Part shown: positions 1 through 64,000 of the stretch, one piece after another
How the letters are laid out: every line of letters begins with the position of its first letter
How positions within the stretch are numbered: the stretch's first letter is position 1
The notes under the pieces: model-generated
Seen by the model: only the letters and a program-made list of their open reading frames with translations
Database searches by the model: none
Told to the model about the DNA's origin: nothing
Translations under genes and position numbers: made by a program
Origin: Spiroplasma tabanidicola
GTDB taxonomy: Bacteria; Bacillota_I; Bacilli_A; Mycoplasmatales; Mycoplasmataceae
Direction: 5' to 3'
DNA: 64,000 nt
Assembly: GCF_009730595.1 (NCBI RefSeq)
Contig: NZ_CP046276.1
Coordinates: 1 to 64,000 of the forward strand

Positions 1-1329
1 ATGACAAATTCTGAATTATGAAAAAAAGTTAAAGAGTGGTTAATGGCTTCAGATCTTGTTGATCCTAATGTTTATGATGATTATGTTAAAAAAGCTTTAT
101 TGCAAACACTCGGTCAAAACGATTTAGCAATTGTTGTTGCTAGTGAAATTGCAAAAAAACATCTTGAATACATCATAAAAGAAGTAAATGAGCATGTCAG
201 TTTTTTGTTAGAAAAAGACGTTGATGTTTCTTTTTTAACTAAAGAGGAATTTGAAAAAGAAAAGTCTTTTTTAAATGCTGTTAAAAAGCAAAAAAGTAAT
301 AAAAGTAAAGAATTTTCTTTTGAAAACTTTATTTCTGGGTCAAGTAATATAACTGCATTAAATGCTACAAAAGCAATTATTGAAAACGTTGGTACAAAAT
401 GAAACCCGCTTTTTATATTTGGAGATTCTGGTTTGGGAAAAACTCATTTATTAAAAGCAATCAATAATGAATTGTGCAGAAAAAATGATGACTTTAGCGT
501 TAAATATTATACTTCTGGTGATTTTAGAAAAGAAATAATTGATTCTTTACAAGGTGGTTTTCAAGAAATAGAATCTACAAAAGATAGGTTATCGAGTTTA
601 GATGTTTTATTAATTGATGATATTCAATTTTTAGCAAATAGTGATAAAACAAACGAGATATTTTTTGAGCTTTTTAATTCTTTTATCGAAAACAACAAAC
701 AAATCGTTATAACTTCAGATAAATATGCAGAAGCCTTAAATGGTTTTGATAGAAGACTTGTTTCAAGATTTAGTCAGGGTTTAAACGTTAAAATTGAAAA
801 ACCTGATGCTACAACAGCGTATAATATTGTCGATTATAAATCTAAGGTTTCAAATATTAACTTATCTGATGAAGCAAAAAAGTACATTTCTTCTTATTAT
901 GGGTCCGATGTAAGAAAAATTGAGGGAGCTATCAATAAAATTGAGTTTGCTTTAATTCAAAATAAAATCGATATGTCAATTTTAATTACAGATGAAAAAG
1001 TTACAGATTTTCTTTCTGATTATTCTTTCGCTCCTGGCGGAGAAGTTACAATACAAAAAATTAAAAATGTTGTTGCTCAAAACTATGGTATTTCTCCTTC
1101 TTCAATTGATACTAAAAACAGGTTACAAAAAATTGTTGCAGCAAGACACTTAGCCATGTTTCTAACAGTTGATGTATTGAAGAAAAACTACTCTGAGACA
1201 GGTGTGTCTTTTGGAGGAAAGGATCACACAACAGTTATGAACGCTTTTAAGAAAATTGAAGCAAATCTTAAAAAGGATAAAGTTTTTAGAAACCTTGTTT
1301 CTAAAATAAAAAAAGAAATTACTTCATAG
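1..1329 (+). CDS. dnaA: Chromosomal replication initiator DnaA
   Basis: Initiates replication by binding DnaA boxes and unwinding oriC. The 442-residue product has the AAA+ Walker A GDSGLGKT near residues 141-148, Walker B LLIDDIQF near 205, and the C-terminal DNA-binding signature around GGKDHTTVMNAF near 405-416. In-frame TGA codons (positions 19 and 400) encode Trp. The ATG at base 1 is the first base of the window, so the upstream control region is not visible. dnaN follows after a 130-base AT-rich gap. Confidence 0.97.
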
Positions 1330-1459
1330 TGTTAATAACTTTTTGTATTGTTATTAAGTTATTCATAAAACTTATTATTTTAAAGGTTTTATGATTTGTC
1401 CACTTATTAACAATATAATAATAATAAAAAATAAATAGAATCTAATAGTGGAGGTATAA
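1330..1459. other. Candidate origin segment with degenerate DnaA boxes
   Basis: This very AT-rich gap between dnaA and dnaN holds three near-matches to the DnaA box TTATCCACA: TTATTCATA at 1359-1367, TTGTCCACT at 1396-1404 and TTATTAACA at 1404-1412, each with two mismatches. Mollicute origins usually flank dnaA, so this may be part of oriC, but better boxes may lie upstream of base 1. AT-richness alone produces such near-matches, so the call is weak. Confidence 0.35.
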
Positions 1460-2584
1460 ATGTTTTTTAAGATAAATAGAAATTATTTCATTGAAGAATT
1501 ATCAAAGTGTAATAAAATTGTTGATTATAAATCTTCAGTTCCATCATATACAGCGATTTTTATTGAAGTTGAGGTTGATAAAATTTCTTTGGTCTCAACA
1601 AATACCTCTGTGTCTATTAAAACGTCTACTTTTGTTAATAAAGAAGGTTTAGAAATAAAAGAAGTTGGATCATTTTTAATAAGAGGAAAAAATTTTATTG
1701 AGATTTTAAAAAGAATGGATGACGAGATAATCTCAATTAATAAAGTCGAAAAAAATATAATTACTTTGTCTGGAGAAAATTCAGAGTTTCTTTTAAATGT
1801 TTTAGATGAAAACGATTTCTCACAAATAACTTTTAATGAAACGGGAGAATTTTTTGAAATAGATACAGCTGAGTTTAAGAAAGGTTTGAATCAAACGATT
1901 ATTTCTGTAAATGAATGAAATCAAAAAATAGTTTTACAAGGTTTGAATTTTTTAACAGAAGAAAGTATTTTTTATATAACAGGAACTGATGGTTATAGAG
2001 TGTCTAGAAAAAAAATTGTTTTAGATAGATCTGTTGATGAAAAATTATCAGCTAACGTTCCTTTTAAAAGTGTTTTTGAAATTATAAAAGTTTTAAATGA
2101 TAAAAACAAAACCAAAATTATGATTCATGATAGTTTAATAACTATAATTTCAAATAACACAATTATTCAATCAACTTTGTTAGAAGGACAATTCCCAGAT
2201 GTTAAAGGAGTATTTCCGACTGATTTTAATAGTACAATTTATGTTGAAAATAAAGCGTTTTTTAAATTAATTTCTAGAGCTGATATTCCGAGTGAAGAAA
2301 ATACCTCTACTGTTGTAAATTTCATACTTGACGGGGAAACTATAATAATAAAATCAAATATTCAACAAATAGCTAGTTTTGAAGAAGAATTTAAAAACTT
2401 TGAACTAAGAGGATTAGACAATCAAAATATTTATTTTAACTCAAAATTTATTTTAGAATCTTTAAAAAGTTTTGAAACAAAAGTTGTAGAAATTAGTTTT
2501 ATTGACTCAAAAACACCGATTATGATCGCTTCTAGTGAAGATTTATCATTAAGTCAGATAATTTTACCTATGTTTTCTAACTAA
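1460..2584 (+). CDS. dnaN: DNA polymerase III sliding clamp (beta subunit)
   Basis: Processivity clamp that encircles DNA and tethers the replicative polymerase. The 374-residue length is normal for the family, and the product begins MFFKINRNYF. A TGA at 1916-1918 is read as Trp. The start follows a GGAGG ribosome binding site at 1451-1455. The C-terminus contains the usual three-domain clamp strand pattern (VSRKKIVLDR, LEGQFPDVKG). Its place after dnaA is conserved in bacteria; recF is not seen downstream. Confidence 0.95.
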
Positions 2585-2605
2585 GCAAGGAAAGCGCCCC
2601 AAAAA

Positions 2606-2614
2606 TGATATAAT
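2606..2614 (+). promoter_or_regulatory. Extended -10 promoter for gyrB-gyrA
   Basis: TGATATAAT is a perfect TATAAT preceded by the TGn extension, 23 bases before the gyrB ATG. A ribosome binding site (GGGAG) lies between them. This suggests gyrB-gyrA has its own promoter in addition to read-through from dnaN. Confidence 0.6.
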
Positions 2615-2622
2615 AGCAATAG

Positions 2623-4536
<1,914 letters not shown>

Positions 4537-4551
4537 TAAGGAGGAGTTTAG

Positions 4552-6987
4552 ATGGTTGATGGCAAAGAAACAATCTTGGAGATCGACATCAAAGATGAAG
4601 TTGAAAAAGATTTTTTAGAATATTCAATGAGCGTTATTGTTAGTCGTGCACTTCCTGATTTAAGAGACGGTTTAAAACCTGTTCAAAGAAGAATTTTATA
4701 TTCAATGAATGACTTAAAAATTACATCAGATACTCCACATAAAAAATCGGCACGTATCGTTGGGGATGTAATTGGTAAGTATCACCCACATGGTGATAGT
4801 TCAGTTTATGAAGCAATGGTTAGAATGTCGCAAGACTTTTCATATCGTTATCCATTAGTAGAAGGTCACGGAAACTTTGGATCAATTGATGGCGATGGAG
4901 CTGCTGCTATGCGTTATACTGAGGCAAGACTTTCAAAAATATCTTCAATGTTATTGAAAGATATTGATATGGAAACAGTTCCTTATATTGATAATTATGA
5001 CGCTTCAGAAAAAGAACCTGAGTATTTAACAGGATACTTTCCAAATCTTTTAGTAAATGGAGCAACTGGTATTGCGGTTGGTATGGCTACAAACATTCCT
5101 CCTCATAACTTAAAAGAAGTTATTAGTGCAATAATTGCATACATTGAAAATAACGAAATTACAATTGATGAAATTTTAGAATTTATTAAAGGTCCAGATT
5201 TTCCAACAGGCGCGCTTATGACTAATGGTACAAATATGATTGAAGGTTATAAAACTGGTAAAGGAAATTTAATTGTTAGAGCAAAAATTGATATTGAAGA
5301 CACAGAAAAAAAACAAAGAATAGTAATAAGTGAAATTCCATATCAAACAAACAAAGTTAGAATTGTGGAAAAAATTGCTGAGTTGTATAAAAATAAACAA
5401 ATAGTAGGAATAACAGACATTAGAGATGAATCTAACTATGAAGGAATAAGAGTTGTTTTAGATCTTTCAAGTTCTGCAAACGCTCAATTGATTATCAAAA
5501 GACTTTATAAATATACAAGTTTGCAAACAAGTTTTGCAATTAACATGTTAGCTTTGAACAACGGAATACCTGAAGTTTTAAATATAAAAGATGTAATTAA
5601 ACTTTATGTTAAACATCAAATTAATGTAATTTTAAAAAGATCTGTTTTTGAAAAAAATAAGATAAAAAATAGATTACACTTATTGTATGCATTAAGAGTT
5701 GCACTGGATGCAGACAATATCGATAAGATCATAAAAATAATTAGAGAATCAAACACAAACGAAGTTGCTTACAAATCTTTAAATGAAGCATTTGGTTTCG
5801 ATGAAAGACAAGCTAAAGCAATTTTAGATATGAGATTGCAAAGGTTAGTTGGACTTGAACGTGCAAAAATTGAAACAGATATTTCAAACATGGAAGCAAG
5901 ATTGGCTGAGTTAGAAAAAATAATTGAATCTAAAGAAGAACAAAATAGAATTTTAAAAGAACAACTAATTGAAATTTCAGAAAAGTTTGGTGATGAAAGA
6001 AGAACAAAAATTATTAACGAGTCGCAAACCAAAATTGAAGAAGAAGAACTTATTCAAGATCAAAAAATGTTTATCACAATTACAGAGAATGGATATATTA
6101 GAAGATTGAATTCTGAAGATTTTAAATCACAAAAACGTGGTGGAAAAGGAATAATTATAAACTCTTATCCTGAAGATAATATTGTGATATCTCAAATTGG
6201 AAAAACAAAAGATGATGTTTTATTCTTTTCTAATGAAGGAAAAGTTTATAAGATCAAAGGTTACAATATAACTCAATTTACAAGAACTTCAAGAGGACTT
6301 CCAATTATAAATTTCATTGGAATAAACTCGTCAGAAAAAATCACAACAATTCTTTCTTTTAAAAATAAAGAAAAGAAATTTAAGTATTTAATATTCGTTA
6401 CAAAAAAAGGAACTATTAAAAAAGTTCCTATTGAAGAATTTGATAGAATTAACAATTATGGAAAAATTGCAATCATTTTAAATAAAGGTGACGAACTAAT
6501 TTCAGTAGTTCCAAGCTCCGGTTTAAACGAAGTTCTTATAGCTTCTAAAAAAGGAAAAATTTTAAAAATTGATGAAAATGATGTGAGACCAATATCAAGA
6601 TCATCAGTTGGAGTAAAAGGAATAACTTTAGATAATGATGATGAAGTGACAAAAGCTATTACAAATTATAAAAATGATATCATAGCAACTATTTCAGAAA
6701 CTGGAATACTGAAAAAAACTTTAATAAGTGAATATAATATTTTTGGAAGAGGATCTAAAGGAATTGCTGGGATGAAATTGAACGAAAAAACAGGTAAGTT
6801 TAAATCTATGCATGCCATTAGAGATTCGGATGATCTTATAATGATTTCTTCAAAAGGAAAAATTATAAAAATAGAAGCAAAAGATATTAATTTACAATCT
6901 AGAAATTCAATCGGTGTAATTGGTTTTGGATTAGAAGATGGTGAATATATTACAGCAACTACTGTTGAATATAAAAAAGGAGTTTAA
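4552..6987 (+). CDS. gyrA: DNA gyrase subunit A
   Basis: DNA-cleaving subunit of gyrase. The 811-residue product carries the catalytic Tyr122 in [12 protein letters not shown] GyrA-box-like QKRGGKG near 527-533 distinguishes it from topoisomerase IV ParC, and beta-pinwheel repeats follow. Start ATG 4552 follows an AAGGAGGAG ribosome binding site. serS starts 4 bases after the stop, which suggests one transcript. Confidence 0.96.
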
Positions 6988-6991
6988 GTAA

Positions 6992-8257
<1,266 letters not shown>

Positions 8258-8259
8258 AT

Positions 8260-8307
8260 TGTTTCACGTGAAACATTTTTTATTTGTTAATTGTTTCACG
8301 TGAAACA
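8260..8307. repeat. parS: Two tandem perfect parS-type palindromes
   Basis: The 16-base palindrome TGTTTCACGTGAAACA occurs at 8260-8275 and again at 8292-8307, exactly 32 bases apart inside a directly repeated block. A degenerate third copy (right half only) ends at 8362. The sequence matches the bacterial parS consensus TGTTNCACGTGAAACA bound by ParB/Spo0J. The site is about 8 kb from dnaA, the usual location for chromosomal centromere sites. No parA or parB gene lies in this window. Confidence 0.85.
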
Positions 8308-8416
8308 TTTTTTATTTGTTAATTGTTTGTGACATAATCGCTTGTTATTCATACGTGAAACAATAATAAAATTAAAGATTATATGTAATAAAAGTTTTTT
8401 ATGGTAATATTAGTAT

Positions 8417-8501
8417 GTCATTGTAAGGGTGACGTTCGAACCTGGTCAGGACCGGAAGGTAGCAGCCATAAGAATCTAGTGCCTTGTACAGTGACTTTTT
8501 T
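8417..8501 (+). ncRNA. ffs: 4.5S signal recognition particle RNA
   Basis: Scaffold RNA that binds Ffh for co-translational membrane targeting. The conserved apical hairpin is visible (GGTCAGGACCGGAAGGTAGC, with the GGAA-type tetraloop and asymmetric bulge). The ends pair: GTCATTGTA at 8417 with TACAGTGAC ending at 8495, and a T-run follows. Size (about 79 bases) is typical of the minimal mollicute SRP RNA without an Alu domain. An extended -10, TGGTAATAT (8402-8410), precedes it. Exact ends are inferred from pairing. Confidence 0.93.
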
Positions 8502-8520
8502 ATTTGGAGAAATTTAATAT

Positions 8521-8949
8521 ATGATAGATGAAGTTTGAAATAAATTAAGTGAAAAGTTAAAAGAATGTGAAAAATCAAAAGACGTTCCTGTAGCTGCTTT
8601 AATTTTTAAGGACAAAAAAATGTATGCTTCAGCAAGAAACGTTAGATTTAAAAATAAAGATATTACAGGTCATGCTGAAATTAAAGCAATTAATAAAGTT
8701 TATAGAAAAAGTAAATCAAAAAACCTATCAGAATTTAACATGGTTGTAACTTTGAAACCTTGTTTAATGTGTTTGGCAGCAATTGAACAAGCTAACATAA
8801 AATCTGTATTTTATTTCCTAGATAACTTAAAAGTAGATTATAGTAGATTTAAAACAAATATAATTTTTTTAAAAATACTATCAAGTAAGAATAAAGACTT
8901 TGAAATTATCCTAAAAGAATTTTTTAAAAAACTTCGGAATAATAGGTAA
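8521..8949 (+). CDS. tadA: tRNA-specific adenosine deaminase
   Basis: Deaminates the wobble adenosine of tRNA-Arg(ACG) to inosine. The 142-residue product has the zinc/catalytic motifs HAEIKAI near 52-58 and PCLMC near 80-84 of the cytidine-deaminase fold. A TGA codon (8536) is Trp. It starts just after the 4.5S RNA and precedes dnaX, like the tadA-ffs-dnaX-recR cluster of Bacillus. Confidence 0.9.
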
Positions 8950-8976
8950 AATTATTATAAATAATAAGGAGGGTAA

Positions 8977-10869
8977 ATGGAAAATAAAAAATCTTTATAT
9001 AGAATTTATAGACCAAAATCTTTAGATGAAGTTGCAGGTCATGAAGGAATAAAAGAGATCATTAAATCTCAAATTAGTAAAAACAATTATCCGCACGCTC
9101 TTCTTTTCTCTGGTCAAAGAGGAACCGGAAAAACATCAATTGCGAAAATTTTTGCAAAGATTGTAAATTGTCAAAACTTAATAGATAACAAAACATGCAA
9201 TGAATGCAAAAGTTGTATAGAATTTGATAGAAACTCTCATCCAGATATTTTTGAAATGGACGCAGCATCTAACAATGGTGTTGATGAAATTAGAAACATA
9301 AAAGCAAATGTGTCAACATTACCAGCAATATCAAAATATAAAGTATATATTATTGATGAGGTTCATATGCTAACTAACTCTGCTTTTAATGCATTGTTAA
9401 AAACCTTAGAAGAACCACCAAGCCATGTGGTTTTTATTTTAGCCACAACAGAGTTTTCTAAAATTCCCGCAACTATTGTTTCAAGATGCCAGTTGTTTAA
9501 TTTTAAAAAAATAGCAAAAAAATCATTAGAAAATAAGATTAGAGAAATAACAATAAAAGAAAATTCTCAAATTGACAACGAGGCTTTAGAAGAAATTTTT
9601 TATATGTCTGATGGATCTTTAAGGGACGCGTTAAATTATTTAGAACAAACTTTGACAGTAGCAAAAGAAAAAATTACAATTGAAGAATTAAAAAAAGTTT
9701 TTTACATTTCAACAAAAAAAGAAAAACTTGAAATTTTAAAAAATGTTTTTAATAAAAATGTGAAAGGAATTATTACTTACTTTGAAAAAGCAAACAATCA
9801 AGGTTTGGATTTTAACTCAACAATTTTAGGAATATTGAATATTGTAAAAGAACTTATAACAATAAAAATGACAAATGAAAAAGAACACCTGAAAGTATTA
9901 AACGACGAAGATATAAAGTTTTTTGAGAATACGAATTTAAAAGATTTGTTTTTATTAGCTGAAAATATTTCTGAAGCTTTTAGTAAAACAAAAAACTCAA
10001 ATGTTAGCTATCAGTATATTTTGATAAGCATACTGAAAACCGTTGCTGAACTATCTACACTTATAAGTGTAGATAACAAATCAAACGGAGTGATTGTTAA
10101 AAACCAAAATCAAAATACTTTCAATTCTAATTTAGAAGAATCTGTTGATGAAGTGACATCTGTAGTTGTAGAAAAACAAACATTAAACGAAAAGGAAAAA
10201 GAAGTTAAAACAAAAATAACTGATCAAGAAGTAGAAACGCAGTCAATGTTAAAGCAAAAGGAAGATGAAAAAAGAGATAATAGTCAGCTTGAAGTAATTT
10301 TAAATATAACTGATGAAGAAACAAAATTATACAGACTTCAATTAGCAATTTTGAAAAAAGAAGTTGAGTCTTTAGAAACAGAATTTGAAATAAAAGACGA
10401 TCAAATTTTAAACGTTTTAGTTGGAGCAAATAAAGAAGCAAGAAAAACATATGAAAAATTATTTGGTAATTTAATTTATAATAATTTAAATAATATTGAA
10501 GAACTACAAAACTTTATATGTTTTTATAAAGTAAAAATAAGAGCTGGAAATGAAGATGCAGTTATTATGGTGGTTGAAGAAAATCTAAATTCTAAATGAA
10601 TTAACGATAAGCTCCAAGACAAAAATTTTAGAGAAAACATTTTTAAAGTTATAAATAAAAGAATAGCTATAATTTGTATTGATAAAAAAAGATGAGACCA
10701 CATTAGAGAAGAATATACATATAAAAAAGATGCAAACATTTTACATAACAATTATAAAAAAATAGATGTTGAAACTTTTTATAAAAGCTTAAAAAAAGTG
10801 GAAACAGAAAATGTCTTTTTAGAAAGAGCGAAAAAACTGTTAAATTTAAATATAAAAGTGGTGGATTAA
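8977..10869 (+). CDS. dnaX: DNA polymerase III gamma/tau subunit
   Basis: Clamp-loader ATPase that also organises the replisome. The 630-residue product begins YRIYRPKSLDEVAGHE after the start. It has Walker A SGQRGTGKTSIAK near 45-57, a four-Cys zinc module (CQNLIDNKTCNECKSC), Walker B IIDEVHM and the SRC sensor-2 motif. The C-terminal tau region is Lys/Glu-rich. TGA at 10597 and 10693 encode Trp. recR follows after one base. Confidence 0.94.
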
Positions 10870-10870
10870 T

Positions 10871-11443
10871 ATGGATGAAATTATTGAAATTTTAAAAGAG
10901 TTTGAAGGAATCGGGAGCAAGGCTGCTAAAAAAATATTTTTCCAGATCATGACAAGTAATTCTAAGAAAGACAAATTAATAGAAGTTATAAATAAAATTT
11001 CTGATAATTATTCAGTTTGTCAGATTTGTAACTTTTATAAATATAAAAAGGTATGTCAGTTTTGCGATGATTCATCAAGAGATAGAAATCTAATATGCGT
11101 TGTATCTTATATAACAGATGGGCAAAGGATTTTAGAAAGTAATTTTAAAGGGTTGGTTCATATTCTTAATGGTGAGATAAATTTAAATAAAAATCTTCAA
11201 CCAGAAAGTTTAAAAATAAAAGAATTATTTGCTAGAATTAATAAGGAAGTAGAAATATTATTGGCACTTAATTTAACTTTTGAGGGCGAAGTTACAGCAA
11301 ATTATATTGCTAACCAAATAAAAGATAATACCAAAAGCGTTACTAGAATAGCTAGAGGAATTCCTTTGGGAGGAGTTCTAGACTATATAGATACAGAAAC
11401 TTTAGAAGATGCTATTAAGAACAGAAAAGCATTGAAAAAATAG
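10871..11443 (+). CDS. recR: Recombination protein RecR
   Basis: Recombinational DNA repair factor that loads onto gapped DNA. The 190-residue product has the N-terminal helix-hairpin-helix (EFEGIGSKAAKKIFF), a four-Cys zinc finger (CQICNFYKYKKVCQFC) near 55-70, and a TOPRIM domain. The conserved GVLDYIDTETL segment lies near the C-terminus. recF and recO are not seen here. It is in the dnaX operon. Confidence 0.93.
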   Translation: MDEIIEILKEFEGIGSKAAKKIFFQIMTSNSKKDKLIEVINKISDNYSVCQICNFYKYKKVCQFCDDSSRDRNLICVVSYITDGQRILESNFKGLVHILNGEINLNKNLQPESLKIKELFARINKEVEILLALNLTFEGEVTANYIANQIKDNTKSVTRIARGIPLGGVLDYIDTETLEDAIKNRKALKK

Positions 11444-11458
11444 AGAGGATAAAAAGTT

Positions 11459-12097
11459 TTGCTATTTATTACATTAGAAGGAATTGATGGATCTGGAAAA
11501 ACAACAGTATCAAAAATGTTAAAAGACTCATTAATTCAGAGTGGACATAGAGTTTTATTAACAAGGGAACCGGGCGGAGAACCACTAGCAGAAGATATAA
11601 GAAAATTGATTTTAGATACAAATCAGAAACCAACACCTTGAACAGAAACTCTTTTATACATCGCAGCAAGAAAACAACATTTAGATAATGTAATTATTCC
11701 AGCTTTAAAAGAAGGAATTATTGTTATATGTGATAGATTTATGGATTCAACTTCAGCATATCAAGGATATGCAAGAAACATTGGAATAGCCGATGTTGAA
11801 GAAGTTCAAAATATTGTTTTAGGTTTAACAAAACCAGACGTAACAATATTTTTTGATATAACTCCTAAAGAAGCACAAATTAGATTACTAAATAGAAAAA
11901 GAAATCCTGACAGAATTGAAAAAGAAAGTCAAAAATTTCATGAATCAGTTTATGAAGGATATCAAATGTTGATTTCTGAAAATACAGAAAGAATAAAAAT
12001 AGTTGATTCTAGAAAACCAATTAATGAAGTTTTACAACAAGTTAAATTTATTATAGATAATGCTATTGGAGATTTAATTTCTAACCATAATGACTAA
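11459..12097 (+). CDS. tmk: Thymidylate kinase
   Basis: Phosphorylates dTMP to dTDP. The 212-residue product has P-loop [10 protein letters not shown] near residues 7-16, the DRFMDST motif and the lid segment. The start is a TTG at 11459, supported by an AGAGGAT ribosome binding site 8-10 bases upstream and by the family-typical [10 protein letters not shown] beginning; no ATG is available nearby. A TGA at 11639 is Trp. Its end overlaps holB by 8 bases. Confidence 0.92.
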
Positions 12098-12836
12098 AAA
12101 TGAAATTTTAAAAATATTGTTGCAATTAAAAAACGAGAATAAGATTTATCATTCAATTATATTTTCGTGTAACAATCAAGATTTACTTGAAGATCTAGCA
12201 AACGAATTTATAAGAATAATTTTTTGTGTAAATGACTCATTAAAAAATGATAATTGTAAAAGTTGTAACAAGGTTATAAATAATTTAACTTTTAATATTT
12301 TGAGAATTGGTGATGGTACTGAGTCAATTAAAAAAGAAAAAATTTTAGAACTAATAACAGTATTTTCCAGCTCTTCAATTAGCGGAGAAGAGAAAAAAGT
12401 TTATAAAATTTCAAATGCAGAAAATTTAGCAGACACTTCTGCTAACTCATTATTAAAATTTTTAGAAGAACCTCCGAAAAATACATTTGCTTTGTTATTA
12501 ACAAAAGATAGAAACCAAATTTTACAAACTATTAAATCAAGATGCAAAGTATTTGTTTTAGATTATGAACGAAAAGAGATATTAAAAAACTCAATCATGG
12601 AAGAACTTATAACAAACAAAAAAAGAGATGACTTATTAATCTATTCTTATGAATTTAAGAAATTAGAAAAAAAAGAGCAAGTTAATATTTTAGAATCTGT
12701 TTTTCAAAACATAATTATAAAAAAACATACACAGCTTGCAACTTTGTTTTTAGATACAATTTTAGAACTAAAAAAATCTTCATACTCAAGTTTATTAATT
12801 GAAAATTTATTTATAAAAATTTATGAGGTGCTGTAA
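12090..12836 (+). CDS. holB: DNA polymerase III delta' subunit
   Basis: Clamp-loader subunit. The 248-residue product resembles DnaX/HolB AAA+ domains but lacks a good P-loop, as expected for delta'. The motifs ADTSANSLLKFLEEPP near 114-127 and IKSRCKVF near 150-157 (SRC) are clear. The gene overlaps tmk upstream and shares TAATG with the next gene, so it is translationally coupled. Confidence 0.88.
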   Translation: MTKNEILKILLQLKNENKIYHSIIFSCNNQDLLEDLANEFIRIIFCVNDSLKNDNCKSCNKVINNLTFNILRIGDGTESIKKEKILELITVFSSSSISGEEKKVYKISNAENLADTSANSLLKFLEEPPKNTFALLLTKDRNQILQTIKSRCKVFVLDYERKEILKNSIMEELITNKKRDDLLIYSYEFKKLEKKEQVNILESVFQNIIIKKHTQLATLFLDTILELKKSSYSSLLIENLFIKIYEVL

Positions 12837-13564
12837 TGAAAGTTTTAAATCAAGTACTTAACTTTAAAGACTTAAAAATTTTTCAAGATACAAAACACTT
12901 TTCTTTTTGTTTAGATTCTGTCCTATTAGCCAAGTTTTATATTCCAAAAGTAAAAGATAAAAAAATTTGTGACTTTGGAACTAATAATGCAATAATACCT
13001 TTGCTTCTTTCAAAATATATAAGAAAAGACGCAAAGATTTATGGAATAGAAATTCAAAAGGAAGCTTGTGACATAGCTTGTGAAAATATTTTAATAAATA
13101 ATCTGTCTGATAAAATCGAAATTATAAACGAAGATATTAAAACTTTTGTTAAAGATAAAAATAATTTTTTTGATGTTATTTATTGTAATCCTCCTTTTTT
13201 TAAAATTAGTAAAGGATCAAATTTAAATAAAAAAAGCAAAAATTTAATTCCTGCAAGACATGAATTGCTAATAAATTTAGAAGAGATAATTTATTCTGCA
13301 AAAGTTGGTCTAAAAAATGGCGGAAGATTTGTTATGGTACATTTAGCAGAACGTCTAGATGAAATTATTTATTTACTCAAAAAAAATAATTTTAGTCTAA
13401 AGAATTTAAGATTTGTTTGTTCAAAACAAAATCAAGAACCTAAAAAAGTTTTGATAGATGCAATTAATGATGGTAATTCAGGAATAAAAATTTTGAATAA
13501 CTTATATGTTCACAATGATGATGAAAGTTATACAAATGAAGTTTTAGAAATATTTGGTGATTAA
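12836..13564 (+). CDS. tRNA1(Val) (adenine-N6)-methyltransferase-like protein
   Basis: SAM-dependent methyltransferase of the TrmN6/YabB group, which modifies A37 of tRNA-Val. The 242-residue product contains the SAM-binding strand KICDFGTNNAIIPLLL and the amino-methylase motif NPPFF (YCNPPFFK) near 117-121. Position next to holB matches Firmicutes yabB. The substrate is inferred from family and context only. Confidence 0.8.
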   Translation: MKVLNQVLNFKDLKIFQDTKHFSFCLDSVLLAKFYIPKVKDKKICDFGTNNAIIPLLLSKYIRKDAKIYGIEIQKEACDIACENILINNLSDKIEIINEDIKTFVKDKNNFFDVIYCNPPFFKISKGSNLNKKSKNLIPARHELLINLEEIIYSAKVGLKNGGRFVMVHLAERLDEIIYLLKKNNFSLKNLRFVCSKQNQEPKKVLIDAINDGNSGIKILNNLYVHNDDESYTNEVLEIFGD

Positions 13565-14710
13565 ATGAGAATCTGTAATAAAAAGAAATACATAGTTGGA
13601 CTTTCTGGTGGACCAGATAGTATTTATTTACTTGATAATTTAATAAAAAAAGTTAATGTAAACAAAATAATCGCTTGTCATGTTAATTACAATTTTAGAA
13701 AAGATTCAACTACTGATATGTTAATATGTAAAAAATATTGCGAAAAAAATAAAATAAAATTATTAATAAAAAACATTAACATTGATTATGACAATTTAAA
13801 AAAAAATTTTGAAGCATGAGCAAGAGAAGAAAGATATGACTTTTTTTTAGATCAGTTAGAAAAAAATAATTTTGATAAAATTTTAATTGCTCATAATATG
13901 AATGATGACATTGAAACTTACTTAATGCAAAAACAAAAAAAAGCTTTATCAAGTTATTTTGGTATAAAAAAAGAAACTTTTTATAAAGACAAAAAAGTTA
14001 TGAGACCAATAATTGATACAAAAAAAAGTCAAATATTAAAATACTTAAAAGAAAACAATATTGATTATGCAACCGATTCAACTAATTGTGATATTAAATA
14101 TTTTAGAAACTCTATAAGAGCCACTTTGAATGAAGACGATTTTATAAAACTATTAGAAGAAAAAAATCTTAAAAATTTAGAGCTAAATAAAATTAACATT
14201 GAGATTAAAAAAATTTTAGCCGGACAATTAAAACAAGCTCACTTCAATAGGGATGAATCTTTTAATCAAAGACTATTGTTTTCTTTTTTAGAACAAAAAG
14301 GTTTTGGACAAATTTTTTATTCTAGAAAAAAAAACACTTTAAAAGAAACAATTAAACAAATAAAATCTACAAAAAGTTTTGTACGAGTTAAGATTGAAAA
14401 TTTACTTTTGATTAAAGATAGACAAAACATTTATTGTATAGATTTATTCAACTATGAAGTTTTAGATAAACAAATTAATGATTTGACAGAAAAGGATTTA
14501 AAAAATTTTGAACCATCTATAAATTTAAAAGATTTTGATGGCTCATTAATTATCACAAATGACTGACAAAAACATAAGTTAGACCTCTTATATAACAATA
14601 AAAAACTAAGTGAGTTTTATAAAAAAAATAAAACAAGTTACTACAAGAGATATTTTCAACCTATAATTTATGATAAAAAAAATAAGATTATAAAAAATAT
14701 TATGAATTAA
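13565..14710 (+). CDS. tilS: tRNA(Ile)-lysidine synthase
   Basis: Attaches lysine to C34 of the tRNA-Ile minor anticodon so that AUA is read as Ile. The 381-residue product has the PP-loop ATP motif SGGPDS near residues 14-19 and the AHNMNDDIETYLMQ segment typical of TilS. TGA codons at 13817 and 14564 are Trp. It starts directly after the previous stop codon and precedes ftsH, as in Bacillus (tilS-hprT-ftsH) but without hprT. Confidence 0.9.
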
Positions 14711-14751
14711 TGATAAAATCAAAATAATGTCCTAGAAAAGGTGAAATATAA

Positions 14752-16653
<1,902 letters not shown>

Positions 16654-16666
16654 TCTTAATATTTAT

Positions 16667-16693
16667 AAAACCTTGTTATGAGAGGTTTTTTTT
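16667..16693 (+). terminator. Rho-independent terminator after ftsH
   Basis: AAAACCT (16667-16673) pairs with AGGTTTT (16683-16689), with a run of T following. It lies 14 bases after the ftsH stop. Confidence 0.75.
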
Positions 16694-16733
16694 ATTTATA
16701 ATTAATTTATGTAAAACTTTTGGAGGAAAACTT

Positions 16734-17594
16734 ATGGATATGGAAATTAGAGCAACTAGCTCAGAAAGAAACGTCAAAATAGCTATTGTTGATATATCTG
16801 AAGCTTTAGATGAAATAATAAAATTACAAAAAAGTAACCCTTTAGCTTCTGTTGCTTTAGGAAGAACTATTATTGCGAATGCTTTATTAAGTATAAGTAT
16901 TAAAGATAGAAGTAAAATGACTACAAACATTAACGGAATGGGTTTAGTTGGATCGATAATCGCAGAATTCCAAAATGATTCAATTAGAGGATATATTGAA
17001 AATCCAAACTTTGATATTTCTTTAATTAAAGAAAATAAAGGTAGTCCTTTATCTCAAGCAGTTGGCAAGATGGGTTTTTTACAAATATCTAGAGATAATG
17101 GAGAAAAAGAACCTTATACATCAAGAGTAGAGCTTGTTTCAGGAGAAATAAATATTGACTTTATGTATTATTTACAACAATCAGATCAAATAAATTCATT
17201 GATAACTACAACTGTAGAAATCAATGATGATGGATCTATAAAAAAAGCCTGTGGAATCATAATACAGTTATTGCCAGGATTTAAAGATGAAGATATTGAC
17301 TTTATTGAAAAAAAAGTTGGATCTCTAGAACACTTAAAAAAAACTTTAGTTGATTCAACAAACTACGAATCTTTATTGAAAGATATTTGTCAAGATGCAA
17401 AAGTTTTAGAAGTAAAACCTTTAAAATTTGAATGTACATGTGATGTTCGAAAGGTTATGGACTCAATTAAATTGCTTGGGCAAGAAGAAATTTCAAATGC
17501 ATACAACAAGGGAGAAATTATAGAAGTTATTTGTGATTTTTGTAAAAAGCAATACAATATTGATTCAAAAGATTTGAAAAACTTAATAAATTAA
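16734..17594 (+). CDS. hslO: Redox-regulated chaperone Hsp33
   Basis: Holdase chaperone activated by oxidation of a four-cysteine zinc centre. The 286-residue product shows the C-terminal C-x-C (FECTCDVRKVM) and C-x-x-C (VICDFCKKQYN) pairs expected for this switch. ATG 16734 follows a TGGAGG ribosome binding site at 16721-16726. It stands alone between a terminator and the next promoter. Confidence 0.92.
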   Translation: MDMEIRATSSERNVKIAIVDISEALDEIIKLQKSNPLASVALGRTIIANALLSISIKDRSKMTTNINGMGLVGSIIAEFQNDSIRGYIENPNFDISLIKENKGSPLSQAVGKMGFLQISRDNGEKEPYTSRVELVSGEINIDFMYYLQQSDQINSLITTTVEINDDGSIKKACGIIIQLLPGFKDEDIDFIEKKVGSLEHLKKTLVDSTNYESLLKDICQDAKVLEVKPLKFECTCDVRKVMDSIKLLGQEEISNAYNKGEIIEVICDFCKKQYNIDSKDLKNLIN

Positions 17595-17597
17595 TTA

Positions 17598-17606
17598 TGA
17601 TATAAT
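17598..17606 (+). promoter_or_regulatory. Extended -10 promoter of the ABC ATPase gene
   Basis: TGATATAAT, identical to the gyrB element, lies 39 bases before the ABC ATPase ATG and 3 bases after the hslO stop. GAGGAAG at 17632-17638 is the ribosome binding site. Confidence 0.55.
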
Positions 17607-17645
17607 ACATTAGACGTTATTTAATTTGAATAGAGGAAGTGTTTT

Positions 17646-18890
17646 ATGTCAAATCAAAATACAAATAGGGGTCAAAATCCAAATAATAATCCCAACAACA
17701 ATAATTTAAATAATCAACAACCAAAGGGGCCTAATGGACAACCAATAATGCCAAATGGTCAAATACCAATTGGACCAAAAGGTCAACCAATTATGGGACA
17801 ACCAATAATGCCAAATGGTCAAATGCCTTTAGGACCTAATGGACAACCATTGAAACCCAATGGTAAACAACCAAAAGCACCAAAGACTCCAAAAACTAAA
17901 ACTGAATGATTACCAGAATTAACAGAACAAGAAAGAAAAGATGCTAAGGACTCTAAAGCAAAGGAAAAAATTCTTTCAAAAGCACAAAAATATAAAGAGA
18001 AAAAAGCTAAAAAAGGTGGAGCATTCAAAGTTGTTAACTTTCCAGAAGTTAAAGAAACTGGACTAAAAGGTCATAAAACAAGAATTAGATTACAAAAGCA
18101 ATTAACTAGTAAGTATTCTAAAGATATTTTAAATGGAGATATAATTTCAACAACAGGAAATCGTCCAGATACTAGTAGATACGCAATTGAAATTTATGGA
18201 GCTAAAAAATGATATACCAATGGAGATATGGTAACTCAAATCTTAAAAGGTGTAGATTTAAAAATTGAAAAAAGTAAATTTATAGTTATTTTAGGTCCAT
18301 CTGGATCTGGGAAAACTACTTTACTAAACTCAATTTCTGGTTTAGACAAGGTTACAGTAGGAGATGTTTTTTCGGTAGGTCATAACCTAACTTTACTAAA
18401 AGACTCACATTTAACAAAATTTAGAAGAGAAAATGTTGGATTTATTTTTCAACAATATAACTTACTTTCAAACTTAACTGCAAGAGAAAATGCAGAAGTG
18501 GGAGAAAACTTAAGTGTACCAACAGAAAACTCTATGACAATTGAAGAGATTTTTGAAACAATTGGTATGAAAGAACAGATGAATAAGTACCCTCACCAAA
18601 TGTCAGGGGGACAACAACAAAGGGTCTCTATTGCAAGAGCTTTAGCTAAAAACCCAGAAATCCTTTTTGGAGACGAACCAACAGGGGCGTTAGATGAAGA
18701 AATGGGTAGAAAAGTTTTAGAGATTTTATTAGAAGTTAAAAATAGATTTAAAACAACTGTTATTATTGTTACTCACAACCCTAACATTGCAGAAATTGGA
18801 GATACAGTAATTCATGTTAGAAATGGTTTAATAGATAAGTTAGCACATAACTCAAATCCTAAAAAACCATCTGAAATAGATTGATCATAA
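17646..18890 (+). CDS. ABC transporter ATP-binding protein with repeat-rich N-terminal extension
   Basis: ATPase of the MacB/LolD-like export class. The C-terminal 225 residues hold Walker A GPSGSGKTT, signature MSGGQQQR and Walker B ILFGDEPTG. The first 190 residues are unusual: an Asn/Gln-rich start, then imperfect GPNGQPIMPNGQ repeats (residues about 25-75), then a Lys-rich linker and the segment KTRIRLQKQL. TGA codons at 17907, 18211 (as TGA in KKW) and 18882 are Trp. No permease gene is adjacent, so its partner is unknown. Confidence 0.85.
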
Positions 18891-18918
18891 TTTAAAGAGA
18901 TTTAAGGAGATATTAAAT

Positions 18919-19233
18919 ATGCCATTATTTACTTTTAGAGGTGTACCTGAAGAAAAAGTACAAGAATATTTTAAAAAGGTTGGAGAAATAGCACAATTAG
19001 TTAATGCTGATGTAAAACAGTTTGTTTTTTGATGTGAAGATACAAAGTTAATTGGGAACGGTTATGATAAGGATGCAATTTATGTCTCAATTGAATGAAA
19101 GGGTAGACCCTTGAAGCAAGAAGTAGTAACAATGCATATTCAAGAATTTTTTGGCTCATTATCTAAGCACATTTATGTTAAGTTTACAGAAATCAATAGT
19201 TTCTTATATATTAATGGAGACGTCATTGATTAA
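18919..19233 (+). CDS. Small DUF1904-like protein
   Basis: A 104-residue protein beginning MPLFTFRGVPEEKVQEYFKK. The beginning and length resemble the DUF1904 family of Firmicutes and mollicutes, recalled from memory rather than searched. Two TGA codons (19030, 19096) encode Trp. An AAGGAG ribosome binding site precedes it. The stop and the dus start overlap (TAATG), so the two are translationally coupled. Function unknown. Confidence 0.7.
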
Positions 19234-20217
19234 TGAAAATTAAAAACATAGATATTAAAGGCAAGGTATTTTTAGGTCCTATGGCTGGAACTACAAATGC
19301 TGCTTTTAGAATAATTTGTAAGGAAAAGGGAGCATCTCTTGTTTATGCTGAGATGGTAAGTACTGAAGGTTTGGTTCATAATAATCAAAAAACTAAAACC
19401 ATGATCGAAGTTTCAGAACTTGAACACCCAATCACCTTACAAATTTTTGGTTTTGATGTAAATTCATTTGTAAAAGCAGCAAGCATTGTTGAAGAATTTT
19501 CAGATTGTGACATTATTGATATAAATATGGGATGTCCAGCTCCTAAAGTTGCTCAAAGAAGCCAAGCAGGAGCAAACTTATTAAAATTTCCAGAACGTGT
19601 GGGAGAAGTTATAAAGGCAGTTGTTGAAAATAGTTCTAAACCAGTTACTGTAAAAATGAGAATAGGTTGGGATGAAAACAATAAGAACATTGTGGAACTT
19701 GCTAAAATAGCAGAACAAAACGGTGCATCAGCAATAGCTGTTCATGGAAGAACAAGAAATCAATTTTACAATGGAAATGCAGACTGAAGCTGAATCAAAA
19801 AAGTAAAAGAAGCTGTATCAATTCCTGTAATAGGAAATGGAGATGTAGTTGATGGTCCAAGTGCAAAAAAAATGATAGAAGAAACTGGATGCGATGCAAT
19901 AATGGTTGCAAGAGCAGCACAAGGAAATCCGTGAGTTTTTAGAGAAATTCAACACTATTTAGATACAGGTCAGGAATTAGAAAAACCTGATTATCAAGAA
20001 ATTAAAAACACAATTTTAAGGCATACAGATTTATTAATTGAGATGCGTGGTGAAGAGTTTGCAATAAGGGAAATGCGGAAGCAAATTTTGTGGTATCTTG
20101 CAAGACTAGGAAAAAATACAATCATTCAAGAAATGAAACAAAAAGCAATACAAATTGAAAATTTGAATGATATATATAATATATTTAAAATATATGAAAC
20201 AGAAACAGGAGAAAATT

Positions 20218-20228
<11 letters not shown>
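19233..20228 (+). CDS. dus: tRNA-dihydrouridine synthase
   Basis: FMN enzyme that reduces uridines in tRNA. The 331-residue product has the FMN-binding GPMAGTTNAAFR near the N-terminus, the catalytic cysteine in NMGCPAPKV, and HGRTRNQFY. TGA at 19785, 19791 and 19932 are Trp. It overlaps the lysS start by 11 bases, as in the dusB-lysS arrangement of Firmicutes. Confidence 0.93.
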
Positions 20229-21726
<1,498 letters not shown>

Positions 21727-21731
21727 CTTTT

Positions 21732-22736
21732 ATGAAGTTTGGAATTGCATTAGGTTATGTTTCAAAGCTTAGTTTGTTAGAAACTATTCAAGGAATGGAA
21801 CAAATCAAAAAGAAAATTAAAGAAAGTTTGAAAGTAAAGTTTAGCCTTATCGAAGTTAACTCATCAATTGTTACAGATAAACACTTGTGATTGAATGATG
21901 ATAATCAACAAACCAAAAGACCAATAGATTTTGATATTTCCTATAACAATAGTTATGGTGAAATTTTACAATCAAATAATAAATGAAGAAGATACTTTTT
22001 AGGTGAATTAGGTTTAAAAGAAAACAATGTAGGGATTTTTACAGACTTTCAAGCTATTGAAAGAGACTCTGAAATTAGTAATATTTCATCTGTAACTTAT
22101 CATGAGTTTGGAATGGAAATTATAAAAACAGAATATAACATTGAAGAAGTTAATAAAGCTATTACAGGAATTTTTCAAATTATTTCAACTGTAGATAAAG
22201 AAGTTTCGAGAAATTTTACTAAATTAAATATAAGTCATTTTGGAAATACTTTGATTTTTGTAACACATAAAAAATTAAAAGAACTTTATCCACTTTTAAC
22301 TTTTAACGAAAGAATAAATCGTTTTGGAAGAGACAATGGCTCTTTTGTTTTACAAGATTATGTTGAAAAATTATTAAACCAAAGTAGCGCCAACCAGTTT
22401 TCAAGCGATATATTTGATTTTAAAACTTTTTCAAAAATTTATTATTATAATAGTGACTGTGAAAAAGTTGTAAGTATTGGTTATGTAAGTTATACAGTTG
22501 ATAGAGAAATGTTAAAAAGACAAAATAATATTTTAAAAGAAAATGTAAAAACACAAACTCAATATCATCATTTGTTAAAATCTAACAAGCTACCTATGAC
22601 ATTGTCATGTGGAATATTTATAGATAGAATCACAATGGGTATTTTAGAAAAACAACACATAGGCGAAGTTCAATCTTCTATTTGGGATCAAGATTTTCTT
22701 GATTATTGCAATACAAACAATATTAAAATATTATAA
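21732..22736 (+). CDS. asnA: Aspartate-ammonia ligase family protein
   Basis: AsnA makes asparagine from aspartate and ammonia using a class II synthetase-like fold. The 334-residue length fits. Recognisable parts are the SLIEVNSSIV segment, KWRRYFLGEL, and the C-terminal HIGEVQSSIWDQDF. The segment corresponding to the family motif GGGIGQSR reads SCGIFIDR, so the active site looks divergent. It starts 5 bases after lysS. Enzymatic activity is inferred and less certain than family membership. Confidence 0.78.
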
Positions 22737-22758
22737 TCAACCTATAAGGTTGGTTTTT
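22737..22758 (+). terminator. Terminator after asnA
   Basis: CAACC (22738-22742) and GGTTG (22748-22752) form a short hairpin followed by GTTTTTATTT. Confidence 0.65.
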
Positions 22759-22784
22759 ATTTATAATTTTATTAAGGAGAATTT

Positions 22785-23393
22785 ATGGTTGATTTAATTA
22801 TAGTTGCAAATGGAACTGGCCAAAGATATGGTTCAAATAAATTATTAGAAAAAATTGATGAAAGATTTGTAATAGAACTAACAATTGAAAAATTTATCAA
22901 CATTGAAAAAATTAAAAATATAATCATTGTTACAAATGATGAAATAAAAAATATTTTAGATAATAAATATAAAAATTTAATACTAGTAAAAGGCGGAAAA
23001 ACAAGAAGTCTTTCCGTTCAAAAAGGTTTAAATTATGTTAAAAGTAGTTTTGTGATGATTCATGATGGAGCAAGACCTTATGTGGGTCAAGAGTTAATAA
23101 ACAGTCTAATAGAAAATATAAAAGATAGCGATGGAATAATTCCAATACTTAAAATAACAAGTTGTTTAAAAAAGATTGGCGACACTATAAAAACTGTAAA
23201 CAGAGAAGAATATGTATTAAGTCAAACTCCTCAATTATTTAAAACTACTTCTATAAAAAAAGAGTATGCAAATATTGACGAGAATTGATATGATGATTTT
23301 CAAGCCTTAGAGTTAAAAGGGTATAAATTAAAAACTATTATAGGAGAAGAAACAAATAAGAAAATAACTTTTAAAAAGGATATCAAGAGTTAA
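22785..23393 (+). CDS. IspD-family cytidylyltransferase
   Basis: A 202-residue nucleotidyltransferase. The N-terminal ANGTGQRYGSNKL resembles the CTP-binding loop of IspD (methylerythritol phosphate cytidylyltransferase), and HDGARPYV matches the family motif HDGARP. No other isoprenoid gene is nearby, so a TarI-like polyol-phosphate cytidylyltransferase role is also possible. TGA at 23286 is Trp. AAGGAG precedes the start. Confidence 0.75.
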
Positions 23394-23450
23394 AAGTTTT
23401 TTTAGGGCTAAATATAATAAAATAATATATAGATAAATATGGAGAATATA

Positions 23451-23891
23451 ATGAAAAAATTATTAAGTATATTAGGTGCGTTTGGCATATCGTTAACTAT
23501 AACATCTTCAGTTACTGCGTGTTATCCTATTAAAGTAAAAAAGAGTTTAAGAGAACTTCCGGTTCAAGATATTGGTGAATTGAAAGGAACAAAAGACTTG
23601 CCAACTGCTACAGAAATAATTAACGCAGTATTAGATAAAAATGCTGACTTTGGTATAAGTGCATCTGATTTTGAAGTAAGTGGGAAAATAACAACAAGCA
23701 GTGTAAAGTTAAAAGCATCTTCAACATCAACTAATTTCAGAGGAAAAGTTATTATTAGGTTTTCATATATCAAAGAAGTTGATGAGAGTAGCACAATTAA
23801 CAGCATGAATCTTAAACTAAGTAAAAATTACAATAAATATATAAATCAATTATCAATAACAAAAATTGTCATAAAAAATACAAAGAATTAA
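23451..23891 (+). CDS. Small lipoprotein with one copy of the recurring 'A' module
   Basis: A 146-residue lipoprotein with signal peptide MKKLLSILGAFG and lipobox cysteine C24. The mature part is one module: IGELKGTKDLPTATEIINAV, then ...DFEVSG..., then FRGKVIIRFSYIK. The same module recurs in the lipoproteins at 40, 41, 54, 61 and 62 kb. A TATAAT (23413-23418) precedes it. The ATG at 23451 is preferred over 23439 because GGAGA lies just upstream and the signal peptide then matches the family. Function unknown; probably a surface protein. Confidence 0.8.
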   Translation: MKKLLSILGAFGISLTITSSVTACYPIKVKKSLRELPVQDIGELKGTKDLPTATEIINAVLDKNADFGISASDFEVSGKITTSSVKLKASSTSTNFRGKVIIRFSYIKEVDESSTINSMNLKLSKNYNKYINQLSITKIVIKNTKN

Positions 23892-23903
23892 ATAGTTTTA
23901 ATA

Positions 23904-23971
23904 TATAATATATAAGCGAGTTAATTTTTATTAACTCCTTGCCTGAAATTAGGCCAAAAGACCATAAGGAG
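23904..23971 (+). promoter_or_regulatory. Candidate rpsF leader: promoter plus structure sequestering the ribosome binding site
   Basis: TATAAT (23904-23909) is followed by a stem-loop GTTAAT/ATTAAC (23920-23935). Then CTCCTT (23935-23940) can pair with the ribosome binding site AAGGAG (23966-23971), enclosing an inner stem GCCT/AGGC (23941-23954) and an asymmetric loop. Firmicute rpsF leaders bind the S6:S18 complex to repress their own translation; the shape here fits that idea. The assignment is inferred from visible pairing only. Confidence 0.5.
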
Positions 23972-23985
23972 AATTTATAAAATAT

Positions 23986-24582
23986 ATGATCAGAAAATAC
24001 GAAGTTATGTATATTATTGACCAAGACGCTAGTGATGTTAAGGGTGTTCAAAAGAAACTTAACGATGTTCTTGTTGCTAATGGGGGTAAAATTCTTGAAT
24101 CTGAAGAATGAGGGTTAAAAGATTTTGCTTATGAAATAAACAAAAAGAAAAAAGGTCATTACTTTGTTTTAATAGTAGAAACACAAAGTGATAACATTGA
24201 AGAATTTAGACGTATTTCAAGAATTGATAAAAGTGTTGTTCGTGAATTAATTATCAATACTGAAAATGAAAAAAAATACGTTCAATCAACAAAATTATCA
24301 AAAACAGATATGTCAAAATTTAAAGAAGAAAAAAAACCTTCAAGAAATTTTGAAAGAAAACCAGGTTATAGAAGACCTGAAGGTGATACAACTGCTAGTG
24401 AAGCACCTCAAAAAGAAAATGTTATTAAATCAGAAAGCGTAAAAGAAGCTATTAAAGAAGTTGAATCTACACCTAAAACAGCAAAAGATGTTGCTGAAAA
24501 ACCAACAAAAGTAGAATCAGCAGAAAAAAAAGTAACTAAAAAAGCAACTGCAGAAAAAAAAGTAACTAAAAAAGATTCTTAA
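23986..24582 (+). CDS. rpsF: Ribosomal protein S6 with long basic C-terminal tail
   Basis: Small-subunit protein S6. The first 100 residues (MIRKYEVMYIIDQDASD...) are standard; the remaining ~100 are a Lys/Glu/Thr/Ala tail with repeated AEKKVTKK. The AAGGAG site is 14 bases from the ATG, longer than usual; an in-frame ATA at 23977 would be better spaced, but ATG is kept. First gene of the rpsF-ssb-rpsR operon. Confidence 0.93.
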
Positions 24583-24606
24583 TAATCTGATTTCTTAGGA
24601 GGAAAT

Positions 24607-25047
24607 ATGAACTCAGTTAATTTAATAGGAAGAATAACAAAAGATCCTGAATTAAGAACTTCAAGTGGAGGTAAATCTTATGTAGCATTTACATTAGCTG
24701 TAAATGAGTTTGGAGGAGGAAACCAATACACTCAGTTTATTCCATGTTTTGCATGAGAAAAAACAGCAGAAAATATGGCGCGTTATGTAAAAAAAGGTGC
24801 ACAGATTTCTGTTGAAGGAAATATAAATGTTCGTCAAGATAATAACAATGGACAATATTCAACAGTTGTTTCGATAAGAGCAAACAGAGTTCAATTTTTA
24901 GGGGCAAATCAAGCTGGTGGAATGAATGTTTCTCAAAGCAATTCTCAACCAGAAATGAGTAGACCACAAACAAATAATTATGATTTTGATTTAGTTGAAG
25001 ATAACAAACCTTCAAATGATGACGATTCAATTTTATGAGAAGACTAA
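24607..25047 (+). CDS. ssb: Single-stranded DNA-binding protein
   Basis: Binds single-stranded DNA during replication and repair. The 146-residue product has the OB-fold (MNSVNLIGRITKDPELR...), a Gln/Asn/Ser-rich linker, and an acidic tail. It ends DDDSILWED rather than the common DDDIPF tip. TGA at 24754 and 25036 are Trp. It lies between rpsF and rpsR, the standard order. Confidence 0.94.
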
Positions 25048-25061
25048 AAGGAGAATAGATT

Positions 25062-25286
25062 ATGAAACCAAAATTCGTAAGAAGAAAAAAAGTTAACTTT
25101 TTTGCTAAAAATAATATTGCTTATATAGATTACAAAGATGTAGATTTATTAAAAAAATTTATATCAACTAATGGACAAATTTTACCAAGAAGAATTACTG
25201 GTACTTCACCAAAACATCAAAGAATGCTAGCAACTGCAATTAAAAGAGCTAGAATAATGGGATTACTTCCATTTGTAAGCAACTAA
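25062..25286 (+). CDS. rpsR: Ribosomal protein S18
   Basis: Small-subunit protein that pairs with S6. The 74-residue product includes the characteristic [14 protein letters not shown] and [18 protein letters not shown]. An AAGGAG ribosome binding site lies at about 25049. Last gene of the operon, followed by a terminator. Confidence 0.96.
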
Positions 25287-25300
25287 TTTTTAATTTTATT

Positions 25301-25328
25301 AAGCACTCAAAAAGATTGGGTGCTTTTT
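25301..25328 (+). terminator. Terminator after rpsR
   Basis: AGCACTC (25302-25308) pairs with GGGTGCT (25318-25324) with one wobble, followed by TTTT. Confidence 0.75.
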
Positions 25329-25360
25329 AATTGTTTGTTATAATAAAGGTGGTGATTTTT

Positions 25361-25807
25361 ATGAAAGTTATTTTATTACAAGACGTCAAAAACTATGGGA
25401 AAAAAGACCAAATAGTTGAAGTTTCAGATGGTTATGCAAGAAACTATTTAATACCAAAAAAACTAGCTATTGTTGCTACAAAAAATGATTTAAGTCATTT
25501 AGGAGTTAAATTAAAAAAGGAGCAAGAAAAGATAGATTCACAAAAACGAGAAGTAGAGGATTTAAAAACAAAAATTGAAGCAAATATTTTAAATTTTGGT
25601 TTAAAAGTTAAAGATAATAAATCATTTGGATCTATTTCTTTGTCTCAGATTTGTGATAGATTAAAAAAAGAATATGCTATAGATGTAGATAAAAGAAAGT
25701 TTGAAAAACATGATAATTTAACTGATATTGGTTTACATTACTTAAAAATCAAACTTGACTTTAAAATAATAGCTACATTAAAAGTTCAAGTAGAAGGAAT
25801 AAAATAA
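25361..25807 (+). CDS. rplI: Ribosomal protein L9
   Basis: Large-subunit protein. The 148-residue product begins MKVILLQDVKNYGKKDQIVE and contains the signature segment GYARNYLIPKKLA. ATG 25361 is chosen over the upstream in-frame TTG at 25331 because the family starts with MKVILL and AAAGGTGGTGA lies before it. TATAAT at 25339-25344 may be its promoter. Stop and dnaB start overlap (TAATGA). Confidence 0.95.
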   Translation: MKVILLQDVKNYGKKDQIVEVSDGYARNYLIPKKLAIVATKNDLSHLGVKLKKEQEKIDSQKREVEDLKTKIEANILNFGLKVKDNKSFGSISLSQICDRLKKEYAIDVDKRKFEKHDNLTDIGLHYLKIKLDFKIIATLKVQVEGIK

Positions 25808-27159
25808 TGAATGAAAATTTAGATTTAAATTCACAAACAGTTCTTTTAGATTCAGAAAAAGCAGTTCTAGCAATCGCAATGCATTCACCAAAAGTTAATT
25901 TTGAAATATTAACTCAGCTAGAAGCAAACGATTTTTCAATTGAACCGCATAGAATGATTTTTGAAGCTATTAGAGATTTAAATCAAAATAGTCAAAATCC
26001 TACAATCACAAAAATTGCAGATCATTTACAACAAAAAAAACAACTAGAACAAGTTGGTGGAATTGAATACATTGGAGAAGTTTCAAGTTACTTTTATACA
26101 GATGAAGGTTTTGAAGATTATGTTGAAATAGTTTTTAAAAACTCAATCGGAAGACAACTTGATAGAGCTGTTAATGAAGTTAAAAGATTAAGAGAAGCAA
26201 AATCTCCTATTGATGAAATATTTTTAGTTGCTCAACAAAAAATATTAGATATAAAAACTGAAATTCAAAAGGATGATGCTCAGGCAATTAAAGAAACCGT
26301 TGTTGATGTAGTTAAAAAAATTCATGACTTACAAAATACAGGAAGTTCAATTAATGGAGTTGCATCAGGTTTTAAAGATTTAGATAATATTACAAATGGA
26401 TGGCAAAAAGGTGATTTTGTTATTTTGGCCGCAAGACCAAGTATGGGAAAAACTGCTTTTGCTTTAAATTTAGCAATAAATGCAGCAGAAAGAAAAAAAG
26501 GAGTAGTTTTTTTCTCGTTAGAAATGCCAAAAGAACAATTAGTTCAAAGAGTGTTATCATCTGTCTCTGCAGTTGATTCTTCATCACTAAGAACTGCTCA
26601 AAACTTAACAGAATCTGTTTGAAAAAGAATAACAAATGGAGCTGAGCAAATAAAAAAGTTAAATATTGTGATTGATGACTCACCAGGATTAAATGTGATG
26701 CAAATTCAATCAAAATTAAGAAAATTAAAAAGAGACTTTGAAATCGATATATGCTTTATAGATTATTTACAATTGATTTCATCAATGCAAAGTAGAATGG
26801 ATAATCGTCAAAATGAAGTTGCTGCAATTTCTAGGCACTTAAAAAAAATAGCAAGAGAACTAAACATACCAATAGTGTGTTTATCGCAACTATCACGTAG
26901 TGTAGAAAAGAGAGAAGAAAAAGTTCCTTTAATGTCAGATTTAAGAGATTCGGGAGCCATAGAACAAGATGCAGATATAATAATGTTTTTATATAGAAAA
27001 GCATATTATGAAAAGAAAGAATATGAAGTTTTTGATGATAGTCAAAATGACGAAACAGATGTAATCATTTCAAAACACAGAAATGGTGCAACAGGTGTAA
27101 TTAAAGTTAACTTCTTAAGAAATTATGGTAAGTTCACTGATAGATCAAAAAATTCATAA
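25807..27159 (+). CDS. dnaB: Replicative DNA helicase
   Basis: Unwinds DNA at the replication fork. The 450-residue product has the DnaB N-terminal domain and a RecA-like core with ARPSMGKTAFALN (Walker A), FFSLEMPKEQL, Walker B CFIDYLQLI, and DLRDSGAIEQDADIIMFLYR. TGA at 26620 is Trp. It overlaps rplI by one base, the conserved rplI-dnaB pair. Confidence 0.96.
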
Positions 27160-27206
27160 AAAGTATAAAAATAATGTAAAATTAAAAAGTTAGGACGGTT
27201 TAAAAT

Positions 27207-28448
27207 ATGAAGAAATTGTTGTCTTTAGTTAGTGCATTTAGTTTAGGTGCCATATCAAGCGTATCAGCAACCTCAGCAGGATGTCAAATTCCCACAAAAG
27301 CAATTAAAATTACAGTTGATGGTAAGGAAAAATCAGAAGATAATGAAGATGTTTTAGAAGTAAAAAATTATGATAATTCAGTAGGGCAAAATAAAGTAGT
27401 TGGAGTTACTAATTTGTTGTTAGAAGCAATCACATTTACAGATGAAAAATATCAAGATTCAAAAACATTAAAAAAACAAAAAGATTTTTTAGGTGATCAA
27501 GGACAAAGCTTATCACTTATGAATTACATTAAAAAAAATAGTGATTCTACAGATTCGGTTTTTAAAGATTTTAAAAACTCATACGAAGCATCTAGAAATA
27601 CTAACTTTATTGCGGTTAATTTTGAAAGATCAGATGCTGCAAAAAAAGGTCAAAATAGTTTATTTAGTTTAAAAGATGATGCTAGAGTTTTTGTTGTTAA
27701 AAAAACAAAAGAAAATAAAGAAGTAACAAAATCAGAAATTGTAGATAGTTTTGATTTAGCAGATGGTTTAGATGGACATACATCATTTAAAAGTGATGCA
27801 GAACATATTATAAAAACTGGTGCTTCTTTAAATGAAACATTTGCAGCTCTAGCACAAGGTTCGGATGCTCAAAACAGAATTTTTGAAAATTATGATTCAG
27901 CAAACACTTATGATCAAGAAATAGTTACAAGAGCAAGAAAATTAGACTCAACTTTAGAAGATGAAAAAACTAACAAACCACTTAAACTGTTAGGAGAGTT
28001 TGAAGTTCCTAAACAAGTAGATAATAAAGTAGTTGAACCAATAGATGGAAATGCACCAAAAGCAGGAAAAACTGATGATAAATTTAGACTTTACAATTCT
28101 GATGATGGAAAAATAATTCAAGCAAGCTCAACTCTTATTCATACAGAGTCAAAAAGTTTTGCAAAAATCAGTCTGGATTTTGATGATCCAGGAAACAATA
28201 GTATAGAAGAGAGAAAATTTAGAATAGATTATAATAATTTAGATAAAGTTATTTTACAATGAAGTTTAAAAACTGTTGACATCACAGCTGTAACAAGTAC
28301 AAATAACCCAGATGGTATTGAACATTCAATTTATTGATATGAACCATATCAATACATATTTAAAAATACAACAGAAAACGAAAAACAAGATATGTTTAAC
28401 ATATATGATAAAAATTTCACACCAAATATCACAATTTTTAGAAAATAG
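27207..28448 (+). CDS. Lipoprotein of unknown function
   Basis: A 413-residue lipoprotein with signal peptide MKKLLSLVSAFSLG and probable lipid cysteine C26 in TSAGC. The mature part is hydrophilic and does not contain the modules of the other lipoproteins in the window. TGA codons at 28260 and 28335 are Trp. It stands alone after dnaB and just before a decayed region. I do not recognise a family. Confidence 0.75.
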
Positions 28449-29124
28449 GTATAAATTGAACTAGTCAATTAAAATTTTGATTAAATAGATACTTTATCCA
28501 TACGAATATCGTATGTATTTTTTATATTTTATACTAGGTCTAACATATTTATGAAAATCAATATAAATGAAATTATTGTATAGATATTTAAATAATTAAG
28601 CCCTTCTATTTTATAAGTATGAATATATTCATTTTTATAGTTCTAGAAAGATTTCACGCTCCATAACCAGGAAAGTGATTTAGGGTGATATACATACTTA
28701 TCTTGTTTTTTAATATAATATTTTCAGAGTTCTATTATATAGTGAATACCTTGACAAAAATGAACAATATGAGAGATACCACTTTTTTAATTAGAAAAAA
28801 TAAACTTCGCATAACATAATTTATCATTTATACTATTAGATAATTTTAAATCTATAATTTTTGAATTATATAAATCTTTTATGACAAATAAACTGTATAT
28901 CCTAAAGCTGTCTTTACGTAAGTTATATTTGTAACTCTTTTTAGATTCAAGCTATCTGTATTAAACTTTAATTGAATAAGTTTTTTTATCTCAAAGGACC
29001 AGGTTTGTCATATTTTGTAGCTTTTTCATATCTCTTTTAAATTGTTAATTTTTATATATTTATAAGCGACTTATAGTATCATGTTGTATCCAAAACATTG
29101 TTACATAAATAATAAATATAATTT
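28449..29124. other. Gene-free AT-rich stretch, probably decayed sequence
   Basis: No open frame of meaningful length is visible on either strand with UGA as Trp. Adjoining transposase fragments suggest it is the rest of an eroded insertion, but I recognise no motif inside this part. Confidence 0.5.
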
Positions 29125-29550
29125 TTATAGTAAGAATGCGATTATAGTTTTATCCACAGGCTTTTCATTATTTAGCTGATTTAAATGGCCAAATCTTGAA
29201 ATACCTAAATATTTACAAACTAGCGTTAAATTAATGTTTTTTGTTTTTCAAAAATTCAAAGTACTGTTAATTACTTTTCTTCCCTAATTCTTTTTTATCT
29301 TGAGTTAACTTAAAGCTTTTCTTAATTTTTTGTTGTCGTATCATTATGATATTTACTATTCATCAATAAGATCTAAATTTAAAAATATTTTCTTTAGTTT
29401 AAATTCTGGCTTTCGTCTTTTGACCGCACTTGTGCTAACATTATACTTTAGTGCGCCACTTTTTATTCCCATTTTTTTGCCTTTCAAAAAGCTTGATTTT
29501 TTTTGATCATTATTTTGCCATTTATAAAATTTAATAATAAAAGTACACAT
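29125..29550 (-). pseudogene. Remnant of an IS3-type transposase
   Basis: On the minus strand, 29550-29356 encodes a fragment with a helix-turn-helix-like segment (KMGIKSGALKYNVSTSAVKR), as in IS3 OrfA. Further down, out of frame, are SFKLTQDKKELGKK and then VCKYLGISRFGHLNQL (about 29220-29175), which resembles the start of IS3 OrfB. Stops and frameshifts interrupt all of it and no DDE motif was found. A dead insertion. Confidence 0.6.
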
Positions 29551-29641
29551 TTACGTTTCTTTTTATTTTAGATGTTCAAAATAGAGTTTAAAAATTACTA
29601 AAAATATGAGATAATTAACAAAAAGTTAGGTAGGGGCAGTT

Positions 29642-32272
29642 GTGAATTATTACATTAAGTTAGATAACGGCTATTTTCATGTTGTTGATGGCAATGTGAA
29701 TAAAGTGATTGCATCATTTGTGAGTGAAATAGACGCTCATAAATTCTTACAATCACTTTTTAGTAATTTTGGAGAACCTTGATCAGCTGTTTATGGAACG
29801 CTAATCGAAAATCCAGTAGTTATACAACCAATCATAAGTGCTTCACCATTATATTATGAATCAAGCTCTCCTTCATGTCATAAGTCATTACAATTACCTC
29901 AACAAATTATAATAGAAAATAAATTACCTTTTGGTTATAGCCCTAGCGCTCAATACTCATCATTATTTAGCAGGACCCCAACAGGAGGTACACCTTTATA
30001 CAATGGTGGTTTTTTAAACAACGGAGGAGTTCCTTCAAGTCCTATGTTTAGCACGCCACCAATATTAAGTGAAGGTTTAAATCAACCTCAAAGTTTTAAT
30101 AGTAATATTTATTCCAATCCTCCACAAGTTAATTCAAATACTAATGGATGAAGTCAATCACAACCACAAATTAATAGTAACAAACCTGCTCAAAACATTG
30201 CAGTACCACAAAACCAAACAAGAAATAATCAATTACAACAACCTCAAAGTTTAAGTGGTCAGACAAGTTCAACACAACAAAGTTCAAATAATCAAGCCGC
30301 TCAAAACATTGCAGTACCACAAAACCAAACAAGAAATAATCAATTACAACAACCTCAAAGTTTAAGTGATAACCAAAATAATTCAGTACAACCACAAAAT
30401 AGCTCAACTCAACTAGGATGAAACAAGCAACCAAATAATTCACAACAAAGTTTACAAAGAAACAATCAAGTACAGCGTCCTCAAAACCTGGGAAATCAAA
30501 ATCAAGATGCAGATCTACAATCTCAAAATACGCAACAAAATCAAGAAAGTGGTTTTGAAAGCAATCAAAGCTATGACAACATAAGTTCTGATGACAATAA
30601 TACTTTTAATCAAAGTAGTGGAGCTCAAGCAAATAATGAAAATGGTGCAAATAACAAAAAATCAAAAAGAAATAAAAAATTTGTATTTGATGATTTAACA
30701 ATGGCTCTTGATATAAGTGCCTATGATGATGAAGGCGCAATTGTTCAAATTGATGATTTAGAAGTTAATAATAAAGATGATGATAGTTTGGGAGAAGCAT
30801 CAGTTTATTCTAAAAAAACAAAAGTAGGTAAATCAAAAGAAAAGAAGGAAGAAGACGAAGCTCTAGATAATTTCGAAATAAACAGCTCAATGTTTGTGAA
30901 TGATATAGATTTTGAAAATGATGAAATTATACATCACAACAAAAACAGTAAAGGAATTAACAGGTTAAAACGTGAACAAGATGCTCAAGAAAATATTATT
31001 GAAAATCAAGATAATATGAGTTCAGTTTTAGAGGGTGGTCGTCAAAGCAAAACTTCTTGAGATGATAAAAAAAATCATATTGATGATTATGATTTAGATG
31101 CATTAAGTTCACTTGAAGACTATGAAAAAAGACATTTAAGTGAAAGTTGACAATCTTATAGTAACAAAAGTGAATCTGATTACAATAAGCAAAGACTATC
31201 AATTCAAAAAGAATTGGAAGAAAAATATCATTCTGAACAAATGGATGATTATGATTTAGATGCATTAAGTTCACTTGAAGACTATGAAAAAAGACATTTA
31301 AGTGGAAAATGAAAATACGATAGAGGACAAAACGAGTCCGAATCTTTTGTGTTTGATAATAGGGATCTAGAAAATCAGAGCAAAATTAATGATTTAGATA
31401 ATCTAGATAGTAGAATACAAGGACAATCTGAAAAAAGAGCGTTAGATGAATTAAATTATAATAAATCATCTAATATGAATGAGCAAAAAAATGATAATTT
31501 AAATAGTAGGGCTAACCTTTCAGATATATATGATATAAACACTTTAGAACAACAATATCAAAACGGACTATTAACAAGTGATTTAAATTTAGTAAAAAAA
31601 GATGATGGTGTTATCGATTTAGGACCAGTAGATGATGATGATACAATTTTTTCTACTCCAAGAATGGATGCCCAACAAGAAGACTATGAAGATTTTGGTG
31701 CAATAAAAAATGATAAAAAAGCACTCAAAAAAGCTAAAAAAAGGAAAAATAAAAATCGAGATCCATTAAGCAATACTCAAGCATTGTCTTATGTTGTAGA
31801 TAATAAGATGATTAGCAATGTTGATGGTAATTTAGTTAATAAAAAAGCAATTAAAAAAGAAGAAAAATTAAATAAAAAATTACAAAAACAACAAAAATCT
31901 AAAGAACCCGAAATTATAAATGATGATATTTCATTAGATAAAATCAGTACAAGTAATATTGTACAACCATTAGTTCAAACACCAGTACAACTAATTGCAG
32001 ATTTAGAAAGTGTTGAAGACTCAGGAACAATAACAAAAATATATGAACAAAATTTAATACCAACAAGTAGTATTCAATTAGGTAAAAAAAATGATGATGT
32101 TATAGATTTAGGACCAATAATTGATGATGATACAATTTATTCAACGCCAAGAATGGATGCTAAAGAAGAAGATCAAAAAGAAGAATTAACAAAACAAGAC
32201 AAAAAATTACTTAAAAAAATAAAAAAAAGTGAACAAGCAAACCGTAAAAAATATGAAAAAATGTTAAAATAA
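29642..32272 (+). CDS. Large low-complexity Q/N-rich and acidic repeat protein
   Basis: An 876-residue protein starting at GTG 29642 with GGGGC upstream. Residues 1-60 (MNYYIKLDNGYFHVVDGNVN...) look like a small folded domain. Residues about 60-340 are rich in Gln, Asn, Ser and Pro; the rest is rich in Asp, Glu and Lys. Internal repeats: AQNIAVPQNQTRNNQLQQPQ twice, DDYDLDALSSLEDYEKRHLS twice, and a VIDLGP..DDDTI.STPRMDA motif twice. No signal peptide or transmembrane segment is seen. Five TGA codons are Trp, so standard-code callers would miss it. Function unknown; a cytoskeletal or scaffold role is only a guess. Confidence 0.8.
30188..30368 (+). repeat. 70-bp direct repeat inside the Q/N-rich gene
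   Basis: Positions 30188-30257 and 30299-30368 are identical, 111 bases (37 codons) apart, keeping the frame. They encode the two AQNIAVPQNQ... copies. Confidence 0.9.
31082..31304 (+). repeat. 61-bp direct repeat inside the Q/N-rich gene
   Basis: Positions 31082-31142 and 31244-31304 are identical, 162 bases (54 codons) apart. They encode the two DDYDLDALSSLEDYEKRHLS copies. Confidence 0.9.
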
Positions 32273-32277
32273 GTCTT

Positions 32278-32946
32278 ATGGAAGATTTATTAAAAGATAT
32301 TAAAAAAAGTTGAGCTTTAGTTTTTAACCATTATGAAATTAAAAATGGCATTAGTGCAGTGATTAATAAAATTAGTGATTTTAATAATGTTTATCCAAAA
32401 AAAGAAGATATATTTAAAGTTTTTAAGTTGCTTGATTTTGAAAATGTAAAAGTAATTATTTTAGGGCAAGATCCATATCACACAAAAAATGTTGCAAACG
32501 GGATTGCATTTAGTGCAAATAAAAGCGCAAAAACACCACAAAGCTTAAGAAACATTTTTAAAGAGTTAAAAAATGATCTATATATTGATCATTTTGATAA
32601 TAATGACTTATCTGAGTGAGTGAAGCAAGGTGTTTTATTAATTAATACATCATTAACAGTGGTTGAATCAAACCCTGGATCACATGCGGATTATGGTTGA
32701 AAAGAGATTGTTCTTAAAATAATAAAATTTTTATACAATAAAAATAAAAATATAATTTTTTGTTTATGAGGAAATTTTGCAAAAAACTTATATAATAATC
32801 TTAATATAAATAGTGATTATGTGATTATTAGTGCACACCCTTCACCGTTTAGTTATAAAAGAGGTTTTGCAAATTCAAAACCCTTTTCTAGAATAAATTC
32901 ATTCCTAGATAATCTTGGATTAGAAGTTATAGATTGAAGCAGATAA
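32278..32946 (+). CDS. ung: Uracil-DNA glycosylase
   Basis: Removes uracil from DNA. The 222-residue product has the water-activating motif GQDPYH near 63-68 and the C-terminal HPSPFS motif, which inserts into the DNA minor groove. Five or more TGA codons are Trp. It starts 5 bases after the upstream gene, so the two may be co-transcribed. Confidence 0.94.
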
Positions 32947-32959
32947 AAGGAGAAGTTTT

Positions 32960-33877
32960 ATGCAAAGGTTCGCAGAGTTATTGTTAAAAGGTAACAATTT
33001 GGCGTATTTAGGAGCAGGGATTATTGGTTTCTTTATTGTAGCCTATATTGTTTACAATAGTCTATCTTATTCAATTTTAAGAGAAAGATATCACGGAATT
33101 AGATTTACAACAAAAAATATTGCGTATATAACTATGCTTGTTGCTGTTAGCGCAAGTGTTACAATTGTTGTTTCGCTTGTTGCGCCAGTTACAGTTTTCC
33201 CTCCAATTCGTATTGCTATTGAAGGTTTAATGGTAAAAATAGCAGGATTTATTTTTGGTCCAATTGTTGGGGTAATAGTTGGTTTAATAACTGAAATTAT
33301 TGTTATGTTATTTGTTCCTTCATTTATTCACCCTGCTTTTATAATTATAATTATTTGTTATGGTTTTGTTGCAGGAATAGGAGCAAGTTTTTTAAGAATT
33401 GGTAAAGGAAACAATTGAATAATCGTTGCACTTTTAAATATATTTTTATTGGGATTTGGTGGTGCAATGTATTTCTTGATCGATGCTGCAAACTTTCCAG
33501 ACGGAGCTATAAAAATGGTTGGTTTTTATATGAGTAAAGAAGTATTTAAATGAGTATTTTTAATCTCAATATTTATTTGTGTAATTATAGTATGAGGTGC
33601 TTATTTAATAGGGACTTTTACTGGTAATAAGAAAAAACTTAATGTTTTTTTACCAATCCTTTTATTTGCAACAGCATCAGAATATATTGTAACTTCGGTA
33701 ATATCGGCTTGAGGAGACTATGGATTCTTAGGTCTAGAAACAAGTAAAGATGATAATGGATATATTTTAATGTTTATGGCAAGACTTGTTCAAGCCCCAG
33801 TTAAAATATTAGGTAACTCAGTAATTTTATACTACACATATAAAGCAGTCGCACCATTGATAAAAAACGATAGATAG
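32960..33877 (+). CDS. ECF transporter S component
   Basis: A 305-residue membrane protein with about six hydrophobic segments. The stretch FPPIRIAIEGLMVKIAGFIFG followed by GPIVGVIVGLITEI resembles the substrate-binding S components of energy-coupling-factor vitamin transporters, of FolT type. The ECF ATPases and T component are not in the window. AAAAGGAG precedes ATG 32960. Substrate unknown; folate is a guess. Confidence 0.75.
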
Positions 33878-33888
33878 GAATTCAATAA

Positions 33889-35223
33889 ATGCTAAAAATG
33901 TATGACTCCCTTTCTGGTGAATTAAAAACAATTGATGAATCAAAAGTTCGTATTTATACTTGTGGACCAACAGTTTATAATTATATTCATATTGGAAATG
34001 CAAGACCTTTAATATTATCTGATTTAATTGTAAGATTTTTAGAATTTAAAGATATTAAGTATAAATATTTATTAAATATAACAGATATAGATGACAAAAT
34101 AATTGATAAAGCTATAGCAGAAGGAGTATCTGAAATTGATATTGCAAAAAAGTATAGCGAAGCCTTTTTAAAAGATTTAGAAGATTTAAATATAAAATTA
34201 CCAACTAAAGTAATACCTATTTCTTCAAAATTATTAGAAATAATTGATTTTATTGAAGTTTTAATAGATAAAAAGCATGCCTATGAAGTTGATGGTAATG
34301 TTTATTTTGATATTTCTTCATTAGCAAACAAATATGGAGAATTATCAAAACAAAAAAAAGAAGAATTAAATATCGGTGCTAGAGTTGAAGAGGATAAAAA
34401 TAAAAAAAATCCTGATGACTTTGTTTTATGAAAAAAAACAGATAAAGGAAAAAAGTGACTAGCAAAATGAAGTTATGGTAGACCAGGATGACATACTGAG
34501 TGTGCTTTATTAATAGATAATTTCTTTACAAAAACTTTAGATATTCATATTGGAGGAATTGATTTAAAATTCCCTCATCATGAAAACGAGCGAATTCAAT
34601 ATATAGCAAAAAACAATAAAGAAGTTGCATGAGTTTGAGCACACAATGGTCACTTATCAATTAATAATGAAAAAATGTCTAAATCATTAGGCAATACAAT
34701 TTTAGTTAAAGATTTTATAAAAAAATATGGAGCAAATGTGTTAAGATTTATGTATTTAAATTCTAACTACAGACAACCATTAAATATTAATCAACAAACA
34801 ATTGATCAAGCAATTGATTGAAATACAAAAGTATTAAATCTTTTAAAAACTGCAAACTGAAAAATTGCTATTAATGAAATTACATTAAATAACGAAACAC
34901 CAATTGATGATAATTTTGATTCATACAAGTACATAACAAAGTTTAAAGAATTTATGAATAATAATTTAAATACACCAATGATCATAACGCTACTTGATGA
35001 AATGGCAAAAAATATTAATAAGCAATTTAAAAATAAGGTTTTAGATAGAACTTTAGATAAATTTAACGCTATTTTAAGTACACTTGGTTTTAAATATGAA
35101 CTACCAAAAATTGATAAAAAAACACAAGCTAAATTAAAAGAGTGATTAGAATCAGTTGCTAATAAAGATTTTGAAAATGCAGATAATTTAAGAGATGTTT
35201 TGAAAGAAGGAGGAATTATTTAA
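33889..35223 (+). CDS. cysS: Cysteinyl-tRNA synthetase
   Basis: Charges tRNA-Cys. The 444-residue product has the zinc-site CGPTVYN, a class I HIGN signature (YIHIGNARP), GWHTEC and HHENE, and the KMSKS loop ([10 protein letters not shown]). Many TGA codons are Trp, for example WVWAHNGH. The downstream rlmB begins one base after the stop. Confidence 0.95.
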
Positions 35224-35224
35224 G

Positions 35225-35941
35225 ATGCCAAATTTAGTTTTTGGAAAGAAAAACATTTTTAGCATTATTAAAAATTTTCCTAGTTTAGTTGAAAAAATAT
35301 ATGTTGTTAAAGGGTTTTTATTTGATAATGAAATTTTTGAAGTTGTAAAAACTAAAAATTTAAAATTAGAATTCATTGAAAACCAAAAGTTTCAGAAAAT
35401 ATTAAATCAAAAAGTAAATCATCAAAATATTATTGCTTATGTAAAAGACTTTGAATATAGTCAATTACAAGATTTAATAAGTAATAAAGAAAATCAAACA
35501 ATTTTAGTTTTGGATAGAGTGCAAGATCCTAATAACTTTGGGGCAATTATAAGAAGTGCTGTTTTATTTGGAGTTGATGGAATAGTTATTTTAGACAGAA
35601 ATCAAGTAGATGTAACAGCTGCAGTTTTAAAAACTTCAGCAGGAACAGCATACGAAATTGCCATTGCAAAAGTTGCAAACTTAGCAAATGCACTTAATGT
35701 ATTAAAACAAAAAGGTTTTTGAGTTTATGCATCTTATTTATCAAATGATGCAACAAATATTGCTGATTTAAAATTTGAAAACAAAAAAGTAATTTTAATA
35801 GGAAGTGAAGGCAAAGGTTTATCAAATAAACTAGTAAGTCACTCTGATTTTAAATTTAAAATTAACACAACAAATATTATTGATTCACTAAATGTATCTG
35901 TTGCTACTGGTATAATTCTTTTTAAAGCAAGTCTTGACTAG
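35225..35941 (+). CDS. rlmB: 23S rRNA 2'-O-methyltransferase (TrmH/SpoU family)
   Basis: Methylates a ribose in 23S rRNA (G2251 in E. coli). The 238-residue product has SpoU motif 1 (LDRVQDPNNFGAIIRSA), motif 2 (LIGSEGKGL) and motif 3 (NVSVATGIILF), which form the knotted SAM site. mrnC, which separates cysS and rlmB in Bacillus, is absent. It overlaps the next gene by 8 bases. Confidence 0.92.
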
Positions 35942-36548
35942 CAACAGATTAAAGCATGCAATTTATTTTATATTAAAAGAACGATTTATTTTCTTATCAA
36001 ACGAAGAAATAATTACAATGACAGAAAATACAGAAAGAATAATGCAAAAAGTTCATAGAAACTCGCGGTATAACTTGTTTGAGTTAAGTGAAGAATTAAC
36101 TCCTTTTTATGAAGCTGTTAATGAAATTTCTCATGTCTATGACAAAAATAAATGCAGTAATTTTTTTGTGTTTTACTATGTAAGATTGCGGCAAAGATTA
36201 TTAGATTATACAAGATGAATAACTAGAAAAAATAGAGATTTATTTAAAACAGAAAGAGTTATTCAATACGAAGATGGAACAACTAGTTATGAAATTATGA
36301 TAGAAAGATATTCGTATGAAAACTACCAAGTTGAAAATCTCAAAAAAATAAGTGATAGTACTTTTATTGCTTTTTGTAAAACTTACCCAAACTACATTGT
36401 AATTTTAGCAACAAGTCTTTATCTAAAAGGATATGCAATTAAAAAAATCTGTATGATGTTAGGAATTACACGTAGAGATTATGATAAAATAATTAAGAAT
36501 TTTAAAAACTTTTTAATTAATTTACTAATTGAAGATAAAACTATATAA
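35934..36548 (+). CDS. Divergent sigma-70-like factor in the sigH position
   Basis: A 204-residue protein. Residues about 75-100 ([20 protein letters not shown]) resemble sigma region 2 (core binding/-10 melting), and residues about 165-190 ([20 protein letters not shown]) resemble the region 4 helix-turn-helix. Gene order rlmB-this-rpmG-secE-nusG equals Bacillus rlmB-rae1-sigH-rpmGB-secE-nusG. The start is a TTG at 35934 that overlaps rlmB; no good ATG exists, so the start is uncertain. It may be an alternative sigma factor. Confidence 0.7.
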
Positions 36549-36574
36549 TATCTTTTAGAAAAGAGTGTTTAAAA

Positions 36575-36736
36575 ATGGCAATTTCATCAAATAAAAAAAT
36601 CTTGTTAGTTTGTGAAGAATGCCTATCAAGAAATTATAGCTTACAAAAAAGCACTATTTCGCAAAGAGATAGATTAGTTATTAAAAAGTTTTGTAATAAG
36701 TGTAATTTAAGAACTGTTCATAAGGAGTCAAGATAG
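36575..36736 (+). CDS. rpmG: Ribosomal protein L33
   Basis: A 53-residue L33 with the two zinc-binding pairs CEEC and CNKC retained. It sits before secE as in Bacillus rpmGB. secE starts 2 bases after its stop. Confidence 0.92.
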
Positions 36737-36738
36737 TC

Positions 36739-37140
36739 ATGAAAGATAAAGAAAAAGATCTAGATTTAAAAGCTCAAAAGAAAGCTGAAAAAGAAAAAAC
36801 TAAGGCATTAAAAGCAGAGGCTAAAGCAAAAGAAAAAGCTGAATTCCAAAAAATTTATGATGCACTTGATGCAGATAAAGGTTTAACAAAAGAAGAAAAA
36901 ATTAAAAAAGCAAGAGCGGCAAAAGTTAAAGAACATCGTAAAAAAATTAATGTTAAATTAGCTTTAAAAGAAACTCCTATTAAAATGCTTAAAGAAATTA
37001 ATAAAATAAAATGAAGCGGAAGAGCAAATTTAGGTCAAAAATTTTCTTGAGTTATAATATTTTTATTGATATTTATTTTGTTCTTTTATGGTGTAGATAC
37101 AGGATTAAGATATTTATTTGCAGAGATAAAAATTATTTAG
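36739..37140 (+). CDS. secE: Preprotein translocase subunit SecE
   Basis: Small membrane subunit of the SecYEG channel. The 133-residue product has a long charged Lys/Glu/Ala N-terminal region (about 90 residues) and then one transmembrane segment (VIIFLLIFILFFYGV) near 107-121. This is longer than the single-span SecE of Bacillus (about 60 residues). TGA at 37012 and 37048 are Trp. Confidence 0.85.
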
Positions 37141-37153
37141 GAGATAAACAAGC

Positions 37154-37783
37154 ATGGAAAATAAAGAAATATCATCCCTTACTGAAGAGTTAGAGTCTTT
37201 TAAGGGTCAGTGATTTGTTATAAATTGTAATAGTGGACATGAAGACCGTGTTAGAGGAGATTTATTACAAAAAATAGAAACTTCAGGTTTGGAAAATGTT
37301 ATTTTTGACATTAGAATTTCTAAGTCTCAATTTATGGGGAAAAATAATAAATTAACAGATAAAAATAAATACCCAGGTTATTTATTTATTAATATGTTAA
37401 TGACTGATGAAACTTGATTTATAGTACGAAACACTCCAGGGGTAAATGGGTTTATTGGATCTTCTGGAAAAGGAGCAAAACCTTTTCCAATAACAGCAGA
37501 AGAAGTGGCTAGAGTTTTATATAGTCAAACAGAAAACGCAAAACAACAAGGACAAAAAGCAACTCAAACAACTCAACCAAAAAAAGAAAAGGTTTTATAT
37601 ACAGCTGATTTCAAAGTAAAAGATGTGGTTATTGTAAAAGAAGGTCCTTTTGCTAATACTGAAGGTCAAGTATTAGAAATGGATTATGAAAAGGGAGTTG
37701 CTGTAGTAAATATTGAGTTATTCGGAAGAATCACTCCAACAGAATTTGAATTTTTGAACCTTGATTTAGCTTACAAAGCATAG
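37154..37783 (+). CDS. nusG: Transcription termination/antitermination protein NusG
   Basis: Binds RNA polymerase and modulates pausing. The 209-residue product has the NGN domain (WFVINCNSGHEDRVRGDL, then PGYLFINM and VRNTPGVNGFIG) and a C-terminal KOW motif (VKEGPFANTEGQVLEMD). A Gln/Thr-rich linker joins them. Follows secE, the standard pair. Confidence 0.94.
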
Positions 37784-37784
37784 C

Positions 37785-37812
37785 GGCAACTTTATTTATA
37801 AAGTTGCTTTTT
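37785..37812 (+). terminator. Terminator after nusG
   Basis: GCAACTTTA (37786-37794) pairs with TAAAGTTGC (37799-37807), followed by a T-run. Confidence 0.8.
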
Positions 37813-37835
37813 AAAAAAGATAGGGAGATATTAGT

Positions 37836-38348
37836 TTGAAAACAGTTAAGATTAAAATTATTTTAGAAGACGGAAGAATTATGGATGCTGAATTGTATCC
37901 GCAATTAGCTCCTTTAAGTGTTGAAAACTTTGTAAATTTAGTAAAACAAAAGTATTATGACGGATTGATTTTCCACAGAGTTATTAAAGGATTTATGATT
38001 CAAGGAGGAGGCTTTAATATTGAAATGCAAGAAAAAGAAGATTTACAACCAATTAAAGGTGAATTTTCAAGCAATGGATGAAAAGACAACTTAAAATTGA
38101 AACATGAACAAGGTGTTTTATCTATGGCAAGAACTAATGATCCAAACAGTGCTACAAGTCAATTCTTTATAGTTACTGGTGAAGCTGGTTTTTTAGATGG
38201 ACAATACGCTACTTTTGGAAAACTTATTGGGCAAAAAAGTTTAGAAGTCGCAAGACAAATTGAAAATGTAGAAACAATAAGTATTGACTTTTACGATGAT
38301 GTACCAAAAACTCCAGTTATAATAAAAACAATTGAACTATTATATTAA
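37836..38348 (+). CDS. Cyclophilin-type peptidyl-prolyl isomerase
   Basis: Catalyses proline cis-trans isomerisation during folding. The 170-residue product has [13 protein letters not shown] near the N-terminal third and [17 protein letters not shown], the conserved active-site stretch. The start is a TTG at 37836 behind AGGGAG. TGA at 38079 is Trp. Located between nusG and rplK, an unusual insertion in that ribosomal block. Confidence 0.9.
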
Positions 38349-38434
38349 TTATATTTTTTATAAAAGGTAAAAAAATTTGAATTTTTAAAAGTTGTTTTAA
38401 AGTAAACTTATCAATAGTGTTATATAATGATTTT

Positions 38435-38603
38435 GGGTTTAACCCAATTAAATTTTTTTAAAGAATTTAATTTAAGATTATTTTGTATTAATGACCAAGA
38501 AAACAAAACTAAAGGATTTGTGTTTATACACTTTATAAAAAATAATAATTAAAAAGTTTAAATAAGATAAAAAAGTTGATTAGTGATGTGGTCAATTTTT
38601 TTT
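38435..38603 (+). ncRNA. Candidate structured RNA or attenuator upstream of rplK
   Basis: The stretch has a TATAAT (38423-38428) at its start, a hairpin TTGGG/CCCAA (38433-38447), an AATTAAATT/AATTTAATT stem just after, and an intrinsic terminator near 38569-38603 (TTGA/TCAA flanked by A- and T-runs). TGACCA at 38492 can pair with TGGTCA at 38589, which would compete with the terminator. No reading frame explains it. It may be a small RNA of about 170 bases. No convincing -35 box was found. Confidence 0.35.
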
Positions 38604-38621
38604 ATGCAAATCAAGCATAAT

Positions 38622-38630
38622 TGTGATAAT
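38622..38630 (+). promoter_or_regulatory. Extended -10 promoter for rplK-rplA
   Basis: TGTGATAAT, an extended -10 form, lies after the terminator and about 89 bases before the rplK start. The resulting leader of about 80 bases could hold an L1 binding site, but I cannot identify one with confidence. Confidence 0.5.
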
Positions 38631-38718
38631 ATTAAATAAGGCAGATTTTAATTGTGGAAGTTAGAATATGAATATATTTAAACGTTAGGACCACAGCGAA
38701 AACAGGGAGGTGTTGTTC

Positions 38719-39156
38719 GTGGCAAAGAAAATCACACGTATAGCAAAACTTGAATTTATGGCAATGCAAGCAAAACCAGGAGCTGAATTAGCTTCATTAG
38801 GAATTAACATGCCGCAATTCACACAACAATTTAATGATGCCACTAAAGAAAGAGCTGGTGAAGTAGTACCAGTTGTTATTACAGCATATGATGATAAATC
38901 ATTTGACTTTGTATTAAAAACTACTCCTGCAGCATTTTTATTAAAAAAAGCTGCAAATATTAGTAAAGGAAGTAAAAATTCTGGAAAAGAAGTAGTAGCA
39001 ACAATTTCAGCAGAGGAAGTAAGAAAAATAGCAGAATACAAAATGGTTGACTTAAATGCTACAACTATTGAAGCTGCAATGAGAATAATTGAAGGATCAG
39101 CAAGAAATATGGGTATAAAAGTTGAAGGTATGCCTGAAAAAGAAGGTAAAAAGTAA
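38719..39156 (+). CDS. rplK: Ribosomal protein L11
   Basis: Large-subunit stalk-base protein. The 145-residue product starts at GTG 38719 ([17 protein letters not shown]), 8 bases after GGAGG. Upstream GTG/TTG codons in frame are too close to the ribosome binding site. The N-terminal segment [19 protein letters not shown] is typical. Stop overlaps the rplA start (TAATG). Confidence 0.95.
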
Positions 39157-39842
39157 TGCCAAAACTAAGTAAAAAATTAACTATAGCGAATGCAAAAGTA
39201 GATAAAGCAAAATTATACCCAATTTCTGAAGCTATTAAATTAGCAAAAGAAACTTCAATTACAAAATTTGATTCAACTGTTGAAATAGCGTTTAACTTAA
39301 ATGTTGACCCAAGACATGCAGATCAACAAATAAGAGGTGCTTTAGTTTTACCTGGTGGAACAGGTAAAAGCCAAAAAGTTTTAGTTTTAACAAAAACTAA
39401 GGTTAAAGAAGCTGAAGAAGCAAAAGCTGAGTTTGTTGGTGCAGAAGAACTTATTCAAAAAATAGCAAAAGAAAACTGATTTGATTTTGATGTAATAGTT
39501 GCTACTCCTGAAATGATGGCTGAACTTGGAAAAATAGGTAAAGTATTGGGACCGAAAGGATTAATGCCAAACCCAAAAACAGGAACAGTTACTTTAGATG
39601 TTAAGAAGGCTGTAGAAGAAATTAAAAAAGGTAAAGTTGAATATAGAACTGATAAAGAAGGAAATATTCATTCAATTTTAGGAAAAGTTTCATTTAAAGA
39701 AGAAGATTTAATTAAAAATTACCAAGCCTTATTTGAAGTAATTAAAAAAGCAAAACCAGCAGCTGTTAAAGGAACATATATAAAAAATATATCTGTAACT
39801 ACAACCATGGGGCCAGGAATTAAAATACTAATGGAAAATTAA
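39156..39842 (+). CDS. rplA: Ribosomal protein L1
   Basis: Large-subunit protein of the L1 stalk. The 228-residue product contains [18 protein letters not shown], the L1 signature, near 128-145. TGA at 39477 is Trp. Translationally coupled to rplK. rplJ and rplL do not follow; the unit ends at a terminator. Confidence 0.96.
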
Positions 39843-39846
39843 AATA

Positions 39847-39874
39847 AAAATATTTCTTAAGAAATATTTTTTTT
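39847..39874 (+). terminator. Terminator after rplA
   Basis: AATATTTC and GAAATATT pair around a TTAA loop (39849-39868), followed by a T-run. Confidence 0.8.
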
Positions 39875-39953
39875 ATTAAACTAAAACCAATTTACATATA
39901 ATTGTGTTAAGTATATAATATAAATAATAACAATTCGAAAATGGGGTAAAAAA

Positions 39954-41102
39954 ATGAAAAAATTAATAAGTTTTTTATTAACTTTTACATTAACGACTAA
40001 TTTATCTAGTTTAGTAGTCGCGTGTCCTAGTAAGTCTTTAGCTTTAGAAAGTATAACAAACAAAGAAATAGGGAGTTTTCAAGGAGAAGATAGTGTACCA
40101 TTGCTTAGTCAAATAATCGAGTTAGTTAATCAAAAAAATAAAGGTTTAGAACTAACAGAAGATGATGTTGTTTTTGGAAGTGAACCAACACAAACATCAG
40201 CAATCTTAAAGTCTGTTTTTAAATCGCTAAAATATACTGGACAAGTAGAAATTACTTATGAGTACTCAAGAAAAGTTTTCAATTATAATGAAAAAATTGA
40301 TTTGTCACAAATAGCAGGAAAAGATTTAATTTTAGAACCAAAAAACGAAACTTTTAAAGCGGCTCAGAAAGTTGCTGTAGAAAAAATTAAAACTATTTGT
40401 AAAGTTGATGTAGAAGAAAACATTGACTACATAATTAAAGAAAGCGATTTTATTGTAGCAACTCCTGGATTTGATGGTGTTTTAAGACTTACTTCTTTAG
40501 AGGATAGTAAACTTTTAATACCTAATAAAGTATTAGAATTTAAATTAGTTTTTGTAAAAGTTGATTTATCAGAAATACCAGAAGAATATAGAGATATAAC
40601 TCCTATAAATGTTTCAAAAGATGAAGTATATAAAGAAATATTTTCGGTAATTGAAAAAACATTAGGTGTAGGTTTATCACTTGATAATGGAGCTGCACAA
40701 TATTTTGAAAACGATTTACTTTATAATGATCCTCCAAAAGCTCCTAATATAAAAGGAAGTGTTATTTTATATACTTCAGATAAGGCTAGATATTTTATAG
40801 CAAACAGATATGTAAAGTTCACCATCAATTTTGTTAAAGGTGATCTATCTTCAATTAAAGGCAATGATTTAATAATTAAACCAAAAACAAATACATTAAA
40901 AGGTGCTGAAACAGAAGTAAAAGAAGTAATAAAAAATAAACTAGGAATATATGATGATGATCCTAATTTAGAAATTGAATTTTTTAAAGCATACTACGAT
41001 TATGATGGTCAATATAACATAAAAGCAAATTCAAACAGTATATGATTTGTTGCAAACTCATCTGCTAAATTTACTTTTAAATACGAATCAGAAAACAGTT
41101 AA
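39954..41102 (+). CDS. Modular lipoprotein
   Basis: A 382-residue lipoprotein with signal peptide MKKLISFLLTFTLTTNLSSL and lipid cysteine C24. The mature part has one 'A' module (EIGSFQGEDSVPLLSQIIEL ... YTGQVEITYEYSR) followed by three copies of a 'B'-type module beginning DL.L.P.NE.F..A or similar (near residues 120, 220 and 300). TGA at 41043 is Trp. Another lipoprotein follows after 25 bases, so they may be co-transcribed. Function unknown. Confidence 0.78.
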
Positions 41103-41127
41103 TTTTTATTTATATGAGGTAAGTATT

Positions 41128-41973
41128 ATGAAAAAGCTTATTTATATTTTATTATCTTTAAACATCGTTGTTAATGTTTGTTTTTTTAGTAGCGCTTGTT
41201 TACAATCTTTTAAAAAAATTGATCTTGATTCTATAGAAGAAAAAAGTTTAGGAAATTTCCAAGGTAGTGAAGAATTACCTTCCTTATTAGAATTAGTAAA
41301 TCAAATAAATCTGCAAAATGAATACCTTGAGTTAAGAACTTCATATGTTGAATTTGATGGAAATCCAACAGAAGTTGAGGCTAAAATTAAAGCTAAAAAA
41401 AGTTCAGCTTTATTTCAAGGAAGTACAAACTTTTATTATGAATATAAAAAACAAGATATAGTTCCAGATACTAAACTGGAGGATATAATCAAGGAAACAA
41501 ATTTAGGTTATATAAAAACTGATAATAATATGCCAAATAAAAAAGAACTTTTAAATTCTATAAAAAAGAAAAATATGTTATCGGCTAGGTTTTTAACCGA
41601 GGAAGACTTTGATATAGATGAAGGTCAAACAGATACATATGCCAAAATAAATGCTAAAGGGATAACCTTTAAAGGTAGTATAGAATTGACTTATTCTTGC
41701 GGCACAGAAGATTTAAAAGAAAAATTATCAGATGTCATTAAAATAACAGATTTAGGAGATTATCAAGCATCAGAAGAGAAGCCTAAACCAGATTTAGATT
41801 GAATTTATAAAAAAATTTTAGAAAAAAATCCTGATACTACAAAATATTTAAATAAACAAGATATTAAAGTAAAAAATGAAGTAAATGATGACGGAGTAGA
41901 CATAGTTGGAACTGATGAAAATTATACAGGTACTGTTCATATAACTTTTAAAATCATAAATGAAGAAGTTTAA
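41128..41973 (+). CDS. Modular lipoprotein
   Basis: A 281-residue lipoprotein; signal peptide MKKLIYILLSLNIVVN, lipid cysteine C24 (SSAC). Three tandem 'A' modules are visible, each with a start like LGNFQGSEELPSLLELVNQI and an end like FQGSTNFYYEYKK, FKGSIELTYSCG or YTGTVHITFKI. TGA at 41800 is Trp. Start ATG follows TGAGGT. Function unknown. Confidence 0.78.
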
Positions 41974-42040
41974 TAAAATTTGCATTTTTTATATATTGTA
42001 AAAAACAAATATAATATAAAAAGATAATAAAGGAGTTTTT

Positions 42041-42739
42041 ATGAAATATGATAGTAAATTTGTAAGGCACAAAACTAATAGTTCATTAAAACAAATAAAA
42101 AATTATATTAACAAAAATTTATTAAAAAAAGATATAATTAATGAAAAATTAGAGATGGATGATGAAGGATTAATTATTTTATACAAAATAAAATTTTTAA
42201 AAGAAATTGGTTTCACATTAGATGAAACAAGAATTATTTTAGACAATTTAAAAGAAATAGAGCTTTTAAAAATGTTTAAATATTTTATTTTAAAAGAAAA
42301 AAACTTATTAAATGATTTTGAAAAAAACTTAGTGGCTTTTTCAGAAAATAAAAAGTTAGAAATCAATAGAAATACTTTTGGTTATTTTGAGTCTGAAACC
42401 TTAGCCAAAGGAGTCATGTTTGATCTTTATAATTATAGAATTGAATGATATAAAAATGAAACATTTAAAAAAGAATTAAAAGTAATAAGAAAAAATATAT
42501 TTACAAGTTTTTCTGATTATATAAAAAATAAACATTTAGAAAATCTTTATCTGTACTTTGAAAGTCTTAATGTTTTTTTAAAAACATATATTAAGGATTA
42601 TTCTAAATTACATTTTTTTTGCATGATTAAGTGATGAACTGCAGAACCTAGATATGTAAAACAAATAAAAAATAAACTAAATTATAATTATGGACCTGAC
42701 TTATTTAATCAAGCTGTAATTTGAATTACAAAATTTTAA
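42041..42739 (+). CDS. MerR-like transcriptional regulator
   Basis: A 232-residue protein. Residues about 45-75 (DDEGLIILYKIKFLKEIGFT, then LDETRIIL) match the second half of the MerR DNA-binding domain (LxxIxxLKEIGFxLxEI). The first helix-turn-helix is weaker. TGA codons encode Trp in the C-terminal half. It lies immediately upstream of the PTS/beta-glucosidase genes with its own terminator, so it may regulate them; ligand unknown. Confidence 0.65.
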
Positions 42740-42767
42740 AAGTGCTAACCCTAGGTTAGTACTTTTT
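42738..42767 (+). terminator. Strong terminator after the MerR-like gene
   Basis: AGTGCTAACC (42741-42750) pairs with GGTTAGTACT (42754-42763) with one mismatch around CTA, followed by TTTT. Confidence 0.85.
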
Positions 42768-42824
42768 GTTTATTGTAGGAATAATTAAAAAAAGGTTTAA
42801 TTAAATACATAAGGAGGAAAAGAA

Positions 42825-45371
42825 ATGGAGTTAAAAATTTATGCACCATGTAATGGATCTACAACAAAATTAGAAGACTTAAAAGATGGAGTCTTTTCAG
42901 AAAAACTACTTGGTGATGGTATAGTTTTTTATCCTGAAGAAAGTATGTTTTATTCACCTTTAGAAAAAGGAACTTTATTACAAGTGTTTGATACTAAACA
43001 CGCATACTTTTTTAAAAGCACTAATTTTGAAAATGCTATATTAATGCATATAGGATTAGATACAGTGAAATTAAAAGGTAAACCGTTCGAACTACTTTCT
43101 AAAGAAAAAAAAAATGTAAATAAAAAATCATCTATAGTTAAAGTTGATTTAGAGTATATAAAAAAAGAAAATATAAGTATTGCAACACCAATTACTATTA
43201 GTGGTGAATATCAATATGAATTAAAAGATTTAAATATAGGAGAAGTAAAAAAAGGTGATCTTTTATATACCATTGTTTTTGAAAAAACAAATGTAGAAGA
43301 AATAAAAAATAATGCAACTTCTATTGTTGAATTTAAATCAAAATACTTACTAGCTGCAGAACAGTTTTTAGTAGATATTGGTGGAGAATCAAACTACAAA
43401 GATGTTTATAATTGTATGACTAGACTTCGTTTTTCAATTATTGATAAAGCAAAAGTTGATACAAAAAATATATCAAAAAATAAACTTGTAAAAGGAGTTG
43501 TATGAAATGGACTTGAACTTCAAATCATAATTGGAGGAGAGTGTTATAAAGTTAAAGATGAAATTTTGAACTTAAAAAATAAAGTTTCAAACATAGTTGT
43601 ATCAAAAGACAAAATATTAAAACCACCTTTATCAAGAAGAATGCTTGGAGTTGTGACCGGGATAATGGCACCAAACGTTCCTATAATTTTAGCATCAGGA
43701 ATTTTATCAGCACTTTATGCCTTGCTTGCAGCAACAAAAGCTATTGATACTTCTAATGATGCGAATATGTTTTCAACAATTATGAAAATTTTAAGTAAAA
43801 CAGGACTATTGTTAGTCGGAATTTTCTTTTGTATGAACACAATTAAATATTTAGGTGGAAACATTTTACTAGGAGCCTTATTAGGCCTAATATTAGTTTC
43901 AAGATTTTATTTTCAAACAGGAACATCAGATTCGGATTTATATAAATTTGGAACTTATATTCAAGATAAAAATTATCATATTTCTGGATGATATTTATTT
44001 AGTATTGGAGATTTTCCAGTAGCAGTTAAATCTTATGAAGGTTCAATCTTACCATTTATCTTTGTAGGGTTCTTAGGATTTTATGTTGATAAATGAATTA
44101 AAACATGAATGCCTTCAACAATTGATGTTGTATTTAGATATCCTTTAGTAATTATTATTACTATTGTTCCAACATTATTTGGGTTAGGACCAATTTTATC
44201 CTTAATTGAAATTGGAGTTGCCAAAGCAATTGGGTTTATTGAAAAATGACCAATTGGATTAGGAGTTGGAATCTTTGCTTTAATAATTCAACCTCTTGTT
44301 ATTATGGGAGTTCACGTTGCGGTTTATGTAACTTTACAAGTTCCTTTATTGTCAGGAGACCCAACAGCTGCTAGTTTAATCTTACCTGGAGGTCAAGCAG
44401 CGGTTTGAGGACAAATTGGTGCTGCAATTGGAGTATTAATCATGACAAAAAACTGAAATTTTAAATCCGTCATACTTGGTACACTTCCAAGTGCAGCATT
44501 TGGTATAACAGAAACAATTCTTTATGGTGTTAACATTCCAAAAGGAAGACCATTTGCAATTGGTTGTGTTGCTGGTGCAGTTGGTGGAATTGTAATGGGT
44601 TCACTTGGTGCAAAACTTAGAAGACTTGTTGGAGATGGAATTTTATATCCAATGGGATTAGATGGATTAGATCAATTATGATTTGTAATTGGATCTCTAG
44701 TAAGTTTAATAACAGCAATTTTATTAACAGTATTCTTATATAGAGAAAGAATTGATGAAAAAAGATATGCAATTAAAATATCTTCAAAAGTAAAAAGATT
44801 TATTACAAATATTTTTGTAGATGCAAAAAATAAATATAATAAAAATCTTGACAGTTTAAATAAAGAGTTTATAAGTTGTAAAAAAGAATTTAATGATTAT
44901 GAAAAATACTTACAAAAAATTACAAAAATAGAAAATAGACTTTTAAAACTAGAGCAAAAAGAAGAAATAAAAAGAAAAAAACTTTTTGAAGCTATTAAAA
45001 GACTTGAATCAAAAACATCACAATCTTCAATTGATAAAAAAAATGATTTAATTAGTTTGTATAATCAATTTTCATTAGAAAAAGAAAAACTAAAACTAAA
45101 TTTAGAAAAACAAGAAATAACAAATACAAATAAACTTGTAATAAAAACTTATCAAGAAAAAATAAAAGACTTAGATAGTAAAGTAGCAAACACAATTAGT
45201 ATTTTAGAAAAAGAAACTAATCTTCAATATTTAAATAATTTTAAAAACGGATATTGAAATGCAACTCATACAGTTGATATTTCATATGGTTATGAAGATA
45301 TGAGATTATATGGATTTAGTAAAAGTGAAAAAAAAGAAATAAAAAATTTAAAACTGCAAGGAGTTAAATAA
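42825..45371 (+). CDS. PTS EIIA-EIIB-EIIC sugar permease with C-terminal coiled coil
   Basis: Transports and phosphorylates a beta-glucoside or related sugar. Of 848 residues, 1-95 form a Glc-family EIIA (His59 in KHA and active His75 in LMHIGLDTV). Residues 170-245 form EIIB (phosphorylated Cys197 in NCMTRLRF), and about 270-637 form the EIIC membrane domain. Residues about 640-815 are a Lys/Glu-rich coiled coil not expected in PTS permeases. The EIIA-first order is also unusual. AAGGAGG precedes ATG 42825. The next gene begins one base after the stop. Confidence 0.85.
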
Positions 45372-45372
45372 T

Positions 45373-46842
<1,470 letters not shown>

Positions 46843-46845
46843 TTT

Positions 46846-46878
46846 AAAGTATTGTGTTGATGCACAATACTTTTTTTG
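46846..46878 (+). terminator. Terminator after the beta-glucosidase gene
   Basis: AAAGTATTGTG (46846-46856) pairs with CACAATACTTT (46863-46873), followed by a T-run. Confidence 0.85.
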
Positions 46879-46939
46879 TTATTAAGTATATTTGCTTTAT
46901 AATTTAAATAGTTGAAAAACTAAGAACGGGAGAAATATT

Positions 46940-47581
46940 ATGAAAAAATTATTAAGTATATTAGGAGCTGTTGGATTAAGTGCAGCAGGATCAAGTGTTG
47001 CAATATCATGCAACTTTAAAGGAGCAAAACCACCAGGTTTTGATATTAATAGAAATATAAAGTTGCAGTATGGAGAAGAAAAAGTTTTTAATTTGACACT
47101 TAAGGAAAAAGAACCAAAAAAAGATACACCAATAATAGTTGAATCAAGCGATATTAAAATTGTATCTGTCATTTCAAATATAGATAAAGATACAGAAGGA
47201 ACTGGAAAGTTTAGTATTACATTAAAAGCAATATCTTCAGGTGATGCTAATATAACAATTAAATATGGTGAAATTTATGAAGATACAATTTCTGTTAAGG
47301 TTGGCTTAAAAGATAAAATAGATTTATCAACAATAGAAAATAAAGATTTAGGAAAATGAAGCGGTTCAAGAGATTATCCATCAGATATAGAAATCGTAGA
47401 AAAACTTAACAAAGTAAATCTAAATTTAAATCTAGACTATCAAGAAGTAGAAATTAGTGCAATTGTAGGAAAAGATAAAAAATTAACTTCTTTAATTACG
47501 GCTTTAGAAACATCGATTAATTTTAAAGGTAATGTGACTGTAACTTATGAATATAGCAAAAATGATAAAGAGGAAAAATAA
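46940..47581 (+). CDS. Modular lipoprotein
   Basis: A 213-residue lipoprotein; signal peptide MKKLLSILGAVGLSAAGSSV, lipid cysteine C24. It combines an Ig-like 'C' module (KVFNLTL ... SGDANITIKYGEIYEDTISV, residues about 40-125) with an 'A' module (DLGKWSGSRDYPSDIEIVEK ... FKGNVTVTYEYSK). TGA at 47357 is Trp. Ends in a strong terminator. Confidence 0.78.
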
Positions 47582-47582
47582 G

Positions 47583-47620
47583 AAAAAACTTATTCTAGAA
47601 ATTTAGAATAAGTTTTTATT
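47583..47620 (+). terminator. Terminator after the 46.9-kb lipoprotein
   Basis: AACTTATTCTA (47587-47597) pairs with TAGAATAAGTT (47604-47614), then a T-run. The same stem arms occur in the terminator at 52.75 kb. Confidence 0.85.
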
Positions 47621-47627
47621 TGAAAAT

Positions 47628-48525
47628 ATGAAAAAATTATTAAGTATATTAGGAACAGTAGGAATGATTTCACAGCTTCAAGTGCTGTTGTTGCATGTCC
47701 TAAAAAAACTACTCAAGCGTGATCTTTTAAAGGGGACTTTAAATCTGAAATTTTAATTAAAGAAGGAGAAGTTAAAGAATTAAGCATAGAAGTTGTTAGT
47801 CCAAAAAAAAATGCTGACATAAAAGTAGAAACAAAAAATACAAATGGTGTTGAAGCAAAAGTTATATTTGCTAAAGATGAAAACGGAGATGGTAAAATTC
47901 AATTAGTTTTAACAGGATTAAAAGCAAAAGAAACTGCAGAAGTTACTTTAACATATGGAAAAACAGTTGATGTAATTAATGTAACAGTTGCAGAAAAAAC
48001 TAATCAAGTAGCTCTTGATCTCTCTACTTTTACACAAGAAGAAAAAACTATTTATGTTAAACCTATAAATGAAACAAATGCAACTCAAGAAGATATAAAA
48101 TTAATTAACAATAAGTTTAATACTAGCTTAGCAAAAGAAGAGTTTAAATTTACTTATATTCATAGTGAAAATGAAAGTGAAAAAACTTTAAAAGTTGAAC
48201 CAGGAGAAGGTAAAACTTCATCCAAAGGATCAGTAACATTCTCATTTAAAGAAGGAAGTAAAATGCATTTAAACTCTTCTTTTGATTAACAAAAATTGAT
48301 GTTAAAGATGCCAAACAAGACACAGCTGAAGTAGGTATGTTAAGTGCTATTAATCAAGCATATAAGTTATTTCAAAATAAAGAAGGAGAAATAATAAAAA
48401 ATGAATTTGTGTTTTCAGAATTTAAAGCTCCAACAAGTAGCGCTGAAGGATCAATTACAGTTACTGCAAAATTATCTAGTGCTCGTGTTGAGGGACATGT
48501 AGTTTTTGTTTTAAAGCTGGTTTAA
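47628..48525 (+). pseudogene. Frameshifted modular lipoprotein gene
   Basis: The start MKKLLSILGTVGM matches the family signal peptide, but near 47671 one base appears to be missing. The lipobox continues in another frame (ASSAVVACPKK), followed by a 'C' module (about 47710-47990) and the start of a 'B' module. A TAA stop at 48287 ends this frame. The last part (QAYKLFQNKEGEIIKNEF ... VEGHVVFVLK) continues in a third frame to 48525. Two shifts make it a likely pseudogene or an off-state. Confidence 0.75.
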
Positions 48526-48536
48526 AAAAACAATAT

Positions 48537-48574
48537 AATCATTTATTTAATATATAAATAAATGATTTTTTTTA
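48537..48574 (+). terminator. Terminator after the 47.6-kb pseudogene
   Basis: AATCATTTATTT (48537-48548) pairs with AAATAAATGATT, followed by a long T-run. Confidence 0.8.
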
Positions 48575-48636
48575 TAACTAAAAACTTATAGATTTTTAAA
48601 TATAATAAGATTTATTTTGAAATATTTTATTAATGT

Positions 48637-48699
48637 GTCTCACTTTTTAACATTTTTGTCTCACTTTTTAACATTTTTGTCTCATTTTTTAATAAACAT
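48637..48699 (+). repeat. Three 21-base direct repeats upstream of the ATPase/protease pair
   Basis: GTCTCACTTTTTAAC plus CATTTTT-type sequence is repeated exactly at 48637-48657 and 48658-48678, and imperfectly at 48679-48699. TATAAT at 48701-48706 follows directly, so the repeats lie over the -35 region and upstream. This is the layout of an operator or activator array. They end 23 bases before the ATPase start. Confidence 0.75.
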
Positions 48700-48721
48700 A
48701 TATAATTAAATTGGTGATAAA

Positions 48722-49747
48722 ATGAAAGCGCAAATACATTTAAAGGACTTAATAAATATTATAGAAAAGGTTCGTAATAATATAGATAAAGAAACAATAA
48801 GTATTTTAAAAAGTTTGAGTAAAGATATATCAAATCAAGGTTATAGTAAAGAAGCTTCTTATATTTTAGACCTTATGGGAATAGACTCAGTAACTTTTGC
48901 AAATAAAGATGTCTTATTTGGCAATGATAAAAATTTTGAATTATTAACTTTAGAAAATAATTATAAGGATTTTTTAATAAATGATAATGATGTCACTTAT
49001 TTTAGACTAAAAAAGATTTTAGAAAATGAAAAGGTTTTATATAAATTTAATGGTATTAAATTAATCATAGAAGGTAGACCAGGCTCAGGGAAAACAAGTT
49101 TGATAAAAAATCTAGCAAAATCATTAGAAAAAAAACTTTATTCTGTAAGTGCAGCAAAAATAGTTTCTTCTAAACTTGGTGAAACACAAAAAAATATAGA
49201 AACATTATTTCAAGAGATAAATCAATGTAATGATGCAATTATATTATTTGATGAGTTCGATTCTTTAATTGGTTCAAGAGACAGAAACATAAATGATGAA
49301 TATCACAGAATGATAGGAGTATTTAATAATTGTGTCGATAATTTAAAACCTGGTTTAATATTTGTGGCTATAACAAATAAACAAAATTTTATAGATGAAT
49401 CTACTATTAGAAGATTTAATATGAAAATCACAATGAATAATATTGATATAGCAAAATTGATGTTATTGCTACAAGATAAGTCGAAGGGTTTAGAAATTAA
49501 TTTTAATGAAAAGTTAATTGAAAAAATATTTTCTACATTCATTGATGAAATAAATTATTCTTTCCCTGAAGAAATTATTTTAAATGCAATTCTTTATGAA
49601 CAGGAAGTTGAACAAGCAGCAATAAAATTATTAAATATTGATGAAAATCAGTTACTAGAAAAAGGTTTTTCATTAAGGGATTTACAAACTATAACAGGCA
49701 TGAGTCGATCCACACTTCAAAGAATGTATTCGAAGGAGACTGGTTAA
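48722..49747 (+). CDS. AAA ATPase, IetA-like partner of a subtilase
   Basis: A 341-residue AAA ATPase with Walker A GRPGSGKT (118-125), Walker B ILFDEFD (174-180), sensor Asn219 in VAITN, and candidate arginine fingers R230/R231. The C-terminus (about 315-336, FSLRDLQTITGMSRSTLQRM) resembles a helix-turn-helix. It is 3 bases upstream of a subtilisin-like protease gene. AAA ATPase plus S8 protease is the arrangement of IetAS (plasmid toxin-antitoxin, also reported as an anti-phage system), where the ATPase is the antidote. Start ATG 48722 follows GGTGAT. Confidence 0.8.
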   Translation: MKAQIHLKDLINIIEKVRNNIDKETISILKSLSKDISNQGYSKEASYILDLMGIDSVTFANKDVLFGNDKNFELLTLENNYKDFLINDNDVTYFRLKKILENEKVLYKFNGIKLIIEGRPGSGKTSLIKNLAKSLEKKLYSVSAAKIVSSKLGETQKNIETLFQEINQCNDAIILFDEFDSLIGSRDRNINDEYHRMIGVFNNCVDNLKPGLIFVAITNKQNFIDESTIRRFNMKITMNNIDIAKLMLLLQDKSKGLEINFNEKLIEKIFSTFIDEINYSFPEEIILNAILYEQEVEQAAIKLLNIDENQLLEKGFSLRDLQTITGMSRSTLQRMYSKETG

Positions 49748-49750
49748 GAA

Positions 49751-51952
49751 ATGGCAAATATATATAAAATCAAGGAACCTTCAACTGAATTACAAACAAA
49801 TGGTAGAGATACAATTAATTACGCTAAATGAACTTTTGATATAAGAAAAAAGGTAGATGAAATTATATCAACTTTAGAAAAAATGATAGTTATCTTTGAT
49901 AATTACAAAATCTTTCAAATTATGCCCATTTCTGTTACTTACAATAAAATTGTACCTAAAACTTCCAGAATAAAGCATATGTTTTTAATGGGAAATAACC
50001 CAAAGCAGATTAGTGCAGAATATTTATCTGATGGAAAAAAAGTTTCTAAAATAAGATTAATTTATGGATGTGATAAAAAAGCATTATTATTTACATTAGA
50101 AAAACTCAAAAACATATCAAACAATTTATCTAAATGTAATTTTGAAATAGAGTTTAATAAAAAATTAGAAAATAAAAAAATAAAAACTATATCAAGTGAA
50201 TCTTATAATAAGTCAATAAATAGTTGGATAAAATTAAACTATAAAGAACTTAAAAATAAAGATCTTTGAATAATTAATGACTTGATTTATATTGAAAAAA
50301 TAGAAATAAAAAAATATGCAAAAATAGACAAACCACAAATTTTTTCTTTTTTAAATATTAAAAAAGTTGAAGAAATAAAAACTCTTTTAGAAAAAGAAGG
50401 AGTTAACTTTAATTTTGATTCATACATTGGGTCTGAATTCTGAAATTTAGATATTGAAACAACCAATAAAATTATTGAATTATATCCATTTTTGTTTTCT
50501 TTTATGACAAGCGATGATGAAATAGAAATTTTAGATAAAGAATTAGAACAAGAATTGAAAAAAGACTTAGAAAAGAAAAATAAATTGAAATTTAATAATA
50601 CAATAATTGGAGTTTTTGATTCTGCTGTAAAGCTTCCAGGGTATTTAAACGTAGTAGAATCACATGAAAATTTATTACCAATTAATAAAAATAGAGATTT
50701 TGAACATGGTACAGAAGTTATTTCGGTATTAGCATGTAATGATTTAATAAATAAAAATAAAGATAATTTAGGATGTTTCAAAATAAAACTATTTGAGGTT
50801 TTACCGCAAGGAAAAATATTGACTTCTTATTTAATGAGACAAATAGAGTTAGCTGTTAAAAAAAATTATAAATCAATAAAAGTGTGAAATATATCAATAG
50901 GTTGCTATAAAAATGGTAATAAAGTATCGATTTTTGGTAAACTCCTTGATGTATTACAGTATAAATATGATGTTCAATTTATTGTATCAGCAGGTAACGA
51001 GAAAGCTAATAATTTAACTTCTCCTGGTGATTCTTTATCTTCTATTTCTGTAGGAAGTGTTTATAAAAATTACAATGGGGAAACTAATATATGTGAATAC
51101 TCTGGGTCATCTAAAATCTTTGGTTTTTATAACAAGCCTAATACATATGAGTATGGAAATAATAATAAACAAGTAGATTGAGATAAAAATTATTTATATA
51201 CTTTAAATTCAAAAGAAAAAATTTGCATTAGTGATGGAACTTCTTTTACAACTCCATTGGTTACAAGAAAATATGCTTATTTATTGGAAAAATTTAAATT
51301 ACAAACATATACTACAAGAGCGTTAATTAATTATTTAGCTAAAATTGATAAAAATAACATATCTAATTTAGATGTTTTAAAAAACAAAGATGAAATTTTT
51401 TTATTTATTGAAGGTTCAATAAAACAAAAAAGTAAAAAGGAAATTACTATTAAATTACCTAAAAGCAATAATAAAACGGAGTTTGCAATATCGTACTCAT
51501 TGTCTTATAATGTGCCAAATCAATTGACACTTGGTGATGAATATTGTTCTTCTGATATTGCATTTAGAATTGCAGAAACAGTTGATAATAAAAGATCTAA
51601 TATAGTAAAACTAAAAAAAGATAAGGATAGTATTGATGGTGTTTCTGCTAATGAAGATTACCTAAGAAAACATTTTGGAAAATATAATCCAAATAGAGTT
51701 ATATTGGACTCAGACTTTTTAGAAAATAATAAAAAAACAACAAAAAATATAACAAATGTTTTCTCTTTTGTAGTACAAAGAGTAGATTTAATTGATAATA
51801 TTTTTCCTGAAATTAAATATGGAATTGTAGTTCATTTAAAACCACTTGTTGAAAAGTGCTTATCTGATTTTGCGATGAATAATAGAGAATTAATTATAGA
51901 AAACCTTAGCAATGTTTTTGAAAGTGAAGAGATAGAACTAGATGTGATTTAA
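49751..51952 (+). CDS. Subtilisin-like serine protease, IetS-like
   Basis: A 733-residue cytoplasmic-looking S8 protease without signal peptide. The catalytic triad is complete: Asp290 (GVFDSA), His319 (EHGTEV) and Ser498 (SDGTSFTTP), with oxyanion Asn416 (SAGNE). The first 280 residues are an unrecognised N-terminal domain ending in an acidic/Lys helix; about 200 residues follow the Ser. TGA codons (49829, 50267, 50441, 50885, 51179) are Trp. Pairing with the upstream AAA ATPase matches the IetAS architecture. Function as toxin or anti-phage effector is inferred. Confidence 0.82.
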
Positions 51953-52023
51953 AAAAATGCTTTTAATATCTTTAACAAAACCATTTTATATATTTTTAAA
52001 TAACTTTAAAATTCCTATATTAA

Positions 52024-52052
52024 TAAACTCTTAATAAACTTAAGAGTTTTTT
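52024..52052 (+). terminator. Terminator after the protease gene
   Basis: AAACTCTTAA (52025-52034) pairs with TTAAGAGTTT (52040-52049), followed by T-run. Confidence 0.8.
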
Positions 52053-52100
52053 ACACATATAAGTGTTATTATATTTTTAAGATTTTTAAAGGAGGCAGTT

Positions 52101-52733
52101 ATGAAAAAATTAATTAGCATGTTATCAACATTATTTTTAACAACTACATCTGTGTTATCAATAAATGCATGTACAGGAGATAAGAACAGCTCTAGTTCAA
52201 GTAATGAAAATAATCAACAAGTCGATAAAAAAGTTGATTTAAATGATATTCCTGTAAAAATACTAAAACATCTATCCAATAGTTTAGAAGATGCAAAAGC
52301 AGAAGCAGTAGCAATACTAAAAAATTATAATAGTTCATTAAAAGAGGGAGAAGATTATAATTTTGATAAGAGTTATTTTAGTAGATCAACACCTTTATAT
52401 TCTGGTTGATTAAAAGTGGTTTCATTAGAAAAAAGTAAAATTATAAAAGGATATATAATATTTGCTTTAGAATATGTTGATGATAGAATAAGTGTTAATA
52501 AACTATCAATCCCAAATAACTCAACAGCATACAATGAAGAAGCTTGAAAAAGTATTGTAACAAACGCTTTATTAGAACTTAATACCAATGTCAAAGAAAA
52601 TATCGATTATACATTTTCGGATATAGAAGAAATAGATATATATGGTCGTTTTTTATCAGGACATGTTTATGCAACTAGAAATAGTATTTATTTAAAAGGC
52701 GAAACTTATCAAATAAATATAAAAAAATATTAG
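52101..52733 (+). CDS. Lipoprotein with 'B'-type modules
   Basis: A 210-residue lipoprotein; signal peptide MKKLISMLSTLFLTTTSVLS, lipid cysteine C24. After a Ser/Asn-rich linker come two related segments, each with an Ala-rich helix then ..ED/IDY.F... (EDAKAEAVAILKNY ... and EEAWKSIVTNALLEL ...), as in the family 'B' module. TGA at 52407 and 52545 are Trp. AAAGGAGG precedes the start. Confidence 0.75.
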
Positions 52734-52749
52734 TCTAGATTAAAATTAC

Positions 52750-52782
52750 AAACTTATTCTATTATTTAGAATAAGTTTTTTT
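52750..52782 (+). terminator. Terminator after the 52.1-kb lipoprotein
   Basis: AAACTTATTCTA (52750-52761) pairs with TAGAATAAGTTT (52767-52778), followed by a T-run. Confidence 0.85.
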
Positions 52783-52856
52783 ATATAACTGAATATTTTA
52801 GTTTTTAGTGTTAATTAAATAAATGTTAAAATCATAAAAAAAAGGAATGAAATTAT

Positions 52857-54278
52857 ATGAAAAAATTAAAAATTGTATTAATGTCTTTAACTTTAGCTAT
52901 TAGTTCTTCATCTTTATTAATAGCATGTAAAACACCAAGTAATAAAGAAAGTCAAGATAAAAGATTTGACTTAGAAACTATTGCTTCTCAAAGTGCCATA
53001 GTTAGTCCTTTTACTACTAGTGAATTAAGTGTAAAACAATTAATTGTAGAAAAACTTTTATATATAACAAGTTTAAACTTAGTAGAAAATGAAGATTTTA
53101 TATTTACAAAATACACTCCTATGAGTGAATCTTATAATGGAAGTGTTATTGTAAATGCTACTTCAAATAATTCAAAAATAAAGAACTCTAAAGAGTTTGT
53201 AATTCAAAATTCTTATTTTAAATCAAAAAATTAGATCAAATAAAAACTACAAGTTTATATCCAAGCAATAATACTTTTGAAGCTGCTAAAAAAGCTGTTT
53301 TAGCAGAAGTATCTTTGTTTTTAAATTTTAATAGTTTTTGTAGAAAGTGATTTAAATTTTAATAAAAGTAATTTTAAAGCAGCTTCAAAAGATAGTGATG
53401 GATATTTTAAGTTAAGTTCAAATAATATATTCAAATTTGCAAAAGAAAAAGAATTTAAAATGGCTTATTCAAATAATGAAGATCAAAAAATAAGTTTATC
53501 AAAAATTGAAAATGATACATCTTTAACACCTATGGATAATGAAGATTCTAATGTTTTAAATGATGCTTTAAGTTATATAAAAACAAATTTAAAGGTTAAA
53601 AATATTGAAGAAAATGATTTTATTTATGAATTTAGAAAAGCATCTCCAATACAAAATGGATACATAAGTATTATTGCAAATGATAGTTCATCTATAATTA
53701 AAGGAAAAGTTATTTTTAAAGTTATTTTTAAAGTTAATCGAACAAATATTGCTTCACTAGGTTGAAATATATTAGGACCTGAAGCAAATGATTTTGCTTC
53801 ACTCACAGGAAAAGCAATAGATTTTATAAAATTAAAAAATAAAAATGCTATTTTAGGTATAGATTATGATTTTGATGAATTTAAAAGCTATATGCCAACA
53901 AGTAATGGTAAACCTGGTGAATTATTAGTATATGCAATTGAAAGTAGTTTAATCTTTAATGGAAGTTTGAATGTGAAAATTAAATATAATGGAGAACTTG
54001 CTAAATTAAATCAATTAAAAGGAGATTTACAAAGCGTTAAAGTAGGAGAACAAGTATCTTTTGATGTTGAAATAATTAATGGTGATAATAGAACATATTT
54101 ATTTGGGGATGTGGTTAAAGAAACAGGAGAATGTATTGATAATAAAATAAAAATAATACAATACTAAAATAATAAAAATAAGTTTAATGTTTCATATATA
54201 GGAAAAAGTCAAGGAAAAGCAACAGTTGTGTTTAAATATGGACTAATAAATGAAACTGGATATATAAATGTTATTTAA
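52857..54278 (+). pseudogene. Lipoprotein gene broken by homopolymer indels and a stop
   Basis: Begins MKKLKIVLMSLTLAISSSSL with lipobox cysteine C24. The frame hits a TAG at 53232 because a run of As (53225-53230) seems one base short. Homology continues in a second frame (LDQIKTTSLYPSNNTFEAAK) and returns to the first frame at a T-run (53335-53339) that is one base too long. The frame then continues through further 'B' and 'C' modules to a TAA at 54165 and an in-frame remnant (NKFNVSYIGKSQGKATVVFK) to 54278. Encodes about 470 residues if repaired. Confidence 0.75.
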
Positions 54279-54414
54279 GTCCTATAAACTTATAAGTTAA
54301 TAAAAATAGTTTTATAAAATAAAAAAATTTTATAAGTTTAAAAAATTTATACATTGCTTTAAATAGTAGTAAAATAATATAGATGATATTCATCAAAAAG
54401 GAGAAAAATATAGA

Positions 54415-55197
54415 ATGAAGAAATTATTAAGTTTATTAGGAGCAATGGGAATGGTTGCTACCTCAAGTAGTGTTGCAGTTGCATGTAACAATGGTACAAG
54501 TGTTAAAGATTTATCAACAATAAAAACAGCTGATTTAACAGTTGCTCCAACAGCAAATGATGAAGCAGCAGCAAAAAAAGCTGTATTAGCACAAATTAAT
54601 GCAAAATTAAGTGTTAAAGCCGTTGAGACAACAGATGTAGTATTTAGTAAATTTAGTCAAGCAACATCAGCTGAAAAAGCTGGATCAATTGTGGCTACTG
54701 CTGCAGAAAAAAGTACTTTAGTTAAAGGTACAACAACTTTTGTTTTAACATTTAAATCAGCAGAAGCATCATCAAAAACTGAATTATTAGCACAAATTAA
54801 AGTTAAAAATAGTGATGCAAGTGCTTTAACAGAAGATGATTTTGACATTGCTTCAGAACCAGCAATTTCAGCAACAGCTGCTAAAATTACTGCAAAAGGT
54901 GATAAATACCAAGGTAGTGTATCATTAACTTACTCAAAAGGAGAAGCATCATCTAAAGCTGAATTAAGTTCAGTTATTAAAACACTTGATTTAGGAGCTT
55001 TCTCATTTTCAGAAAGTACACCATCAAAAACTGAATTATTAGCACAAATTAAAGTTAAAAATAGTGATGCAAGTGCTTTAACAGAAGATGATTTTGACAT
55101 TGCTTCAGAACCAGCAATTTCAGCAACAGCTGCTAAAATTACTGCAAAAGGTGATAAATACCAAGGTAGTGTATCATTAACTTACTCAAAAGGATAA
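54415..55197 (+). CDS. Modular lipoprotein with internal duplication
   Basis: A 260-residue lipoprotein; signal peptide MKKLLSLLGAMGMVATSSSV, lipid cysteine C24. It contains one 'B' module (DLTVAPTANDEAAAKKAVLA ... FVLTFK) followed by two copies of an 'A'-like module (SKTELLAQIKVKNSDASALT ... YQGSVSLTYSKG). The copies are identical at the DNA level. AAGGAG precedes the start. Probably a surface antigen whose length can vary. Confidence 0.82.
   Translation: MKKLLSLLGAMGMVATSSSVAVACNNGTSVKDLSTIKTADLTVAPTANDEAAAKKAVLAQINAKLSVKAVETTDVVFSKFSQATSAEKAGSIVATAAEKSTLVKGTTTFVLTFKSAEASSKTELLAQIKVKNSDASALTEDDFDIASEPAISATAAKITAKGDKYQGSVSLTYSKGEASSKAELSSVIKTLDLGAFSFSESTPSKTELLAQIKVKNSDASALTEDDFDIASEPAISATAAKITAKGDKYQGSVSLTYSKG
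54770..55194 (+). repeat. 173-bp perfect direct duplication within a lipoprotein gene
   Basis: Positions 54770-54942 and 55022-55194 are identical base for base, with a 252-base (84-codon) period. The frame is preserved. Identity at silent positions indicates a recent duplication or gene conversion. Confidence 0.93.
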
Positions 55198-55224
55198 AAT
55201 ATAATTAATTAAAAAGCAATTTAA

Positions 55225-55295
55225 AAAACAACCTTAATTATAAAAGTGAAAATTATTTTTATATATCACTTTTAAAATAGGTTGTTTTTATTTTT
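55225..55295 (+). terminator. Compound terminator after the 54.4-kb lipoprotein
   Basis: Outer stem AAAACAACCT (55225-55234) with AGGTTGTTTT (55279-55288) encloses an inner stem AAAAGTGA/TCACTTTT (55242-55273). A T-rich tract follows. Confidence 0.75.
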
Positions 55296-57030
55296 TATAA
55301 TAAAATTAAAAACTATTTAAAATTTAATTAATTTTTTCTAAAACATTTCTTTTAAAAATAAAATAAAGCTTAAAAATATGATCAAACTTAAAAATAAGAT
55401 AAACTCAATAGCAACTAAAGATATGCTTGCATAATAAAAAAATATTATCCTTAATCGGATAATAAAGTTTAAAAATTTAATATCTTTATAAAAGCTAAAT
55501 TAAGATTTTTAAATAAGTATTTAAATTTTGAATTGAGACTCTATAATTCTAAGATAAAAATTTGTAACTTAAATGTAATTTTAATTTAAGTGATTTTTTT
55601 GTTAAAAGCTTAAATATCATGTATAACTTTATAATATTTTTTCAACATCAAATATCTTATTTAATATTAAATAAGATATTTATTTTTTTATAAAAAAGAT
55701 GTATTAACTATGATCATAAAAAAATAAAAAACTAAGTTTAAAAAAACTTATTAAAGAATAGAGCGTCACACAAACTATATAAAAGCTTCATATCTAATTT
55801 TGTAGGTAGCTAATTTTTTATAGCAAATGCTAAACTATTTAGTATTGAATAAAAAATAAAATAGTTTAAGATACAGATATAAATGCAAGAAAGTAGATTT
55901 AAAGTTCAATATTAAAATTACATAAATTATTTATGTTTGATAAAATCATTTTAAATAAAAATAAATTTTTGGGCTAATATATGCACAAATAGGGAGAAAA
56001 AATAAAAATAAGTAATGAAGTTATGTTGGAAACTGCCAAGCAAGATTTGTAACATTTAGAGGAGAAATTCATATTAAAAAATAAAAGATTTATATTTAAC
56101 TATATAAAATAGTAAAAAAATTACAATATAAAAATATAGCATTATAATTACTGTTTAAACTTTCTTAATATTAATACAAAACTTATAAAAAATGGTTAGA
56201 AAATTGTATAAAAAAATATTTAATAAAATGAGTATTAAGTTATGACTTATTTACAAGTCAAGTTTTGATGATAAAGATCTGAATACAAAAAGCATTAAAA
56301 ACAATGGTATAAAAAAATACTAAAATTTAGTTTAAGTCGAAAAATGTACTAAAGATATATGAAACCAAGAATTTTGCTTATGTCAATTGACAAAATTATA
56401 AAAAGTGAATATCTTATATTAAAAAAAACCTATAAATATAGATTCTAATGCATTAGAAAACCAAGAAACAAATAAAATGAGATTTAATGCATATAAAGCA
56501 TTAAAAATTTTATTTAGCTATCTTATAGTTTAAAGTAAAAAACTAAAAAAATGATTCTTTTGCTTATATTGATATATCTAAGACTACCTTTAATAACATA
56601 CTTTGTAAATAATTATAAAAACAAAGAACTTATTAATAGTGTGAGATTTTTAGTTAATAAATATGATGTAAAAAATAGTTTTATTTATAATGATAGAGGA
56701 TAGTAATTTAGAAACTTGATCATAATAGCGTTTTGCATCAATTCAATATTAGGATGCGTAGATATTTTTCTTAAAAAACTTAATATTATAAACTTTTTTA
56801 AAAGCATTAAACAAAACTATTGTGTAGATAATAAATTTAAAGTCATTAAAAGTATATAAATTTAATTAAAGATTGTATATTAAATTATTCTAACAATAAA
56901 ATAATAAAGACATTTAAAAACATTATCAAAGAAAATTCTGAGAGTATTTTTTAAAGATTGAGTAGTTGGGATGAAACAATTTTTTAAATAAAATTTTTGT
57001 AGTACAATTTATATATTTAAATTTTGTTAA
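55296..57030. other. 1.7-kb gene-free stretch with decayed mobile DNA
   Basis: No gene-length reading frame survives on either strand with UGA as Trp. Short protein-like fragments on the plus strand near 56.55-56.7 kb (for example LINSVRFLVNKYDVKNSFIY, then NDRG) look like transposase debris, but I cannot assign a family. A recognisable insertion-sequence end follows at 57031-57064. Confidence 0.5.
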
Positions 57031-57064
57031 TTACATATAGGGAAAATATCATATGTTACTGACA
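57031..57064. mobile_element. Orphan end of a decayed IS1202/ISNCY-type element
   Basis: TATAGGGAAAATATCATATG followed by TTACTGACA (57036-57064) is nearly identical to the right end of the intact element at 61.2 kb (one difference in the last 29 bases). The internal sequence no longer matches the intact copy, and no left end was found. It lies about 30 bases upstream of the -35 box of the next lipoprotein gene. Confidence 0.7.
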
Positions 57065-57094
57065 AAAAGAATGACCATACCTAAGTATTACTAT

Positions 57095-57150
57095 TTGATT
57101 TTTTTATTTATAAATATATAATATAAATATGGCTATCAGCCATGAAAGGG
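57095..57150 (+). promoter_or_regulatory. Promoter with a hairpin at the predicted +1 (copy 1)
   Basis: TTGATT (57095-57100), 16 bases, then TATAAT (57117-57122). The hairpin ATGGCTATCAGCCAT (57129-57143) begins exactly 7 bases after the -10, at the expected transcription start, and is followed directly by the GAAAGGG ribosome binding site (57144-57150). The same arrangement occurs at two other lipoprotein genes. Confidence 0.75.
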
Positions 57151-57159
57151 AATAAAAAA

Positions 57160-57867
57160 ATGAAAAAATTATTAAGTTTATTAGGAGCAATGGGATTAGT
57201 TGCTACTTCAGGTAGTGTTGCAGTTGCATGTAACAAAGGTGATAAAAATACTACAACAAAAGATTTATCAACAATTAAAGGAGATGATTTAAAATTAACT
57301 CCAGAAACTAACACAAAAGAAGCAGCAGTTACAGCAGCTGTTGCTAAAATTAAAGCAAAATTAAGTGTTGATGTAGTATTAGATACTGACTTTACAGTAG
57401 GAGAAAAAGATTTTACTGAAGCTACTTCAAAAGCAGCTGGATCATTAAAAATTACTGCTAAATCAGGAAGTAAAGTTTTAACTGAAGGAAAAACAGTAAC
57501 ATTTAGTTTAGCATTTAAAGCTGAAGGAACAACAAAACCAGTAATGGCATTATCAGATAAAGATAGTAAAATTAAAAACAATGCTGTTGAAATTGCTATG
57601 CCACAATCAGGTAATGGAACTATTGAAGTTATCATCACAGTAACAAACCCAGTAGCTGAAAAAGTAGTAACTGTTAGTGTAGCAGAACAAAGTGAAGATA
57701 AATTATCAGCTGGAGAAGTTTCTGCTGTTCCTGATCAATCAGGACAATTTAAAGTTACTTTAACTTCAAAAGATAAAATCAGCGAAGCTGTAAATGTAAC
57801 TTTTAACTATGAAGGTGCAGACGCAGTTGTTTTAGCAGTAACTGCTTCAGAAAGAGCAAGTCAATAA
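57160..57867 (+). CDS. Modular lipoprotein
   Basis: A 235-residue lipoprotein; signal peptide MKKLLSLLGAMGLVATSGSV, lipid cysteine C24. It has a 'B' module (DLKLTPETNTKEAAVTAAVA ... TVTFSLAFK) followed by an Ig-like domain (residues about 125-235). ATG 57160 is chosen rather than the in-frame ATG at 57142, because that one lies in the hairpin and AAAGGGA serves as the ribosome binding site. Confidence 0.82.
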   Translation: MKKLLSLLGAMGLVATSGSVAVACNKGDKNTTTKDLSTIKGDDLKLTPETNTKEAAVTAAVAKIKAKLSVDVVLDTDFTVGEKDFTEATSKAAGSLKITAKSGSKVLTEGKTVTFSLAFKAEGTTKPVMALSDKDSKIKNNAVEIAMPQSGNGTIEVIITVTNPVAEKVVTVSVAEQSEDKLSAGEVSAVPDQSGQFKVTLTSKDKISEAVNVTFNYEGADAVVLAVTASERASQ

Positions 57868-57878
57868 TTTCATAAAAT

Positions 57879-57910
57879 TAAAATTATCCTTTATAAGGAT
57901 AATTTTTTTT
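57879..57910 (+). terminator. Terminator after the 57.2-kb lipoprotein
   Basis: AAATTATCCTT (57881-57891) pairs with AAGGATAATTT (57895-57905), followed by a T-run. Confidence 0.85.
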
Positions 57911-58676
57911 ATTTTGTTTAATTTATATTAATTTTAAATATTTATAAACTATAAAAAAGTGACTTCTATGATTTATTTTTGCTTAAAAATTGTACTATAT
58001 TATCAAAAATATAAAATAAATTGTTATAGGTTAGATATAAAAAGTCTTTATCAATATTTAGTTAATTAGGACCATTATTAACTGCTTTTAGTTCCGTAAT
58101 TGTATGTTAGCCAGTTAGGACAAAATAAATTTAAATAATTTACCAAAAAATGATATTTAAAATTTAAAAGTTTGTAATGACATTTTTACAAATGAAATTA
58201 TAATTTACTAAGTTGTTTAAAAATTTATTTTTTGTTTTGTGTAATAATGATACCGAAGTAAATAGAATCACTCAAAAAATTAGTAGTTTAATATTTTAGA
58301 AAAAAATTAATGTTAGTTTAACTTACTTAAACAAAAGTAAAAGCTGAATTAAAAATTAATCTAAATAAAAAATTAAATAAAGGTTTATAAGCGTTTAAAT
58401 GATTGGCTAATTTATGTAAAATCAACTCTAAGTCAATTGTTCTATGCAATTAATAAAAAAAATCTGTTTATTGTATATCAATCTACAGTATTATTATTTC
58501 TTTAAACTAGGACAAACAATTACAAAGTTAAATTAATTAAGAACAAAGACCAGCTCAACATAGTTTAGTAAAAAGTATGTTTAAGTTTTAATTACATAAA
58601 AAGAGAATTACCAAAATAAAAATAAATATAAAAGATAGATTTATAAGTTATCTTTTATATTTGTACGAACTAAAAT
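57911..58676. other. Gene-free AT-rich stretch
   Basis: No credible reading frame on either strand. Stops occur in all frames every few dozen codons, and I recognise no RNA or repeat element. It may be eroded sequence like the stretch at 55.3-57 kb. Confidence 0.5.
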
Positions 58677-58733
58677 TTGTTTTTTAAAATTCATTCATTT
58701 ATAATATATATATGGCTATCAGCCATGAAAGGG
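58677..58733 (+). promoter_or_regulatory. Promoter with a hairpin at the predicted +1 (copy 2)
   Basis: TTGTTT (58678-58683), 16 bases, TATAAT (58700-58705), then the hairpin ATGGCTATCAGCCAT (58712-58726) starting 7 bases after the -10, then GAAAGGG. Identical layout to copies 1 and 3. Confidence 0.75.
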
Positions 58734-58742
58734 AATAAAAAT

Positions 58743-59666
58743 ATGAAAAAATTATTAAGTTTATTAGGAGCAATCGGAATGGTTGCTACTTCAAGTAGTG
58801 TTGCAGTTGCATGTAACAACGGCGTTAATGGAACTAAACAATTTGGTGAACAATTTAAAGATACAGAAGTTACTGTTGGAACACCAGTTGTTTTAAATTT
58901 AGTAGCTGCAAATAAAGCAAAAGATGCAAAAATCTCAGCAAAATCAGCTGATGAAAAAATTGCAAAAGTTAGTGTAAGTGCCGAAACTGATGCAAACGGA
59001 GAAGGTAAATTTGATTTAACAATTACTGGTGTCGCAAAAGGACAAGTGGTAATCACTGTTAGTTATGGAGACAAATCCGCTTCTTTAAAAGCTACTGTAA
59101 AAGAAGCAACTAAACCTGCTTTTGCAGATACTTTAAAAGCAGAAGATGCAATGGTTGGAGTACAAACTAGTATTGAAGTTTCAATTTTAAATGGAGATTC
59201 AAAAACTGTTTTAAAAGCAGAAGGTGATGATTCTAAATTGAACAAAGAAGTTACAGTAGTTGTTGACAATACAGATAAAAACAAATTTACAGTAACTTAT
59301 ACTGGTAAAGCAGAAGGCGAAGATGGAAAATTATCATTAACTTATGGAGAGTTAAAAAAAGATTTAACAGTTAAAGTTGTTAGTGATGCAAGAAAAGCTT
59401 TAGATACTTTATTATCAGGGGGGGCTTTAGACTTAAAAAGCGAAGCTGGAGCATATAGTGAAGCTCAAGCTAAAGAAGCTGCGTTAAAAATAATTAAAAC
59501 AAAATTAGGTGATTCAGCAGATCCAAAAGAAACAATTGATGTTGTATTCTCAGGATTTGAAGCATCTAAAAGTACTAGCGAAGATGGTAAATTAGTTGCT
59601 ACTGCATCATTATCAAGTAAATTAATAAAAGGTACAGTAAATTTTGTTTTAAAACAAACTAGCTAA
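58743..59666 (+). CDS. Modular lipoprotein
   Basis: A 307-residue lipoprotein; signal peptide MKKLLSLLGAIGMVATSSSV, lipid cysteine C24. Two tandem Ig-like 'C' modules (FGEQFKDTEVTVGTPVVLNL ... VVITVSYGDKSASLKATV; FADTLKAEDAMVGVQTSIEV ... LSLTYGELKKDLTVKV) are followed by a 'B' module (ALDTLLSGGALDLKSEAGAY ... IKGTVNFVLK). In-frame ATGs upstream lie in untranscribed DNA or the hairpin. Confidence 0.82.
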   Translation: MKKLLSLLGAIGMVATSSSVAVACNNGVNGTKQFGEQFKDTEVTVGTPVVLNLVAANKAKDAKISAKSADEKIAKVSVSAETDANGEGKFDLTITGVAKGQVVITVSYGDKSASLKATVKEATKPAFADTLKAEDAMVGVQTSIEVSILNGDSKTVLKAEGDDSKLNKEVTVVVDNTDKNKFTVTYTGKAEGEDGKLSLTYGELKKDLTVKVVSDARKALDTLLSGGALDLKSEAGAYSEAQAKEAALKIIKTKLGDSADPKETIDVVFSGFEASKSTSEDGKLVATASLSSKLIKGTVNFVLKQTS

Positions 59667-59676
59667 TAAATCTTTT

Positions 59677-59710
59677 AAAAATCTATACAGTAATGTATAG
59701 ATTTTTTTTA
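59677..59710 (+). terminator. Terminator after the 58.7-kb lipoprotein
   Basis: AAAAATCTATACA (59677-59689) pairs with TGTATAGATTTTT (59694-59706) around GTAA, and the T-run continues. Confidence 0.88.
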
Positions 59711-59723
59711 TAATCATTTCAAT

Positions 59724-59752
59724 ATTTATAAATAACTAGAATAATAAAAATA
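59724..59752. repeat. Left target-site duplication of the insertion sequence
   Basis: This 29-base sequence, beginning ATTTATAAATAACTAGAA, is repeated exactly at 61232-61260. Long duplications of 24-29 bases are known for the IS1202 group. Confidence 0.9.
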
Positions 59753-61231
59753 TGTCAATAACTAATCAATTTTTCCCAAAACTTTATTTTTAGAGTTTTT
59801 GTAAAATATTCAATTAGTATATTTTCATGGACTATTTGTTTTAATTTGCTTATGTGTTTTTTGTATATCATAAACACTTTTATCTTCATAAGCTTCTTTA
59901 TAAGTGGAGTTTTGTTGAACTTCAATTAAAGGCATTCATTCACTAAAAGAGTTTGAATATAATTGCCCATCAAAAGTTTCTACTACAAAAATTTTTGTTT
60001 TATTTTTATAAAAGACTGGCTCGCCATTCGAATGTGGTAAATAAAATTTATTTTGGTATTTTATTGTAGAACCTTTATTAATAGTTCTTTCAAATCTTCT
60101 TGATAAATAAAAGTCAATGTTTTTATGTTCTTTAAAAATAGCAAAAGAGTTAATGATATTATTTAATTGAAGGGAAAACTGTGAATTATATTTTTTAATA
60201 TATTCATTTAAAAATGAATTTGCTTCATTTATATTTGATATATTATTTTCTTTGAGTTCCTTTGGTAGGCGATCTTGAAGTGTATTTCACAACCTTTCAA
60301 TACGGCCTTTTGTTTGAGGAACACTTGAAGTTGTTAGCTTTATTCCTAAGTTATGACATAAGAATCCGTATTGCGTTAAAGAGTCAGAGTGAAGATCTGA
60401 CTCTTTTTCTTTTTGACTTCAAAATACAGTCCTTTTGTCAGTAAGTATCTCCTTTGGAACCCCATACTCCAATAAAACTTTTTTTGTTATATTGTAGTAT
60501 CCCATAAGAGTTTCTTCTTTATCAAAATATAAAGCTAAAACTTTACCTGTTGCATCATCTATAAAACCATGTAAATACCATTTCTCATTATCAACTCAGT
60601 AGTGGACTGAAGCATCAGTTTGCAAGCGCTCACCAAACTCTGTTTTTCGATTTTGCATAGGATGAATATTTTCTATTGAAAGCAAAGTATTTAAATACTC
60701 TCGTTTCTCAAGTTTTTTAATATTTTCATTTTTTAATAAGTTAGTAATTTTTTGTTTAATCATTTTTTTATTTACTTTATGAATTCTTGGTGAATATAAA
60801 TTATTCTTTTTTAATAAATTGATTAAGTAAGTATATGAAACACTTATTTGATGGTTTGATCAAAGCTTTTCTAAAAAGTGTTTATAATTATATTCTTCAT
60901 ATTTATTAATGTACAAGTCAATAATTTGATCACTTATTTGATGTTTTATTTTTTTATTTGATATTCTTCCAGTATTTTTGTGGATAAATGCTGTGTAACC
61001 ATACTTTTTATATTTGTTAATTAATAAGTTAACATTTCTTATTGTTTGACAGATTTTTATTGCTGCAGCTTTTTTAGATAGTTTTTCATCAATTACAGCT
61101 TTAATTATTTCCATTTTATTTTTTTCATTCATTTTTAAATATCTCCTCATATTTAAATCCCCCATTATAAATTATATATTTGGGAAATTTTTATTTGTTA
61201 TATATAGGGAAAATATCATATGTTATTGACA
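59753..61231 (-). mobile_element. Intact IS1202/ISNCY-type insertion sequence, 1479 bp
   Basis: The left end TGTCAATAAC...TTTTCCC and right end GGGAAAATATC...GTTATTGACA form imperfect inverted repeats starting TGT and ending ACA. A 29-base direct duplication flanks the element. It encodes one transposase on the minus strand that fills almost the whole element. The element inserted just upstream of the -35 box (TTGCTT, 61261) of a lipoprotein gene. Intact ends, intact gene and identical duplications suggest recent insertion. Confidence 0.88.
59762..61132 (-). CDS. IS1202/ISNCY-family transposase
   Basis: A 456-residue DDE transposase. It starts with a helix-turn-helix domain (KLSKKAAAIKICQ...), then the integrase core with ERLQTDAS (first Asp), YLHGFIDDATGKVLALYFD, ILTDKRTVF (second Asp) and KGRIERLWNTLQDRL (Glu). 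Five TGA codons are Trp. On the minus strand, GAGGAG lies 10 bases before the ATG at 61132, which is preferred over an in-frame ATG at 61165. No stop interrupts it, so it may be active. Confidence 0.88.
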
Positions 61232-61260
61232 ATTTATAAATAACTAGAATAATAAAAATA
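61232..61260. repeat. Right target-site duplication of the insertion sequence
   Basis: Exact 29-base copy of 59724-59752. It ends directly before TTGCTT, the -35 box of the next lipoprotein promoter. Confidence 0.9.
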
Positions 61261-61317
61261 TTGCTTTTTTCCAATATTTAAAATAAAATAAAAATATGGC
61301 TATCAGCCATGAAAGGG
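61261..61317 (+). promoter_or_regulatory. Promoter with a hairpin at the predicted +1 (copy 3)
   Basis: TTGCTT (61261-61266), 17 bases, TAAAAT (61284-61289), then the hairpin ATGGCTATCAGCCAT (61296-61310) starting 7 bases after the -10, then GAAAGGG (61311-61317). Same layout as at 57.1 and 58.7 kb, with the insertion sequence abutting its -35 box. Confidence 0.72.
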
Positions 61318-61327
61318 AATAAAAAAT

Positions 61328-62212
61328 ATGAAAAAATTATTAAGTATTTTAGGAGCAATGGGAATGGTTGCTACTTCAGGTAGTGTTGCTGTTGCATGTA
61401 ACAAAACAAAAGCTAGTCAATTTGGAGACAAATTTGTAAATTCAACAGTTGAAGCAGGAAGTGATTTAACTTTAGCATTAAAAGTTGCAACTCCTGTAAA
61501 AGATGCAGATGTTAAAGCAGAATCTGATAAAGTTGCTACTGCTACTGTAAAAACAAGTATTGCAAAAGATAGCGATTCTAAAGGAGAATTTAACTTAGTT
61601 ATCTCTGGAGTTGCAGAAGGTACTGCAACTATTAAAGTAACTTATGGAACAATTACAGAAAGCATTAAAGTAACAGTTTCAAAAGCAACAATTAAAGATT
61701 TAAAAGATGTTGTTAAAGTTGTTGCTTTAGGAGATTTATCAGGAGCTGGAGAAAACCCAACTGTTGATGAAGTTGTAGCACAAGTTAATGCTAAAAACGA
61801 AGGTTTAAACTTAACAAAAGAAGATGTTACAATGTCAGGAGATAAATTAACTGAAAAAGCTACTTTAAAAGCAGTTGAAAAATCAACTAAATTTAAAGGT
61901 AGTGTTGAAGTATCATACACTTATAAAAAAGAAACAAGAAAAGATTTATCAGGATTAAGTGAGAGTGATTTAACTGTAGCCCCAGCTAAAAATGATGAAG
62001 TAGAAGCAAAAAAAGTTGTATTAGCAAAAATAAATGAAAAATTATCAATAGAAGCAGCTGAATCTACTGATATTACATTTAGTGAATTTAAAGCTGCAAC
62101 AGAATCTTCAAAACCAGGAAGCATTATTGCAACAGCTGTTAAATCAAGCGCTTTAGTTAAAGGTAGTCCATTAAAATTTACATTAACATTTAAAGCATCA
62201 GACTTACTTTAA
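61328..62212 (+). CDS. Modular lipoprotein with C, A and B modules
   Basis: A 294-residue lipoprotein; signal peptide MKKLLSILGAMGMVATSGSV, lipid cysteine C24. It carries all three family modules in order: Ig-like C (FGDKFVNSTVEAGSDLTLAL ... TATIKVTYG), A (ALGDLSGAGENPTVDEVVAQ ... FKGSVEVSYTYKK) and B (DLTVAPAKNDEVEAKKVVLA ... KFTLTFK). It is the clearest reference for the family. Confidence 0.85.
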   Translation: MKKLLSILGAMGMVATSGSVAVACNKTKASQFGDKFVNSTVEAGSDLTLALKVATPVKDADVKAESDKVATATVKTSIAKDSDSKGEFNLVISGVAEGTATIKVTYGTITESIKVTVSKATIKDLKDVVKVVALGDLSGAGENPTVDEVVAQVNAKNEGLNLTKEDVTMSGDKLTEKATLKAVEKSTKFKGSVEVSYTYKKETRKDLSGLSESDLTVAPAKNDEVEAKKVVLAKINEKLSIEAAESTDITFSEFKAATESSKPGSIIATAVKSSALVKGSPLKFTLTFKASDLL

Positions 62213-62220
62213 TATAAACT

Positions 62221-62250
62221 AAAACTCTTTATTATTTAAAGAGTTTTTTT
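62221..62250 (+). terminator. Terminator after the 61.3-kb lipoprotein
   Basis: AAACTCTTT (62222-62230) pairs with AAAGAGTTT (62238-62246), followed by a T-run. Confidence 0.8.
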
Positions 62251-62441
62251 ATCCTTAAATTGGAAAAACTTTTATATATAGTAGAAAATAATTTTTCTTA
62301 CAAAATTATAAAATTTGATATTATATTATTGTCATTTAGTATGATTAAATAGTTTTAAACTATTAAGATATTCTAAATGAAAAATTTTTATAGTAGAAAA
62401 TAATTAAATTTTAGAAAATGATACAGGAAGGAATAAAACAA

Positions 62442-63587
62442 ATGAAAAAATTATTAAGTTTATTAGGAGCAATGGGAATGGTTGCTACCTCAAGTAGTGT
62501 TACTGTAGCATGTAATAAAGATTCAAAAACAGATTTAAGTGCATTATCTACTAAAGCATTAGGAGATATTTCAGGATCAGGAGATTTACCAGTTGCTGCA
62601 GATTTAGTAAAAGCAATCAACAAAGTAAATAGTAACTATGGATTATCAAATAGTGATGTTGAATTAGACGGAGCAGCTACTACTGAAAAAGCAACTTTAA
62701 AGGCTAAATCAACTTCAACTAAATTTACAGGAAAAGTAGTAGTCACTTATAAATATACAAAAGCAACTACAGATACTAAAAAGGATTTAAGTGAAGCTGT
62801 TAAAACTAAGGAATTAGGAGAATGAGAAGGAGTTGGTTCATTACCAACTATAGATGAAGTTGTAGAACAAGTAAATTTAAAAAATGAAGGTTTAAATTTA
62901 AGTAAAGCAGATGTTCAAATGGCAAAAATTTCAGATGATAAAGATTTAACAAAAGGAGCAAAATTAACAGCATTATCTGACTCAGCTGGTTTTTCAGGTA
63001 GTGTGGAAGTTACATACACATATACACAAACTAAAAAAACAAGCATTGGAACAGTTGCGGATCAAAATGTTAAAGTTTTTGATAAAGCTGCAAGTTTTGA
63101 CGTTACAATTTCTAATCCAACTAGTGATGGTGCATTAACAGCTCAGGAAGCATCTTCATCTGGAATGCTAAGTGAAATTAAAGTTGAAAAAAAAGAAGCT
63201 GGAAAATGAACTGTTAAATATGATGTAATAGCTGGAAAAGCTAATGAAAAAGATAATGGTGAAGCAAAAGAGAGTTTTCCTACAGTAATAAATCTTGCAT
63301 ATGGAAATTTAACTAAAAAAGTAAATGTTATAGTAGTTAAAAATGATTTAAATTTATTAATACCATTCGGTACATATACATTTTCATGAGTTGATGACAA
63401 ACCTACAGCAACTGAATTAGCAAATTATTGAAATAGTCAACATCAAGACCAAAAAATATCTGAAAGTGATTTTGATTTGACAAATAATTCAGGAGATAAA
63501 GAAAACGGTGTAGGAGCAACAGTAAAAGCTAAAAAAGAGTCTAAATTATTATATGGTACAACAACTATTCAAATAAAAAACTCATAA
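62442..63587 (+). CDS. Modular lipoprotein
   Basis: A 381-residue lipoprotein; signal peptide MKKLLSLLGAMGMVATSSSV, lipid cysteine C24. Two 'A' modules (ALGDISGSGDLPVAADLVKA ... FTGKVVVTYKYTK; WEGVGSLPTIDEVVEQVNLK ... FSGSVEVTYTYTQ) are followed by an Ig-like C module and a divergent final A module (PFGTYTFSWVDDKPTATELA ... YGTTTIQIK). TGA codons at 62823, 63207, 63388 and 63430 encode Trp. It has AGGAAGGA upstream and lacks the +1 hairpin of its neighbours. Confidence 0.83.
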
Positions 63588-63595
63588 TTTAATTA

Positions 63596-63626
63596 TAAAT
63601 TTGCGTATTGAAGCGCAAATTTTTAT
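63596..63626 (+). terminator. Terminator after the 62.4-kb lipoprotein
   Basis: AAATTTGCG (63597-63605) pairs with CGCAAATTT (63614-63622), followed by T-rich sequence. Confidence 0.8.
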
Positions 63627-63700
63627 TTTAATTAAAAAAGTACATAATAAATTAATTATAAAGTATTTTAGTTTAAATAATAAAGACTTGAATGACATAA

Positions 63701-63742
63701 CATAAATAGACCATTTAATATAAAATAAATGGTCTATTTATG
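63701..63742. other. Perfect 17-bp inverted repeat
   Basis: CATAAATAGACCATTTA (63701-63717) and TAAATGGTCTATTTATG (63726-63742) are exact reverse complements with an 8-base loop. The T-rich tract after it is broken by CC. Already downstream of a terminator, it may be a second, possibly bidirectional, terminator or a protein-binding site. Confidence 0.6.
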
Positions 63743-63943
63743 TTTCCTTTTTATACTTGTAATTATTAATAAGTTTTCAAATAATTATAATAAATTATAA
63801 AACCTAAAATCTTTTATAAGTAAAAATGTATATTTAAAAATATGAAAAAAATTTTATTCATTTAAGTGATTGAATATTAATAGTGAGAAATAATATTTTT
63901 TTTACCAATTTAGTTGCGATAAGTTCTTAAAAAAGGAGTGAGA

Positions 63944-64000
63944 ATGAGTATGAAAAAAATTATAGCTTTTGTAAGCATTATATTTTTGCCTATGCCTTTA
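63944..64000 (+). CDS. Start of a gene cut by the window end (signal peptide)
   Basis: ATG 63944 lies 6 bases after AAAGGAG. The visible 19 residues (MSMKKIIAFVSIIFLPMPL) look like a signal peptide or first membrane segment, differing from the MKKLLS family. The rest lies outside the window, so the product cannot be named. Confidence 0.55.
   Translation, partial: MSMKKIIAFVSIIFLPMPL

What the first reader, a model, noticed from the sequence alone, without database searches (positions are those of the whole stretch)
35934..36548. SigH-position alternative sigma factor in a mollicute
The gene between rlmB and rpmG-secE-nusG sits exactly where Bacillus has sigH and has weak region 2 and region 4 signatures. 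Most mollicutes are described as having one sigma factor. It is very diverged and starts with TTG inside rlmB, so translation may be limited.
Basis: partly seen in the sequence, partly recalled or inferred. Interest (0 to 1): 0.55.

Follow-up and report, generated by a model that had tools for sequence, protein, structure and literature searches.

The report
Competence-type sigma factor in mollicutes
This small gene looks like a fast-evolving second sigma factor, inherited from the SigH of walled bacteria, that in these wall-less bacteria probably switches on genes for taking up and recombining foreign DNA.

Summary
The ORF at 35934-36548 (204 aa, code 4) is real, syntenic and under purifying selection. 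It is a diverged sigma-70-family protein in the sigH slot (cysS-rlmB-X-rpmG-secE-nusG). All 20 genomes of the genus carry it there (3 broken); slot proteins recur in other genera and families of the order. Its profile aligns with SigH of walled relatives over sigma2 and sigma4 (hhalign 97.3%, E 1.9e-11).
New here is a likely function. A com-box-like element (CGAWW, mostly 22-28 nt before the start; in one species exactly TACGAATA) precedes comEC's operon (17 of 18 read), ssb-dprA (18 of 20), recA (18 of 20), ruvAB (7 of 8) and recU (2 of 8) in the genus; at recA it is absent in 12 of 12 genomes of three genera whose slot is empty. In the two best-covered genera, ComEC is broken or unmatched in 9 of 10 genomes with a broken sigma gene and intact in 22 of 24 with an open one. 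I infer a ComX/SigH-type sigma for DNA uptake and recombination. RNA polymerase binding, promoter recognition and transformation are not shown. In six other genera the element is not at recA although the sigma gene is present.

The parts
35934..36548 (+). SigX: diverged SigH-type sigma factor, 204 aa (code 4, W95 = TGA)
35934..35941 (+). overlap of the TTG start with the rlmB stop, 8 nt, same length in three relatives
36039..36254 (+). sigma region 2 part (residues about 36-107)
   Evidence: profile positions 36-110 against SigI1 of the PDB; hhalign with SigH; helices H51-68, H77-99
36324..36542 (+). sigma region 4 part (residues about 131-203)
   Evidence: VIA-align to F. nucleatum SigH 3mzy, residues 131-204, Z 8.8, rmsd 1.9, 73 aligned; hhalign
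35195..35941 (+). rlmB, upstream neighbour of the sigH slot
   Evidence: BLAST reference
33889..35223 (+). cysS, upstream of rlmB
36575..36736 (+). rpmG, downstream neighbour
36739..37140 (+). secE
37154..37783 (+). nusG

Best explanation
The gene encodes an alternative sigma factor descended from the SigH of walled Firmicutes. Translated together with rlmB, it would bind core RNA polymerase through its sigma2 domain, and sigma2/sigma4 would guide it to promoters whose -10 element is com-box-like (CGAWW) placed just before the Shine-Dalgarno site. These promoters drive the comEC operon (DNA channel), ssb-dprA (protection of incoming single strands), recA, recU and ruvAB (recombination), plus several genes of unknown function. 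It thus works like ComX of streptococci or SigH of lactobacilli and staphylococci: a switch for DNA uptake and recombination. Shown by computation: homology, synteny, selection, the shared element before these operons in one genus, and co-loss. Inferred: RNA polymerase binding, recognition of the element, the conditions of activation, and that the cells can be transformed.
For: Homology to SigH over profile columns 23-201. Slot protein in 20 of 20 genomes of the genus, in genera g3, g5, g6, g8, g10, g11, g42 and, after rlmB, in families f3, f4, f7. In walled relatives 20 of 20 SigH-model loci follow rlmB. 31 slot proteins fall on one side of a branch (97/98). Element CGAWW in genus g1: comEC operon 17 of 18 read; ssb-dprA 18 of 20 (G013 by coordinates only); recA 18 of 20 within 22 nt of the SD, shuffles mean 1.17, maximum 6 of 20, and 0 of 12 in genera g2, g4, g7; ruvA 7 of 8; recU in G009 and G012 (Pfam RecU E 1.1e-35 and 5.4e-38). 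Of the 12 genus members outside the first pattern search, 11 have it at recA and 11 at ssb. Co-loss in g1 and g5: SigX open, ComEC intact 22, broken 2; SigX broken, ComEC intact 1, broken or unmatched 9 (Fisher p 1e-5, not corrected for relatedness). G016 has SigX, the comEA-position gene, comEC and ssb broken and an in-frame TAA in recA.
Against: The element with its SD is not enriched genome-wide: 11-23 sites per genome against 32-56 for the reversed pattern; only its places are telling. In SigX-bearing genera g5, g6, g8, g10, g11 and g42 it is absent from recA in 16 of 16 genomes (g10 and g42 have CGTT there). At ssb 2 of 8 genomes of g2, g4, g7 also match. G017 has a frameshifted SigX but intact ComEC; G120 and G189 have open SigX but broken ComEC. 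Of the 9 genomes with neither, 4 (G018, G175, G195, G199) rest on the absence of a PF03772 match. Outside g1 and g5, eight genomes with a SigX ORF have no PF03772 match and one only a fragment, though that model misses true ComEC. No ComG traffic ATPase was found. The comEA-position ORF has no NCBIfam match. DprA is kept in all 12 genomes of g2, g4, g7. Foldseek's best match has a TM-score of only 0.30.
Confidence: 0.78

Rival explanations
1. It is a SigI-type sigma factor and not of SigH descent.
For: The best curated matches of the window protein are SigI models, and 14 of 14 genus members match NF006175 at E up to 1, best 2.3e-10; PDB SigI1 and SigI6 lead the profile search.
Against: All SigI scores of the window protein are far under cut-off and end by residue 157; the PDB SigI matches cover region 2 only, while SigH 3mzy is matched over positions 49-206. 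Slot proteins of g5 and g42 match SigH-type models. The place is the sigH slot, and by inspection no flanking ORF of the window looks like an RsgI.
Confidence: 0.07
2. It is a decaying relic without present function.
For: Broken in 3 of 20 genomes of the genus and 7 of 14 in g5; low identity (19-28% to most of the genus).
Against: Open in 17 of 20 with dN/dS mostly 0.15-0.32; losses coincide with loss of other competence genes.
Confidence: 0.03
3. It is a sigma factor, but the CGAWW element belongs to another regulator; SigX controls something else and the co-loss is general decay of genomes.
For: The element is missing at recA in six SigX-bearing genera; both gene sets decay in the large g5 genomes.
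Against: The element sits at a -10-like place mostly 22-28 nt before the start, resembles the ComX box, and precedes operons that ComX, SigH or sigma20 control elsewhere; G016 lost SigX, comEC, ssb and recA while its close relative G008 kept them.
Confidence: 0.08
4. It has the fold of a sigma factor but works as a DNA-binding regulator or competitor without starting transcription.
For: Region 2 is strongly diverged in the window protein (no Pfam region-2 match).
Against: 12 of 14 genus members still match Sigma70_r2 at E up to 1, and both domains are kept.
Confidence: 0.04

Closest known systems
SigH of Lactobacillus sakei and Staphylococcus aureus
   Same: sigH lies in the same kind of locus as in B. 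subtilis; L. sakei SigH activates late com genes and dprA, and SigH proteins can be under 20% identical within one genus (PMC3364868, passages); S. aureus SigH is linked to competence (PMC3486894, start of abstract in a search listing).
   Different: Here no ComG traffic ATPase was found, and recA, recU and ruvAB appear to belong to the regulon; in L. sakei recA was little activated.
ComX/SigX of streptococci
   Same: Controls comEA, ssbB, dprA and coiA through TACGAATA with a T tract upstream, mostly about 20 nt before the ATG (PMC6001120, passages with Table 4); the comEC operon of G001 has TACGAATA.
   Different: comX lies elsewhere in the streptococcal genome (PMC3364868, passages); the element here is mostly CGATW.
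sigma20 (MG428) of Mycoplasma genitalium
   Same: Alternative sigma factor of a mollicute that regulates recA, ruvA and ruvB (PMC9262362, passages).
   Different: Linked there to antigenic variation; its sequence and promoter motif were not compared here (the two original papers are not held).
SigH of Bacillus subtilis
   Same: Foldseek's first match is 9a4r_A, titled RPSH-RPOB (E 1.3e-3); that RPSH is B. subtilis SigH is recalled.
   Different: B. subtilis SigH leads to spore formation and acts on competence through ComK, not directly on the uptake genes (PMC3364868, passages).

Membership tests
sigma-70 family (sigma2 + sigma4) | sequence match to sigma-70 region 2 and 4 models | tested here: met
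   For the family, not the window protein alone: TIGR02937 13 of 14 and Sigma70_r2 12 of 14 at E up to 1; slot proteins L054, L056, L394 over the TIGR02937 cut-off. The window protein is below every cut-off.
sigma-70 family (sigma2 + sigma4) | two-domain sigma2/sigma4 fold | tested here: met
   AF2 mean pLDDT 83.7, pTM 0.48; most of Foldseek's first 50 hits are sigma factors, best E 1.3e-3, TM 0.30. VIA-align: sigma4 part Z 8.8 (3mzy); the sigma2 part scores no better with sigma factors than with dynein or designed repeats.
sigma-70 family (sigma2 + sigma4) | binds core RNA polymerase and starts transcription | not testable with these tools
   needs biochemistry
SigH/ComX group in the wide sense | position between rlmB and rpmG-secE-nusG (SigH; not true of streptococcal ComX) | tested here: met
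   in walled relatives 20 of 20 after rlmB and 14 of 20 with rpmG and/or nusG downstream
SigH/ComX group in the wide sense | profile similarity to SigH over both domains | tested here: met
   hhalign 97.3%, E 1.9e-11, columns 23-201
SigH/ComX group in the wide sense | regulon of competence genes through a com-box-like -10 | tested here: inconclusive
   element at comEC, ssb-dprA, recA, ruvA in genus g1 and at recA in g3; absent at recA in six other genera; no transcription data
spore SigH equivalog (TIGR02859) | score over the curated cut-off of 294.8 bits | tested here: not met
   3 of 14 members match at E up to 1, best 0.0041. So it is not filed in this equivalog; nor would any of 149 genomes of the class be (0 over cut-off).
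SigI family | full-length match over the cut-off of a SigI model | tested here: not met
   best 23.7 bits against 244, ending at residue 157
MG428/sigma20 | orthology with MG428 | not tested
   no MG428 sequence was obtained

The most novel reading that the evidence does not exclude
Spiroplasma-type mollicutes have a regulated natural-transformation state run by a relic SigH: one sigma factor switches on a pilus-free uptake channel, Ssb-DprA, RecA/RecU/RuvAB recombination and, in one clade, a double-glycine bacteriocin-like peptide and a gene in front of mraZ (division), much as in streptococcal competence. This would be the ancestral state of the order, lost together with recombination genes in several lineages.
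Probability: 0.45. Interest if true: 0.85.

Novelty: new variant of a known kind. Interest (0 to 1): 0.72.

Why it matters
Published genome analyses count one sigma factor in S. eriocheiris and in S. mirum (PMC9666726, passage) and one in Mesoplasma florum (PMC7745072, passages; [quoted passage not shown] A SigH-type sigma factor with a predicted uptake and recombination regulon would make regulated gene exchange in these bacteria directly testable and would explain why lineages that lost it often lost comEC, ssb or recA as well. I saw no paper describing it in Spiroplasma in the listings, which cover open-licence full texts only and list 10-20 papers each. Fisunov 2016 (PMC5138195, abstract and passages) mentions putative, mostly species-specific alternative sigma factors in mollicutes without naming them in the passages seen.

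Tried and rejected
Naming the organism: two scans of genome contigs. The first, with NusG, confirmed no relative, probably because Trp codons are TGA. The second, with RpmG, named relatives only: L099 Spiroplasma sp. TIUS-1 (contig length equal to G192's), L100 Mesoplasma seiffertii (G108) and L101 Williamsoniiplasma lucivorax (G159) (lengths). That genus g1 is a Spiroplasma genus is inferred.

ComG: PF00437 gave one match over cut-off in 60 genomes, a fragment with stops, so the prediction written could not be tested. DprA presence does not track SigX. PF03772 is too insensitive to show absence: tblastn found ComEC in one frame in G011 and G069 and its C-terminal half in G004, all missed by Pfam; so the 0 of 12 with PF03772 in g2, g4 and g7 is weak and is not used as evidence.

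The T tract before the element may be in part the terminator of the gene before. recA co-loss in g5: of 7 genomes with open SigX, recA is free of stops in 5 (G095 and G189 have in-frame stops); of 7 with broken SigX, in 1 (G195). The recA Fisher value printed counted G095 as intact and is not used.

Dropped rows: recA of G189, G195 and G154 is not in the counts by SigX state. The recA start chosen by script for G083 was wrong and was read by eye. For G014 the site once taken for ruvA proved to lie before another ORF, and its ruvA was not located. Weak profile matches outside the slot in G108 and G168 (E 8.4e-4 and 6.5e-4) were not followed. The recA prediction was written down before the family search but after six recA sites had been seen. 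In the tree eight further sigma rows fall among the SigH rows, so SigH is not one clade there. On re-checking, the odds were evened to sum to one (best reading 0.80 to 0.78, as four of nine ComEC losses rest on a model's silence).

Full report
Observation. The ORF 35934-36548 is present as described. It overlaps the rlmB stop by 8 nt and is followed by rpmG, secE and nusG. In the own genome (1,284,335 bases) the only Pfam Sigma70_r2 match is at 858748-858960, taken as the housekeeping sigma, so the gene is invisible to the ordinary model. The single sequence finds the ORF in 17 of 20 genomes of the genus; a profile of 14 rows finds it in 20 of 20. It is broken in three: truncated in G016, frameshifted in G017, split over frames in G018.

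Identity. At E up to 1, the 14 members match SigI NF006175 and TIGR02937 of NCBIfam (14 and 13 of 14) and Pfam Sigma70_r2 (12 of 14). The profile finds SigI1, SigI6 and a SigH in the PDB at E 4e-6, 9.2e-6 and 9.3e-5, the last over both domains. The AF2 model (mean pLDDT 83.7, pTM 0.48) has two helical domains; Foldseek's best match is the RPSH-RPOB model 9a4r_A (E 1.3e-3, TM 0.30), and most of its first fifty are sigma factors by title. VIA-align gives Z 8.8 for residues 131-204 on F. nucleatum SigH; for the sigma2 part, dynein and designed repeats score as high as sigma factors, so the fold speaks for sigma4 more than for sigma2. Profile against profile, it aligns with eight SigH of walled relatives at 97.3% probability, E 1.9e-11, columns 23-201.

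Place. In walled members of the class, the 20 best SigH-model loci all lie directly after rlmB, and 14 of 20 show rpmG and/or nusG downstream. In the family, the rlmB-rpmG slot holds a sigma-like ORF in genera g1, g3, g5, g6, g8, g10, g11 and g42, a 248-aa ORF without sigma signal in g9, and nothing in g2, g4 and g7 (opened in 3 of 7 genomes of g2, 1 of 1 of g4, 4 of 4 of g7; the profile finds nothing in the other four of g2). Families f4 and f7 have it between rlmB and secE-nusG, both over the TIGR02937 cut-off; in f3 a 220-aa ORF follows rlmB with other genes downstream and no NCBIfam match at E up to 0.01. A tree puts 31 slot proteins on one side of a branch with support 97/98; long branches make its inner order unsure.

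Selection. dN/dS is 0.305, 0.146, 0.219, 0.226, 0.318, 0.165 and 0.174 in seven pairs and 0.338 for G015-G017, where G017 is frameshifted; rlmB is 0.09-0.28 and nusG 0.03-0.09 over ten pairs; two pairs gave no value for SigX.

Function: co-loss. ComEC was sought with PF03772 and read in stretches. In g1, 17 of 17 genomes with open SigX have ComEC (15 as one long ORF, G011 in one frame, G004 only in its C-terminal half); of three with broken SigX, G017 has it intact, G016 has it in two frames with the comEA-position gene split, and G018 gave no candidate. In g5, SigX and ComEC are both intact in five of 14 (G077, G095, G137, G143, G178); in seven SigX is broken and ComEC broken (G105, G123, G151, G200) or unmatched (G175, G195, G199); G120 and G189 have SigX open and ComEC broken. 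Together [[22,2],[1,9]], Fisher p 1e-5, without correction for relatedness. Elsewhere ComEC is present with SigX in g3 (3 of 3) and in G126 of g6, while G098, G159, G140, G162, G192, G183, G186 and G198 have a SigX ORF and no PF03772 match, and G115 a fragment with stops. ssb is cut short in G016 and G018, and recA has an in-frame TAA in G016.

Function: promoter element. Upstream of the comEC operon a CGAWW element stands before the SD in 17 of 18 g1 genomes read (G010 has CGTTT; in G006 it lies farther from the SD; G001 has TACGAATA). The window itself holds no match of element plus SD. A genome-wide pattern search in eight genomes gave 11-23 sites each, fewer than the reversed control (32-56), so the pattern as such is not enriched. 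But the neighbourhoods of all 16 sites in G000 and all 23 rows in G012 were read: in both genomes they include recA, ssb-dprA, ruvAB and the comEC operon, and in G012 and G009 also recU, divergent from recA. Pfam confirms RecA (3e-131), SSB (1.3e-7), DprA (5.7e-26), RuvB (1.2e-49) and RecU (5.4e-38), and RuvA weakly (0.0011, under cut-off). Several other sites in both genomes lie inside coding sequence or before unrelated genes such as nusA and rpsS.

Counts in g1. ssb-dprA 18 of 20 (G014 has CGACA, G006 none; G013 judged by coordinates), recA 18 of 20 (G005 has CGACA, G007 CGATG), ruvA 7 of 8 (only the G000 protein was run against Pfam, the others by likeness). Within 22 nt before the recA SD, shuffled letters give 1.17 of 20 on average and at most 6; the 12 genomes of g2, g4 and g7 give 0. 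At ssb, 2 of 8 such genomes match.

Limits. In g3 the element is at recA in 3 of 3, but in 16 of 16 SigX-bearing genomes of g5, g6, g8, g10, g11 and g42 it is not; there the sigma may read another sequence, or recA has left the regulon. I cannot tell these apart.

Comparison. Streptococcal SigX boxes are TACGAATA behind a T tract, mostly about 20 nt before ATG, at coiA, dprA, ssbB and comEA, and a variant stands before a bacteriocin operon (PMC6001120, passages). L. sakei SigH in the same slot activates late com genes and dprA (PMC3364868, passages). M. genitalium sigma20 regulates recA, ruvA and ruvB (PMC9262362, passages). The predicted regulon here joins these: uptake channel, ssb-dprA, recA, recU and ruvAB.

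Verdict. A SigH-descended sigma factor: confident. Control of DNA uptake and recombination in this genus: likely. Working natural transformation: untested.

Noticed in passing
L278:1530-1811 (G012), L267, L268, L280, L287: In five genomes the element precedes a 94-95 aa protein with a double-glycine-like leader (..VVGGK.. or ..IVGGK..), like a class II bacteriocin; the G012 protein has no Pfam match.
   Followed up: partly
L321:1676-1978 (-) in G000, L308:1653-1976 (-) in G012: The element precedes a small gene of 101-108 aa upstream of ORFs that look like mraZ and mraW; the G000 protein has no Pfam match.
   Followed up: partly
L323:1475-1975 (-), L310, L273: The element precedes a SocA/Panacea-domain protein (PF13274, E 7.7e-8 for G000); the next long ORF in G000 and G012 looks like pgk.
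   Followed up: partly
   Followed up: partly
L299:226-975, L283, L292; L325 and L311; L322 and L309: Further genes of unknown function with the element in front: a 250-aa family, a 418-aa family and a large secreted-like protein; no Pfam match for L299, L325, L322.
   Followed up: partly
L375, L380-L386 (recA upstream in g2 and g4): Genera without SigX show another conserved string (CCTTAATA or close to it) at the same place before recA; g6 and g7 have similar CTAA strings.
   Followed up: no
L012:1483 (G001 SigX), L217 (G000 comEA-position gene): No ATG, GTG or TTG near the expected start; ATT may be used as start codon.
   Followed up: no
L069 (G175), L205 (G195): In g5 the slot region is interrupted by inserted ORFs that look like transposases.
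   Followed up: no
L062:1725-2468 (G154, g9): A 248-aa ORF fills the slot but has no NCBIfam match at E up to 1.
   Followed up: partly
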